Part shown: positions 1 to 52,066 of the stretch, in pieces
How the letters are laid out: the number at the start of each line of letters is the position of its first letter
Numbering within the stretch: position 1 is the stretch's first letter
Assembly (NCBI GenBank): GCA_026706345.1
Contig: JAPOYX010000164.1
Coordinates: 1-52,066 of the forward strand
Direction of reading: 5' to 3'
From: Gemmatimonadota bacterium
Lineage (GTDB): Bacteria; JAAXHH01
DNA length: 52,066 bases
Translations under genes and position numbers: made by a program
The notes under the pieces: model-generated
Database searches by the model: none
Told to the model about the DNA's origin: nothing
The model's input: the letters and a program-made list of their open reading frames with translations, nothing else

Positions 1-133
1 CACCAGCCGGGCCAGCCGCACCCTGAGCGCCAGCCGCACCCTGCGCGCCCGGCGGACCTGCCGGGCCGGTCGTCCCTTCGCATCCATATATACTGAGAGC
101 GAACGCAATCAGTACTACTATGAAGTAATGCAT
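1..133 (-). CDS. collagen-like lipoprotein, N-terminal part (cut by window edge)
   Basis: Reading leftwards from an ATG at 131-133, the frame stays open to the window edge. It gives a short hydrophobic leader (MHYFIVVLIAFALSIYGC), a plausible lipobox cysteine at about residue 18, then Gly-X-Y triplets (GPAGPPGAQGAAGAQGAAG). A GGGAGA Shine-Dalgarno lies a few bases upstream of the ATG. Gly-X-Y runs are characteristic of bacterial collagen-like proteins, which form surface triple helices or stalks. The gene follows the barrel gene at 239-718 on the same strand by about 105 bases, so the two may be co-transcribed. The C-terminal domain that would suggest a role is outside the window. Confidence 0.65.
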   Translation of the reverse strand, partial: MHYFIVVLIAFALSIYGCEGTTGPAGPPGAQGAAGAQGAAGPAG

Positions 134-238
134 CTGTATCTCCCGTAGATGAGAACTGCACTTTACAATCTGCTTTTGTACTAAAGTATGCAATCTATAT
201 GCACTCCTTTCCCATATGCCCTCGTCTTGGCATGGACA

Positions 239-718
239 CTAAAAACCCAGTGGTAACCTTATGAATGTACGAACAGATACCCAACTCCACTTGTCGCGTG
301 AAATATTGTACTCCACTATCGCTCCGAGCCTGTTCCACACCGTGCCGATACCGCCGTTCACTATCCAGGCGGTCTCATTGTCTCCCTCGCCCATGACCCT
401 GTAGGAACTTCCTCCCGTAGCCTGAACGAAACAGAACATGTCGTCATCCGAAGTGGTGGACACTCTTAACCCGGCCATGACCGGGAGGGACGAATAATCC
501 TTGTTGTGTCTGTCAAGCGACAAGTTGCCGATGAACTGAAACCGGTCGTTCAAATCCCCCGCCAATTCAACCCGAACTCCGTACCCAATTTCCGAATCGG
601 TGAAATCTGCAAGGCAAGAATAGGACCTGTTGCCGGACAAGCCGAGATTGAGATCCAACTGGGCATATGCGTCATGGCTTACAAGCGTGGCAATCAAAAG
701 AAATACGACTCTTGCCAT
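239..718 (-). CDS. small outer-membrane beta-barrel protein, function unknown
   Basis: The product is 159 residues with a signal peptide (MARVVFLLIATLVSHDAYA) and a predicted cut before QLDLNLG. After it come alternating hydrophobic/polar strands suited to a small eight-strand barrel. The last residue is Phe, as is usual for BamA-inserted barrels. I chose the ATG at 716-718 because a GGAGGAG ribosome-binding site sits directly upstream and because it starts the signal peptide exactly; the frame extends upstream but that part is not signal-like. No specific family is recognised. Two cysteines (in YSCLAD and MFCFVQ) could form a disulfide. Confidence 0.6.
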   Translation of the reverse strand: MARVVFLLIATLVSHDAYAQLDLNLGLSGNRSYSCLADFTDSEIGYGVRVELAGDLNDRFQFIGNLSLDRHNKDYSSLPVMAGLRVSTTSDDDMFCFVQATGGSSYRVMGEGDNETAWIVNGGIGTVWNRLGAIVEYNISRDKWSWVSVRTFIRLPLGF

Positions 719-1300
719 CTCTCCTCCGCCAAAAAAAGTACGGGTTTTCACCCCATATAATATGGTTTGTTCCGATAACGCAAGGAAAAAATGAATCTTT
801 TTACTGCTTTGCAACACAATTCTTTACATCGCTGCTGCAACCATAACTCTTACTGACCGTATAAGTTTTCAAAGAACCGGCTTCACAGGCCGACCCGGAT
901 GGCGACGGATCATTGACCATGCTTCGGAGACGGATAGTGAAGTATGATGATGTCGACCTGGGAGGCCGGAGGCGCATCCGGCCGTACCCGGGGGAAGCCC
1001 ACGCGTCCACGGGGTTTCCGCCCGAAAAGTCCATACTAATTGCAAGTATAGTGCCGGCCGCCCGGCATGTCAATAGATTTTCTTTGGAAATTCTTTTATC
1101 CACCGGGCTTCCGCCCTGACCGGAGATGAAACGAAACGCTTTCGCCGCGAACCCGTTCTTTTTAGATTACGCAGTGAAGCGAAGGAACGGTCCCGAGTCA
1201 TCGAATTTAAAACGGTCCCGCGACACCGGGTCAACACAATTTCGTAAGAACGAGGCATATTATTCATATTCTTTATAATAAATGTAAAGATAAATGCCGG
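719..1300. other. non-coding stretch between the barrel gene and lptD
   Basis: This gap of about 580 bases separates two divergent genes. I see no convincing gene in it. It holds a perfect 7-bp stem (GGCCGGA at 964-970, TCCGGCC at 977-983, loop of 6) with no T-tract, and a short inverted repeat ATACT-n7-AGTAT near 1033-1049. Promoters for both flanking genes should lie here. Confidence 0.5.
1274..1279 (+). promoter_or_regulatory. -10 box ahead of lptD
   Basis: A perfect TATAAT lies in an AT-rich patch about 22 bases before the first possible lptD start (TTG 1301). No good TTGACA-type -35 is seen at 16-18 bases upstream, so only the -10 is called. Confidence 0.4.
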
Positions 1301-3836
1301 TTGACCGGTGCCACGCGGCTCCTGGCCATGCGGCTGCTTCCTATGCGAGTGCCGCGCATGCGGTTCCTGCCTATGCGGCTCCTGGCGGTCTTTCTGTCGC
1401 TGGCATGCCTGTACCTCCCCGGGTCGTCCCTCGCGCAGATCCCTTCCGGCGGCAGAGGGAGCGAGAGCGGGGCCGGCGCCACGGCCGATACGACGGATCT
1501 GCCGGTGATCGATTACAACGCAAACTCCATCGAATACGTATTCAGCGACAGCACGCTGGAGATGATCGGAAGCGCCGAGCTGCAATACGGCGACGTCGAG
1601 CTGACGGCCGGCCGGTTGAGATATCACACCTATAACGAGCTGCTGACCGCGGACTTCCTGCCCCCTTCGCCGGACATCGATCCCGAGACCAACACCTACC
1701 CGCGGCTGCAGGACGACATGAACGTCGTGGTGGGCGATCGCATGCAGTACGACATGAAGACGGGCGAGGGACAGATCTGGAAGGGCCGCACCCAGTACGA
1801 GGAGGGGTTCTTCAACGGCGAACTCATCCGGCTCAACGCCGACCGGACCTTCGAAATCGAGGAGGGCACCTACACCACCTGCGACAACCCGAACCACCTG
1901 CACTACTATCTCAGATTGGGCGAAGCGAAGGTCGTCCCCGACGACAAGGCGGTCGTCCGGCACGCGACGGCGTACATATTCGGCATACCGGTCTTCTATC
2001 TCCCCGTATACGTCTTCTCGGTGAAGAGCGGCCGGCACTCCGGCCTTACGGTACCGAACTACGGCAGCGGCGTGGAGGAGGGCCGGTACCTGCGCAACGA
2101 ACGAGTACTTCGACCTGAAGGTCACCGGGGACGTCGAGGCCAATACCGGGTTCCTGCTGAAACCGCGGTTCCAGTACCGGCAGGACCGCCGGCTGCGGGG
2201 CAGGGCCAGCGGCTCCTGGCGAACCGATTTCAGCGGGAAGACGACCGGCTGGGATATCGCCGGGCAGCACCGGCAGGAACTGCTCCCGGGCCTGACGATC
2301 CGCGGACAGACCTCCCTCGCCAAATCGCTGCAGTACCTGCATTCGACGACGCGGGGGACGGACCCCGGGCGCCTGAGGTCCAACACGCGTTCCAGCTTCT
2401 CGGTGGACAAGAAGTTCGGGCGGAACAGCCTCAACCTGAGCACGTCCACGTCCAGCACGACCGGCAGGCCGAGCCGGCCGACCACCACGCTGCGGTTCCG
2501 GTTCGCGACGCGGCCGATCATACAGCCGCCCAAGCGGCAGACCCGGCGGGGCAGCATGCCGGACTTCGACCGGCCCCGCACGAAGATCGAGGACCGCTGG
2601 TATCACTCCATCCTGTTCGGGTTCAACAACTCGCTGCGAAACCGCAGGAACAACGTGCGGCTCGGCCGGGACACGACTTATACGGGCCCGGATACCCGGT
2701 ACCTCTACCGGCACGACACCATCCGGACCTTTTCCAACGCCTTCAACCTGAGCGCGCCGCAGAAGCTCATGGGCTGGCTGAAAATACGTCCGCAGGCCCG
2801 GTACACCCGGACCTGGGAGCAGGACACGGGCGAGGAATCCGACAAGAAGATCGAAACGACGGAAGACCATTCGGTGGGCATGTCGGCCACCACGACGCTG
2901 TACGGCCTGTTCCAGCCGAAGATCGGCCGGCTGAACGCGATACGTCACGTGGCCACGCCCCAGATTTCCTTCACCCAGACCGGCGGGCGAAGCGTCCGGA
3001 AGTCGATGCGTTTCTCCCTGAAGAACATCCTGCAGGCCAGGACGGAGCACGAGAACCGCGAGAAGAAGTACAACCTGGTGTACGTCAACGCCTCGACCTC
3101 CTACAACTTCCAGGCCGATACGAAGAAGCTTGCGGACCTCAAGACCACCGTGCGCATCCCGAGCCGCCGGCTGAACCTGAACCTGTCGCTGAACCACGAT
3201 TTCTACGATCCCGACACCGACGCGTTCCGGCGGCCCTGGCTGGATCGCATGACGATCAATACGTCCCTCAACCTCGTGGGGCCCCGCAGGGACGGGCGCG
3301 GCCAGGGCTTCGGGGACGACGAGTTCGGCGGATCGTTCGGCGACAGTTTTTCCGGCGGCGGATTTTCAGGCGGCGGGTTTTCAGGCGGCGGATTCGGGAG
3401 CGACTTCGGCGGGTACGGCGGGTACGGCGACGACCGGTTCGACCAGCGGTTCGCCCAGGTGAAGGGCCCCTGGACGGTGCGGCTCTCGCACCGCTACTCC
3501 ATCCGGCGCAGCAGCCCCGACGCCGAAGATGGATTCAGCACCAGCAGTCACGAAATCCGGGCCACGAACCGGTTCGGCCTGGCCGACATCACGAACCCGC
3601 TCCGGCTGTCCAACCGCGTGACCGACAAGTGGCGCGTCCAGCACTCGATCAACTACGACTACCGCCGCAAGAAGATCGTCTCCCACAGCCTGGACCTGTA
3701 CCGGCAGCTGCACTGCTGGGAATTCACCTTCCGGTGGGTCCCGAACGGCATCAACAAGGGGATTTACTTCCGGCTCAACCTCGTAGCCCATCCGGACGTG
3801 AAGATCGAGCAGGAACGGCGGAGCGGGGGTGAGTGA
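1301..3836 (+). CDS. lptD: LptD/OstA-like LPS-assembly outer-membrane protein, with an apparent +1 frameshift near 2098-2105
   Basis: The N-terminus has a signal peptide ending near SSLAQ, then an OstA/LptA-like beta-jellyroll (about residues 65-200, motifs SIEYVFSDSTLEMIGSAELQ and MQYDMKTGEGQI). It continues into the LptD barrel entry (GIPVFYLPVYVFSVKSGRHSG). The frame is lost at CGCAACGAACGAGTAC, where AACG is repeated. Removing 4 bases gives RNEYFDLKVTGDVEANTGF and joins a frame open to the TGA at 3834-3836. Repaired length is about 843 residues, normal for large LptD relatives. LptD inserts LPS into the outer leaflet and is usually essential where LPS is made, so a sequencing or assembly error is as likely as real decay. 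The start is uncertain: TTG 1301 or ATGs at 1328, 1343, 1358 and 1373, none with a good RBS. A Gly/Ser/Phe-rich loop is encoded near 3320-3430. Confidence 0.8.
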
Positions 3837-3842
3837 GGGCGG

Positions 3843-3916
3843 TTAACGCGCCAGCATCTGCGCCGCCATGGCCCCGGCGGCGCAGATGCTGACCAGGCCG
3901 TAGCGGGCGTTCCGCC
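3843..3916 (-). pseudogene. remnant of a thiolase 3' end (duplicate of the tail of the gene at 4729-5850)
   Basis: Read on the minus strand this segment encodes ARYGLVSICAAGAMAAQMLAR followed by TAA. The intact thiolase ends in ARYGLVSICAAGAMAGAFLLAR. By eye, 64 of 73 aligned bases match 4730-4805, with one 3-base gap. Nothing thiolase-like lies upstream of it. It starts 6 bases after the lptD stop, converging on it. Confidence 0.75.
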
Positions 3917-4172
3917 CGGAACGCAACGGGCAGGCCGTGCGGAAATCTCAAATTACGAAATAAAAAGAAAAACATCGAGAAGAGACACCTGGCTTCCGAC
4001 TAAAGGAAAAGAAGGACAGGCCAGGACCAGTTCGGAAGATCTTCGCGCAGCAAGTGACTCGCGCAGGTGTTTTTCGGATTCAAATGAGTAGCAACGAAAA
4101 CCAAACGCGTGCCACGCGTGCCGTATATTTTCGTTTACAGACGGTAAGGATTTTCAATCAATCGATCATATC

Positions 4173-4376
4173 ATGCCGGTCATGCTATCCAAAACCTACG
4201 CCGCACTCGTAGCCGCTGGTGCTCCGGAAGCCGCCGCCAGCGAAGCCGCCGAAGAAATCGCGGACTACGAGCGGAGACTGTCTTCCATGCGGAGCGACAT
4301 TAAACTGATTAAATGGATACTTGGCGTCGTGCTGGCGTGTGTCGTCGTTCCGCTGGTCAAGTCGTTTCTCGAGTAG
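4173..4376 (+). CDS. small tail-anchored coiled-coil membrane protein (DUF1640-like appearance)
   Basis: The product is 67 residues: an Ala-rich helix (about 5-30, pattern YAALVAAGAPEAAASEAAEE), a charged helix, then one transmembrane segment near the C-terminus (IKWILGVVLACVVVPLVKSF). The layout 'LxxAGxPExxA... helix ... single TM' recalls the DUF1640/CCDC90 group, but I cannot confirm membership. The start could be ATG 4173 or ATG 4182. A second small membrane gene starts 12 bases after the stop, so the two probably form one transcript. Both lie between two copies of the thiolase 3' end. No function is assigned. Confidence 0.55.
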   Translation: MPVMLSKTYAALVAAGAPEAAASEAAEEIADYERRLSSMRSDIKLIKWILGVVLACVVVPLVKSFLE

Positions 4377-4388
4377 AGAGGTGGTCTA

Positions 4389-4676
4389 ATGACTTTGCCC
4401 AAACGCGAGTTAACAGGCGAACCTGCTGGAGAAGGCAGCGGTTCGAGCAGTGGAAGCGGTAATGGGAATCGACTTAGGGATTTCAAGCTCGACCGGCTGG
4501 AAGTGTCCACGAACGACACAGCAGTGAAAGTAGATGATCTCAGAGATGCTGGGGTGAAGATGGAAGAGACGTTGAAACATGTACCTGACAAAGCCTACAT
4601 GCTGAAGGTCATTCTTACCCTGGGAATTCCTACCCTGATAGGCGTAGTGGCCATTGTTGTAAGATTGTTCAAATAA
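4389..4676 (+). CDS. small coiled-coil protein with C-terminal transmembrane helix
   Basis: The product is 95 residues: a Ser/Gly-rich N-terminal stretch (residues 9-27), a charged amphipathic helix (about 30-70) and a C-terminal membrane helix (VILTLGIPTLIGVVAIVV) ending RLFK. A purine-rich AGAGAGGTGG precedes the ATG. It follows the 4173 gene by 12 bases. Its overall plan matches the gene at 9921-10175. The family is unrecognised. Confidence 0.55.
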   Translation: MTLPKRELTGEPAGEGSGSSSGSGNGNRLRDFKLDRLEVSTNDTAVKVDDLRDAGVKMEETLKHVPDKAYMLKVILTLGIPTLIGVVAIVVRLFK

Positions 4677-4728
4677 ATCTCCCCAACTACGCGGGCAACG
4701 CTTCCATGAACGCCTCCTGGCCCGGCTC

Positions 4729-5850
4729 CTAACGCGCCAGCAGGAACGCGCCCGCCATGGCGCCGGCGGCGCAGATGCTGACCAGACCGTAGCGGGCGTC
4801 ACGCCTTTGCATCTCGTTGGCCAGGGTCGTCAGGATGCGCGTGCCCGTGGCCGCCCAGGGATGGCCCACGGCGATGGAGCTGCCGTTGACGTTCACGCGG
4901 GACCAGTCGACCGGACCCGTCGGCGCGCCCCTCCAGCCCCGCTCCCACGCGGCCGCGCTGGCCAGGACCTGGGCCGCGAAGGCCTCGTGGATCTCGACGA
5001 GGTCCATGTCGGCCAGGGACACGTTGCCGCTTTCGAGGACCCGGGGCACGGCGATAGCCGGCGCCATGAGCAGCCCCTCGGAAGGGTCGTGGGCGGCGTA
5101 GGCCATGCCCTCGATGTATGCCAGCGGTTCCAGGCCGCATTCGGCGGCTTTTCCCTCGCTCATCATCAGCACCGCCGCTGCGCCGTCGGTCACGGGCGAC
5201 GAGTTGCCCGCCGTGAGCGTCCCGTTCTCCGGGTCGAAGACGGGCTTCAGCGCGGACAGGGCCTCGAGCGAGGTGTCGGCCCGCGGTCCGGAATCGGCTT
5301 CCTCCCCCAGCAGCGGATGAATCTCGCCGGCCAGTTTGTCGCGGGCTGCCACGGCGTTGCGATGGCTGGCCAGGGCCACCTCGTCCTGCCTTTCGCGCGG
5401 GATATCCCACTCCTTGCAGGTCAGCTCCATGTGTTCGCCCATGGTCAGGCCCGTGGACGGCTCGCGGAAGAGGTCCATGGAGGCGCGGGTCAGCGAATCG
5501 ACCCCGCCGGCCAGGCCCACGTCGATGCGTCCGCCGGCGATGGCGTCGGCGACGACCGTGGCCGCCCGCAGCCCGGTGATGCAGTAGGAGGCCACGGTAT
5601 GGGCCTCGGCGCGGATCGGCAGGCCGGCCTCGAAGACGAGTTCCCGGGCCAGGTTGGGCTTCAGCGGGTCGGGCGTCATCGTGCCGAAGACGACGGATTC
5701 GATCAGCTCCGGGTCGATCCCGCTCCGGTCCAGCATGCCGCGCACGGCGTGCTGGGCCATGGCCAGGGAATCGAGCTCGGCAAAGGCCTTTCCCGACTTG
5801 ATGAAGGGCGTCCGGCCGCCGGCGACGATGGCGACGCGCTTGAGGGTCAT
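4729..5850 (-). CDS. thiolase (acetyl-CoA C-acyltransferase family)
   Basis: The family catalyses thiolytic cleavage or condensation of acyl-CoA, as in the last step of beta-oxidation. Visible landmarks are the nucleophilic Cys at about residue 90 (VASYCITGLRA), the HEAFAAQ motif, NVNGSSIAVGHP with the catalytic His near 330, and the second catalytic Cys near 360 (SICAAGAMAG). HEAFA in place of NEAFA is the form seen in FadI/HADHB-type enzymes. At 373 residues it is somewhat shorter than usual (390-440). An AAAGG motif precedes the ATG. No other beta-oxidation gene is adjacent, so the substrate chain length is unknown. Its 3' end is duplicated at 3843-3916. Confidence 0.9.
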   Translation of the reverse strand: MTLKRVAIVAGGRTPFIKSGKAFAELDSLAMAQHAVRGMLDRSGIDPELIESVVFGTMTPDPLKPNLARELVFEAGLPIRAEAHTVASYCITGLRAATVVADAIAGGRIDVGLAGGVDSLTRASMDLFREPSTGLTMGEHMELTCKEWDIPRERQDEVALASHRNAVAARDKLAGEIHPLLGEEADSGPRADTSLEALSALKPVFDPENGTLTAGNSSPVTDGAAAVLMMSEGKAAECGLEPLAYIEGMAYAAHDPSEGLLMAPAIAVPRVLESGNVSLADMDLVEIHEAFAAQVLASAAAWERGWRGAPTGPVDWSRVNVNGSSIAVGHPWAATGTRILTTLANEMQRRDARYGLVSICAAGAMAGAFLLAR

Positions 5851-5925
5851 GTGGGGTGCCTTTCGGGGGTGGAGCGGTCAGTCGTACTCAGGATGCATTC
5901 CTGACCGCGCTGCTTGCTCAAGATG

Positions 5926-6112
5926 TCAGGGTCCGACCCATCTCAAAACGGCGAAAAGAAGAGCCAATAGCACAATTAACACTGGAAGCAGCGTTTTACG
6001 CAATTCCCATTTAGTGATTCTATCGAGCAAAAAAGCGGCTTCTGCGTGGGATAACCCGTGCGGAACCTCGACTAAAGTAAAAAAAGTACGAGAATTCGGA
6101 ATGGACTTCGAC
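5926..6112 (-). pseudogene. possible decayed small membrane-protein gene without a normal start codon
   Basis: On the minus strand the frame is open from 6112 to a TGA at 5926-5928. It encodes a charged segment (SHAEAAFLLDRITKWELRKT), one strong membrane helix (LLPVLIVLLALLFAVLRW) and VGP. There is no ATG or GTG in the frame; the only TTG lies just before LDRITKW. It resembles the other small membrane proteins in this region in plan and may be a remnant or use an unusual start. It may also be chance. Confidence 0.3.
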
Positions 6113-6213
6113 TGATACTATCTGACAGGTCGAAAGGGAAACGATGAATCGGATGTGGTCCAATGTCTTCAACAGTAATGAATCATGAGCGCGAAACGAT
6201 AACGGGGAACAGG

Positions 6214-6567
6214 ATGTACCGGAAACTGATCGTATTCATCCAGGCGCTGGCTGCCGTCGGTATACTTGTGATCGCCGTCATCACCTGGATAGGGCAATCC
6301 ACCAGTGAGTTGCGCATCGAAATGCGAGAGGAATTCCGGTCATTCAGGACAGAAATGCAGGCGTTCAGGGCGGAAATGCAGGAGGAATTCAAGGCGGTCA
6401 GAGCTGAAATGCGCTCGTTCAGGAGCGAAGTGCAGGAGGGATTCAAGGCGATCAGGGAGGAGATGCAGGAAGAGCACGCTGATATCAGGGCGGATATACA
6501 CGACATGAACACAAGGCTTGGCCGCGTGGAAGGGGAAGTCAGGGCGTTGACGCTGGGGCGGGAGTGA
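6214..6567 (+). CDS. membrane-anchored coiled-coil protein (paralogue of 12800-13033)
   Basis: The product is 117 residues: an N-terminal transmembrane helix (LIVFIQALAAVGILVIAVIT), the sequence GQSTSELRIEMREEF, then several FRxEMQ/FKAxREEM repeats that would form a long charged coiled coil of about 11-residue periodicity. It ends in NTRLGRVEGEVRAL. The same order (QALAAVGI..., GQS..LRxEMRxxF, LNTRxxRVEG) is seen in the 77-residue product at 12800, so the two are paralogues differing mainly in repeat number. I chose ATG 6214 for the GGGGAACAGG upstream; in-frame ATGs also exist at 6163 and 6178. Function is unknown. Confidence 0.6.
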   Translation: MYRKLIVFIQALAAVGILVIAVITWIGQSTSELRIEMREEFRSFRTEMQAFRAEMQEEFKAVRAEMRSFRSEVQEGFKAIREEMQEEHADIRADIHDMNTRLGRVEGEVRALTLGRE

Positions 6568-6611
6568 GTGCCAGGAAACTGATCCGCGAAGCGGCGCGGA
6601 GCGACAAGAAC

Positions 6612-8636
6612 TTAACTGCCGGGCCTCATCCGGTCTCTCAGTGTACGGCGGACCAGCTTGCCTGAAGCGGTATGGGGGAGTTCGTCCACCATGACGACCC
6701 GGTAGATTTTGAACAGTGGATTCAGCCTGGAGGAAACCAGGGCCTGGAGTTCCGTTTTTAGGGAATCGGGATCGGCAGCGCCGTATCCTCCTTCAAGGAC
6801 GATGTGGACGACCAGCCTTTCCGCTCCTTCTCCCTCGGGCTGCACCGCCACGGCCGCGCTCTCGTAGACGGCGGGGTGTCCGTCCACGACCCGTTCCAGT
6901 TCCAGGGGGCCGACCTTGATACCGCCCAGGTTCATCCCGTCGTCCGCCCGTCCCTGGGCGCGGTAACAGCCGCGGTGAAGCCGCTGGATGTTGTCCCCGT
7001 GCCGGCGCAGGACCTTGCCTTCCGGTCCGGCCGGACAGCCCTCGTAATATACTTCGTCGTGGTCCCCGTTGAGCAGCCGTTGCGACATGCCCAGGGCGGG
7101 CGGCACGAGGAAGAGTTCGCCGGTTTCCCCCTCCCGGACTTCCGCGCCGGTCTCGTCCAGGATGACGAAATCCACGCCGAGGTTCGCCGTGGTGAATGCC
7201 GCGGGCGAGCAGGGCTGAAGGACCGTGCAGGCCAGGTGGCCGCCGCCGATTTCCGTGCCGCCGAGGTATTCGATCACGGGCGCCCGGTACCCGGCGCGGC
7301 TCATGAGCCACAGGTAGTCGTTTCGACTGGCGGGTTCGCCCGTGGAGCTGAAGACGCGGATGAACGGCCAGTCGGCACCGTCGGTCGCGCCGCTGTGCCT
7401 CCAGCCCCGTACCAGGGAGGGGATGACGCCCAGCATGGTGACCCCGGCGCGGCCGATGAAACGCGGGTAATCCGGGGGATTCGTCGCACCGGGGTACAGG
7501 GCCATGCACGCGCCGTTGACCAGGGTGGCGTAGATGAGCCACGGCCCCATCATCCATCCGATGTTGGTCGGCCAGGCCGTCACGTCGTCACCGTGAATAT
7601 CCTGGTGATAGTATCCGTCCATGGCGCTCTTGACGGGCGTCAGGTGGTTCCAGGCGATGGCCTTCGGCTCGCCGGTGGTCCCCGACGAGAACAGGATGTT
7701 GGTCGTACGGTACGGGTCGCCGGTCACGGATTCGAAGGCGTCGTCGCCGGACAGGAGATCGGGCCAGACGATGTCGCCGGGGCGGAGCCGGGGCGCGTTT
7801 GATGCGGACGCGGCAGGGTCGGCGCCCGGCGACGGGACATCGTCCATGGACGCGTCGCCGGCCGACGGCACGACGATGACCGTGGACGCACCCGCCTCGA
7901 CCACCGTGTCGTAGAGCGGTATGGTTTTGCCCGCGCGGACGTAGCGGTCCATGGTGACGATGCAGCGGGCGCCGGCAATGGCCATGCGGCGGCGCACCTC
8001 CGCCGCCGGGAAGCTGTCGGCGATGGAGACGACCCGTGAACCCGCGCGGATGATGGCCAGGTAGGCGGTCACGCATTCCAGGTTCAGGGGCATGTAGAGC
8101 GCGATGGCCTGGCCGGGCGCCAGGTCCCGCTCGCGCAGGCCCTTGGCGGCGCGGTTGACGAGGCGTTCGAGTTCGCCGTAGGTCGTCGTGCAGAGCGACC
8201 GGCCGTCCGGACCTGGCGTGATGGCCGCGGGACGATCGGGATCGGTGGTGAAGCAGCTGTCGACGATGTTGAGTTCCGCGCCCGGCAGCCACCGGGGATC
8301 GCGGACGCCCCCGGTCAGGTCGAGGATGTCGTCCGGCGGTCTCGTGAAAACGATGCCGAGCCTCTTGAGGGTGTGGGTCCAGAAGGCGGCGGGGTCGCGG
8401 ACTGACCAGGCATGGAAATCGTCGTAGCGGCCAATACCCACGGCCGCCATGCCGGACTGAAGGTTCGACCGGCGGACGGTCGCATCGTCGGGCGCCCAGG
8501 CCACGGGCGGTCCGTCCTCCGGGCGTCGTCCTTCGAATATGCGCTTGAAGGCCGCCAGGTGATCCTCGAAGGGCATGGGCTCGCGCCGCAAACGGTCGAC
8601 GAACTTCCGCCAGGCCTGGTCTTGTTGCGTGCACAT
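6612..8636 (-). CDS. AMP-dependent acyl-CoA synthetase, resembling plant acyl-activating enzymes 17/18
   Basis: The family activates a carboxylic acid with ATP to an acyl-adenylate and then to the CoA thioester. The 674-residue length fits the acetyl/acetoacetyl-CoA synthetase branch, with an N-terminal extension (FHAWSVRDPAAFWTHTLKRL) before the AMP-binding domain. The P-loop-like motif is ILFSSGTTGEPKAIAW, the adenylate motif YLGGTEIGGG, and the C-terminal catalytic lysine is in PHTASGKLVRR. FSSGTTGEPKAI is the form I associate with AAE17/18-like proteins. The start lies 9 bases beyond the stop of the lactonase gene, so the two are one operon. The substrate is unknown. Confidence 0.85.
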   Translation of the reverse strand: MCTQQDQAWRKFVDRLRREPMPFEDHLAAFKRIFEGRRPEDGPPVAWAPDDATVRRSNLQSGMAAVGIGRYDDFHAWSVRDPAAFWTHTLKRLGIVFTRPPDDILDLTGGVRDPRWLPGAELNIVDSCFTTDPDRPAAITPGPDGRSLCTTTYGELERLVNRAAKGLRERDLAPGQAIALYMPLNLECVTAYLAIIRAGSRVVSIADSFPAAEVRRRMAIAGARCIVTMDRYVRAGKTIPLYDTVVEAGASTVIVVPSAGDASMDDVPSPGADPAASASNAPRLRPGDIVWPDLLSGDDAFESVTGDPYRTTNILFSSGTTGEPKAIAWNHLTPVKSAMDGYYHQDIHGDDVTAWPTNIGWMMGPWLIYATLVNGACMALYPGATNPPDYPRFIGRAGVTMLGVIPSLVRGWRHSGATDGADWPFIRVFSSTGEPASRNDYLWLMSRAGYRAPVIEYLGGTEIGGGHLACTVLQPCSPAAFTTANLGVDFVILDETGAEVREGETGELFLVPPALGMSQRLLNGDHDEVYYEGCPAGPEGKVLRRHGDNIQRLHRGCYRAQGRADDGMNLGGIKVGPLELERVVDGHPAVYESAAVAVQPEGEGAERLVVHIVLEGGYGAADPDSLKTELQALVSSRLNPLFKIYRVVMVDELPHTASGKLVRRTLRDRMRPGS

Positions 8637-8645
8637 GGGCCGGAA

Positions 8646-9716
8646 TCAGTCCACCAGGATCATCTTCAGGCACACCGCCATGGGGATATCAGCCACGACG
8701 CCCGAGAGATGGAGAAGACCCGTATCCGGGTCGAGACGGTGATAGGTGACCGTATCCGAACTCTGGTTGCCGCAGAGGACGAAGCTCCCGGTCGGATCGA
8801 TCCCGAAATTGCGCGGGTTCTCGCCGCCCGTGGGCACGATGCCGAGGAGGGTCAGGCGGCCCGACTCCGCGTCCACGGCGTACATGGCGAGGCTGTCGTG
8901 CCCCCGGTTGGAGCCGTAGAGGTACCGGCCGTCGTCGGTGATGTGGATGTCCGCCGTGTGGCTGACCTCGCCGTAGTCGTCGGGCAGCGTCGTCACCGTT
9001 TCCAATGCGGTGAGCGTGCCGGCCGACCCGTCGTAGGCGAAGGTCGTGATCGTGTTCCCCATCTCGTTGATCACGTAGGCGAACCGGCGATTGGGATGGA
9101 ACTCGATGTGCCGGGGCCCGGATCCGGGCGGCACCGAGGCCTCGCCATGGGGCGTCAAGACCGCCGTATCCGGATCAAGGGCGTAGATCATCACCTTGTC
9201 GGTCCCGAGGTCCGGCGAAAAGACGAAGTTGTAGTCCAGGTCGTGGCGGATCATGTGGGCGTGGGGTTCCTGCTGACGGCTCTGGTCGACGCTCGAACCG
9301 GTGTGCTGGATGACCGACGCCGCCTCGCCCAGGGAGCCGTCGTCGTTCACGGGAAAGGAGGACACGGACCCGCCGCCGTAGTTGGCGACGAGCACGGCCT
9401 GGCCGCTCCGGTGCACGTCGATGGAACAGGGACCGGCGCCGCCGGACGACTGGCTGTTCAGGGGCGTGAGCGTGCCGGACGCATCCACGGCGTAGGCGAA
9501 GACACCGCCGTGGGGATCGCCCGTCTCGCCCACCGCGTAGAGAAAGCGGGCGTCCGGTGTCAGGACCAGAAACGACGGGTTCGTGATCCCCCCCACGTGA
9601 CTGACGTACTCCATGACGCCGGTGTCGGTATCGACGTCGTATACGTAGATGCCCTTGCTGGTGGTCTGTGTGTAGGTGCCGACGAAAACGCGTACGGTCC
9701 GGGCGTTACTGGACAT
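8646..9716 (-). CDS. pgl: lactonase family beta-propeller protein (YbhE/Pgl-type 6-phosphogluconolactonase)
   Basis: The product is 356 residues with no signal peptide, built of repeated propeller blades (FVGTYTQTTSKGIYVYDVD, NPSFLVLTPDARFLYAV, GSGPRHIEFHPNRRFAYVINE, GENPRNFGIDPTGSFVLCGN). These motifs are characteristic of the seven-bladed lactonase family, whose E. coli member hydrolyses 6-phosphogluconolactone; other members act on other sugar lactones. An AAGGAG site precedes the ATG. It is the first gene of an operon with the acyl-CoA synthetase at 6612. A LacI-type operator sits about 57 bases upstream, pointing to sugar-responsive control. Given the nearby deoxy-sugar genes, the true substrate could be a different aldonolactone. 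Confidence 0.88.
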   Translation of the reverse strand: MSSNARTVRVFVGTYTQTTSKGIYVYDVDTDTGVMEYVSHVGGITNPSFLVLTPDARFLYAVGETGDPHGGVFAYAVDASGTLTPLNSQSSGGAGPCSIDVHRSGQAVLVANYGGGSVSSFPVNDDGSLGEAASVIQHTGSSVDQSRQQEPHAHMIRHDLDYNFVFSPDLGTDKVMIYALDPDTAVLTPHGEASVPPGSGPRHIEFHPNRRFAYVINEMGNTITTFAYDGSAGTLTALETVTTLPDDYGEVSHTADIHITDDGRYLYGSNRGHDSLAMYAVDAESGRLTLLGIVPTGGENPRNFGIDPTGSFVLCGNQSSDTVTYHRLDPDTGLLHLSGVVADIPMAVCLKMILVD

Positions 9717-9772
9717 TGGGTGATTCTCCTTGATGGGCTGAAATGGTCCTGGTATGAGTTCGCTATCCCGAC

Positions 9773-9786
9773 TGCAATCGATTACA
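9773..9786. promoter_or_regulatory. LacI/GalR-family operator-like palindrome
   Basis: TGCAATCGATTACA fits the LacI-family operator pattern TG-n-AA-n-CG-n-TT-n-CA at every fixed position. The near-palindrome extends to ACTG...CAGT (9771-9788). It lies in the 200-bp gap between the divergent lactonase operon (minus) and the small membrane gene (plus). No LacI-type regulator is encoded in the window. Confidence 0.55.
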
Positions 9787-9920
9787 GTCGTCTTACTTTA
9801 AAAAACCAACGAGATTGTTAACGTTATTTCAACTAATTATATATATGACCCGGGTACAACAGAGTATAAAGGTTCACGTCAGCGATGCCATGCATACACC
9901 GACAGGAGCAGAACTCAAAG

Positions 9921-10175
9921 ATGAATAACCACAAAACTCAAAGAGACACCGAAGAACTGATGGAGGAAGTGTACTTCAAGGACCAAAACGTTAAAAGCCG
10001 TTTGTCCGGCCTGGAAACATCGGACGACAGCATGCGGGAACTCATGGAATACAACGCCGACCAGTTGAAGGACATGAAGAGCGATGCCCGTTGGTGGAGA
10101 AAAACCCTGCTTACCTGTGTGCTTGCTATGATTGGTCTCCAGGTCACCATTACGCTCATAATCTTCTTGGACTGA
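9921..10175 (+). CDS. small coiled-coil protein with C-terminal transmembrane helix
   Basis: The product is 84 residues: a charged helical region (TQRDTEELMEEVYFKDQNVK) followed by one membrane helix (LLTCVLAMIGLQVTITLIIF) ending LD. I chose ATG 9921 because an AGGAG lies about 12 bases upstream; an in-frame ATG at 9885 has no such site. Its stop nearly meets the stop of the convergent epimerase gene. The plan matches the 4389 protein. No family is recognised. Confidence 0.5.
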   Translation: MNNHKTQRDTEELMEEVYFKDQNVKSRLSGLETSDDSMRELMEYNADQLKDMKSDARWWRKTLLTCVLAMIGLQVTITLIIFLD

Positions 10176-10182
10176 CCTCCAG

Positions 10183-10902
10183 CTACCCCACCGGCCTCCG
10201 CTGCCACTTCCACCATTCCTCCTGCGGGGCGTAGCCCAGGATGCGTTCGGCCTTCTCGAGACTGTATTGCCCCGGGCCGTAGTGACTGTGCAGGTTGAAG
10301 GCCTGGTAAAAACCGGGCACCGCGGGGAGTTCGAGGCCCTGGCGACAGGCCACGGCGAGATCGTCGTGGATGATGAGGAAGCCCCGGGTCGAGTTTTTGC
10401 CGGTGTGCTCCGTCGGCCGGGGCGCCAGGCCCTGGAACAGGTAGCAGACCGTGTGGATCTCGTGGTGCCGGGCAAAGCTCCGGACGATCTCGTTGCTCAT
10501 GTGCTTGGTGATGAAGTAATAGTCGCTGGACGGCGCGTCGGGCGCGTCGACCGGGACGGCCGTGTCGTGAACGTATGCGAGGAGCGTCTGCGCCGGACCG
10601 GTGTGGATCACCTTCCTGATCCCGGCGTCGGCGGCCGCCTTCATCACGTTCCAGGCCCCGATGGTATTGACCTGGAAGCTTAGCGTGTCGTCGTGGCGCA
10701 GGACCGTGAAGTTCATGACCGCGTCCACGCCCTCCATGGCCTCGCGTACCTGGCCGTATTCGCGGACGTCCACAGTGAGGACGGGTTTGCCGTCCGGGTG
10801 GTCCTTGATGTCGGCCAGCCGCAGATCGTAGTCCTTTTCGAGCGCGGGAATGATGTGGGGCGCGATGAGTCCGGACGCCCCGAGCAGCAGGACCTTCTTC
10901 AT
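10183..10902 (-). CDS. NAD-dependent epimerase/dehydratase family protein (extended SDR)
   Basis: The product is 239 residues. The N-terminus MKKVLLLGASGLIAPH carries a Rossmann nucleotide-binding turn, LTVDVREYG is the adenine-contact region, and YYFITKH supplies the YxxxK catalytic pair. The ATG at 10900-10902 follows GAGGTGTC and begins exactly at the Rossmann strand; upstream reading is in the antisense of the next gene and not protein-like. It is smaller than true sugar-nucleotide epimerases (about 320). It follows the related epimerase at 10986 after 83 bases, so a duplicated, co-transcribed pair is likely. Substrate unknown. Confidence 0.8.
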   Translation of the reverse strand: MKKVLLLGASGLIAPHIIPALEKDYDLRLADIKDHPDGKPVLTVDVREYGQVREAMEGVDAVMNFTVLRHDDTLSFQVNTIGAWNVMKAAADAGIRKVIHTGPAQTLLAYVHDTAVPVDAPDAPSSDYYFITKHMSNEIVRSFARHHEIHTVCYLFQGLAPRPTEHTGKNSTRGFLIIHDDLAVACRQGLELPAVPGFYQAFNLHSHYGPGQYSLEKAERILGYAPQEEWWKWQRRPVG

Positions 10903-10985
10903 GAATGACACCTCGATCCGATTACCGGGGAGCGCCGAGGTCCGCAGTTCGCGTCGATTCCAGGAATGAACATCATACCTCTCCT

Positions 10986-11756
10986 TTAGTCCCGCCAGTT
11001 CGCGGCGAAGTTGTGGACCGGCGCGTAGCCGAGATCGCGGGCCTGGTTGATGAGGTACTTCGGGTTTTCCAGGTCGGCGCAGATGTGATACAGGGCGTAC
11101 CGGCTCGTCCACCAGACCTGGTCCGACGCGTCCCGCTCCAGGGCCAGCCGGAAGGCCTGGGCCGCGTCCCGGTAGTCCAGCCACAGCAGGTCGGGCGCCT
11201 GGCCGGCCACCTCCTCTTCGCTGACCAGGGTCCCCAGCCGAAGGCCCGTCACCGTCACCATGTAGTCCCGGGCGAACTCCCGGGCGGTGTGCTCGCCCAG
11301 GTAGCGGGACATGGCGGGCATATCGGGCTCGGGCAGCGGCTTCCACAACTCGCCGATATACACGTCGTCCGGATAAGGCCGGAAGAGGTCGAGCGTCCCG
11401 CCGTAGACGAAACGCTTGACGCCGGCCTCGACGCCGGCCTTGAAGAGCTGGTGCGTGCCCCGCGTGGCCAGCTCCAGGAGATGCTTCTCGCGCTCCACCT
11501 CGGATTCGGGCAGGTCCCGGGGCGGCTCGCCCGTATGGACGATGGCGTCCATGCCCCGGACCGCCCGCCAGACGAAGTCCTGGTCGAGCAGGCTGCCCTC
11601 GACGGTGTCTCCGGGCGATTGGCCGCGCGTTTCGCCCCCGGTCCCCGCCGGCAATTCGACGGGCGATTCGTCCACGAGACAGAGCCGGTGGCCCTTCAGG
11701 GCTTCGGCGACGGCCCGGCCCAGCCGGCTGGCGGCGCCGGTAATCAGGATTTCCAT
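10986..11756 (-). CDS. NAD-dependent epimerase family protein with degenerate YxxxK motif
   Basis: The product is 256 residues. It starts MEILITGAASRLGRAVAEAL with a Rossmann turn, then CLVDESP, then VHTGEP. The expected catalytic Tyr-x-x-x-Lys is present only as MSRYLGEHTAREF: the Tyr and following Glu helix are there but the Lys is His. An AAGGAG lies 6 bases before the ATG at 11754-11756, which settles the start. It is a distant paralogue of the next gene (10183-10902). The lost Lys may mean a changed chemistry or a binding role. Substrate unknown. Confidence 0.78.
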   Translation of the reverse strand: MEILITGAASRLGRAVAEALKGHRLCLVDESPVELPAGTGGETRGQSPGDTVEGSLLDQDFVWRAVRGMDAIVHTGEPPRDLPESEVEREKHLLELATRGTHQLFKAGVEAGVKRFVYGGTLDLFRPYPDDVYIGELWKPLPEPDMPAMSRYLGEHTAREFARDYMVTVTGLRLGTLVSEEEVAGQAPDLLWLDYRDAAQAFRLALERDASDQVWWTSRYALYHICADLENPKYLINQARDLGYAPVHNFAANWRD

Positions 11757-11881
11757 GGTTGCTCCTTTGCGATTCAACTTTTTCTACGAGTTATCCGGCT
11801 AGATTCCGACCAATCCTATAAGGTCACACTCCCGACCTTCCCGTGTGCGTCCGGTGGCGCAGTCCAGGCCGGAGGACTACT

Positions 11882-12712
11882 TCAGGCCTTGGGGTCGTCG
11901 AAAGTCCACAGGTCCAGGGCCGTGCCGCCCAGCACGCGGGGCATGTCTTCCGGCGCGATGAACGTCATTTCGTCGCGGACGACCGACAGGGTCTGGCCGT
12001 ACTCGGCGTTCGCCAGGCAGACGGGCCAGTCGGTGCCCCACATGATGCGGCGCCCTCCGAAGGCCTGGTACACGGCCTTGACCATGGCGTGGGTATCGGG
12101 CCAGGGATAGCCCTGATTCGAAATGGACCAGGTATGGCTGATCTTCACGTAGACCCGGGGGTACCGGGCCAGGTCGAGGACGGCCTGCATTTCGTCCGGC
12201 CGGTCTGGATGCGCGTCAGCCATGTGATCCACGACGACGTCGAGGCCGGGAAACCGGTCCAGCAGGCCGGCCAGGTCGGGCAGGCGGCCCGGCCGCGTGA
12301 GCATGAGCAGGGGGACCCTGAGCTCCTCGGCGCGTTGGAAGATTGGCGGCATGAGGGGACCGCGGAACCAGTCGCCCGCCGGCCCTTCGGAGGGGCTCAG
12401 CCGCACGCCCTGGAAACCGTGCTCCTCCACCCAACGGCTGAGGTGGTCCGGCGCGGCGGGGTCTTCGGGGTTGACGCGGCAGACCCCGGCAAACTTGTCC
12501 GGGTACGTGCGCAGAACGTGGGATACGTACGCATTGTCCCAACGGTAGCCGATGTACTGTACCAGGACGGTTTTTTCCACGCCGTGCCGGTCCATCAGGG
12601 CCAGGAGCATTTCGACCGTCCGGTCCTCGGCGGGCGGGGCGTCGTTTTCCGCGGGCCAGGGAAAGACGGGGTCGTTGACCCAGACGTGGGTATGGGGGTC
12701 GATGATGCGCAT
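11882..12712 (-). CDS. amidohydrolase-2 family metal-dependent hydrolase (COG3618-like)
   Basis: The product is 276 residues, a TIM-barrel hydrolase. The metal-binding HxH is at the N-terminus (IDPHTHVWVND), with FQGVRLSPSE, VVDHMADAHPD and the late GTDWPV motif. The PF04909/COG3618 group includes lactonases for L-fucono-, L-rhamnono- and related sugar lactones, decarboxylases and other hydrolases. Its neighbours (sugar dehydrogenases, RhaM, lactonase) make a sugar-lactone role attractive but unproved. It lies 125 bases upstream of the epimerase pair on the same strand. Confidence 0.82.
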   Translation of the reverse strand: MRIIDPHTHVWVNDPVFPWPAENDAPPAEDRTVEMLLALMDRHGVEKTVLVQYIGYRWDNAYVSHVLRTYPDKFAGVCRVNPEDPAAPDHLSRWVEEHGFQGVRLSPSEGPAGDWFRGPLMPPIFQRAEELRVPLLMLTRPGRLPDLAGLLDRFPGLDVVVDHMADAHPDRPDEMQAVLDLARYPRVYVKISHTWSISNQGYPWPDTHAMVKAVYQAFGGRRIMWGTDWPVCLANAEYGQTLSVVRDEMTFIAPEDMPRVLGGTALDLWTFDDPKA

Positions 12713-12799
12713 GGATCTCGTATGCTGTGAGTTTGAAACGAACTGCTAATGTCGAGGCGAAAACAGATTAAATCAAGGAGAAAGTGAGGTGCGTTTGGA

Positions 12800-13033
12800 A
12801 TGGCAAGACAAAACCTGATCCTGGGCCTGCAGGCCATATCGGCGGTCGGTATTTTCGCGCTTGGCCTGTTGACCTGTTTCGGCCAGTCGGGCAGGGACCT
12901 TCGTTTGGAGATGCGGCAGGGATTCGAGTCGATCCGGGGGGAAATGAGGAATCTCAACACCCGCGTTTCCCGCGTGGAAGGACACCTCGGGATTTCGCCT
13001 GGGAATTCGCCCGGGCAGAAACCGGCTCCCTGA
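12800..13033 (+). CDS. small membrane-anchored coiled-coil protein (paralogue of 6214-6567)
   Basis: The product is 77 residues: an N-terminal membrane helix (LILGLQAISAVGIFALGLLT), GQSGRDLRLEMRQGF, a short charged helix, LNTRVSRVEGHLG and a Pro-rich tail. It matches the 6214 protein in order and sequence but has only one coiled-coil repeat. AAGGAG lies about 26 bases upstream of the ATG; a nearer GAGGTG is at about 10 bases. Function unknown. Confidence 0.5.
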   Translation: MARQNLILGLQAISAVGIFALGLLTCFGQSGRDLRLEMRQGFESIRGEMRNLNTRVSRVEGHLGISPGNSPGQKPAP

Positions 13034-13048
13034 CTGTCATCGCACAGA

Positions 13049-13131
13049 CCGGATCAGCGACTCCGCTTAACAGGCCGGATCAGCGGCTCCGCTTAACAGA
13101 TAGGATCAGACCGGATCAGCGCGTCCGCACG
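13049..13131. repeat. 26-bp direct repeats at the 3' end of the NHL gene
   Basis: Unit 1 (13049-13074) and unit 2 (13075-13100) share CCGGATCAGCG-n-CTCCGCTTAACAG with about two differences. A third partial copy (CCGGATCAGCGCGTCCGC, from about 13111) overlaps the stop codon and last codons of the NHL-repeat gene. Confidence 0.6.
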
Positions 13132-13982
13132 AACTTCTGCAACCTGGCATCGGCCTGCACTTCGCCGACGTAGAGATCGCCTCGGGAGTCCATCCAGATG
13201 CCGTGAGGGCAGCCGGCGAACTCGCCGGGCCGGGCGCTCCGCCGTCCGCCGCCCCAGCTGCTGACCAGCTCCCCGTCCAGGGTGTAGATACCCACCTGTT
13301 GTTCCAGTTCGGCCACGTAAGCGATGTCTTCCACCGGATCGAAGTAGACCGTATCGGGCTTGCCAGGAACGTGGCGTTCCTCGATGAAATCGCCTTCAAG
13401 GTCGAAAAGCTGGATACGCTGGTTTTCGCGGTCGCACACCCAGAGCCGGTCATAGCGGTCGATGCGGACGCAGTGGCTCAGCGCGAACTGGGAAGGGCCG
13501 TCCCCCCAGCCGCCCCAGGAGTGGATGTGATTCCCCTCGGCGTCGTAACGGTGCACCCGGGCGTTGTCGTAGCCGTCGGACACGTAGATATCGCCGTTAG
13601 GCGCGACAACCGCTTCCGTCGGCTTGCGGAATGGACCGCCGTCGTTTGCGCTCGGAACGCCGGGCGTGCCGATTACCAGCACCTGGTTGCCGTCCCGGTC
13701 GAACTTTCGGACGCAGTGGTCCAGCCAGTCGACCAGAAATATGTTGTCCTCGCCGTCGATGTAGATGCCGTGGGCGTTCTTCAGGATGCCGTCACCAATG
13801 GTCTTGACGAACCGGCCGTCCCGGTCAAATACGACCAGGGGATGCTCGCTGCGGGAATAGACGTACACGTTGTCCCGGGAATCGCACGCCACGCCGGTGA
13901 TCCAGCCGAAGGACCATCCCTCGGGCAGGGTCCACCAGTTTTCCTGCACCTCGTACGTGTAGGCTCCGTCACCGAAGCTCAT
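13116..13982 (-). CDS. NHL-repeat beta-propeller protein
   Basis: The product is 288 residues without a signal peptide. It has six or so NHL-type blades, each with a GI/V...D...D/NIYV/FLVD...RV core: DSRDNVYVYSRSEHPLVVFD, KNAHGIYIDGEDNIFLVDWL, KPTEAVVAPNGDIYVSDGYD, CVRIDRYDRLWVCDRENQRI. It resembles the peptidyl-alpha-hydroxyglycine amidating-lyase-like and SMP-30-like proteins common in these genomes. AGAGGT precedes the ATG. It is probably cytosolic; whether it is an enzyme or a binding scaffold cannot be told. Its 3' end overlaps a short repeat array. Confidence 0.78.
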   Translation of the reverse strand: MSFGDGAYTYEVQENWWTLPEGWSFGWITGVACDSRDNVYVYSRSEHPLVVFDRDGRFVKTIGDGILKNAHGIYIDGEDNIFLVDWLDHCVRKFDRDGNQVLVIGTPGVPSANDGGPFRKPTEAVVAPNGDIYVSDGYDNARVHRYDAEGNHIHSWGGWGDGPSQFALSHCVRIDRYDRLWVCDRENQRIQLFDLEGDFIEERHVPGKPDTVYFDPVEDIAYVAELEQQVGIYTLDGELVSSWGGGRRSARPGEFAGCPHGIWMDSRGDLYVGEVQADARLQKFVRTR

Positions 13983-14097
13983 GGATTTACCTCTTTCCTG
14001 TTGAATTTGGTTCTCCGTACCCAGAGTCCGGCGGGCTGGTCTGGTCCGGGCTGGCCAGCCCGTACCGTTGCTGCCGCCAAATCACGGAACACGGGGG

Positions 14098-14283
14098 TTA
14101 CGTGTCGCACCGCGAGCCGTCAGGATGCTGCCATGTCGCCTCGACAGCCGAATACAGATGCACGATCCAGCCGTAGCCCAACAGCCAGAGCAGGACCGCG
14201 AGGACAAAATGCACGACCGCGGCGGGCCTGCGGCCCTGGTACAACTGCCCCAGCCCGGGTATGACCAGACTGAAAATGAGCAC
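14098..14283 (-). CDS. small two-helix membrane protein with PGLGQLYQG motif
   Basis: The product is 61 residues, starting at GTG 14281-14283: a helix with VIPGLGQLYQGR, a second strong helix (VVHFVLAVLLWLLGYGWIVH) and a short tail. The PGLGQxYxG turn between two helices is typical of small TM2/DUF5683-like membrane proteins, which often carry an N-terminal zinc ribbon that is absent here. An in-frame TGA lies about 25 bases upstream of the GTG, so the gene cannot extend far. The RBS is weak. It may be a truncated family member. Confidence 0.5.
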   Translation of the reverse strand: MLIFSLVIPGLGQLYQGRRPAAVVHFVLAVLLWLLGYGWIVHLYSAVEATWQHPDGSRCDT

Positions 14284-14344
14284 GCCAAACCTGGCGCCCG
14301 AGGTCGTGCCTCAAAGCATGGTGCGTCTCCCGGTTTTAAAGCAC

Positions 14345-15238
14345 TCAGGGTTCCTGCGCAACCCTGTGCGCCTGCTTGGGATCACGGCTCTGCTCTTCCA
14401 GGGCAGCGACCCAGCTGTCGGCCCATGCCTGGTGATCGGTCAGCACCCGCTCCGGATGGGCGCGGCTCCGCACGCAGAAATCGGGGAAGAAGGGGCGCCC
14501 GGTCGGCGCGCCGTAGGCCACGTACCGCAGGTCCAGGCTCCACCGCACGTCCCATTCGGTCAGGTTCGGCGTGGACCGGTGGGGCGTATACTGGCTCAGG
14601 AAGACGACCCCGCCCTTGCGCACTTCGGCCGGTTCCGCATCGGTCTCGGGCATGAGGTCCGGTTGTATGCTCGTGCCCGCGTCCGACACGTGGTCGAGAT
14701 GGCCGGTGTGGATCACGTCCGGGATCACCTCCAGGCATCCCCGCTCCACCGTGGCGTCCACCAGGGGCAGCCAGCAGGTGAGCGCGAGGGTCCGGTCCGA
14801 CTCCGCCCAGCTCACCCCGGAATCCTGGTGCCAGGGCACGTTGTACGACGGGCTGCCGTCCAGCCGAGACGGCGGCTTGGCCCGCAGGTGCTGGATGGGC
14901 GAGCAGGTGATGTCGGGTCCGACGAAGGACTCCACGGCGTCGAGCAGGTTGTCGTTTCTGAGGAAATCGAAAACTGGCTTCGCCCGCAGATCGTAGATGT
15001 CCAGACCGCTTCCGATCTCGGCGCTCTGGGCGAACAAACGAGCGTAGCGCGTCAGGAAGGGTTCATCCTCGTAAAGGTCGGTGATCTTGCCCTCGGCGAG
15101 CAGATCCCGCGCACGCCGGTCGACAAACTCCGTCATGGTGTCGATCACGGGATCCAGGTCGGCGTCGGTCAGCACGTCCTCGACGACCACCAGGCCGCGG
15201 TCGTGGAACGCTTCCAATTGCGCTTCGGTCAGGGCCAT
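14345..15238 (-). CDS. phytanoyl-CoA dioxygenase (PhyH) family Fe(II)/2-oxoglutarate oxygenase
   Basis: The product is 297 residues. PhyH-family hallmarks are the N-terminal LTEAQLEAFHDRGLVVVEDV, the iron-binding HxD in PWHQDSG, and the distal His (PHRSTPNLT) followed by the 2-oxoglutarate-binding Arg in VRWSLDLRY. The family hydroxylates varied small molecules in bacteria, so phytanoyl-CoA need not be the substrate. GGAGG lies about 10 bases before the ATG. It is on the same strand as the NHL and small membrane genes downstream. No partner gene reveals the substrate. Confidence 0.88.
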   Translation of the reverse strand: MALTEAQLEAFHDRGLVVVEDVLTDADLDPVIDTMTEFVDRRARDLLAEGKITDLYEDEPFLTRYARLFAQSAEIGSGLDIYDLRAKPVFDFLRNDNLLDAVESFVGPDITCSPIQHLRAKPPSRLDGSPSYNVPWHQDSGVSWAESDRTLALTCWLPLVDATVERGCLEVIPDVIHTGHLDHVSDAGTSIQPDLMPETDAEPAEVRKGGVVFLSQYTPHRSTPNLTEWDVRWSLDLRYVAYGAPTGRPFFPDFCVRSRAHPERVLTDHQAWADSWVAALEEQSRDPKQAHRVAQEP

Positions 15239-15340
15239 GGGCTAATGCCTCCTATACGGTCGGTTCTGTTTATGGCACACACAACGAATCTTAATGTTTT
15301 AAAAGACCGTTGGCAACGTCAGAAATCCGATCCCGCCTTT

Positions 15341-15655
15341 CTACAGTTCCACCGTCACCTGCACTGTTCTGGACAAGCGACCGTACTGTGCCGTAATCTG
15401 TGCTGTTCCCCACCCCGTAGAGATAACTGTACCTCGGGTTACCGTGGCTACCATCGGATTACTTGTCGACCATTCTATAACGGCTCCTGTTATCTCATTT
15501 TGATTCGTGTCGATCACTTTCGCAGTCAGGGTCAGGGTCTGATCAACCGATTCAAAAGTAAGTGAACGAGGAGTTACATCTATTCTGGCTGGTATCTGAA
15601 CAGCCGGTTCGGTGGGTGAGTCGCTACCGCACGCGGTCAGAATGTAGACACACAT
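15341..15655 (-). CDS. Ig-like (Big_2-type) lipoprotein, signal peptide apparently frameshifted
   Basis: The mature part has a lipobox (ILTACGS), a Ser/Pro linker and one bacterial Ig-like domain (PARIDVTPRSLTFESVDQTL, VIEWSTSNPMVATVTRGTV, GTAQITAQYG) typical of Big_2/BID_2 surface proteins. In the frame as read, only 8 residues precede the Cys, too few for a lipoprotein signal. In another frame, ATGATG at 15702-15707 with a good GGAG site encodes MMNIVPSIVPFTFCLNIYVC, a proper start. Adding two bases in the (GT)3(TA)3 tract at about 15647-15658 would join the two. So the gene probably spans 15341-15707 with an indel. Role unknown; probably surface-anchored. Confidence 0.6.
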   Translation of the reverse strand: MCVYILTACGSDSPTEPAVQIPARIDVTPRSLTFESVDQTLTLTAKVIDTNQNEITGAVIEWSTSNPMVATVTRGTVISTGWGTAQITAQYGRLSRTVQVTVEL

Positions 15656-15907
15656 ATATGTTCAGACAAAACGTGAACGGTACAATGGACGGAACAATGT
15701 TCATCATGATCTCCTATACCGGATGGGGACGGCTGGTCGGTAAGGATGGCCACGGCCAGACTTACTGCGTCCAGACTTACCGCGGCAAGCATGCGGAAGC
15801 ACACCAGGCAAGTCCTGGTCTCGGCTCCGGCGGAAGGATCTGAAAAGAGGACGAACGGGTAAAGTGCCTGTCAAGGCACGGTTCCCTGACAAAACGACGC
15901 CCTGCAA

Positions 15908-16240
15908 CTAGTCCTGATGGAACACTTCCTCCATCTCCGCCCACCATTCGCCTTCTTTCCGGGTCGGCAGCGGATCCTGCATCGGCATCATGACGTCCCA
16001 CCACTCCTGGGTGACCTGGTCGGCGGCCATCCTGGCCATGTCCGCCTCGAAGTCGTCGCCCACGTACTCGAAATAGGAGAAGAGGTAATCGTCTTTCAGA
16101 TAGATGGAGTAATTCGTGATGTTGCATTCGGTGATCATCTTCGCCACGCCGGGCCAGACCTCGGCGTGATATTCCTTGTATTCCTCTATCCGTTCCGGCC
16201 TGACCTTGAGGACCATGCCGTAGCGTTGGGGCGTTGCCAT
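15908..16240 (-). CDS. rhaM: L-rhamnose mutarotase
   Basis: The product is 110 residues, the family's usual size. Nearly the whole sequence follows the RhaM pattern: YHAEVWPGVAKMITECNITN, YSIYLKDDYLFSYFEYVGDD, FEADMARMAADQVTQEWWDV, EGEWWAEMEEVFHQD. The enzyme interconverts alpha- and beta-anomers of L-rhamnose, and relatives act on L-fucose. AAGGAG precedes the ATG. It is the third gene of the Gfo/Idh - aldo/keto reductase - rhaM operon, 71 bases after the reductase, so it would feed the correct anomer to those dehydrogenases. Confidence 0.93.
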   Translation of the reverse strand: MATPQRYGMVLKVRPERIEEYKEYHAEVWPGVAKMITECNITNYSIYLKDDYLFSYFEYVGDDFEADMARMAADQVTQEWWDVMMPMQDPLPTRKEGEWWAEMEEVFHQD

Positions 16241-16311
16241 TGGGGCTCCTTGTGATGGCTGAAATGACGTTCGTCACGACGGCGTCGGCGCGTAACGCCC
16301 GCTGCGATTTC

Positions 16312-17298
16312 TCATGCCGGCGTCGGCGCCGCGTCGGGAATCAATCCTTCCTCGCGCAATTCGGTCCAGAAATCGGCGGGGATCTCGACCTCGAACATCT
16401 TCACGTTTTCGTCCACTTCCTCCGGCGACCGCGCGCCTGGAATGACGGCGGCCACCGCCGGATGCGCCAGGGGGAACTGTAGCGCGGCGGCCTTCAGGGG
16501 CGTGCCGTGGCGATTGCATACCGCTTCGACGCGGCGCACCTTCTCCATGATCCCGGGCGGCGCCTTCCGGTAGTCGAATTTCGCCCCTTCCACGGCGCCC
16601 TGGGCGAGGATCCCGCTGTTGTAGGGTCCGCCGATTATGAGACTGATGTTCCGTTCTTCGCACAGAGGCAGCAGCCGTTTGAGCGCCGTGTGATCCACCA
16701 GGGTGTACCTGCCCGCACAGAGGAAGCAGTCGAAGTCGCCTTCCCGGGCGAAACGGACCAGCATTTTCGCCTGGTTCATGCCGACGCCGACGGCCCGGAC
16801 AACGCCTTCATCGCGCATCCTGACGAGCGCCCGGTAGCTGCCCTTCATCGCTTCCTCGTAGTGGTTGTCCGGATCGTGGATATGCAGGATGTCCACGCGG
16901 TCCAGACCCAGGCGATCGAGGCTTTCCTCCAGGGAGCGCAGGGTTCCGTCGTAGCTGTAGTCGAAGACCGGGCCGACGGGCGGGAGGTCGTCGGACCACA
17001 CGTCCTGGTCGCGTGCCGGGTCGGGCACGAGGAGGCGGCCCACCTTGGTGGCGAGCACGAAGGCGTTGCGAACGCGATCCGACAGCACCGCACCCAGGCG
17101 GGTCTCGCTCACGCCGCTGCCGTACAGCGGGGCCGTGTCGAAGAATCCCAGGCCGTGGTCCAGGTAGGTATTTACGACCCGGCCGGCCTGCTCGTCGGTA
17201 ACACCCTGGTACAACCCGGCCAGAGGTGCGCCGCCGAGGCCCAGGCGGCTGATCATCAGGCCCGTGCGGCCGATCTCCGCCCGGTCATTCTTCGTCAT
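16312..17298 (-). CDS. aldo/keto reductase, L-fucose (D-threo-aldose) dehydrogenase-like
   Basis: The product is 328 residues. The AKR tetrad is visible: Asp in FFDTAPLYGSGVSE with Tyr in the same motif, Lys in LATKVGR, and His in ILHIHDPD. The N-terminal IGRTGLMISRLGLGGAPLAG and the short C-terminus match the D-threo-aldose 1-dehydrogenase branch, which oxidises L-fucose and similar sugars to lactones with NAD(P). The ATG overlaps the 3' end of the Gfo/Idh gene by 14 bases, so translation is probably coupled. rhaM follows downstream. Confidence 0.87.
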   Translation of the reverse strand: MTKNDRAEIGRTGLMISRLGLGGAPLAGLYQGVTDEQAGRVVNTYLDHGLGFFDTAPLYGSGVSETRLGAVLSDRVRNAFVLATKVGRLLVPDPARDQDVWSDDLPPVGPVFDYSYDGTLRSLEESLDRLGLDRVDILHIHDPDNHYEEAMKGSYRALVRMRDEGVVRAVGVGMNQAKMLVRFAREGDFDCFLCAGRYTLVDHTALKRLLPLCEERNISLIIGGPYNSGILAQGAVEGAKFDYRKAPPGIMEKVRRVEAVCNRHGTPLKAAALQFPLAHPAVAAVIPGARSPEEVDENVKMFEVEIPADFWTELREEGLIPDAAPTPA

Positions 17299-18373
17299 CT
17301 GGCTCGTCCGGCCTCTCGCCCTGCATGGACTCCCCGCGCAGCAGGAAGGCCCGGATATCGTAGCGGCCGGGGCGCTCCACGGGCAGGTCTCCCGCCTCGA
17401 TCATCTCCTCGATGGGCGAACTGTGGGTGCGTACGGGCATCTGGACGACCTCGTGGAGGCGGGCGGATTCGTAGATGCCCATGATGATCTCCACGGCGGC
17501 CCGGCCGTTGGACGCCTCGCCCCGGTGTTCGGATTTACCCTCGATCCAGTCCGCCAGCTCCACGGCCTGGCCCACGCTGGGGTCCTCGCCGGTCGACGGG
17601 CGCTCTTCCCAGCCGCCGGTTTTCGAATTGATGAGCAGCACGCGCTGTTCGTTCACGTCCATCATGCCGTCGGTGCCGTAGAGGTAGCCGCCCTGCCTCC
17701 GTTCCGGATGGAGCTCCTGCAGGAGCTGCCCCACGGCCCCGTTGTCGAAGCCCACGATGCCCGCGCTGCGGTCCTCGATCCGGATGTCGCGCTCGTACCG
17801 GTCGGTCTTTCGTTCGATGTTCCCGATCACCCATTCGGGCGCGGGATCGCTCATGACGTAGCGCATGAAGTCGAACATGTGGGAGCAGTCGTTGAGCAGG
17901 CCCTGGCTGCCGCTGCAGTGTACGTGCCGCACATCGCCGATCGCGCCTTCCGCCACCAGGTTCCGGGCGTCGGTCCAGACCGGGTTGAACCGGCGCTGGT
18001 GGGCGATGGCAAGCTTGACGTCGTTCCGGCGCGCCGCGATCATCATCTCATCGCATTCCCCCATGTTGACGGCCATGGGCTTCTCGCAGAGAATGGCGCT
18101 GGGCCGGCGCGCGCACGCGGCGATGGTCAGCGGCGCATGCAGCTTGTGCCAGGTGCAGATGCTGACGACGTCGAGACCTTCGGTGTCCATCATCTCGCGG
18201 GCGTCGGCATAGCGATTTTCGATTCCGTAGCGGTCGCCGAAATCCTGCCTGGCCTCGGCCACCGGGTCCGACAGCGCCACGACCTCGAACCGCGGCTCCC
18301 CCAGGTATCCTGTCATGTGGAGGTGCGAGATACTGCCGCACCCGATTATGCCGACGCGATAGACCGTGGACAT
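17285..18373 (-). CDS. Gfo/Idh/MocA family NAD(P)-dependent oxidoreductase
   Basis: The product is 362 residues. The N-terminal Rossmann fold starts YRVGIIGCGSISHLHMTGYL. The signature CEKPMAVNMGECDEM carries the conserved EKP, and HQRRFNPVW is the usual mid-domain motif. The family oxidises or reduces sugars and cyclitols. I start at ATG 18371-18373, preceded by GGGAGGAG; a TTG lies one codon upstream. It leads the operon with the aldo/keto reductase and rhaM. The divergent promoter region upstream holds repeat elements that may be operators. The substrate is probably a deoxy-hexose or its oxidation product. Confidence 0.88.
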   Translation of the reverse strand: MSTVYRVGIIGCGSISHLHMTGYLGEPRFEVVALSDPVAEARQDFGDRYGIENRYADAREMMDTEGLDVVSICTWHKLHAPLTIAACARRPSAILCEKPMAVNMGECDEMMIAARRNDVKLAIAHQRRFNPVWTDARNLVAEGAIGDVRHVHCSGSQGLLNDCSHMFDFMRYVMSDPAPEWVIGNIERKTDRYERDIRIEDRSAGIVGFDNGAVGQLLQELHPERRQGGYLYGTDGMMDVNEQRVLLINSKTGGWEERPSTGEDPSVGQAVELADWIEGKSEHRGEASNGRAAVEIIMGIYESARLHEVVQMPVRTHSSPIEEMIEAGDLPVERPGRYDIRAFLLRGESMQGERPDEPDDEE

Positions 18374-18423
18374 CAAACACTCCTCCCAAAGAAGGTTTAT
18401 AGTGTAAGGGCGTTTTATGCTAC

Positions 18424-18472
18424 ATGCGAAGACGCATTACTTGACACGAGCCTGCAAAAAACGCGAGCCTGC
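18424..18472. promoter_or_regulatory. inverted and direct repeats upstream of the Gfo/Idh operon
   Basis: ATGCG-AAGA-CGCAT (18424-18437) is a perfect inverted repeat. Two direct copies of CGAGCCTGC followed by A/G and an A-run start at 18447 and 18464, 17 bases apart. They lie 50-100 bases upstream of the minus-strand operon start, where an operator would sit. No matching regulator is in the window. Confidence 0.35.
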
Positions 18473-18573
18473 GAAAACCTCGGAAATCGAATAACGGAAT
18501 ATAGACGGCGCCATGGGACGTGTCAACGATCCCCAAGACGGCCCTGAGCGTCGTCTGAACCCGACAGACTGAC

Positions 18574-18603
18574 TTGACACGGCACCCCCGAATAGCGTAG
18601 AAT
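18574..18603 (+). promoter_or_regulatory. sigma-70-type promoter of the DUF2339 gene
   Basis: TTGACA (18574-18579) and TAGAAT (18598-18603) are separated by 18 bases. Transcription would start near 18610, only about 3 bases before the ATG at 18613, so the message would be leaderless. No Shine-Dalgarno is seen before this ATG, which agrees. Confidence 0.55.
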
Positions 18604-18612
18604 GCGATCCGT

Positions 18613-20556
18613 ATGGAACTATTGATTGTACTCAACGTAATCCTGCTCCTGTTTCTCATCGGGACCTACCTGTCCCTCTCGGGACGTGTAAAGCATCTCG
18701 AGGAGGCCATCAGGCGGCACTTCCGGGAAACCACAGACCCGTCGGCCGGGATATCGGGCCGTTCCGGCAGCGAAGGACCGATAGCGGAAGCCGTGGTCGG
18801 GGAAGATGCGGATAACGTGGCCGAGGAGCACGTCGGCACCGCGCCGCCGCACGCCGACGTTCCCCTCCAGGCGCAGCCCGTCTCCGCGGAACCCGTCGCC
18901 GGAACCGGCCGGACATCCAGCCTGCTCCGGCACCGCACCCGCGAAGAGTGGGAGACCCTGATCGGCGGCAAGCTGCTGAATCGCGTGGGCGCCCTCGCGC
19001 TCATTTTCGGCGTGGGCTTCTTCCTGAAATACGCCTTCGACAACGACTGGCTGAATGAGACGGCGCGCGTGCTCCTGGGCGGAACGGCCGGCCTGCTGCT
19101 GATCGGAGGCGGCCACAGGTTCCATCGGCGCCACATGCGCGTCTTCGCGCAGGGATTGACCGGGGCGGGCGCCGCGATCCTGTACCTGTCCATCTACGCC
19201 GCCTACGACTTCTACTATCTCATTCCACAACCCGTTGCCTTCTTGCTGATGGCCCTGGTGACGGCCACGAACCTGCTGCTTTCCCTGCGCTATGACGCGC
19301 GGGCCATTGCCCTGCTGGGATGGGCGGGTGGATTCCTGACGCCCTTCCTGCTCGTAACCACCGATCTGAACACCCTCGGTCTCTTCGTGTACGTCACCCT
19401 GCTCAACGCCGGACTGATCGCCGTCCTTTTAAAGCGGCGCCCCTGGAGACTGCCAGAGCCGCTGGGCATCGCGGCGACCTACGGGACGTTCCTGATCTGG
19501 TCGTTCCGGGCCGACCTGCCCGAAGGATTCGCGACGGCCCTGGTCTTCCTGGTCCTGTGGTGGGCGATGTTCGCGGCACTGGATCTTTGCCGCTCCTTCA
19601 CGGAGGAACCCGGAAACCGCCGGTGGCGGTGGACGGCCGGAGCAATCAATATCATCGGCCTGTTTTTGATGCTCGTCAGCCTGCTCCGCCACACGGAAGG
19701 CGTGTGGTCCTCTTTTGGCATTCAGTTCGTTAATCCGAACTACGCCTGGAACTACGCGATGGTCATTGCGACGGTGATCCTGTCCCTGGCCTATTTCGCC
19801 CTGGCTGGCGTGACAGCGCGGCGTACGGAGGACACCCCCGCAGTATCGTTCTATTCCGCGACGGCAGTGGTCCTGGCGGTCCTGGCGCCGTTCATGTATT
19901 TCGATAGCTACGCGGCCTTGGTCGCATGGGCCATAGAAGCCTTCGCACTGTTCTGGTACGGAGTACGATTCCAGCGACCTGTCGTCCGGCACGCGGGCAC
20001 GGCGCTCTTTGCTCTGACCGTGTTGGGACTATACCTGGTGGAAATTCCAGTGAAAGTGGAGATAGTCCACGGTCCACCGGAGGGTGATGTTCGGACCGCC
20101 GCGTACTGGGTCCTGGCGGGCGCGTTGCTCGCCTGTACCGGCATGATGCGGGACCGGCTCGATTCACGGGGAGGCCGCTGGCTGTGGAACGCTTTTCACG
20201 TCGCGTGGACCGCGCTTCTCCTGGTCTGGGGCACGCTGGAGACCCTGGATTACTTCGGGCGCCTGATCTCCACCCTCGCGGACGGTTCCCCGGAGCAACT
20301 GCAAAACCTGCGTCAACTGGCCGTTTCGGGGGTATGGGTATTTGGCGCGGCGATGGTCATGATCCTGGGAAGGTGGATGGACATCCGCGCGCTTCGTGCC
20401 GCCGCCATCGTTTACTTCGGCATCACCGTGGTGAAAGTCTTCGTCTTCGACCTCATGTTCCTGGACACCCTTTACCGTATCGCCGCCTTCCTCGGCCTGA
20501 GCGCCATACTCATCGCCGTGTCCTACCTCTACTACCGGAACCGGCCGGCTTCCTGA
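18613..20556 (+). CDS. DUF2339 multi-pass membrane protein
   Basis: The product is 647 residues: one N-terminal helix (LLIVLNVILLLFLIGTYLSL), a charged and disordered stretch to about residue 110, then the DUF2339 signature (WETLIGGKLLNRVGALALIF, GVGFFLKYAFDNDWL) and more than a dozen membrane helices. It ends YLYYRNRPAS. The family is widespread in Gram-negative bacteria; its biochemical role is not established. The gene stands alone, divergent from the Gfo/Idh operon, and appears to be translated from a leaderless message. Confidence 0.88.
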   Translation: MELLIVLNVILLLFLIGTYLSLSGRVKHLEEAIRRHFRETTDPSAGISGRSGSEGPIAEAVVGEDADNVAEEHVGTAPPHADVPLQAQPVSAEPVAGTGRTSSLLRHRTREEWETLIGGKLLNRVGALALIFGVGFFLKYAFDNDWLNETARVLLGGTAGLLLIGGGHRFHRRHMRVFAQGLTGAGAAILYLSIYAAYDFYYLIPQPVAFLLMALVTATNLLLSLRYDARAIALLGWAGGFLTPFLLVTTDLNTLGLFVYVTLLNAGLIAVLLKRRPWRLPEPLGIAATYGTFLIWSFRADLPEGFATALVFLVLWWAMFAALDLCRSFTEEPGNRRWRWTAGAINIIGLFLMLVSLLRHTEGVWSSFGIQFVNPNYAWNYAMVIATVILSLAYFALAGVTARRTEDTPAVSFYSATAVVLAVLAPFMYFDSYAALVAWAIEAFALFWYGVRFQRPVVRHAGTALFALTVLGLYLVEIPVKVEIVHGPPEGDVRTAAYWVLAGALLACTGMMRDRLDSRGGRWLWNAFHVAWTALLLVWGTLETLDYFGRLISTLADGSPEQLQNLRQLAVSGVWVFGAAMVMILGRWMDIRALRAAAIVYFGITVVKVFVFDLMFLDTLYRIAAFLGLSAILIAVSYLYYRNRPAS

Positions 20557-20587
20557 TCCGGTCCGCGTTCCGGGATCGAGCGACATC

Positions 20588-20635
20588 CTGATTCAATCGC
20601 CGCCTGATTCAATCGCCGCCTGAGTCGATTGCCAT
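20588..20635. repeat. 16-bp tandem repeats after the DUF2339 gene
   Basis: CTGATTCAATCGCCGC occurs perfectly at 20588-20603 and 20604-20619, with a degenerate third copy at 20620-20635. It starts about 30 bases after the DUF2339 stop. The rest of the gap to 20790 shows no gene. Confidence 0.6.
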
Positions 20636-20790
20636 CCCGATTCGATCAACTTCTCGATCAGATTGCATTCCCGGCTCCAGCCTTTCGGGCCCGATCACTA
20701 CAATTCAACTTTTTTCTCGAGAAACTCAAGGCACCCTCCGACTGATGAGGTAGAATCATAACTCATCCGCTCATCCTCAAGGAGGGTATC

Positions 20791-21492
20791 ATGGGAGACA
20801 ACAAGGTAAAGGAACCGCAAGCCGAGGCTTTCGCGACAGTGGAGGAAGGGAACTCCGCTTTTCAATCACTGGTAGATATGCTGGGAACTCGATTCCAGAC
20901 CCTCGATGAGAAGGTAACCGCGTCGGACGCCAGAAACGAAAGCCGGTTCCAGGCCCTCAATGAGAAGGTAACCGCGTCGGATGCCAGAAACGAAAGCCGG
21001 TTCACGGCTATCGATGAGAAGTTGGCGGCGATGGACGAGAAACTGGCGGCGATGGACAAAAGAAACGAAAGCCGATTCACGGCTATCGATGAGAAGTTGG
21101 CGGCGATGGACGAGAAACTGGCGGCGATGGACAAAAGAAACGAAAGCCGATTCACGGCTATCGATGAGAAGTTGGCGGCGATGGACGAGAAACTGGCGGC
21201 GATGGACAAAAGAAACGAAAGCCGATTCACGGCTATCGATGAGAAGTTGGCGGCGATGGACGAGAAACTGGCGGCGATGGACAAAAGAAACGAAAGCCGA
21301 TTCGGGAGCTTAGAGAAGGAGATAGCGGCGTTGGACGCAAAGACCGAAGGTAAATTCGATCTAGTGGAGCAAAAATTCAAATCACAGGACTTCAAGATCG
21401 AGCAATGCGTGACATCGGCGGCCAACAAGTTGATGATCATGATGCTCGTGATTGCCGGGTCGATCATCGCCAGCCTGCTTTATGGCGGCTAG
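20791..21492 (+). CDS. tail-anchored coiled-coil protein with perfect internal repeats
   Basis: The product is 233 residues: a short head, two 18-residue repeats (FQ-T/A-L-D/N-EKVTASDARNESR), four identical 25-residue repeats (FTAIDEKLAAMDEKLAAMDK + RNESR), a variant segment with LEKEIAALDAKTEGKFDLVE, and a C-terminal membrane helix (LMIMMLVIAGSIIASLLYGG). AAGGAGGG lies 6 bases before the ATG. The heptad-like pattern predicts a long rod anchored in the membrane at its C-terminus. It shares its overall plan, not its sequence, with the small membrane proteins at 4173, 4389 and 9921. Function unknown. Confidence 0.7.
   Translation: MGDNKVKEPQAEAFATVEEGNSAFQSLVDMLGTRFQTLDEKVTASDARNESRFQALNEKVTASDARNESRFTAIDEKLAAMDEKLAAMDKRNESRFTAIDEKLAAMDEKLAAMDKRNESRFTAIDEKLAAMDEKLAAMDKRNESRFTAIDEKLAAMDEKLAAMDKRNESRFGSLEKEIAALDAKTEGKFDLVEQKFKSQDFKIEQCVTSAANKLMIMMLVIAGSIIASLLYGG
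20893..21300 (+). repeat. tandem repeat array: 2 x 54 bp then 4 x 75 bp, in-frame
   Basis: Near-identical 54-bp units lie at 20893-20946 and 20947-21000. Four 75-bp units follow at 21001, 21076, 21151 and 21226, identical base for base as read. All lengths are multiples of 3, so gain or loss of units keeps the reading frame. Confidence 0.92.
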
Positions 21493-21606
21493 TGCTGGTC
21501 CGAGCGATCTACGCGCCGAGCGATCTACGGCCCTGACGATGCGCACGCAGGACGATCCGCGGACCCAGTAATCCTCAATTCGAGCGATCCGAGGACCGGG
21601 TGATTT

Positions 21607-23475
21607 CTATCCGATCTCCTTGCGCGGCGACGCCTGCAGGGCAAACTCCGTAAGTTCCACCGTCATGGGATAACGGTTGAACGGCGTGATCAGGTAGAGG
21701 CCGTTGAAGTACGACAGGACGGACTCGATGAGTTCCCGTGCGATCGCGATGCCCTCCCGCCGGGCTTTTCTCCCCCGGTCCAATCGGGCCATGCGCGCGC
21801 GCACGTCGTCGGGCACGACAAATCCCGGCACCTCGTTGTGGAGGAACTCTGTGTTGCCACCGCTGACCAGCGGCATGACGCCCGGCAGAATGGGTACGCC
21901 GGTATCCCGGGTCGCCTGGTATAACTGCCTTGCCTGGCGGCGGTCGAAGAGGGGCTGCGTCATGATCATGTCGGCGCCGGCTTCGACCTTCCTTTCCAGC
22001 CTCCTGATCCTTCTTTCCAGGTTGGGTCCGTTGGGGTCGAAAGCCGCCGCCACGGTAAACGCGGTCCTCCCGTTCAGGACGCGCCCCGAGAATCCCACCC
22101 CCTCGTTCATTCGCTTGATCAACCGGATGAGTTCGACGGATGAGACGTCGTACACGTTGCTCGCTCCCGGCTGATCGCCGAATTTCACGGGATCGCCCGT
22201 GACGGCGAGGACGTGGTCGATGCCCAGGGCGTGCAGGCCCAGCACCTGGGACTGCAGGCTGGCCAGGTTCCGGTCGCGGCAGGTGATGTGCAACAGCGGC
22301 CGAATACCGGCTTCCTCCTTGACGATCTGCCCCACGGCCATGTTGCTGATCCGCGTGACGGCCAGGGAATTGTCGGCCATGGTAAGGGCGTCGGCGCCGG
22401 CCGCTTTCAGTGCCCTGGCGCCCCGCACGATAGGTTCGTGATCCAGGTCCCGGGGCGGGTCGAGCTCGACGATGACGGTCACCCGCTTGTGGACCAGGTC
22501 CACGATCGTCGGCTCGGCCGCCGGGGGCTTGCGGGGCGGGCGTGCCGGACGGGCCGGTCGGGCCGGAGCATGGACTTCCACGGGGACGACCTTCTTGCGC
22601 GTGACGATCTCCCGGCCTTCCAGCGCCTGGGCCATGGCTCGCACGTGCTCGGGCATCGTGCCGCAGCACCCGCCGATCAGTCGCACGCCCTGGTCGCGCA
22701 ATCGGAGCGCGCTGGTCGCGAAGTACTCCGGAGTCGCCTCGTAGATGAACCGTCCATCCACGTAGACGGGGGAACCGGCGTTCGGAAAGGCGGAAAGCAC
22801 CAGCCCCTCCGACAGGGGAACCGGCGCCAGGGCGTCCAACAGGCCCTTGGGGCCGCTGCGGCAATTGACCCCCACCACGTCGGCGCCGGCGGCCCGCAGC
22901 TGATCGAAAGCCTCCACTACGCCGAACCCGTCGTCCGTCTGCCCATACTGGTCCACGGCGAGCTGGCAGACCGCCGGGAGGCCGCATACCTCCTTGCAGA
23001 CCGCCAGCGCCCTTTTGAGTTCATCGAGCCGGAGAAAGGTCTCCAGAATGATCGCGTCCGCGCCGCCCATCGCCAAGGCGGAGACCTGCTCCCGGTATAC
23101 CTGTGTGTAGTCCGATTCGGTGTATTCCTGGTGGGGCAGTCCGCGCGCGGGTCCGACGGCGCCGGCCACGTAGGCGCGGGACCCCGCCGCCTCCCGGGCG
23201 ATTTCGACGCCCCGGGCGTTCAGAGTTTCCGCCTCGCCTTCCAGGTTGTACTTCGACAGGGACAGGGCATTGGCCCCGAAGGTATTGGTTTCGATCAGGC
23301 CGGCGCCTGCGTCCACGTATTCTTCGTGGATCTTCCGGATCAGATCGGGCCGGCTCAGGTTGATCTCGTCGAAGCAGACCTCCATGGGCACGCCTCGGGC
23401 GTACAGCATGGTACCACTGGCGCCGTCCGCCACCAGCATGGAAGACCGGAGATGGCCGAGGAGGGATGTGTTCAT
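21607..23475 (-). CDS. bifunctional homocysteine S-methyltransferase / methylenetetrahydrofolate reductase
   Basis: The product is 622 residues. Residues 1-300 form a betaine/S-methylmethionine-type homocysteine methyltransferase (VADGASGTMLYARG, NTFGANALSLSKY). Its zinc ligands are visible in GVNCRSG and IGGCCGTMPE. Residues 325-622 form a MetF-like domain (VIVELDPPRDLDHEPIVRGA, LLHITCRDRN, VLAVTGDPVKFG, ADMIMTQPLFD). The same fusion is known from B. subtilis YitJ. It makes 5-methyl-THF and remethylates homocysteine to methionine. I start at MNTSLLGHL by analogy with homologues, but no clear RBS supports it; the frame stays open to 23538. Confidence 0.9.
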   Translation of the reverse strand: MNTSLLGHLRSSMLVADGASGTMLYARGVPMEVCFDEINLSRPDLIRKIHEEYVDAGAGLIETNTFGANALSLSKYNLEGEAETLNARGVEIAREAAGSRAYVAGAVGPARGLPHQEYTESDYTQVYREQVSALAMGGADAIILETFLRLDELKRALAVCKEVCGLPAVCQLAVDQYGQTDDGFGVVEAFDQLRAAGADVVGVNCRSGPKGLLDALAPVPLSEGLVLSAFPNAGSPVYVDGRFIYEATPEYFATSALRLRDQGVRLIGGCCGTMPEHVRAMAQALEGREIVTRKKVVPVEVHAPARPARPARPPRKPPAAEPTIVDLVHKRVTVIVELDPPRDLDHEPIVRGARALKAAGADALTMADNSLAVTRISNMAVGQIVKEEAGIRPLLHITCRDRNLASLQSQVLGLHALGIDHVLAVTGDPVKFGDQPGASNVYDVSSVELIRLIKRMNEGVGFSGRVLNGRTAFTVAAAFDPNGPNLERRIRRLERKVEAGADMIMTQPLFDRRQARQLYQATRDTGVPILPGVMPLVSGGNTEFLHNEVPGFVVPDDVRARMARLDRGRKARREGIAIARELIESVLSYFNGLYLITPFNRYPMTVELTEFALQASPRKEIG

Positions 23476-23610
23476 GGGAGGGGATCCGTTAGCGCCGTGG
23501 GCGGGACCCGGAATGCCAGGCTCCGTCCGCCGTTCCATGGTGCTGCACAGGGCCGCCGCTCAGTGGCGTTGCACAGGGGCCGCCGTTCTGCACGTATCCA
23601 TGCGCCCGGT

Positions 23611-24519
23611 TCAACGGCCGTTGTTCAACGCGTACCGCCGTATCGCCCAGGCAAAGCCGTTCTCGTGATTCGGCGGGGCGATGACCAGGCCCTGCGCCCG
23701 GCCCGCATCCTTGACCGCGTCGTGAGCATTGTCCATGATCACGCCCAGGCCCGCGTTGAACAGCATGGGCAGGTCGTTGTCGCCGTCTCCGACGGCCATC
23801 ACGTGATCCATGGATATCCCATGCTCGCGCGCAACGAACTCGACGGCGACCTTCTTGTTGACGTCGGCGTGCATGGCTTCGATCCGGTCCGGGTTCGTCT
23901 TGACGAGATAGAGGCGGGATGCGAAACGGGCCTTCAGTTCCGCCAGGACCGCCTCGCGCCGGTCCAGGCCCGGCAGGATCAGCATCTTGGGCGGCGGCGG
24001 ATAATCGCCCTGTCTCAGTCTCGTCATAAGGTCGTCGTCCAGGTCGACGGCGGCGCGGCTTTGCTCCTCTATCGATGCGATGGAAGGGGTGTATTCGTTG
24101 GCGATCACACTGTCCAGGGGACCGGTCTCCGTCACGCGCAGCCAGCTGTACACGAAGTTGAAGCCGTTTACTTCGATGAAGTCGAGCAGGTCCAGGAAGG
24201 TATCCCGCTGTATCCGCTTTTCGAAGAGCAAGGGCCTTCGCCCCTGGCGGACCGGCCCGAGTATGATCCCGCCGTTGTTGGCGATGACGTAGAGCCGGTC
24301 GAACACTGGCCGCGCGCCGCTGAAGGGCTCGCTGCTGCGGTCGATGTTGCGGCCACTCACGGAGCTCACGACCAGGCCTTGGGCGAGGGCGGCTTCGATG
24401 GCGCGCAGCCCCTCGGGGGAGGGTTTCCCGTCGGGCAACAGCGCCGTGTCGTCCTGGTCGAAGGCGATCAGCTTGATTTCAGGAGTTTCGTCGTTGGCTT
24501 TCGGTACTCTGGCGGCCAT
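23611..24519 (-). CDS. Cof-type HAD-IIB phosphatase
   Basis: The product is 302 residues. HAD motif I is IKLIAFDQDDTALL (nucleophile Asp, then DDT in place of the usual DGT), motif II SSVSGRNID, and motif IV VMAVGDGDNDLPML, with a Cof-type cap between them. AAAGGAA lies 6 bases before the ATG at 24517-24519. The family dephosphorylates sugar phosphates and similar small molecules. It follows the kinase-isomerase fusion gene by about 60 bases on the same strand, so it may process that pathway's phosphosugar. Confidence 0.85.
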   Translation of the reverse strand: MAARVPKANDETPEIKLIAFDQDDTALLPDGKPSPEGLRAIEAALAQGLVVSSVSGRNIDRSSEPFSGARPVFDRLYVIANNGGIILGPVRQGRRPLLFEKRIQRDTFLDLLDFIEVNGFNFVYSWLRVTETGPLDSVIANEYTPSIASIEEQSRAAVDLDDDLMTRLRQGDYPPPPKMLILPGLDRREAVLAELKARFASRLYLVKTNPDRIEAMHADVNKKVAVEFVAREHGISMDHVMAVGDGDNDLPMLFNAGLGVIMDNAHDAVKDAGRAQGLVIAPPNHENGFAWAIRRYALNNGR

Positions 24520-24581
24520 GGCGTTCCTTTCCAAACCTTCAGTTTTCTGATTCCCCTATCCTTTTTCTGCTTCACTATCCT

Positions 24582-26297
24582 TCAGCCGCTTTCTGCCCGA
24601 TCTTTCAGTCTCTTTCCGAGACTCCCGCCGGGATGGTACCGGGCGAAGTCTTCCCGGGTAAACCCGCGGCCGGCCTTCAGGGCCATGGCGAGCCCGTCGG
24701 CCACGGCGAGCTGGCAGGATGTGCTCACCGTCGGTGCGAGTCCAAGGGGACCGGCCTCACCCGCCACGGGCACGTGCAGGATCGCCGCGCTCGACCGGGC
24801 CAGATCGGATGACGGGTTCCCTGTGATCGCAATGATCGTCGCGCCGTTTGCGGCGAGGGTTTCCACGGCGGCCAGCAGTTCCTCGGTCTCCCCGCTGTGG
24901 GACAGGGCGACGACCACGTCCACTCGTGCCACCTGGCCGCTGTCGCCGTGGTTGCAGTCGGCCGGATCGAGGAAATACGCCTTCGTCCCGGTACTCTGCA
25001 ACGTCGCCGCCAGCTTGCGGCCGATATGGCGGGACTTGCCCACGCCGGTGACGTGTACGCGCCCGCCCGCGGTTTCCGACTTCCGAATGATCGTGATGGC
25101 TTCGTCGAAGTAGGTACCGGACATGCCTTCATGCAGCTTCGCCAGCGCCTCGGCGGTCCGCCCCACCGCGTTCAGTCCGGCGGAGCCGGGGAACGCCGCA
25201 CCGGGGGACGCCGCGCCCGAAGCTGTTTCGGCGGAATCGGCTCCTTCGGGTTTCACCGTTGCCGTTTCCGCGGCGGCCACTGTTTCGGCCGCGTTCCGAG
25301 CAGGGATCGGAGCGCCTTCGTACAGGGCCATCACGTCATCCCGGCTCGATCCGAGTTGCGGGAAAGCCCCTGGGATGCGGCAACATACGGCGCCGCAGGC
25401 ATTGGCCAGCGATGCGGTATCCTGCAAAGTCAGCCCATGGAAAAGTCCAGCGATCAGTCCGCCCAGGAAGGCATCCCCTGCGCCCGTGGTATCCCGGGCT
25501 TCCACGGGCTTCGCGGGCACGCGAATCGTCTGCTTCCCGTCGGTAACGACCGAGCCCTGTGCCCCTTCGGTGATCGCCACCAACCGGGCGCCGTACCGAC
25601 TGAAAATCCACTCGGCCCGTTCTTCGGAAGTGTCGGCTTCCGCTATCTGCAATGCGGCGGCCTTGGCGGGTTTCACGACGTCGGCGAGACGGAGGGCCTC
25701 TTCGAAATCCTCAGCGGATCCGAGTCCGGCCACTTCGATGGCGAAATCCGGCGGGACATCCACGTCGAGCACGGTGGGTACGCCGGCTTCGCGCGCGATG
25801 CGCAGCACGGCGATGACGGCGTCCAGCGGGAGCTGGGATATCTCCGTCGTCACCATGGCGGCCGAACGAATGTAATCGTCGAAATGCGTCTCCACGTCCG
25901 CGGCCGTGGTCTCCGCGGTCAGGGCGCGGGCCATGTAGATCGCCCGGTCCGCGTCTTCGGCCACATTGACCACCGAAAAGCCGGATGCGCGGCCCTCGAT
26001 GACCCGTATGGCCGACCGGTCGATGCCGTGGCGGTCCATCTCGTCCCGGATCATCGCGCCGTACCGGTCGTCTCCCTGGAATCCGAAGAGCCCGGCGGGG
26101 ACCCCCATCCGGGCCGTCCAGGCCAGGTGGTTCAGCGTCACCCCGCCCGCTATCTCGGTCACGACCGAGCCTGCTTCATCCGGCAGGATATAGGTTTTCT
26201 CCTCCGGTCCCGCGATCCGGTTCACCCGGTAGATCACGTCCACGACGTTGCTTCCGATGCCCACTACGCGACGAGTCCGATCGATCTCACCAAACAC
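24582..26297 (-). CDS. fused PfkB-family sugar kinase and SIS-domain sugar-phosphate isomerase
   Basis: The product is 571 residues with a GTG start 8 bases after GGAGG. Residues 10-325 are a ribokinase/PfkB kinase: GIGSNVVDVIYRV, the di-Gly IAGGVTLNHLAW, and signature DTTGAGDAFLGG (269-280) with the catalytic Asp at 275. Residues 330-380 are an Ala/Glu/Pro-rich linker. Residues 385-571 are a SIS domain of the KpsF/GutQ arabinose-5-phosphate isomerase type: VTGVGKSRHIGRKLAATLQS, NHGDSGQVARVD, SHSGETEEL, ARYHPGGSLGKRL. The CBS domains usual in KpsF are absent. Phosphorylation of a ketose or pentose followed by aldose-ketose isomerisation in one polypeptide is a reasonable inference; the sugar is unknown. 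Confidence 0.88.
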   Translation of the reverse strand: MFGEIDRTRRVVGIGSNVVDVIYRVNRIAGPEEKTYILPDEAGSVVTEIAGGVTLNHLAWTARMGVPAGLFGFQGDDRYGAMIRDEMDRHGIDRSAIRVIEGRASGFSVVNVAEDADRAIYMARALTAETTAADVETHFDDYIRSAAMVTTEISQLPLDAVIAVLRIAREAGVPTVLDVDVPPDFAIEVAGLGSAEDFEEALRLADVVKPAKAAALQIAEADTSEERAEWIFSRYGARLVAITEGAQGSVVTDGKQTIRVPAKPVEARDTTGAGDAFLGGLIAGLFHGLTLQDTASLANACGAVCCRIPGAFPQLGSSRDDVMALYEGAPIPARNAAETVAAAETATVKPEGADSAETASGAASPGAAFPGSAGLNAVGRTAEALAKLHEGMSGTYFDEAITIIRKSETAGGRVHVTGVGKSRHIGRKLAATLQSTGTKAYFLDPADCNHGDSGQVARVDVVVALSHSGETEELLAAVETLAANGATIIAITGNPSSDLARSSAAILHVPVAGEAGPLGLAPTVSTSCQLAVADGLAMALKAGRGFTREDFARYHPGGSLGKRLKDRAESG

Positions 26298-26398
26298 GAA
26301 GTCCCGCCTCCAAGTTACCGCAGCATTGCAGGTGTCGTCAAAACGCGGAGTCTTAAATCGTCATCCATGATCAAAACAAGAATCAACACATGCTTTAG

Positions 26399-26926
26399 TT
26401 ATGTGCCGTCTATAAAATCGAGATACAAACGACTGGGTTGGATGCCCGTGTTGTTTTGGTACTTTCCACTTTCATAGGTCTCGAAATCGCCATCCAGCGT
26501 GTGATAGTAAATCTGGCAGATTTCCACGTTCGGATAGATCCTGATGGGCCGGACACAGAACATCTCCAAAGTCCAGTAGCCAGCAAATCCCACATCGCCG
26601 AAACCTGCGGTTACGTGTACAAAAAGCCCCAATCTGCCTACTGATGACCGCCCCTCTAGCATGGGAACGTAATTATCCGTCCTGGTAAATTCCGCTGTCC
26701 TGCCAAGATAAAGTGTTTGGGGGCACAACTCGTACCCTTCGTCCGAGATCTGAATGGATCGCGTGCGGTTTTTCTTCTTCATATCGAGCACGTCATCCTC
26801 GTATATCATGAGTTCATTGGCGAGTGAAAGATTGTAACTATTTGGATTGAGCCTGGCCGGATCGAATGGCTCAATAACAATGTCTTTTCCAATGCGCTCG
26901 TGAATCATCTTTCCCGATAAGATCAC
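26399..26926 (-). CDS. dcd: dCTP deaminase
   Basis: The product is 175 residues from a GTG start (26924-26926) that lies 8 bases after AAGGA and gives the standard N-terminus ILSGKMIHERIG. The dCTP deaminase/dUTPase fold motifs are LNPNSYNLSLANEL, LEGRSSVGRLGLFVHVTAGF, and WTLEM with the catalytic Glu. It converts dCTP to dUTP (or dUMP in bifunctional members). Typical length is 170-195. The gene and its flanks are visibly richer in A+T than the neighbours, which hints at a different origin. Start codons further upstream in frame (26977) are less likely. Confidence 0.88.
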   Translation of the reverse strand: MILSGKMIHERIGKDIVIEPFDPARLNPNSYNLSLANELMIYEDDVLDMKKKNRTRSIQISDEGYELCPQTLYLGRTAEFTRTDNYVPMLEGRSSVGRLGLFVHVTAGFGDVGFAGYWTLEMFCVRPIRIYPNVEICQIYYHTLDGDFETYESGKYQNNTGIQPSRLYLDFIDGT

Positions 26927-27067
26927 TGCGATAGTCCTTATTGGGTATAAATCGTTTCGATACATCGAGGTGCGCATTTCAGCATGCTTGCGGTACGGTA
27001 GCCACGCAACGCAGGATTCCCGGATGTCCGATCCACATCGATCTTACACGCGGGTCGCAAGATGGTC

Positions 27068-27949
27068 TCAGCCGCTGTTCACCAGGACGACCGCGACCAG
27101 GGTCAGGGCGATGCCGACGTAGGCCGGCCTGCGCACCTGTTCTTTCCAGTACAATATAGCCACGAGCGTGGTGATGACAAGGCCGACCGCGCTTACGAAG
27201 GGAAAGACGACCGTGCCGGGAAGGTACTTGAGGGTGAGGACCAGGAGCCAGGTTCCTCCGACGTTGACCGTTCCCAGCAGGACGCTCCACCGCACCTCGG
27301 GCAGGCCCGCCCGGATCGGTTTGTTCCAGAGGTAGAAAAACCCCATGATTCCGGATACGGCGAAGAGGGAGAAGAGGTAGAGCGGCATCTGGCTCTGGGG
27401 CGCGAGTTCGCTGAAGACCTTCGGGGACAGGTGGCAGAATCCCGTCGTGATGAAGAGGGCCCCGACCAGCCAGGCGACGCCGCGAAGCGACATTTCCGCC
27501 TGTCTGCCCACGCCGAGCGTCAGGAGCGGCAGCGCGATGCAGACCGTAATGATTCCCGCGATCTGCGGCGGGTTGGGGATTTCGTACCAGATGACGATGG
27601 AACAAAGGATGGGGATCAGGACGGACAGGCGGACGATAGCCAGGGTCACGGCGACCCCGCCCTGCAGAAGCGCCTGGATCAGAAAGCGGAAGGCTACGAA
27701 ATAGAAGAATCCGCTGGCCGCGCCGATCCACACGGGGGTCCAATGCCAGACCCAGCCCGGGTCTGCGAGCATCAGCAGGCCGGAGATCACGGCGCCCGCG
27801 CCATAATTCAGGCTGCCCACCGCCAGGGCATTGCGTCCGTTATGGTGGGCGGACTTCAGAATCAGGCCGAAACACGACGTCACGACGGTCGCCGTGATCA
27901 GCAGAAGGAGTCCGAGCGCCGTAGTCTGTTCTCCGTCCGTAGATAACAA
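27068..27949 (-). CDS. EamA/DMT-superfamily transporter
   Basis: The product is 293 residues with ten predicted membrane helices in two repeats, the layout of the drug/metabolite transporter superfamily. Helix boundaries are clear at LGLLLLITATVVTSCFGLIL, IAGIITVCIALPLLTLGVG and YVGIALTLVAVVLVNSG. The start at TTG 27947-27949 is the only usable one in the frame, and there is no good RBS, so the N-terminus is uncertain. The substrate cannot be predicted from sequence. Confidence 0.8.
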   Translation of the reverse strand: MLSTDGEQTTALGLLLLITATVVTSCFGLILKSAHHNGRNALAVGSLNYGAGAVISGLLMLADPGWVWHWTPVWIGAASGFFYFVAFRFLIQALLQGGVAVTLAIVRLSVLIPILCSIVIWYEIPNPPQIAGIITVCIALPLLTLGVGRQAEMSLRGVAWLVGALFITTGFCHLSPKVFSELAPQSQMPLYLFSLFAVSGIMGFFYLWNKPIRAGLPEVRWSVLLGTVNVGGTWLLVLTLKYLPGTVVFPFVSAVGLVITTLVAILYWKEQVRRPAYVGIALTLVAVVLVNSG

Positions 27950-28009
27950 GAAGCCGGCGAACGAATACCGCCTCGCCGGCTCCTTGATTCATGATCGCCG
28001 AGGATCGGG

Positions 28010-28657
28010 TTACGGCGTGAAGGCGAAAGTACCCACGTACGCGCTGCGCTTGTTCGGAATGCTCCACGTGGCGATCAGGTCCGAACCACTGTATGCGTGG
28101 GCGGCGGTCTGGACCAGCGTGGCCGAAGCGTCCTTCGTGAACGGATCGTACCACACCATGCGGTCGCAGTTGGGCTCGTGATCGGTCGCCAGCATGGTCC
28201 GGGTGTTCACGCGAACCTGGCCGTCCACCGAGACGGCATACGCATCCCCGCCTTCGTGACGGAAGGATATGTCGGTGGGCTTCACCGTCTTCACCGTGCC
28301 GAAGAGATCGCCATAGCGCGCCGAGAAGGTCTCTTTCAGCGCCTGGCGCTGGGTCGGCGTAGCCTTGCTGTCGATCATCAGTACGGTTTCGCGGGCGTGA
28401 TGGCCGAGTTGCAGGTTGCCCTTACCGAGAATGACGGCGACGACGGACAGATCGGCCAGCGCCCCTTCACGGATGTGCCATGCCACCACGGCCTGGTTGG
28501 CATCACCGCCCGCCTCGGCCGAGTAGGTACAGCCGCCGCCCAGGATGTGGTTGGAGCGCACTTCCACGTAATCGCCGGCAACCGAGGGGGAACCCGCCAG
28601 CGCCGGGGATGCCGCGAGGACGATCGCGGCCATGAGTGAGCATACGGTTTTCAGCAT
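28010..28657 (-). CDS. DUF1326 protein with signal peptide
   Basis: The product is 215 residues: a signal peptide (MLKTVCSLMAAIVLAASPALA) and then a DUF1326-type domain (AGDYVEVRSNHILGGGCTYS, AVVAWHIREGALADLSVVAV, GNLQLGHHARETVLMIDSKA). GGGAGG precedes the ATG. Many DUF1326 proteins are cytoplasmic; this one looks exported. Role unknown. It is 60 bases upstream of the transporter gene on the same strand. Confidence 0.75.
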   Translation of the reverse strand: MLKTVCSLMAAIVLAASPALAGSPSVAGDYVEVRSNHILGGGCTYSAEAGGDANQAVVAWHIREGALADLSVVAVILGKGNLQLGHHARETVLMIDSKATPTQRQALKETFSARYGDLFGTVKTVKPTDISFRHEGGDAYAVSVDGQVRVNTRTMLATDHEPNCDRMVWYDPFTKDASATLVQTAAHAYSGSDLIATWSIPNKRSAYVGTFAFTP

Positions 28658-29035
28658 GTTTGCCTCCCTGCCTTGCGGTTTATGGCGTCGGATTTCGCGG
28701 GTCAGCGCATCCGGCCCGGTAAATTCATCGCGTAGCCGGCGGCCAGGTTCGAAGGCAGATCGCTGCCCTTGTCCTGATCAATATCGATTGAACGCGAAAA
28801 AGATCCGCGGTATATTCTACCGTACCAGGAACATCTCAGTATATTCAATATATGTTCTTCCCGCCCTTCAAGTCAATCGCAAATCGAATCAATCGCGGGA
28901 ACGGTCCGGCCTCTCCGGCGGCCGGTCTTAACCAGTATCAGATCTGAATCGGCGCAAGGCCCGACCAATGCCGGCACCTGTGGCGGCTTCAACCGGTACG
29001 CGGCCTTCCCGGACCTTCTGCCAAAGGAAAGGAAC
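28658..29035. other. non-coding divergent promoter region
   Basis: This stretch of 378 bases between the divergent DUF1326 and aldo/keto reductase genes holds no gene that I can support. An AT-rich patch at 28800-28875 (tatattctac..., tatattcaatatatg) is the likely promoter zone. Confidence 0.5.
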
Positions 29036-29977
29036 ATGGAATACAGAGCACTCGGTGAATCGGGACTGACGGTATCGGTCGTCGGCATGGGCTGCTGGCC
29101 CATGGCCGGCGTCGGGTGGACCGGAATCGACGACAACGCCTCCCTGGCAGCGCTTGAGGCGGCCATGGACGGCGGCATCACCCTCATCGACACCGCCTAC
29201 ATGTACGGGCGCAGCGGCGAGTCGGAAAGGCTGGTTGGACGGGCCATCGCGGGCAGACGCGACCGGATCGTCCTGGCGACGAAATGCGGCCTGTACTGGG
29301 ACGGCGCCGCGTTGCTTCGCGACAGTTCGAGGAAGCGCGTTCTGGAGCAGGTCGAAGAGAGCCTGCGACGGTTGAATACCGACTACATCGACCTGTACCA
29401 GGTGCACGCGCCGGACGAGGACACGCCTTTCGAGGAAACGGCCGTAACCCTCGCCGAGCTGAGGGAGCAGGGCAAGATCCGGGCGATCGGCGTGAGCAAT
29501 TACGACGTTGCCCAGATGAAAAGTTTCGCAAGCCATGCGCCGCTGCACTCGGACCAGCCGCCGTACAACCCGCTGATCCGCGACATCGAGGCGGAGATCC
29601 TGCCGCACTGCCGGGAAAACCGCATCGGCGTAATCTCCTACTGGCCATTGTACAAGGGATTACTGACCGGGAAGTACGGACGCGGCCACCGGTTTCCGGA
29701 AGGCGACTCCCGAAACGAAGATCCCCGGTTCCAGGGCGAAGCACTGGACCGTACGCTCGATACGCTCGACCGGTTGAAGCCGATAGCGGACGAATACGGC
29801 AAGTCACTCGCCCAACTCATCATCCACTGGACGGCCCGCCAGCCCGGGATCACGTCGGTCCTGTGCGGGGCGACGCGGCCGGCACACGTGGAACAGAACA
29901 TCGACGCGGTAGGCTGGGAACTGTCCGATGAGCACCGCAGGCAAGTCGACGAGATCATTGCCGGGCTGGGTGGATAG
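29036..29977 (+). CDS. aldo/keto reductase
   Basis: The product is 313 residues. The N-terminus YRALGESGLTVSVVGMGCWP is typical of the AKR family, and the catalytic tetrad is visible as Asp/Tyr in LIDTAYMYGRSGESE, Lys in LATKCGLYWDG and His in LYQVHAPDEDTP. The NADP-binding C-terminal motif is SVLCGATRPAHVEQN. AAAGGAAAGGAAC precedes the ATG. It is a different AKR subgroup from the 16312 gene. It stands alone on the plus strand, so the substrate is not hinted at by neighbours. Confidence 0.88.
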   Translation: MEYRALGESGLTVSVVGMGCWPMAGVGWTGIDDNASLAALEAAMDGGITLIDTAYMYGRSGESERLVGRAIAGRRDRIVLATKCGLYWDGAALLRDSSRKRVLEQVEESLRRLNTDYIDLYQVHAPDEDTPFEETAVTLAELREQGKIRAIGVSNYDVAQMKSFASHAPLHSDQPPYNPLIRDIEAEILPHCRENRIGVISYWPLYKGLLTGKYGRGHRFPEGDSRNEDPRFQGEALDRTLDTLDRLKPIADEYGKSLAQLIIHWTARQPGITSVLCGATRPAHVEQNIDAVGWELSDEHRRQVDEIIAGLGG

Positions 29978-30114
29978 GTGGAGAACGGCAGGTTGGCAGC
30001 CGACGGGCACGCTCGCCGGACCATGCGGACCATGCACGCCACGGGCATCGGAAGAACGTCAGTCGGACAGTGGGCCGGGGGCGAGGACCGGCTTTGGCCT
30101 GGCGGCCGACGGGT

Positions 30115-30543
30115 CTAGTTCGCCAACGCGCCGCTCGCGATCGAGCGGATCTTCTTGACCATAGAACGAAAACCGTTGCTTCGGCTCGGACTGAGGTGGG
30201 AAGCCAGGTCCAGCCGGTCGAAGATGCCCTCGATGTCGGCGTCGAGGATCTGCCGCGGCGTCTTGCCGGAATAGACCATGAGCAGGATGGCCACGAGGCC
30301 GCGGACGATGTGGGCATCGCTGTCGGCGTCGAAGGTGATGGTCGGCGGCAGGGTATCCGCGACGTGGGGCACGAGCCACACCTGGCTCACGCATCCCTTG
30401 ACCTTGTACGCTTCCGTCTTGTAGGCATCATCCAGGGACGGAAGCTTCTTTCCCAAGTCGATGATCTCCTGGTAGCGCTCTTCCCAGTCGTCCAGGTATT
30501 CGAAGTCTTCCAGCACTTCTTCTATCGTCGTGTCAAGCGTCAC
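30115..30543 (-). CDS. sufE: SufE-family sulfur acceptor for Fe-S cluster assembly
   Basis: The product is 142 residues from GTG 30541-30543, which follows GGGAGGA by about 9 bases. The sulfur-accepting cysteine falls at residue 51 (YKVKGCVSQVWLV), the same position as in E. coli SufE. Other family motifs are LPSLDDAYKTEAYKVKGC, GLVAILLMVYSGKTPRQILD and GFRSMVKKIR. SufE takes persulfide from the cysteine desulfurase SufS. No sufS or other suf gene is adjacent. Confidence 0.9.
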   Translation of the reverse strand: MTLDTTIEEVLEDFEYLDDWEERYQEIIDLGKKLPSLDDAYKTEAYKVKGCVSQVWLVPHVADTLPPTITFDADSDAHIVRGLVAILLMVYSGKTPRQILDADIEGIFDRLDLASHLSPSRSNGFRSMVKKIRSIASGALAN

Positions 30544-30575
30544 GATAGCGCTTCCTCCCTGCGGATCCAGCCAGT

Positions 30576-30597
30576 CAGACCAGTCTTGTCTGGTCTG
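30576..30597. promoter_or_regulatory. perfect inverted repeat in the sufE leader
   Basis: CAGACCAG and CTGGTCTG are separated by 6 bases and lie about 35 bases upstream of the sufE GTG, after the stop of the HupE-like gene. There is no T-run, so an intrinsic terminator is unlikely. It could be an operator or an RNA hairpin. Confidence 0.4.
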
Positions 30598-30659
30598 CCC
30601 GGTGCGTGGTTCAACCCGGCGCACCCGGTCCGCGGATCATGCCCTTTCCGCAGCCCTGC

Positions 30660-31238
30660 TCAACTCGCTCCCAGCAGCAACATGGCCGAAACCCCGGCGG
30701 CCGCGCCCGATACGAAGAGGTTCCACTGGCGGTGCGGCGTTCCCAGGATCCGCAGGATCACGAAGGCCACGGCCGCGAAGATTGCCACGATCATCAACTG
30801 GCCCAGCTCCAGTCCGATATTGAAGGACAGGAGCGGCACGACGATCGATTCTTCCATGCCGAGCAGCGCCCTCAGGTAGTTCGAGAAACCCAGGCCGTGG
30901 ATCAAGCCGAAGAACAGGGCCAGTCCATAGCTCGTCTTCCGGCCGATTTTCCCCTCGAACGGCCTGTAGACGTTCATCAGGCAGGTCGCCAGGATCGTCA
31001 CGGGGATGAGCGTTTCGACCAGGTCCGACGGGACCAGGACAAGGCGGAGCGTGGCCAGCGCCAGGGTAATCGAGTGCCCGACCGTGAAAGCCGTGACGAG
31101 CAAGAGCACCGAACGCCACCGGTTCAGCGGATAGGCGGCGCATAGGGCGATGATGAAAACGATGTGGTCGTAGGCGTTCAGGTCCGAAATATGGTCGAAA
31201 CCGAGTTGCAGATAGACCTGGAATTCGGACATCGTCAT
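30660..31238 (-). CDS. HupE/UreJ-like membrane protein
   Basis: The product is 192 residues with about six membrane helices and the conserved His/Asp pattern of the HupE/UreJ_2 group: GFDHISDLNAYDHIVFIIAL, FTVGHSITLALA and FGLIHGLGF. HupE/UreJ relatives are proposed metal (nickel or cobalt) permeases; this subgroup is uncharacterised. Its start overlaps the end of the DUF6702 gene by 4 bases (ATGA type), so the two are co-translated. Confidence 0.82.
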   Translation of the reverse strand: MTMSEFQVYLQLGFDHISDLNAYDHIVFIIALCAAYPLNRWRSVLLLVTAFTVGHSITLALATLRLVLVPSDLVETLIPVTILATCLMNVYRPFEGKIGRKTSYGLALFFGLIHGLGFSNYLRALLGMEESIVVPLLSFNIGLELGQLMIVAIFAAVAFVILRILGTPHRQWNLFVSGAAAGVSAMLLLGAS

Positions 31239-31783
31239 GCCCCGAAACGCACCGTCCCCGTGACGGTTTTCTTACTCAGGTTGACGTATTTCTTCTCGCC
31301 GCCGATTTCGAACCGCATCACGTTGGCCTGCGTGTCGAACATATCAATCAGGATCCGGTTCTCGACCTCGATCGTCTCCACGCGGTCCACACCCGTAATC
31401 TGCACCAGGCAGGCCGTGGCGTCAAGCGCGTCCTCCATGCCGACGTAGGTCAGTTGCCGGTCTACGTCGTTGACTCGAAAGGCCAGCCGGGAGGCCAGGT
31501 AGTCCGACACGTGCCGGTCACGGTCCTCCCGGGCCTGATCGGTCCAGAGCCTGAGCCGGGGGCCGCCCTCGGCCACGATGGCCTCCTCCAGGTCGTCCGT
31601 GAAGATCCGCACGGACACGTCGAGGCGCGCTTCGTCCGCGTTCCACTTGACCCGCGCGATGCTCACGTAGAACACGTGGGCCCGCGCAACGGACGGACGC
31701 AGAACCGCAGACGGATCAAGGACCGGGACAGGTTCGATCACGGGAACGAACAAGAGGCAGAGGAAGATCCTGAGCGTCGTCAT
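31235..31783 (-). CDS. DUF6702-type exported protein
   Basis: The product is 182 residues: a signal-like N-terminus, then HVFYVSIARVKWNADEARLD and VSVRIFTDDLEEAI, which match the DUF6702 pattern (H-x-Y/F-V-S-x-x-x-h-x-a/w-n, IFTDDLE). It overlaps the HupE-like gene by 4 bases and follows the M28 peptidase by 10 bases, forming a tight operon. In Bacteroidetes, DUF6702 and HupE/UreJ-like genes commonly sit next to a metallopeptidase, as I recall. Function unknown. Confidence 0.75.
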   Translation of the reverse strand: MTTLRIFLCLLFVPVIEPVPVLDPSAVLRPSVARAHVFYVSIARVKWNADEARLDVSVRIFTDDLEEAIVAEGGPRLRLWTDQAREDRDRHVSDYLASRLAFRVNDVDRQLTYVGMEDALDATACLVQITGVDRVETIEVENRILIDMFDTQANVMRFEIGGEKKYVNLSKKTVTGTVRFGA

Positions 31784-31793
31784 CGCCCCCTTC

Positions 31794-33248
31794 CTACTGC
31801 GCCTTTTCGTCCCTGAGGCCGTACTTGTCGATCAGGTAGATCAACGTGGCGATGGACGCGCCGCCCAGTTCCAGCTCCCGGCGGTTCACCGCTTCGAAGA
31901 CGTCGGTGGGCGCGTGATGGTAGTCGAAAGCCCGTTGCGAGTCGGGGATGAATCCGATGGTCGGGGTGCCCGTCTCCCTGCGGAGCGGATTGATGTCCGC
32001 GCCACCGCCGCCCTTGTTGATGTAGGCGATCGTGTTCTGGGGAAACAGAGGCAGCCACGAGCGGAACCTTTCGAGGACGTCATCGTCGACGGACGCGCCG
32101 AATCCCCGCGGACTGAAGCCGCCCGCGTCGCTCTCGAGGGCGATCAGGTGCTTCTCGCCCGTTTCCTTCGCTACCTCGGCGTACTTGAGGCCGCCGCGGA
32201 GGCCGTTTTCCTCGTTCATGAAAAGGACGGCCCGAATGGTGTGCCGGGGCCGGATGCCCAGTTTCTGGAACGTCCGCAGCACGCCGAGGGAGTGGACCAC
32301 ACCCGCGCCGTCGTCGTGGGCGCCCTCAGCCACGTCCCATGAATCGAGGTGGCCGCCCACCAGGATGATCTCGTCCGGCCGTTCGCTGCCCCGGATCTCG
32401 CCGATCACGTTGTGCGAAAGGGCGTCGGGGTGCCACTTGCTGGACAGGTGCATATAGAGTCTGGCTTCGGGCTGGTCCTCGAGCACCCGGACCAGGCGGT
32501 CGGCGGACTGGAAGCCCAGGGCCGCGGCGGGGATGCGCTCGACGTCTTCGAGATAGCGCAGGCCGCCTGTATGGGGCGCGTCGTCGAAGTTCGAGGCGAC
32601 GGAGCGGATCACCACGCCCGCGGCGCCGAACTTCGCCGCCTGGGACGGACCGGCGAAACGCTGGTCCACGGCCCCGCCGTAGCCGGGCCCGGTCGCGATC
32701 ACCGTCTGGTCGAAGGGCCGGTTGTAGAAGACGATCTTCCCTTCAACGGCCTCGCGGCCGAGCTCTTCCACTTCCTCGAGGGAGTGGACCACGACCACCG
32801 GGGCCGTGATCCCCGTCGGTGCCGTCGGCACCGATCCTCCGATGGCCAGAGCGCGCAGCTCTATCATGCCTTCCTCGACGTCGACGATCCGCACCTGCTC
32901 CGGACCGCCCCGTTCCCAGTGGGGCACCATGACTTCCTGCAGGTAGACCCGGTCGAACCCGTAGTCCTCCATCACCTCTTTGGCCCATGCCACGGCGCGC
33001 TCCGCGCCTTCCGAACCGCTGAGCCGCGGTCCGATGTTCTTGCACAGATCTTCTAGGAGGTAGTACATCTCTCCCGAGGTCAGCCGTTCGTTGAAGATCG
33101 CGGTGACGGTCTTTTCGTCCTCGGTCTGGGCGCGGGCTTCGTGCGTATCGACAAGCGAATAAGAGAGGGCAAGACAGAGGGTGAGGAAGGAGAACAGGAT
33201 TACGCGGCGCGCGACCCCGGTTGCGGCATCCTGATAGGGGAACAGCAT
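31794..33248 (-). CDS. M28-family metallopeptidase with PA domain (exported)
   Basis: The product is 484 residues with a signal peptide ending near EARAQ. The N-terminal segment (YYLLEDLCKNIGPRLSGSEG) and a PA-type insert (APVVVVHSLEEVEELGREAV) precede the M28 zinc site. Metal ligands are visible as His/Asp in VGGHLDSWDVAEGAHDDGAG, Glu in FMNEENG, Asp in LESDAGG and a late His in DYHHAPTDV. This order matches carboxypeptidase-Q/PGCP-like aminopeptidases. GGAGG precedes the ATG. It is the first gene of the operon with DUF6702 and HupE-like. It acts in the periplasm or outside. Confidence 0.9.
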   Translation of the reverse strand: MLFPYQDAATGVARRVILFSFLTLCLALSYSLVDTHEARAQTEDEKTVTAIFNERLTSGEMYYLLEDLCKNIGPRLSGSEGAERAVAWAKEVMEDYGFDRVYLQEVMVPHWERGGPEQVRIVDVEEGMIELRALAIGGSVPTAPTGITAPVVVVHSLEEVEELGREAVEGKIVFYNRPFDQTVIATGPGYGGAVDQRFAGPSQAAKFGAAGVVIRSVASNFDDAPHTGGLRYLEDVERIPAAALGFQSADRLVRVLEDQPEARLYMHLSSKWHPDALSHNVIGEIRGSERPDEIILVGGHLDSWDVAEGAHDDGAGVVHSLGVLRTFQKLGIRPRHTIRAVLFMNEENGLRGGLKYAEVAKETGEKHLIALESDAGGFSPRGFGASVDDDVLERFRSWLPLFPQNTIAYINKGGGGADINPLRRETGTPTIGFIPDSQRAFDYHHAPTDVFEAVNRRELELGGASIATLIYLIDKYGLRDEKAQ

Positions 33249-33309
33249 GAAGGCCTCCGTATTGTTTCGAAATATAGATGGAACTAAAGACGTACCCGGT
33301 CCGTGACGG

Positions 33310-33825
33310 TCACCGGGTCAGTTCCCAGCCCAGATGGGCGATTTCGGTTGCGATCAGTTTCTCCCACGCGAGTTCCACCGCGGCCGGGGAGCCGGGCGTG
33401 GAGATGACCACCGTGTTGCGGTACACGCCCGCGGTGGCGCGGGACATCATTGCCGCGGAACCGACCTGGTCATAGCTGAGCATGCGGAAAAGCTCGCCGA
33501 ACCCGGGCAGGGGCTTTTCCAGTTTGCGGTTCAGTACGTCGAAGGTCCGGTCCCGCCGGGAGATGCCGGTGCCCCCGTTGAAAATAACGATCTGGATGTC
33601 CTCACCCGTGCAGTCCTCGAGGGCGGCTTCGACCTGGTCCGGTTCGTCCCGGATCAGGCGGTAGCCGGCGACGCGGTGGCCCGCTTCCTCAATGCTCGTC
33701 CGGAGGTAATTGCCGTTGACGTCCGTTTCCGGCGTGCGGGAATCGCTCACCGTAACGACAGCGACACCCACGGGCCCGCGAACGGCCGCTTGGGACTTGT
33801 GGAATGAGGTGCTCTTCAATGACAT
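33310..33825 (-). CDS. moaB: molybdenum cofactor biosynthesis protein MoaB (molybdopterin adenylyltransferase-like)
   Basis: The product is 171 residues. MoaB/Mog motifs are [58 protein letters not shown] and [20 protein letters not shown]. The family adenylates molybdopterin in Moco synthesis. It starts 11 bases after the L28 stop, so it is probably read through from rpmG-rpmB. No other moa/moe gene is in the window. Confidence 0.92.
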
Positions 33826-33836
33826 GAGACCGGATA

Positions 33837-34076
33837 CTACAGCACGTCCTGCAGCCGCAGTCCCTGTTTCTTCAGGAACGGCATCAGCCCCATCTTCGTG
33901 ACCGTCCGCAGGGCGCTGACGGACATCTTGATGCGCACCGTGCGTCCCAGTTCGGGCACGTAGATACGCTTCAACTGGAGATTAGGATACTGGCGCCGCT
34001 TGGTCTTGTTATGGGCATGGGATATGTTGAAGCCGACCAGGGGCCCTTTTCCGGTCAACTTGCATTTTCTCGACAT
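33837..34076 (-). CDS. rpmB: 50S ribosomal protein L28
   Basis: The product is 79 residues. It has the L28 pattern [38 protein letters not shown] and [15 protein letters not shown]. The zinc-type Cys pair is not present. GGAGG lies 8 bases before the ATG. It follows rpmG by 23 bases, the common rpmG-rpmB arrangement (gene order varies among phyla). Confidence 0.96.
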
Positions 34077-34099
34077 GGGATAAACCTCCAGGAACGCCG

Positions 34100-34261
34100 C
34101 TACCGCGTCTCCCGGTACATCACGTGCCGCCGCAGCGTGGGATCGTACTTCTTGATTTCGATACGGGCGGTCGTATTACGCCGGTTTTTCTTGGTGTAGT
34201 AGCAATGCGCGCTTTCCGTGCTCTTGAGTTTTACGAGGTCACGGTTTTTGCTCTTGGCCAT
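34100..34261 (-). CDS. rpmG: 50S ribosomal protein L33
   Basis: This short gene encodes 53 residues: [53 protein letters not shown]. The pattern YYTxKNRRNT and KKYDPxLRxHVxYxE is diagnostic of L33. Only one Cys of the zinc form remains. It is the first gene of rpmG-rpmB-moaB. Confidence 0.95.
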
Positions 34262-34402
34262 GCTGTACTCCTGACGAACAGATCTTCAGAATGCCGGTTT
34301 TGCCATTCAGGCGATGAAATCTAATGGGCCTGCGCGGGAAAATCAAGGAAATAAAACAAATCCCGCAACGCCGGTCTTGCGGATCACAACGAGCCGCCGG
34401 CC

Positions 34403-34762
34403 CTATGCCTCGTCCATGGCACAGGCTTTCAGTTCTTCCAGCGACACGAACTCCAGGGCCATGATGTGGGTGGCGCTCAGCACCACCGGCGGCGCCGCGC
34501 CCGCGTCGTAGGCCTCTTTCCAGCGGTTCACGCACACGCACCAGCGGTCGCCGGGTTTCAGGCCCTGGAAGCCGAAGGCGGGTACGGGCGTGCTGAGGTC
34601 GTTTCCCGCCGCCTTCGAAAACACCAGGAACTCCTCGGTCATCACCGCGCAGACGGCGTGGACGCCCGCGTCGCCCGATCCGGTATTGCAGGCTCCGTCG
34701 CGGTAGAACCCGGTCAGGGGATCCGTCGAACAGCCCGTGAGTGTTCCGCCGAGTACGTTCAT
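34403..34762 (-). CDS. DUF2237 family protein
   Basis: The product is 119 residues. Nearly all of it follows the DUF2237 pattern: NVLGGTLTGCSTDPLTGFYR, GACNTGSGDAGVHAVCAVMT, GNDLSTPVPAFGFQGLKPGD, RWCVCVNRWKEAYDAGAAPP. Several conserved Cys and Asp residues suggest a metal or redox role, but the family is uncharacterised. I start at ATG 34760-34762; a TTG two codons upstream is also open. It is on the same strand as the ribosomal operon, 141 bases upstream of it. Confidence 0.9.
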   Translation of the reverse strand: MNVLGGTLTGCSTDPLTGFYRDGACNTGSGDAGVHAVCAVMTEEFLVFSKAAGNDLSTPVPAFGFQGLKPGDRWCVCVNRWKEAYDAGAAPPVVLSATHIMALEFVSLEELKACAMDEA

Positions 34763-34795
34763 GAGCAACTTGAGTCCAGGCAGCCGATTACCGCG

Positions 34796-34867
34796 GACCG
34801 AGCAGACCGAACGGGCCGAACGGACCGAATGGACCGAATGGGTCGAATGGGTCGAACGGGCCGGATG
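34796..34867. repeat. 9-bp tandem repeat array (8 units)
   Basis: Units read GACCGAGCA, GACCGAACG, GGCCGAACG, GACCGAATG (x2), GGTCGAATG, GGTCGAACG and GGCCGGATG. The array fills the gap between the DUF2237 start and the DUF5916 stop. Its consensus is close to that of the 9-bp array at 40521-40601. Confidence 0.75.
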
Positions 34868-34909
34868 GGCCGGTCCGGCGGCCGTCGGACGGAGTGAACG
34901 GGAATCAGT

Positions 34910-37195
34910 CTACAAGTCGAACAGGTAGGCCAGCTTGACTACCAGCGTCCGGTCCAGCGGGTCGCCGAGCAGGGTTTCCCCTACGTCCTCGTTGTCGCGC
35001 CGTTCGTTGTACACGACAAAGAGATTGCTGCCCGGGCTGATGATGTAGTTGAACCGGAAATTCGACACGAACCGGTCCTGCTGGGTGTCCCACTGCACCA
35101 GCGTACTGAGCGACAGGTCGGGCGAGAATGAGTAGCTGGAACGGACGCCGAAGATGTGGGCCGTGACCTCCCGTTTCCTGTCCCCGACGTCGGTGAGCGT
35201 CACGTCGTTGAGCTCGTACCTGGGTCCGAAGGTAAACTTCGACCCGGCGCGCAGTCCGCCCTCGAGATTCAGCGAACGCCGGTCGCCGTTGATGTACTGG
35301 CCCAGGATGAGCTGGAAATCGGCGAACAGGGGCTTGCTCAGGTTCGTCGTGTAATGCATGCGCGAAGACGCGTCCGTGTAATTCCCCGCGGGGAGCTTGA
35401 CGCCCAGAATAGGGCGCGTGTCTTCGCTGATCCGCCGGAAGGCGCGGTCCAGCGTGATTCCCGCCTGTTCGCCGCCAGTGAAGAACAGCTCCCAGTGATA
35501 GTGTTCCCGACGGGTCAGCTGCGTACCGTCGTCCCCGAAAGTGGCGCCTATCACGATATGGGGGAAGTACCGGCGGACGATGCTGTTTGTGGGTTCGGGC
35601 GTGAAGAACGCACGGGCCGAGACCTCGTGGAATCCCCCGAAATTCCGGGCCAGGCTCCGGCGGCTGAAGAAGCCCATGCCGGGACTGAAGAATTCGGATA
35701 CGCCCATGTACAGGCCCTCGAACTGCCACAGGGGTCCGTTCCAGCGCGACCACAGCCTTCCCGCGAAGCCCGATTCGCTGTCCTCACCCGCCTGGTAGGT
35801 GGTGCCGGCCAGGAATCCGCTGACGGCCAGCTTGGGACCGATGGCCAGGTTGAAGTCGCCGCCGGCCGCCCGGTTGTAGTCGCCGCCGCCGATCCGCTGG
35901 TTGGTGACGATGAATCCCACGTTGGATTTCTCGCCCACGTCCTGGCTGATCCGCGCCACGGCGTAGATGTTGTCCTCGATCTTGGATTCACCGAATCGCT
36001 CGTCGCCGGTCCGCATGAGCAGAAGCCCCAGGTTCGTGCGGCCGGCCTTGCCCGTCAGGCGGCCGCCACCGGTGATGGGCACCTGCCTTAGCGCGCCGGT
36101 ACCATCGCGCGCCAGGCCGATGTTGCGGCTGTAGAAGAGTTCCGTCTCCCGGGCCACTCCGAAGCGGAAAAGCCCGCCGTTCTCAAGGAAGAAGGCGCGT
36201 TTCTCGGGGAAGAACAGGTTGAACTGCGTAAGGTTGACCTGCGCGTCGTCCACCTCCACCTGGGAGAAGTCCGTGTTGTAGGTCAGGTCTAGGGACAGGT
36301 TGTTGGTCAGGCCGTACTTGACGTCCACACCGCCGTCGAAGTCGTCGTCCCGCTTGGTCGTGCCCGGGTCGTAGGTCCACGTAGCCCCGCCCAGGGAGTA
36401 AGGCGTAACCTGCAAGTAGCGGTGGTCGTGCCGCGTGAGGTTCATGCCCGACAGGGTCCCGGCCACGGACACCTGGGAGATGTTGAAGGGACGGATGACC
36501 GGCGCCCAGAAGGACTGTTCGTTGCGGCGGCGGATCTGGCGCTCCAGGTTGATCCCGAAATCGACGTCTTCCCCGGTTTCGAAGCGCAACGTGCTCCAGG
36601 GAATGGCCATCTCGGCGTACCATCCCTCTTCGTTCCTGGAAGTATACACGTCCCACACGCCGTTCCAGTCCGTCAGGATGTTGGTGTTGAAGCGGCCCTC
36701 GGACCGGCCCTCGTTGCGCACCTGGGCGTCATAACGGGCACCGTCGGGATTGGTGGCGAAGAGGATCCCGTTCTGCCGGTCCATGAACGTATCCAGGATG
36801 ATCTGGAAGTAGTCGTCGTCGGCCAGGTCGCCGTCCCGGGCCATCTGGGTGGCGATGATCTGGGAAGGGTCCGAGTCGTAGGCCCAGACGCCGATGTACA
36901 GCGTCTGCTCGTCGTATAGGACCCGCACCTCGGTCCGCTCGGACGCCGGCTGGCCCTCGTCCGGCCGTTGCTGGGTGAAACCGCTGGCAGCCAAGGCGTT
37001 CTGCCATATGCCCTCGTCCAGGACGCCATCCATGTGCAGCGCTTCCAGGATGCGAAGAGGAACGATCTCCCGCTCCTGTGCGGACGCGGAGCCGGTGGTC
37101 TGCGTAGCCAGCAGCCCGACCATGCAGCATACGATCGCCGCACGTCTAAAACAGAAGGTGGTCAGGGCGCGCGGGAACACGCGAGAACTGTACAT
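34910..37195 (-). CDS. DUF5916 outer-membrane protein with CBM9-like N-terminal domain
   Basis: The product is 761 residues. After a signal peptide (cut near SASAQ) comes a carbohydrate-binding-family-9-like domain (ILEALHMDGVLDEGIWQNAL to about residue 230, with YDEQTLYIGVWAYDSDPSQI). The DUF5916 barrel follows (SLDLTYNTDFSQVEVDDAQV, LTQFNLFFPEKRAFFLENGG, FYSRNIGLARDG). GGAGGAAT precedes the ATG at 37193-37195. It starts 4 bases after the TonB-dependent receptor stop, so it ends the operon of the first metal-uptake-like module. The second module lacks it. The family is often found beside TonB receptors; its function is not known. Confidence 0.9.
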   Translation of the reverse strand: MYSSRVFPRALTTFCFRRAAIVCCMVGLLATQTTGSASAQEREIVPLRILEALHMDGVLDEGIWQNALAASGFTQQRPDEGQPASERTEVRVLYDEQTLYIGVWAYDSDPSQIIATQMARDGDLADDDYFQIILDTFMDRQNGILFATNPDGARYDAQVRNEGRSEGRFNTNILTDWNGVWDVYTSRNEEGWYAEMAIPWSTLRFETGEDVDFGINLERQIRRRNEQSFWAPVIRPFNISQVSVAGTLSGMNLTRHDHRYLQVTPYSLGGATWTYDPGTTKRDDDFDGGVDVKYGLTNNLSLDLTYNTDFSQVEVDDAQVNLTQFNLFFPEKRAFFLENGGLFRFGVARETELFYSRNIGLARDGTGALRQVPITGGGRLTGKAGRTNLGLLLMRTGDERFGESKIEDNIYAVARISQDVGEKSNVGFIVTNQRIGGGDYNRAAGGDFNLAIGPKLAVSGFLAGTTYQAGEDSESGFAGRLWSRWNGPLWQFEGLYMGVSEFFSPGMGFFSRRSLARNFGGFHEVSARAFFTPEPTNSIVRRYFPHIVIGATFGDDGTQLTRREHYHWELFFTGGEQAGITLDRAFRRISEDTRPILGVKLPAGNYTDASSRMHYTTNLSKPLFADFQLILGQYINGDRRSLNLEGGLRAGSKFTFGPRYELNDVTLTDVGDRKREVTAHIFGVRSSYSFSPDLSLSTLVQWDTQQDRFVSNFRFNYIISPGSNLFVVYNERRDNEDVGETLLGDPLDRTLVVKLAYLFDL

Positions 37196-37199
37196 CTTT

Positions 37200-39551
37200 C
37201 TATTCCTCCATGGGCTGCCCGAATGGAACGGACAGGCTGAACGTAACATTCCGACCCGGATTATCGGTAAAATAGCGGAACCGGCTCAGGTAGTCCCGGT
37301 ATCGCTTGTTGAACAGATTGTGTACACCGAATTGCATGCGTACGAGCTGGTCGGCCACGGCTAACTCCCCATGCAGGTTTACGTCGAAGAGGTTGTAACC
37401 GGCCGGCGGATCCGCATAGTCGATGCCTTCGGGAAAATCCTCCTGCCGCAGGACGAAGCGGCCTTCGAACCCTATCCCGGCTTCCAGCAGGCGCCCGGCG
37501 GCGGGCAGGCGGAAATTCAGACCGGCTATCAACCGGGTGGGTGGCATCTGGTACAGAGGTTCGTTTTCCGCCGTGTTTCGTCCGCGGACGAGGGAGGCGG
37601 ACAGATATGCACCCATGTACCGCGTCGTGTCGTACTCCAAGTATCCGTCGAATCCCTGAATCACCGCGTCGGACTGAACATAGTTGAATTTGGGGAACGC
37701 GCCCCGAATTGTCAACACGAGATCGCCTGCCGGCAGCAGCGAGATGAAGTTTCGGTAGCTCGATCGAAAAAAACCCAGTTCGCCGCGACCCCGATCCCCC
37801 CGGTACCGCAGGGTGAGATCCGTGTTCAGGTTCGATTCCGTATCCAGTTCCTTGTCTCCGATCTCGAACTGCGCCGTACCGTGATGAACGCCATGGCTGT
37901 ACAGCTCGTTCACCCCGGGCGGCCGCCAGGCCCGGCCTACGTTGGCGGCGACGGCCAGGGCCGGGGTCATCTCGTGGATCAAGCCGAGAACCCCCGTCAT
38001 GTTGCGGTAGGTGTAAATACCCCCCTCGACGATCTCGGTAGCGCGCCGGCCTGCGTTCGAGTAGATCTCCGTCCAGCGATAGTCGTATCGCAAACCTGTT
38101 TCTATCGTGGTCTTGCCTTTCGTCCACGATTCCAAGGCAAACACGCCTAAACTGTAGGCCTGGAAGTCGGGAATGAGGAACCCCGTGCTGAACCGCGCGT
38201 TTCGTTGACGCATGCCGCTGACGCCGACCTTTCCGTACCAGTTTCCAAAGTTGCGGTGGTGGAAGATCACTTCGCCGCTGTGCGTCTGCAATCCCAGGTC
38301 GAATCCGGGTCTTGTCGGCGTACGGCCGCCCCGGGCGTGGGCGTCCCACTCCTCCCGCCGGTTGTACTGCTGACCGTACCGCAGCTCGAGATTGCCCAAG
38401 CGCTCGAAACGTACCGTGGATCGTACGGACAGAAGATCGTGGTCCACCCGCTGGCGCGGATTGCCGATTTCGTAGGTGAAAGAACCCGCGATTCCCGGCT
38501 CGCCCCGCTCGATGGCCCGTCTCAGGTCAGTAGTGTTGCCGATGTGGGCGCCTTTGTAAATCCCCAACCAGGTACCGAAATGACTGAAATAGGCCTCCGT
38601 GTCAACCCGGTCCGTCGTAAGGCCCAGCGCCACCGAATAGTTCCGTTCGTCGAATCCGGAATTCCGTATGACGTGCAACGGCGCCCGGGCGTCGCCCGCG
38701 CGGCGCAGACTCCCCTGCACCCGCCACTTGAGTCCTACGGAGCGGCGGAGCGCGCCCTGCACGAGGAGGGAAGCCGCCCCCTGCCTGTTATTGGAAAAGA
38801 GATTCGTGTTGAATCGGCCGCCCATACCTGGATCCACGGGCAGTTCCGGCGGTTCGATGCGGATTACGCCCCCGATGGCGCCGGCGCCGTACTGCACGCT
38901 GGCGGCGCCCTTGAGCACCTCGATGCGGGCAGGGGCAAAGGGGTCGATCTCCGGCGCGTGGTCACCGCCCCACTGCTGCCCCTCCTGGGTAACACCGGCA
39001 TTGAGTATCAGCACCCGTGCGCTGTGGACTCCACGCACCACGGGCTTCGAAATGGCTGGTCCCGTGGTGAGGGAGGTTACGCCCGGCAGGGACTCCAGCG
39101 TTTCGCCCAGCGTCTGTCCCCGGCGTTCTTCCAGGGCGGAAGAGGGCAGGACGAGGATGGACTGGCTGGACCCGGTGAGTTCGCCCGCAAGGTCCCGGTC
39201 GCCGGTGACGGTGACCTCTTCGCCGATAAGGGCCTCCGGCTCCATGGTTACTTCAAGCACGGGGAACCTGTTTTCGGTGACAAGTATCTCGCTTCGGATC
39301 GTCCTGTAGCCGACAAATCGGAATTCGATCGCATGTTTGCCCTGCGGAACGCTTTCCAGGCGGAAAACGCCCCTTTCGTCTGTAAACGCACCGATCTCGA
39401 GTGCGGGCAGGACGACGGTCACCGCCGGCATCGGCTCGCCGGCCTCGTTCAACACCTTGCCGCTCACCGTGGCAGCCCGCGCTTCTGACGGTAGTAAGAG
39501 GCAGGACACGGCTGTCGCCAGGATGGCGCACAGTACTTTCATTGCTTTCAT
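37200..39551 (-). CDS. TonB-dependent receptor, copy 1 (ZnuD-like plug, CarboxypepD_reg N-terminus)
   Basis: The product is 783 residues: signal peptide (cut near EARA), an N-terminal carboxypeptidase-regulatory-like domain (VSGKVLNEAGEPMPAVTVVL), the plug (GQTLGETLESLPGVTSLTTG, VVRGVHSARVLILNAGVTQE, GGDHAPEIDPFAPARIEVLK, GAASVQYGAGAIGGVIRI) and a 22-strand barrel ending GRNVTFSLSVPFG. The HAPEIDPF...GAxSVQYG plug form is shared with ZnuD-like receptors. I start at ATG 39549-39551, 7 bases after GGAGAG. It is preceded by the His-rich lipoprotein and closely matches the receptor at 41176. Zinc or another divalent metal is a reasonable guess for the substrate. Confidence 0.92.
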   Translation of the reverse strand: MKAMKVLCAILATAVSCLLLPSEARAATVSGKVLNEAGEPMPAVTVVLPALEIGAFTDERGVFRLESVPQGKHAIEFRFVGYRTIRSEILVTENRFPVLEVTMEPEALIGEEVTVTGDRDLAGELTGSSQSILVLPSSALEERRGQTLGETLESLPGVTSLTTGPAISKPVVRGVHSARVLILNAGVTQEGQQWGGDHAPEIDPFAPARIEVLKGAASVQYGAGAIGGVIRIEPPELPVDPGMGGRFNTNLFSNNRQGAASLLVQGALRRSVGLKWRVQGSLRRAGDARAPLHVIRNSGFDERNYSVALGLTTDRVDTEAYFSHFGTWLGIYKGAHIGNTTDLRRAIERGEPGIAGSFTYEIGNPRQRVDHDLLSVRSTVRFERLGNLELRYGQQYNRREEWDAHARGGRTPTRPGFDLGLQTHSGEVIFHHRNFGNWYGKVGVSGMRQRNARFSTGFLIPDFQAYSLGVFALESWTKGKTTIETGLRYDYRWTEIYSNAGRRATEIVEGGIYTYRNMTGVLGLIHEMTPALAVAANVGRAWRPPGVNELYSHGVHHGTAQFEIGDKELDTESNLNTDLTLRYRGDRGRGELGFFRSSYRNFISLLPAGDLVLTIRGAFPKFNYVQSDAVIQGFDGYLEYDTTRYMGAYLSASLVRGRNTAENEPLYQMPPTRLIAGLNFRLPAAGRLLEAGIGFEGRFVLRQEDFPEGIDYADPPAGYNLFDVNLHGELAVADQLVRMQFGVHNLFNKRYRDYLSRFRYFTDNPGRNVTFSLSVPFGQPMEE

Positions 39552-39633
39552 TTGGAAACTCTCCAAGCCCGCGATTACAGGGAATAGGCCGCGGCCGTGT
39601 CCGGTCTACGAATAGGCCGCGGCCGTGTCCATA

Positions 39634-40281
39634 CTACGTCCGCACTTCGACTTCGAAGGTCACTTCGATGTCCGTCTCGTCGCTCGGGGTCACGCCGTCC
39701 TTGGGTGCGTCATCGTAGTGACTCTGAACGATCCGGAACTGACCGTTCCGCGCGTTAGCCGGAACAGTAAGCGTGAATCTGACTCCGACGGGATGATCTA
39801 CGCCCGAATTCGTCACGTAATCGGATTCCTTGTCCGCATAGGCAACGGTGGCTGGTGCAAACCCCCCAAGGGTATGAAAGAACAACTGGTGGGCCTCGGC
39901 TTCCTCCTTCACCTCCTCGGTGATGTCCTCCGGCGGGCTTTCCGTCTCGTTCAACTCCTGTATCACGCCGTCGTAAACCGTACCCGCGTTTACGACGATC
40001 TTGCCCACGACCGGCGCGTTTCCGCCTTCGCCGTCCAGATCCTGGAACTGCGCGGTGACCGGCGCTCCCCCGCCCTGGGGCGTAAGCGTGATTCTGAGCG
40101 TCGTGATGAGCTCTACTTCACCGGGACCATGGTCATGATCATGATCGTCCTCTTCATGTTCTTCCGGATCGTCGGGACCCATCGGATTAGAGTCATTATC
40201 GTCGGCGCAGGAAAACGTCAGCGCGGCGGTGAACACCGCGGCGGCCATGACGGACAGTATGTTCCAGCGATACTTCAACAT
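39634..40281 (-). CDS. His/acid-rich lipoprotein, copy 1 (putative metal-binding partner of the receptor)
   Basis: The product is 215 residues: signal with a Cys at the cut (AALTFSCADDND), an acidic and His-rich linker (PEEHEEDDHDHDHGPGE), then a beta-rich domain (LITTLRITLTPQGGGAPVTA, QFQDLDGEGGNAPVVGKIVV, NAGTVYDGVIQELNETESPP). Proteins of this plan, sometimes labelled 'type 1 periplasmic-binding-fold', occur next to TonB receptors in Bacteroidetes, to my recollection. The HDHDH tract could bind Zn or Cu. GGAAGAGAAG precedes the ATG. A second copy lies at 43581. Confidence 0.8.
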   Translation of the reverse strand: MLKYRWNILSVMAAAVFTAALTFSCADDNDSNPMGPDDPEEHEEDDHDHDHGPGEVELITTLRITLTPQGGGAPVTAQFQDLDGEGGNAPVVGKIVVNAGTVYDGVIQELNETESPPEDITEEVKEEAEAHQLFFHTLGGFAPATVAYADKESDYVTNSGVDHPVGVRFTLTVPANARNGQFRIVQSHYDDAPKDGVTPSDETDIEVTFEVEVRT

Positions 40282-40694
40282 TTTGGCTTCTCTTCCTTGG
40301 CTGTGCTGCGTGAAGTAAAGTGATCTGATTTTTAAATAAGAGGGATCAGGTACAGCGATCCGCGGATCGGTTCCGGTCCGGACAACCCTGACAGGTAACC
40401 GCGGGTCCTGTTACTGATTTCGGTGCTGACTGACGCAGGCGAACTCCGAGCCGTTGACTGGGACCAGCCCCGACCATCTGTGTGGATTCGTCCGGGCCGT
40501 ATCGATACGGCCGGCGATTCGAACGGTCTGAACGGTCTGACCGATCTGAATGGTCAGATCGGTCAGAACAGTCTCAACAGTCAGATCGGTCAGAACAGTC
40601 TGGACATATAATCAGGGATGTCCGGAAGGGGACACGGCCGCTCCTGAAGGACTCAGGCAATCGGCCGGAGACCCGGAGCATGCAGGCTGTCGGG
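40282..40694. other. non-coding gap between the two first genes of module 1
   Basis: The gap of 413 bases has no supported gene. It holds a palindrome GTATCGATAC (40499-40508) conserved in module 2, and the 9-bp array at 40521-40601. Much of the rest aligns by eye with 44217-44548. Confidence 0.5.
40521..40601. repeat. 9-bp tandem repeat array (9 units)
   Basis: Units: GAACGGTCT (x2), GACCGATCT, GAATGGTCA, GATCGGTCA, GAACAGTCT, CAACAGTCA, GATCGGTCA, GAACAGTCT. It is absent from the otherwise similar gap in module 2, so it arose after the duplication or was lost there. Confidence 0.75.
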
Positions 40695-40964
40695 TCAGGG
40701 AAGAGGCGGCGCACGGTTTCGGTGCTGCTCGACCTGAATTCGAGGGTAACCGGGTTGCGATGCAGCGGCCACGGGGCCGACAAAATCGTAGTCCGGGAGG
40801 GTAGGAGATGACTTCTCAAGCACCGCGGAGGACGCGGTGGCGAAAAGGCAGATCTGGCAGTGGTCCACATGTCCGGCGTCGGTCTCCAACTCATCGCAGT
40901 CGTGCGGGGGACTGGTGAAAAACACGGCAAATGCGATGACGCAGGAAAGCGTGAGGAGTTTCAT
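40695..40964 (-). CDS. short exported Cys/His protein, copy 1
   Basis: The product is 89 residues: a signal-like helix (MKLLTLSCVIAFAVFFTS), then PPHDCDELETDAGHVDHCQIC, a small hydrophobic segment (LFATASSAVLEK) and a Pro-rich tail ending HRNRAPPLP. The HDC...HVDHCQxC cluster could bind a metal. It recalls HYC_CC_PP/DUF2946-type small proteins found beside metal genes, but I cannot confirm the family. It has a same-length, closely similar copy at 44549. It leads module 1. Confidence 0.65.
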   Translation of the reverse strand: MKLLTLSCVIAFAVFFTSPPHDCDELETDAGHVDHCQICLFATASSAVLEKSSPTLPDYDFVGPVAAASQPGYPRIQVEQHRNRAPPLP

Positions 40965-41175
40965 GGAAGACCCGTCACCATGTGGCTTGATCTGTCAAAG
41001 AAATGGAACAGTCCGACTGAATTCCAGTTACGTGAACATGAACGGTGAGCGCTGGTTCGTCAAGTGGTTCCTTCTCTGCCGCCGAAGGGCACCGCGCTGT
41101 GCATATTACGGTCGCCTCACGCTAGAAACAGGCCGCAGTCCGTGCGCGCGGGCAAGCTTGATACCCGTGCGTCTT

Positions 41176-43524
41176 CTATTCCTCCATGGACATCCCGAAA
41201 GGCAGGGACATGCCGAAAGTAACGTTGCGGCCCGGATTGTCAATGAAGTACCTGAAACGGCTCAGATAATCCCGGTACCGCTGGTTGAACAGGTTGCGAA
41301 TGCCGAATTGCACGCGCACGGGCTGGTCGGCCACGGCGATTTCAGCGTGCAGGTCCAGGTCGAAGAGCTCGTAGCCGGCCGGTGGATCCGCGTAGTCGAT
41401 GCCTTCGGGGAAGTTGTTCTGCCGCATGACGAAGCGGCCTTCGAACCCGATGCCGGCGTCAAGGAGCCGTCCACCGGTGGGCAGGTGGAAACTCAGGCCG
41501 GCGATGAACCTGGTGGACGGCATCTGGTACAGGGGCTGATTCTCCACGGTGTTTCGTCCCCGGACGAACGAGGCGGACAGATGGGTATCAATGTGCGGCG
41601 TCAGTTCGTACTCCAGGTACCCGTCGAAGCCCTGGATCACCGCGTCGGACTGGACATAGATGAATTTGGGGAACGCCCCGCGTATCGTCAAGACCAGATC
41701 GTCCGCCGGCAGCAGCGAAATGTAGTTGCTGTAATGGGAACGGAAGAGCCCCAGTTCGCCGCGGCCCCTGTCTCCCTGGTAGCGCAGGGTGAGATCCGTG
41801 TTCAGACTCGACTCCGTTTGCAGTTCTTTGTCCCCGATTTCGAACTGCGCCGTGCCGTGGTGGACGCCGTGGCTGTACAACTCGTTCACCCCCGGCGGCC
41901 GCCAGGCCCGGCCGACATTGGCTGCGACGGCCGTATTCGGGGTCAATTCGTAGATGAGGCCAAGCACACCGGTCATGTTACGGTAGGTGAATATGCCCCC
42001 CTCGACGATCTCGGTGGCGCGGCGGCCCGTGTTCGAGTAGATCTCCATCCACCGGTAGTCGTAACGCAGGCCCGTCTCCACCGTCGTCTTTCCCTTCGTC
42101 CAGGATTCCAGGGCGAACACGCCGGCACTGTAGGCCAGGAAATCGGGAATGAGAAATCCGGTACTGAAGCGCTTGTTCTCCTGGCGCATGCCACTGATAC
42201 CGAATTTCCCGTACCAGTTGCCGAGGTTGCCGTGCTGGAAGATCGCGTCGCCGCTGTGGGTCTGCAGTCCCTGGGAGAACCCGGGCCTCGCCACCCCGCC
42301 GCTTCTGGCGTGTGAGTCCCACTCCTCCCGCCGGTTGTACTGCTGTCCGTACCTGAGTTCGAGATTGCCCTTCCCCTCGAATCGTACAAGAGATCGAACG
42401 GACAGGAGATCGTGGTCCACCCGCTGGCGCGGATTGTCGATTTCGTAGGTGAAAGAGCCTACGATGGTCGGTTCGCCCCGCTCGATGGTCCTTCTCAGGT
42501 CCGTTGTGTTGCCGATGTGGGCTCCTTTGAAGATCCCGATCCAGGTGCCGAAATGGCTGAAATAGGCCTCCGTGTCCACGCGGTCCGTCGTATAGCCCAG
42601 TGCCACCGAGTAGTCCCGCTCGTCGAACCCGGAATTCCGTATGACGTGGACCGGCGCTTGGGCGTCACCGGCCCGCCGCAGGCTGCTCTGCACCCGCCAC
42701 TTGAGTCCCCCCGGTCGCCGCAGGGCACCCTGCAGGAGGAGGGAACCCGCGCCCTGTCTGTTGTTTGAGAACAGGTTGGTATTGATCCGGCCGCCCAGGC
42801 CCGGTCTCGTGGGCAGTTCCGGCGGTTCGATGCGGATTACGCCCCCGATGGCGCCGGCGCCGTACTGCACGCTGGCGGCGCCCTTGAGCACCTCGATACG
42901 GGCCGGGGAAAAGGGATCGATCTCAGGGGCGTGGTCTCCGCCCCACTGCTGGCCCTCCTGTGTAATGCCGGCATTGAGTACCAGGACCCGGGCGCTGTGG
43001 ACGCCTCGCAGCACCGGCTTCGAAACGGCGGGACCCGTGGTCAGGGTGGATACGCCCGGCAGGGATTCCAGCGTCTCGCCCACCGTCTGGCCCCGGCGTT
43101 CTTCCAGGTCGGACAGGGGCAGAACAAGGACGGACTGACTGGACCCGGTGAGTTCGCCCGCCAGGTCCCGGTCACCCGTGACGGTTACCTCGTCACCGAT
43201 CAGGGTCTCCGGTTCCATGGCTACTTCGAGCACGGTCGGTCTGTTTTCGGTGACGACTATCTCGCTTCGGACCGTTCGGTAGCCGACGAAGCGGAATTCG
43301 AACGTGTGTGCGCCTGCCGGCACGTTCTCCAGGCGAAATTCGCCTTTTTCGTCCGTGAACGCTCCGATCTCGAGCGCCGGCATCATGACGGTCACCGCCG
43401 GTAAGGGTTCGCCTGATTCGTTCAGCACCTTGCCGCGCACCGCGACGGTCTGCGCTTCGACTTGAAGAACGAGACCGGACAAGGCTATCGCCAGGACGGC
43501 GCACAGGATTTTCGTTGCGTTCAT
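41176..43524 (-). CDS. TonB-dependent receptor, copy 2
   Basis: The product is 782 residues and matches the receptor at 37200 almost end to end: signal (cut near EAQ), CarboxypepD_reg-like domain (VRGKVLNESGEPLPAVTVMM), plug (GQTVGETLESLPGVSTLTTG, VLRGVHSARVLVLNAGITQE, GGDHAPEIDPFSPARIEVLK) and barrel ending GRNVTFGMSLPFG. Differences are spread along the barrel. No strong RBS is seen before ATG 43522-43524. It follows the second lipoprotein by 56 bases. Divergence between the copies, mostly in loops, may mean different metals or conditions. Confidence 0.92.
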   Translation of the reverse strand: MNATKILCAVLAIALSGLVLQVEAQTVAVRGKVLNESGEPLPAVTVMMPALEIGAFTDEKGEFRLENVPAGAHTFEFRFVGYRTVRSEIVVTENRPTVLEVAMEPETLIGDEVTVTGDRDLAGELTGSSQSVLVLPLSDLEERRGQTVGETLESLPGVSTLTTGPAVSKPVLRGVHSARVLVLNAGITQEGQQWGGDHAPEIDPFSPARIEVLKGAASVQYGAGAIGGVIRIEPPELPTRPGLGGRINTNLFSNNRQGAGSLLLQGALRRPGGLKWRVQSSLRRAGDAQAPVHVIRNSGFDERDYSVALGYTTDRVDTEAYFSHFGTWIGIFKGAHIGNTTDLRRTIERGEPTIVGSFTYEIDNPRQRVDHDLLSVRSLVRFEGKGNLELRYGQQYNRREEWDSHARSGGVARPGFSQGLQTHSGDAIFQHGNLGNWYGKFGISGMRQENKRFSTGFLIPDFLAYSAGVFALESWTKGKTTVETGLRYDYRWMEIYSNTGRRATEIVEGGIFTYRNMTGVLGLIYELTPNTAVAANVGRAWRPPGVNELYSHGVHHGTAQFEIGDKELQTESSLNTDLTLRYQGDRGRGELGLFRSHYSNYISLLPADDLVLTIRGAFPKFIYVQSDAVIQGFDGYLEYELTPHIDTHLSASFVRGRNTVENQPLYQMPSTRFIAGLSFHLPTGGRLLDAGIGFEGRFVMRQNNFPEGIDYADPPAGYELFDLDLHAEIAVADQPVRVQFGIRNLFNQRYRDYLSRFRYFIDNPGRNVTFGMSLPFGMSMEE

Positions 43525-43580
43525 AGGTAATCCCAGGACGCGCGTTTCCTAAGAATAGGTCACGACCGTGTTAGTACCTG

Positions 43581-44216
43581 CTAGCGCACCTCCACTTGGA
43601 AGGTCACATCGATATCCGTCTCGTCGCTCTGGGTCACCCCGTCCTTGGGCCCTTCATCATAGTGACTCAGAATGACCCGAAGCTGGCCGTCCTGCGCGTT
43701 AGCGGGGACAGAAAGCATGAATGCGACTCCGACGGGATGATCGGCGCCCGAGTTCGTCGTATAATCGGATTCCTTGTCCGCATAGGTAACGGTGGCCGGC
43801 GAAAAACCCCCGAGGGTTCGATAGAAGAACTGGTGGGCCTCGGCTTCCTCCTCCACCTCCTCGGTGATGTTCTCCGCCGGGCTTTCCAACTCGTTCAACA
43901 CCTGTACCGCGCCGTCGTAATCCGTACCCGCGTTTACGACCAGCGTGCCCACAACCGGAGCATTACCGCCTTCGCCGTCCAGGTCCTGGAACTGCACAGT
44001 AACCGGCGCTCCTCCGCCACTGGGCGTAAGCGTGATCCTGAGCGTCGTGATGAGTTCTTCTTCACCCGGTCCATGGTCGTCCTCTTCATGTTCTTCCGGT
44101 TCGGTAGGACCGGTCGGACTGGATTCTTCGTCGTCGGCGCAGGCGAACGTGAGCGCGGCGGTGACGAATACCGCGACGGTAAGGACGGACAGTACGTTCC
44201 AGCGATGCTTGAACAT
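43581..44216 (-). CDS. His/acid-rich lipoprotein, copy 2
   Basis: The product is 211 residues from ATG 44214-44216, which follows GAGGAG by about 9 bases: signal and Cys (TAALTFACADDEE), linker PEEHEEDDHGPGEEEL, then the same beta-rich domain (LITTLRITLTPSGGGAPVTV, QFQDLDGEGGNAPVVGTLVV). The HDHD run of copy 1 is missing, so it has fewer potential metal ligands. The frame is open further upstream but that part aligns with non-coding sequence of module 1. Confidence 0.8.
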   Translation of the reverse strand: MFKHRWNVLSVLTVAVFVTAALTFACADDEESSPTGPTEPEEHEEDDHGPGEEELITTLRITLTPSGGGAPVTVQFQDLDGEGGNAPVVGTLVVNAGTDYDGAVQVLNELESPAENITEEVEEEAEAHQFFYRTLGGFSPATVTYADKESDYTTNSGADHPVGVAFMLSVPANAQDGQLRVILSHYDEGPKDGVTQSDETDIDVTFQVEVR

Positions 44217-44548
44217 GTCGGGCTTCTCCTCTTTGCTGTGCTGCGTGAAGTAAAATGAACTGCTTTTACATAAACGGCACCAGGTACCGCGATCCGGCGC
44301 CGGTCCGGATAACCCTGACAGAAAACTACAGGTTCTGTTGCCGATTTCGGTGCCGACCGATGCGGGTGAACCCCGAGCCGGCGATTGGAACCGGCCCTCG
44401 ACCCCTGCGTGCAATCATCCGGGCGGTATCGATACGGCCGGCGATTCGAGCGGTCTGGACTTACCAATCTGGACGTCTGGAAGGGTCACGGGCCGCGCCG
44501 ATAGGATTCGGGCGATCGGCCGGAGGCCTGAGCCTGCAGGCTGTCGGG
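44217..44548. other. non-coding gap between the two first genes of module 2
   Basis: The gap of 332 bases is similar to 40282-40694 but lacks the 9-bp array. GTATCGATAC is at 44426-44435, followed in both copies by GGCCGGCGATTCGA-A/G-CGGTCTG. No gene is supported. Confidence 0.5.
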
Positions 44549-44818
44549 TCAGGGAAGGGGCGGCGCGCGGTTTCGGTGTTGCGCGTCCTGAAGCCGGGGG
44601 TATCCGGGTTCCGGTTCGCCGGCCACGGGGCAGACAAACTCGTAGTCCGGGAGGGTAGAAGAGGACTTTTCAAGTACCGCGAAGGACGCGGCGGCAATAA
44701 GGCAGCCCTGGCAGTGGTCCACATGAGCGGCGCTGGTCTCCAGCGCGGCGCAGTCATGCGGGTCACTGGCGAAAAGCAAGGCGAAAACAAGGACGGATGT
44801 GAAGGTAAGCAGTCTCAT
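44549..44818 (-). CDS. short exported Cys/His protein, copy 2
   Basis: The product is 89 residues, the same as copy 1 when started at ATG 44816-44818: MRLLTFTSVLVFALLFAS, DPHDCAALETSAAHVDHCQG, CLIAAASFAVLEKSSSTLPD, ending HRNRAPPLP. The HDC...HVDHCxxC cluster is conserved between copies, which supports a function for it. It leads module 2. The gap of 247 bases upstream to the ABC operon is divergent and should carry its promoter. Confidence 0.65.
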   Translation of the reverse strand: MRLLTFTSVLVFALLFASDPHDCAALETSAAHVDHCQGCLIAAASFAVLEKSSSTLPDYEFVCPVAGEPEPGYPRLQDAQHRNRAPPLP

Positions 44819-45065
44819 GCCGGACTCGTCACGTGGTGGCTGGACCAATCCTGAAGATCGCGAACGAATTCGAAGCTTCAACAGTAGTTTTCAGTTGCTT
44901 AAATCTGTGCAATTTCAGCCGATTTGTCAAGTGATTTCGCGGCTTCGCCGAATACGGTCTTGACACGGACCCGACCCCTTGTTATTATTCCGCGCCGCGA
45001 AATAAAGCAACGCCAAAAACACGCGGACATCTGCAATTTTGGCTTGAAAAGGAGCGAGAACAGGG

Positions 45066-45833
45066 GTGTCCGAAAAACCCATGATCGAGACGAATGGGCT
45101 TTGTAAGTACTACGGTTCGTTCGTCGCCGTGCAAGACATCACCTTTACCATTCCCGAAGGCCAGATCGTGGCGTTCCTGGGGCCCAACGGCGCCGGCAAG
45201 TCCACCACGATGAAGATGCTGAGCGGCTATCTCGGCGCGAGCGCGGGCAGCGCGGCAGTCGCCGGGCTCGACGTGAGGCGCGAACGCCTGGCCATGTCGA
45301 GACACCTGGGATACCTGCCCGAAAACGGCCCGCTGTACCAGAACATGACGCCGCTCGAACTCCTCCGGTTCTTCGGCGAGGCCCGCGGACTCGATCCGCT
45401 CCGGCTGGCCAGCCGCCTGGACTACGTCACCGACCGGTGCAACCTGCACGAGGCCCTCGAAAAACCCATCGACAAGCTGTCCCGTGGCAACAAGCAGCGG
45501 GTAGGCCTCGCACAGGCCCTGCTCCACGACCCCGACGTGCTCATCATGGACGAGCCGACCGCCGGGCTCGATCCCAACCAGATCCGGGATTTCCGACAGG
45601 ACATCCGGCTGCTTGGCCAGACCAAGACGATCCTCCTTTCCACCCACATCCTCCAGGAAGTGGACGTCATCGCCGACCGCGTGCTCCTGATCAACGAGGG
45701 CAGGCTGGTCTACGACGGCACACCCGCCGGCCTGGGCCGCGACGGATCGCTCGAAGCCGCCTTCTACGCCCTGACCGCAGACGGCGGGGAGGCGGAGGAT
45801 GAGACGACGAAGGGCGGGGAGGCGAGCGAATGA
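45066..45833 (+). CDS. ABC transporter ATP-binding protein (GldA/NatA-like)
   Basis: The product is 255 residues from GTG 45066, about 11 bases after AAGGAG. Walker A FLGPNGAGKST (about 38-47), signature LSRGNKQRVG (138-147), Walker B DVLIMDEPTAGLDP (157-170) and the H-loop His at 193 are all present. The C-terminus is an acidic tail. Its stop overlaps the next start by 4 bases. It pairs with the GldF-GldG-like fusion downstream, as in gliding-motility-type ABC systems, which are also common in non-gliding bacteria. Confidence 0.93.
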   Translation: MSEKPMIETNGLCKYYGSFVAVQDITFTIPEGQIVAFLGPNGAGKSTTMKMLSGYLGASAGSAAVAGLDVRRERLAMSRHLGYLPENGPLYQNMTPLELLRFFGEARGLDPLRLASRLDYVTDRCNLHEALEKPIDKLSRGNKQRVGLAQALLHDPDVLIMDEPTAGLDPNQIRDFRQDIRLLGQTKTILLSTHILQEVDVIADRVLLINEGRLVYDGTPAGLGRDGSLEAAFYALTADGGEAEDETTKGGEASE

Positions 45834-48580
45834 ACGTCGGTGCTTTCAGCTGTCTCAACACCGGGGTGGTGGCGGCCATCGTCCGCCGCGACATGCGCCT
45901 GGCCTTCAGCAATCCCACGGGATATGTCTTCGTAACGCTCTTCATATTCCTCAGCGCGGCCGCTGCCTTCTGGCAGGTCCCGTTCTTCCTGAACAACCTG
46001 GCAAACCTCGACCAGTTGAACGCCGTGTTCCCTTACCTCTTGCTCTTTTTCATCCCGGCGCTGACCATGGGGGTCTGGGCCGAGGAAGCCCGGCAGGGAA
46101 CGGATGAACTGCTGCTGACGCTCCCGGCGACGGACCTGGAAGTCGTCCTGGGCAAGTATCTCGCGGTGGTGGGCGTCTACACGGCGTCGCTCGTGCTGTC
46201 CCTGAGTCACGTGCTGGTGCTGATGTTTCTCGGCAGTCCCGACCTCGGGCTCATGGCCGGCAACTACTTCGGCTACTGGCTTGCCGGCGCCGCCCTCATC
46301 GCCGTCGGCATGCTGGCGTCCCTGCTCACCGCGCACGTGACCATCGCCTTCATCCTGGGCGCGCTGTTCTGCGCCGCCTTCGTGCTCATCGGTCCCATCG
46401 CGGGCGGGATCAGCGACGGGCTGCGGGATCTGCTGTCGCCCCTGGGTCTCTTCAATGCCTTCGACGACTTCGCGCGCGGCGTCGTCAGTTTCTCCGGCCT
46501 GGTCCATTTCGTCTCGGTCGCGGGCCTTATGCTTTACCTCAATGTGGTAGTGATCAGCAGGCGCCACTGGCCCGTGCGGGCCGGCGGGTACAGGATGGGA
46601 ATCCACCATGGCGCGAGGGCGGCTGCGCTTGTCGCGGCGGTTGTCGGGTTGAACGTCATCCTGGGCCGTGCTGGAATCCGCGTGGACGTGACCGCCGAAG
46701 GGCTCCATTCGCTTTCCGACGAGACCGTGCAGATGCTGTCGGCACTGGACCCGGAGCGTCCCGTGTTCATCCAGGCCTTCGTGAGTCCCGAGGTACCGGA
46801 GTCCTATCTCCAGACCCGTTCGAACCTGGTGGACGTCCTCAAGGAACTGGACGCCGCGGGAGGCTCCCGCGTCCAGGTGCGCATCGAGGAAACCGAGATG
46901 TACTCTCCCGAGGCCCGGGAAGCCCGGGATCGGTTCGGCATCACGCCCCGCGAACTGCCGGACCTGCGGAGCGCCCGGTCCGGATTCGCGAACGTCTTCG
47001 CGGGGGTCGCCGTCACCTGCGGTCCGGAAGAACAGGTCATCGGATTCCTGGATACGGGCCTGCCCGTCGAGTACGAACTGGTACGCAGTCTTCGCGTGGT
47101 GGCCCGTGCGGACCGCGCGAAATTCGGCATACTTTCCACGGACGTGCGGCTCTTCGGTGGATTCGATTTCAACACCATGCAGAGCCGGCAGCCCTGGGCC
47201 ATGACCGAGGAACTTCGCAAGCAGTACGACGTGGTGCAGGTCCAGCCCCAGGACGACTATCCGGACGACCTGGACGCGCTCATGGTCGCCCTGCCCAACA
47301 CGTTGACGCAGGCGGACATGGACCGGCTTTCGGACTACATCGCGGCGGGACATCCCACGCTGCTTCTCCTGGATCCCCTGCCGTCGTTCAACCTGACCCT
47401 GTCCCCCTCGGAGCAGAAGGGCGCAGGCGCCAACCCCTTCGCGGGCAACCAGCAGCCGCCCCCTGCGCCGAAGGGCGACATCCAGGGTCTGCTTCGCCGT
47501 TTCGGCGTGGAATGGAACTCCGGTCTGATCGTGTGGGACCGCTACAATCCCCACCCCGGCATGGCCCACCTCCCGCCGGAAGTGGTCTTTGCCTCCCCGG
47601 GCAACGAGAACCCGGACACCTTCAACCAGGAGGCCGTCAGCACCGCGTCGCTACAGGAACTCGTCTTCATCTTCCCGGGCCGGCTGCAGCCATCGGGGAA
47701 CGGGGAGTTCACCTTCACGTCCCTGGTGCAGAGCGGCGCGGTCTCGGGACTTACCGCCTACTCCCAGCTCGTTCAGCGCAACTTCTTCGGCGGTTCGCAA
47801 CTGGTCCTGTCCAACGTCCCGCGGCGGGCAAGCCAGAACGTCTACACGATCGCCGCCCACGTCGCGGGGTTCGCGGGCGCGGGCAGTTCGGCAGACGCGA
47901 GCTTTTCTTCGGATGCGCGCGAGGGCGAACCCGAGACGAATAGCGCGGCAGGCGCCGGGGAAGCCGCACCCGTGAACCTGACCGTCGTGGCCGACGTGGA
48001 TTTCGCGTCGCAGCAGTTCTTCGATATCCGCCGCGTAGGCGCCGGGGGGTTCAATTTCGACAACGTCACCTTTTTCCTGAACATAATGGACGTACTGGTG
48101 GGCGACGAATCCTTCATCGCGCTGCGCAGCAAGCGGGTCCGGTACCGGACGCTTGAAACCGTCGAACAGCAGACTCTGGCCTACACCCTGCAACGGGCGG
48201 AGGACGAGGACGAAGCCGAACAGGAGGCACAGGCGGCCCTGGACCAGGCCCGCCGCCGGCTCACGGCCCGCGTGGACGAGGTCCGGCAGCGGACCGACCT
48301 GGACGAGCAGACCCGCCGGATCATGGTCCGGAACCTGGAGGAAGTGGAGAACCGGCGGTTCGAGACGCTGAAGACCAACATCGAGGCCGAAAAGGAAGCC
48401 AGAATCCAGGACGGCAAGGAAATGATGGAAGGTCAGATCCGCCTGATTCAGAACACCATCAAGAACCTCGCCGCCCTGCTTCCACCCGTGCCGGTCTTCC
48501 TCCTGGGCGTATTTATCTTCCTCCGGCGCAGGCGCCGGGAGAACGATGCGGCCGCCGCCGCGCGAAGGCTGAGGAACTGA
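45830..48580 (+). CDS. fused GldF-like ABC-2 permease and GldG-like auxiliary domain
   Basis: The product is 916 residues. Residues 1-240 are an ABC-2 permease with six membrane helices (FSNPTGYVFVTLFIFLSAAA, ALTMGVWAEEARQGTDELLL, LPATDLEVVLGKYLAVVGVY). A further helix (about 260-280) leads into a GldG-type periplasmic region (SLSDETVQMLSALDPERPVF, YLQTRSNLVDVLKEL, DLDALMVALPNTLTQADMDR). A charged helical stretch (about 785-880) and a last membrane helix (LLPPVPVFLLGVFIFLRRRR) end it. GldF and GldG are usually separate proteins. It is the middle gene of a three-gene operon. Confidence 0.9.
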   Translation: MNVGAFSCLNTGVVAAIVRRDMRLAFSNPTGYVFVTLFIFLSAAAAFWQVPFFLNNLANLDQLNAVFPYLLLFFIPALTMGVWAEEARQGTDELLLTLPATDLEVVLGKYLAVVGVYTASLVLSLSHVLVLMFLGSPDLGLMAGNYFGYWLAGAALIAVGMLASLLTAHVTIAFILGALFCAAFVLIGPIAGGISDGLRDLLSPLGLFNAFDDFARGVVSFSGLVHFVSVAGLMLYLNVVVISRRHWPVRAGGYRMGIHHGARAAALVAAVVGLNVILGRAGIRVDVTAEGLHSLSDETVQMLSALDPERPVFIQAFVSPEVPESYLQTRSNLVDVLKELDAAGGSRVQVRIEETEMYSPEAREARDRFGITPRELPDLRSARSGFANVFAGVAVTCGPEEQVIGFLDTGLPVEYELVRSLRVVARADRAKFGILSTDVRLFGGFDFNTMQSRQPWAMTEELRKQYDVVQVQPQDDYPDDLDALMVALPNTLTQADMDRLSDYIAAGHPTLLLLDPLPSFNLTLSPSEQKGAGANPFAGNQQPPPAPKGDIQGLLRRFGVEWNSGLIVWDRYNPHPGMAHLPPEVVFASPGNENPDTFNQEAVSTASLQELVFIFPGRLQPSGNGEFTFTSLVQSGAVSGLTAYSQLVQRNFFGGSQLVLSNVPRRASQNVYTIAAHVAGFAGAGSSADASFSSDAREGEPETNSAAGAGEAAPVNLTVVADVDFASQQFFDIRRVGAGGFNFDNVTFFLNIMDVLVGDESFIALRSKRVRYRTLETVEQQTLAYTLQRAEDEDEAEQEAQAALDQARRRLTARVDEVRQRTDLDEQTRRIMVRNLEEVENRRFETLKTNIEAEKEARIQDGKEMMEGQIRLIQNTIKNLAALLPPVPVFLLGVFIFLRRRRRENDAAAAARRLRN

Positions 48581-48582
48581 CC

Positions 48583-49944
48583 ATGGAAGAGACCCGAAAG
48601 ACGCTGGTCTTCGTCGGCGTTGCGGCGCTGGTGACCGTCGCGGCCTATTTCGCGGCGCCGGCCGATCCGACGCTGGAGGCCTTCTCCGACCGGGGCGAGG
48701 TCTTCTTTCCCGAGTTCACCGATCCCAACGAAGCGGCCTCGCTGGAGGTCATCGATTTCGACGAGATCACCGGGAGCGTCGCCGCGTTCAACGTGGTGTT
48801 CAAAGGTACGCGCTGGCGCATTCCTTCCCATCACAACTACCCGGCCGATGATCGGGACCGCCTGGCCCGTACCGCCGCGGGACTCATCGAGGTCCGCAAG
48901 GACGACGTGGTCGCCGAGGTTGCCGCGGATCACGAGGCCCTGGGCGTGGTGGACCCGCTCGACGAAGCTGTCGCCTCCCTGGCCGGACGGGGCAAGCGCG
49001 TCACGGTCAAGGACGGGAACGACAACCTGCTCGCCGACCTCATCGTCGGCAAAAGCGTACCCGGACGGGAGGGCAGGTACCGCTACCTCCGGGTGCCGGG
49101 ACAGAAACGGACCTACGCGGCGCGCTTCGACGTGGACGTGTCGTCCCGTTTCGGCGACTGGATAGAGAAGGACCTCCTGGAAGTGGACCAGAATCGGATC
49201 GAGCAGGTCATCCTGAAGGACTACTCCATAGACGAACGCACCCGGGTCCTGAACCAGCGCGACACGATCATCCTGACGCGGGGCGACCCCGACTGGACGG
49301 CCAACCGCATGCGAAGCGGGGAGAAAGTCGACGGGGCGAAGATGGAAGACCTGCTCAAGGCCCTGGATGAACTGACCATCGTGGGGGTCCGTCCCAAGCC
49401 GGCCGGCCTTTCCAGGAGTCTGGAGGACAACGAGGGCATCAACATAACCCGCGGCGACCTGGCCTCCCTGCAGGAGAAAGGCTACTTCTTCACCCGGGAC
49501 GGCCAGCTGGTTTCCAACGAAGGGGAGACGCAGGTCCGCACGGCGGACGGGGTCGTATACACGCTACGCTTCGGTGAGATCGTGTACGGGGCCGGAGACG
49601 CGGTTACCGCCGGTTCGGGCGGCGCCGGGGTCGGAGGTTCAGACGAACCTGGAGAAAATCGGTACCTGTTCATCACGACCGGATTCAACGCGGGCATGTT
49701 CCCGGAACCGCCCAGGCCCGGCGACCTGGCTTTCCAGGGCCGGGCGGACTCGCTCTGGACCGACGCCGACCGGACCAATGCCGATCTGCAGGAAAAACAT
49801 GAAGCCTGGCAAAGCAACGTGGATACCGGGCGGCGGACCTCCGCGGACCTGAACGCCCGCTTCGCACGGTGGTACTACGTGATCTCCGCGGACAGCTTTG
49901 ACCGGATCCATCTCAGGCGCGGAGACCTGGTCGCCACCGAGTGA
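48583..49944 (+). CDS. DUF4340 protein
   Basis: The product is 453 residues: one N-terminal membrane helix (TLVFVGVAALVTVAAYFAAP) and a long periplasmic part with repeated DUF4340 units (DEITGSVAAFNVVFKGTRWR, FDVDVSSRFGDWIEKDLLEV, VILKDYSIDER). DUF4340 genes commonly follow GldG-type genes. It starts 2 bases after the upstream stop, so it is in the same operon. Its role in that complex is not established. Confidence 0.88.
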   Translation: MEETRKTLVFVGVAALVTVAAYFAAPADPTLEAFSDRGEVFFPEFTDPNEAASLEVIDFDEITGSVAAFNVVFKGTRWRIPSHHNYPADDRDRLARTAAGLIEVRKDDVVAEVAADHEALGVVDPLDEAVASLAGRGKRVTVKDGNDNLLADLIVGKSVPGREGRYRYLRVPGQKRTYAARFDVDVSSRFGDWIEKDLLEVDQNRIEQVILKDYSIDERTRVLNQRDTIILTRGDPDWTANRMRSGEKVDGAKMEDLLKALDELTIVGVRPKPAGLSRSLEDNEGINITRGDLASLQEKGYFFTRDGQLVSNEGETQVRTADGVVYTLRFGEIVYGAGDAVTAGSGGAGVGGSDEPGENRYLFITTGFNAGMFPEPPRPGDLAFQGRADSLWTDADRTNADLQEKHEAWQSNVDTGRRTSADLNARFARWYYVISADSFDRIHLRRGDLVATE

Positions 49945-50069
49945 GCGCTTCACCCGGCACTATCGCGCCGCGTGCGAAGAGATTGCGCCGCGCGTGGCGA
50001 TAACAGCGTATCCCATACCCGCCACGATACGTACACGCGGTTCGAAGAACCCCTACCAGGGATGACCGA

Positions 50070-51740
50070 TTGAACCAGGATCAGACCTGCGCGGCGGTCA
50101 TCGCGCGCACCCTGCACGACTCCGGCGTCCGCGTCGCCTTTGGCCATCCAGGCGGCGAAGTGCTGGAACTGATCGACGCACTCGAACGCGCGGGCATCCG
50201 GTTCGTCCTGACCGGCCACGAATCCACGGCGGCGTTCATGGCCGCGGCCGCCGGACGACTGACCGGGATTCCGGGGGTGTGCGTCGCGACGCTGGGGCCG
50301 GGTGCATGCAACCTGGTTCTCGGCGTCGGCACCGCCTTCCTGGACCGCGATCCGATCGTGGCCATCTCCGCGCGGACGTCGACGGAGCGGCACCACCGGA
50401 GCAACAAGCAGAACCTTCCCCTGATCGATCTGTTCACGCCCATCACCCGATGGTCTGCCGACCTGGAAGACGCCGCGGTCGAAGACACCGTTAAAAACGC
50501 CCTGTCCACCTCCGCCGGTCCGCCGCGGGGTCCGGTATACCTTTCCCTGCCGTCCGACGTGGCGGGGAAGCCGGCCGTCGATGGCGATTCCGGGAATCGG
50601 GATGCCGTCCGCGGATCTGTAAATCGAGCCGGCGCCGGGCAGATCCAGCCAGGGTATCCGCCTCTCCCGCCCCCCCCGGGCGAAGCCGATCTCTCCCGCA
50701 TTCTGTCCGCCCTGAACGAAGCCGAGAGACCCGTTGCCGTGGTCGGCATCGCCATGGACGCGACAAGGGACGCGCCGACCGTGCGGCGCTTCCTGCGGGA
50801 TACCGGCCTGCCCTATACCACGACCGTTCAGGCGAAGGGGATCGCCGACGAGCGCGGAGCCGGATTCCTGGGCACAATCGCACCGGCCGCCGGCGAAGAC
50901 CGGATCATCGAATGGCTGGAGCAAAGCGACTGCGTCCTGGGCATCGGATTCGATCCCGTGGAGATCTCCCGGCTCTGGCACTTCGATGCGCCGCTGCACG
51001 TGGTCACCAACGCCCCCGTGGGCTTCGGCGCCTGGAGCCCGCCCGCTTCCTGCGTAGGCGAGGTGGCCGGCCTGCTCGGCCGGATCGCGGAGGGTTATAC
51101 CGGGCGCGGCGCGTGGACGGACGATGACATCCGGTACCTGAGAGCGCGCGTAGACGCGGTCTACCACCCCCCGGCCGCCGAGGGACCGGAGGGCATGTCG
51201 CCCTATCACCTGGTCGGCGTCCTGCGGGATGCCCTGCCGGAAGACACCATCGTCTCCTCGGACGTGGGCGCGCACAAGAACGTCATGGGACAACGCTGGC
51301 TGGCGCCGGGACCTGATACCTTCCTCATGTCCAACGGCCTCTCTTCCATGGGTTACGGCGTGGGGGCGGCCATGGGCGCCGCGACGGTCTGTCCCGAACG
51401 GCCGGTGGTGGCCGTGACGGGCGACGGGGCCTTCGCCATGATGGTGCAGGAACTCGAAACCATCAGGCGGACGGGCATCTCGCCCCTGCTCGTCGTCCTG
51501 TACGACGCTTCGCTGGCGGTCATCAAGATCGCCCAGCAGGCCCGGGGGCTGCCCGAGACGGGGGTCGACTTCGCGCCGGTGGACTGGGTGAAGGTCGCCG
51601 AAGGATTCGGTGTCGGCGCGGAGGCCGCCGGCAACCTGGCAGAAGTCCGCGACGCCGTCAGGCACTGGGTGCGTCACCGGGAGGCGCGGGTCCTGATCGT
51701 CCCCGTGGACGAAGGACTCTATACCGGACTGAAATACTGA
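50070..51740 (+). CDS. thiamine diphosphate-dependent enzyme of the acetolactate synthase/decarboxylase superfamily
   Basis: The product is 556 residues from a TTG start (50070-50072); a nearby ATG (50062) hits a stop at once. The Pyr domain has GHPGGEVLELIDALERAGIR and the activating Glu in LTGHESTAAFMAAAAGRLTG. The central domain follows, and the PP domain has SNGLSSMGYGVGAAMGAATV with the ThDP-Mg motif GDGAFAMMVQELETI ending VLYDAS, where Asp-Ala replaces the usual Asn-Asn. No ilvN or other branched-chain gene is near, so a 2-oxoacid decarboxylase or other C-C lyase role is open. The substrate is unknown. Confidence 0.85.
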   Translation: MNQDQTCAAVIARTLHDSGVRVAFGHPGGEVLELIDALERAGIRFVLTGHESTAAFMAAAAGRLTGIPGVCVATLGPGACNLVLGVGTAFLDRDPIVAISARTSTERHHRSNKQNLPLIDLFTPITRWSADLEDAAVEDTVKNALSTSAGPPRGPVYLSLPSDVAGKPAVDGDSGNRDAVRGSVNRAGAGQIQPGYPPLPPPPGEADLSRILSALNEAERPVAVVGIAMDATRDAPTVRRFLRDTGLPYTTTVQAKGIADERGAGFLGTIAPAAGEDRIIEWLEQSDCVLGIGFDPVEISRLWHFDAPLHVVTNAPVGFGAWSPPASCVGEVAGLLGRIAEGYTGRGAWTDDDIRYLRARVDAVYHPPAAEGPEGMSPYHLVGVLRDALPEDTIVSSDVGAHKNVMGQRWLAPGPDTFLMSNGLSSMGYGVGAAMGAATVCPERPVVAVTGDGAFAMMVQELETIRRTGISPLLVVLYDASLAVIKIAQQARGLPETGVDFAPVDWVKVAEGFGVGAEAAGNLAEVRDAVRHWVRHREARVLIVPVDEGLYTGLKY

Positions 51741-51839
51741 GTTCGCGGGATGAGACCCTGCCGGTTCCATCTTTCGAATCCGGTGCCGGGGATCCTCCGC
51801 GCAGCCGATAAATCGTTCAATAAATCGGGCAAAATAAAC

Positions 51840-51866
51840 ATGGCGGGCACGGGTGTGTTCCGCCAT
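51840..51866. promoter_or_regulatory. stem-loop before the PiT gene
   Basis: ATGGCGG (51840-51846) and CCGCCAT (51860-51866) form a perfect 7-bp stem with a 13-base loop, 87 bases before the transporter ATG and 100 bases after the ThDP-enzyme stop. There is no T-run and no recognisable Pho box. Its role is unclear. Confidence 0.3.
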
Positions 51867-51952
51867 ATTGTACCCACCTGAGATGTTCCGGTCCTCGACG
51901 GGCCGGAACGCTATCCTGACATCGACCGGACGCAAGGGGAGGATCGGGGACC

Positions 51953-52066
51953 ATGGGAGCCGAATTTACGCTCATACTGGCCGTGGTACTTGGCCTTTAC
52001 ATGGCCTTTTCCATAGGCGCCAACGACGTGGCCAACGCCATGGGAACCTCGGTCGGGTCGAAGGCG
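51953..52066 (+). CDS. PiT-family inorganic phosphate transporter, N-terminus (cut by window edge)
   Basis: The first 38 residues are MGAEFTLILAVVLGLYMAFS and IGANDVANAMGTSVGSKA. GANDVANAMGTSVGS is the PiT signature, which binds phosphate and the coupling cation (Na or H). GGGGAGG lies about 10 bases before the ATG. The rest of the gene is outside the window. Confidence 0.92.
   Translation, partial: MGAEFTLILAVVLGLYMAFSIGANDVANAMGTSVGSKA

Follow-up and report, generated by a model that had tools for sequence, protein, structure and literature searches.

The window analysed here, a 52,066-nt stretch of a Latescibacterota MAG, carries two head-to-tail copies of a three-gene module on its minus strand (a, 44818-41176; b, 40964-37200) and raises the question of what the small Cys/His-rich protein at the head of each copy does. 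A sequence-only reading had described, in each copy, an 89-residue protein with an HDC...HVDHCxxC motif, a lipoprotein with an EEHEEDDH-type linker, and a TonB-dependent receptor with a ZnuD-like plug, and all of these were found as described. The tandem duplication was confirmed, with 80–85% DNA identity in all three genes. The DNA and protein identities between the copies were 80.0% and 69% for the small ORF, 85.2% and 78% for the lipoprotein, and 82.0% and 82% for the receptor, respectively. The duplication is old. The gaps between the first two genes, which had been reported to align, do so with 77.7% DNA identity over 332 nt, but gap b is 81 nt longer and the extra sequence coincides with a 9-bp tandem array. 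For receptor b, the ATG at 39551 is a better placed start than the TTG at 39566 of the longer ORF. The features are summarized in Table 1.

Table 1. Features of modules a and b in the window
Feature	Coordinates	Strand	Remark
Promoter-like site, module a (TTGACA-17-CAGATT)	44902-44930	-	83 nt upstream of uORF a start
uORF a, 89-aa exported peptide, CxxC and RAPP 2 residues before stop	44549-44818	-	
uORF a RAPP codons	44558-44569	-	
Gap a, 332 nt, presumed attenuation region, 5' part C-rich	44217-44548	-	
Lipoprotein a, 211 aa, Cys26, short Glu/His/Asp linker, beta-sandwich core	43581-44216	-	
TonB-dependent receptor a, 782 aa, ZnuD-like	41176-43524	-	
Promoter-like site, module b (TTGACG-17-CATGTT)	41035-41063	-	70 nt upstream of uORF b start
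uORF b, 89-aa exported peptide, CxxC and RAPP	40695-40964	-	DUF2946 match, E = 1.5e-4
uORF b RAPP codons	40704-40715	-	
Gap b, 413 nt, with 9-bp tandem array 40521-40602	40282-40694	-	
Lipoprotein b, 215 aa	39634-40281	-	
TonB-dependent receptor b	37200-39551	-	Start is the ATG equivalent to that of copy a
DUF5916/CBM9-like outer-membrane protein	34910-37249	-	Start uncertain; as listed, overlaps the end of receptor b

Our main reading, to which we assign a probability of about 75%, is that the two modules are uptake operons that respond to metal, and that the upstream ORF (uORF) at the start of each encodes an arrest peptide of the CruR/RAPP type. Architecture, conservation, co-occurrence, and the old duplication were observed directly. 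We compared the small ORF in 16 modules from 12 related genomes (the genus set). In the window, the uORF product ends in RNRAPPLP, and the CxxC motif lies exactly 44 residues upstream of RAPP. The sequence-only reading had missed this conserved C-terminal motif, which changes the interpretation of the 89-residue gene. In all 16 modules, two residues separate R(A/S)PP from the C-terminus (RAPP in 14, including both window copies, and RSPP in 2), and the RAPP codons showed synonymous variation only, the RSPP pair excepted. CxxC was present in 15 of the 16 modules (module G007a has SxxC), and the spacing between the motif and RxPP was 44 residues in 16/16 despite upstream indels that alter the protein length. 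The dN/dS value of the uORF was approximately 0.40. An apparent export signal, M(K/R)L(L/F)T followed by a hydrophobic stretch, was recognized by inspection in every module. Since R(A/S)PP and an identical spacing recur in every one of these modules, regulation by nascent-chain arrest is the most likely role of the small protein, not the carrying of metal. DUF2946 was matched by 7 of 11 uORFs at E ≤ 1, weakly in the case of uORF a, and the best score of 22.9 bits is below the Pfam gathering score of 23.7 bits; therefore, we use the label CruR-like and do not assign formal membership of DUF2946. In the genus genomes searched, the uORF matches occurred at the module locus, one per module, with marginal matches only elsewhere.

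CruR (bp2923) of Bordetella pertussis is a copper-sensing uORF, the nascent chain of which arrests the ribosome (PMC9426467, PMC12992588). The cruR-bfrG-bp2921 operon resembles the modules described here in its exported uORF with CxxC and a C-terminal RAPP, in the first position of the uORF, and in the long gap that precedes a downstream TonB receptor. The spacing of CruR is 45 residues and tolerates a change of 1–2 (PMC9426467), and RSPP still permits arrest in part (PMC12992588). In contrast to the B. pertussis operon, the modules contain a lipoprotein between the uORF and a ZnuD-like receptor, occur in Latescibacterota, are duplicated in tandem, and begin with a uORF of 89 instead of 145 residues that has an extra His before CxxC.

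By analogy with CruR, we propose a switch based on arrest, release of the arrest by metal, and Rho-dependent attenuation. Under metal shortage, the ribosome that synthesizes the exported peptide would be arrested by this nascent chain at RAPP, with two codons left before the stop. While stalled, it would cover the C-rich stretch, and transcription would proceed through the lipoprotein and receptor genes and perhaps the DUF5916 gene. Metal bound by the Cys/His cluster as the peptide emerges would release the arrest and expose the gap, so that expression would be turned off, with Rho as the probable agent. The lipoprotein, at the surface or in the periplasm, would collect the metal, and the ZnuD-like receptor would import it; this import by the module products is suggested by homology. 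The duplication would provide two copies with separate switches.

The nearest solved structures to the receptor were ZnuD of Neisseria meningitidis, followed by OprC of Pseudomonas aeruginosa, which agrees with the earlier proposal of a duplicated metal-uptake unit. The high-affinity zinc ligands of ZnuD are Asp99, His100, Glu340, and His499 (PMC4557270). Asp99 and His100 of the plug and His499 of the HGxH loop match D197, H198, and H555 of receptor a, with one offset of 14 fitting both motifs, and Glu340 falls outside the alignable region. At the position of the ZnuD Asp, Glu is the majority residue in an alignment of 15 receptors. The receptor differs from ZnuD in an extra CarboxypepD_reg-like N-terminal domain and in its proposed regulation by a uORF, and its scores for NF038289 (ZnuD; 121.5 and 110.3 bits for receptors a and b, respectively) are far below the cut-off of 950 bits. 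OprC-type receptors stand behind CruR homologues (PMC8610252 for OprC), but the OprC copper site (CxxxM, HxM) was not found in either receptor, and the scores for TIGR01778 (TonB-copper) were 82 and 73 bits against a cut-off of 472. The single Cys of receptor a (position 8) and the two of receptor b (positions 13 and 22) are all in the signal-peptide region. The plug was modelled poorly (pLDDT <50).

The metal may be either copper or zinc, because the receptor keeps three ZnuD ligands and lacks the OprC copper cysteine. It is quite possible, if somewhat short of probable, that the arrest-peptide switch operates as proposed and that the metal sensed and imported is zinc, not copper. Besides the three of four zinc ligands and the missing copper cysteine, the His residues that flank the uORF CxxC fit zinc, as does a Fur-family protein, with Zur as its best NCBIfam match, downstream of the module genes in a Saprospiraceae locus (L041). 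However, this neighbour occurs in one locus only (similar-sized neighbours in L058-L060 are DUF2721 proteins), the TIGR01778 scores are level with those of ZnuD for some Bacteroidota receptors, and the metal to which CruR responds is copper, zinc having just a moderate effect on mRNA (PMC9426467). An L28 paralogue of the zinc-free type near the module gives no hint of zinc, since the genome has no other L28. A wider version, that across Latescibacterota, KSB1, and Bacteroidota the uORF family senses zinc through a Cys/His cluster on the nascent exported chain, always some 43–47 residues ahead of an RxPP arrest site, and thereby controls how strongly a zinc receptor and a lipoprotein that gathers zinc are expressed, is rather doubtful. 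If true, the family would act in place of or beside Zur and would be, to our knowledge, the first nascent-chain zinc sensor. The system offers a way to ask if any metal besides copper has a nascent-chain sensor.

In regards to the lipoprotein, no family match was obtained in Pfam and NCBIfam and no significant fold match in the PDB; a function in metal uptake is presumed. The co-occurrence expected by the sequence-only reading was borne out: a homologous receptor adjoins 26 of 32 lipoprotein genes outside the genus, and a small exported ORF ending in (R/K)(A/G)PP precedes 19 of these 26 loci. Such an ORF was found in front of 0/104 control genes and 0/6 lipoprotein-only loci. In five loci with receptor and lipoprotein (L041, L044, L059, L060, and L065), the upstream sequence is long enough but contains no such ORF. 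The lipoprotein recurs across several phyla; wider sampling via other T9SS-bearing phyla gave nothing useful. The ligand motif of the uORF is either CxxC or a His-rich motif with DxDC, and the spacing from the last ligand Cys to RxPP was 43–47 residues in 19/19 loci outside the genus. This near-fixed distance despite a changed ligand motif suggests that the distance is the functional core. The conserved lipoprotein partner is undescribed, whereas the pair of uORF and TonB receptor is already known, so the earlier statement that the triad had no described function holds for the lipoprotein only. These results place a CruR-type, putatively metal-sensing arrest peptide in Latescibacterota and tie it to a lipoprotein that has no Pfam or NCBIfam model.

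The small protein could instead persist in the periplasm as a stable partner of the lipoprotein and the receptor that carries or senses metal, with RAPP being incidental or structural. The protein does appear to be exported, offers Cys/His ligands, and travels with both partners; however, the linker that joins the ligands to RxPP is variable (57% mean identity), in contrast to its length and to RxPP, both of which are fixed. Moreover, proteomes are depleted in RAPP and RGPP, and small exported uORFs that precede TonB receptors are enriched in these motifs at their ends (PMC12992588). In B. pertussis, bp2923 provided at a different locus failed to complement, and its product was unseen by proteomics (PMC9426467). 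We consider a stable carrier or sensor of this kind very unlikely. The sequence-only reading had offered handing over metal or sensing it; agreement with the CruR uORF in CxxC-44-RAPP, in the first position behind a promoter-like site of its own, and in having a long gap speaks against the former, and the latter fits a CruR-type uORF.

TTGAC(A/G) with a -10-like hexamer lies 98–130 nt upstream of the uORF ATG in 16/16 modules, although a simple promoter scan did not call the site of module a. In all 16, the uORF is the first gene behind this site and is followed by a gap of 297–542 nt; the lipoprotein gene comes next, and the receptor gene after it. Rho is encoded in the genome, and the C>G excess reaches its peak no more than 45 nt from the uORF end in 15 of the 16 modules. 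Rho termination at the gap is weakly supported, because this excess is modest relative to coding controls (mean maximum 24.8 versus 17.5, with a control 95th percentile of 26). The gap is only approximately 15–45 nt in Flavobacteriaceae, which fits a Rho mechanism poorly in that family. A riboswitch was rejected because the gap had no Rfam match at E ≤ 1, and intrinsic terminators showed no clear excess over shuffled sequences at 39500-45120. A CCTGA/TCAGG to CCCGA/TCGG exchange seen by eye hinted at a conserved hairpin after the uORF stop; the alifold result was unconvincing, and the hairpin is not claimed.

CutF of the Rhodobacter capsulatus cutF-cutO-cutG operon is likewise small and exported, carries a Cys motif and, at its C-terminus, a proline stall motif, and is encoded ahead of metal genes, but it controls a multicopper oxidase through copper-enhanced stem-loop unfolding across a gap that is short. 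CutF-like proteins abound in Bacteroidota and often have TonB-like neighbours (PMC9973294). That metal strengthens the stall here, opening the ribosome-binding site of the next gene in a metal-induced operon for detoxification or cuproenzyme supply instead of scavenging, accords with the similar architecture of CutF and with the short Flavobacteriaceae gaps but is very unlikely, since the genus gaps far exceed the short regions expected for such unfolding by a stalled ribosome (PMC9973294) and the downstream target is a TonB uptake receptor, as for CruR, for which induction by shortage is sensible.

The DUF5916 gene lies directly 3' of the receptor in 11/11 genus genomes with a contig reaching that far and is likely the last gene of the operon.

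The small ORF of each module is a CruR-like uORF, CruR being the copper-sensing regulatory uORF of Bordetella pertussis. It ends in the residues RNRAPPLP; for CruR, in vitro arrest at the prolines of the ribosome arrest motif RAPP was later demonstrated (PMC12992588). Pfam DUF2946 was the top match for both copies, under the cut-off, and was matched by 7 of 11 uORFs. Every module in 12 genomes of the window genus was extracted, 16 in total, and their uORFs were compared. The C-terminal motif was RAPP in 14 modules and RSPP in 2, CxxC occurred in 15, and the spacing from CxxC to RxPP was exactly 44 in all 16. Changes in uORF length lay 5' of CxxC (+3 residues in three, −1 in one) and left this spacing unaffected. 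Because the RAPP codons vary at third positions only, the RSPP pair excepted, selection acts at the level of the uORF peptide. A TTGAC(A/G) promoter-like element was found 98–130 nt upstream of every uORF, and in 15/16 modules the C>G excess was strongest close to where the uORF ends, as in CruR, with coding controls nearly as high. Rho is encoded in the window genome.

Two natural variants were observed in the genus. Module a of genome G007 (locus L019) carries SxxC in place of CxxC and retains RAPP and the spacing; it is a candidate metal-blind copy next to an intact copy b. The sister genomes G003 and G009 (L024 and L025), which show only copy b, carry RSPP, reported to be a partly permissive arrest motif (PMC12992588).

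The sequence-only reading had described two head-to-tail modules, and alignment bore out this duplication. The DNA identities between copies a and b were 80% (small ORF), 78% (first gap), 85% (lipoprotein gene), and 82% (receptor gene), and the protein identities were 69, 78, and 82% for the small ORF, lipoprotein, and receptor, respectively.

Coordinates of the modules and neighboring features in the window
Feature	Position	Strand	Remark
Module a	44818-41176	minus	small ORF, lipoprotein, receptor
Module b	40964-37200	minus	same order
9-bp tandem array	40521-40602		coincides with the 81-nt excess of the copy b gap over copy a
9-bp tandem array	34794-34872
DUF5916/CBM9-like outer-membrane protein gene	34910-37249	minus	3' of the receptor gene
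75-bp tandem repeat	20986-21303		4.2 copies, 99% matches; within ORF 20791-21492

The receptor phylogeny separated copies a and b into two clades (bootstrap/aLRT 89/86 and 92/93). Since each clade holds single-copy species, the duplication probably predates the sampled genus. Of the 12 genomes, 4 retain both copies, and in these each copy has a separate uORF and promoter-like site; a single copy is visible in the other 8, among them G005, whose contig ends early. The uORF and promoter region of G001 (L023) look mixed, b-like upstream and at the N-terminus and a-like in the rest, as if a tandem pair had recombined into one copy.

The lipoprotein alignment alone was used to scan one genome per species (84,980 species), so that the neighboring genes provide an independent test. 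The scan gave 32 further loci, one in KSB1 and nearly all others in Bacteroidota. A homologous receptor adjoins the lipoprotein gene in 26 of these, and in 19 of the 26 the first gene of the pair comes after a small exported ORF that has RAPP, RGPP, or KGPP at its end; both counts include close relatives (e.g., five Winogradskyella) and are not independent events, and two of the 26 (L042 and L058) lie on contigs too short to judge the uORF. The triad proposed from the window is therefore found together elsewhere. No small RxPP-type ORF stood in front of any of 104 long control ORFs of the same loci or of the six lipoprotein-only loci. The last ligand cysteine lies 43–47 residues from RxPP in 19/19 loci (hand-counted beyond an extra linker cysteine in L049 and L068), and the ligand motif differs: KSB1 and part of the Bacteroidota have CxxC, and the Flavobacteriaceae have HHxHxxC...HxHxxDxDC. 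Most of these loci are arranged uORF-receptor-lipoprotein; a few (L040, L050) share the uORF-lipoprotein-receptor arrangement of the window genus.

RAPP/RGPP uORFs ahead of TonB receptors have been broadly described (PMC12992588; PMC9973294). Searches of the open-access literature, outside which most subscription papers lie, turned up no description of the lipoprotein partner. As far as can be told, four things are new: the occurrence of CruR-like uORFs in the window genus, their conserved lipoprotein partner, the near-constant ligand-to-arrest distance despite the altered ligand motif, and the retention of the tandem pair.

The lipoprotein had no significant family in Pfam or NCBIfam. Its Asp/Glu/His linker differs in length between species, and most Bacteroidota have a short one or none; it is thus not the conserved core. 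Invariant over 41 relatives are M1, C26, E54, T57, T58, D78, D80, G81, G83, Y100, E109, E120, E124, H128, G163, H185, and D201. The invariant Cys26, in a non-canonical lipobox, suggests a membrane anchor. AlphaFold2 predicts a beta-sandwich with a mean pLDDT of 78 and values >90 over much of the core, and a search of the PDB gave no match to it at E≤0.001. Candidate metal ligands are H128, H185, and the conserved acids.

Copper is rated slightly ahead of zinc, at a probability of about 0.5; in its favor are the CruR precedent and the CxxC of the uORF. CutF-like proteins are already thought not all to be copper-specific (PMC9973294). Zinc is a serious contender at somewhat short of even odds, and its evidence comes mainly from the receptor, which consists of a CarboxypepD_reg-like domain, a plug, and a barrel. 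The nearest solved structure is the zinc receptor ZnuD (E 1e-25 with the single sequence, 2.6e-40 with the profile), whose high-affinity ligands include Asp99, His100, and His499 (PMC4557270). These correspond to D197, H198, and H555 of receptor copy a, a mapping supported by a single numbering offset of 14 that fits both motifs; the further ligand Glu340 falls outside the alignable region. The copper receptor OprC ranked second among metal receptors of solved structure; its essential Cys143 (PMC8610252) is missing from the window receptor. The receptor's family scores lie far under the cut-offs of both named groups. One Zur-like neighbor (L041) also points to zinc.

Neither a Fur-family protein nor a ZnuA-type binding protein was detected in the window genome, G000, which is unusual at 4.5 Mb (4.49 Mb, 97.9% complete); G004, G005, G006, and G008 likewise gave no Fur-family protein. 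One is present in six other members of the genus, so the module is not a simple Fur replacement. Sponge-associated Latescibacterota are on record (PMC12993501).

A DUF5916/CBM9-like gene follows the receptor in 11/11 genus genomes whose contig extends there, and in six loci of Flavobacteriaceae (L045, L046, L048, L049, L054, and L061) a DUF5916 gene also comes after the triad; it is a possible fourth operon member. The 9-bp arrays are of the type GAACGGTCT / CGGACCGAA, in apparently non-coding stretches. Contig C191 of the window genome holds a 64-nt stretch with 80% similarity to another part of module a.
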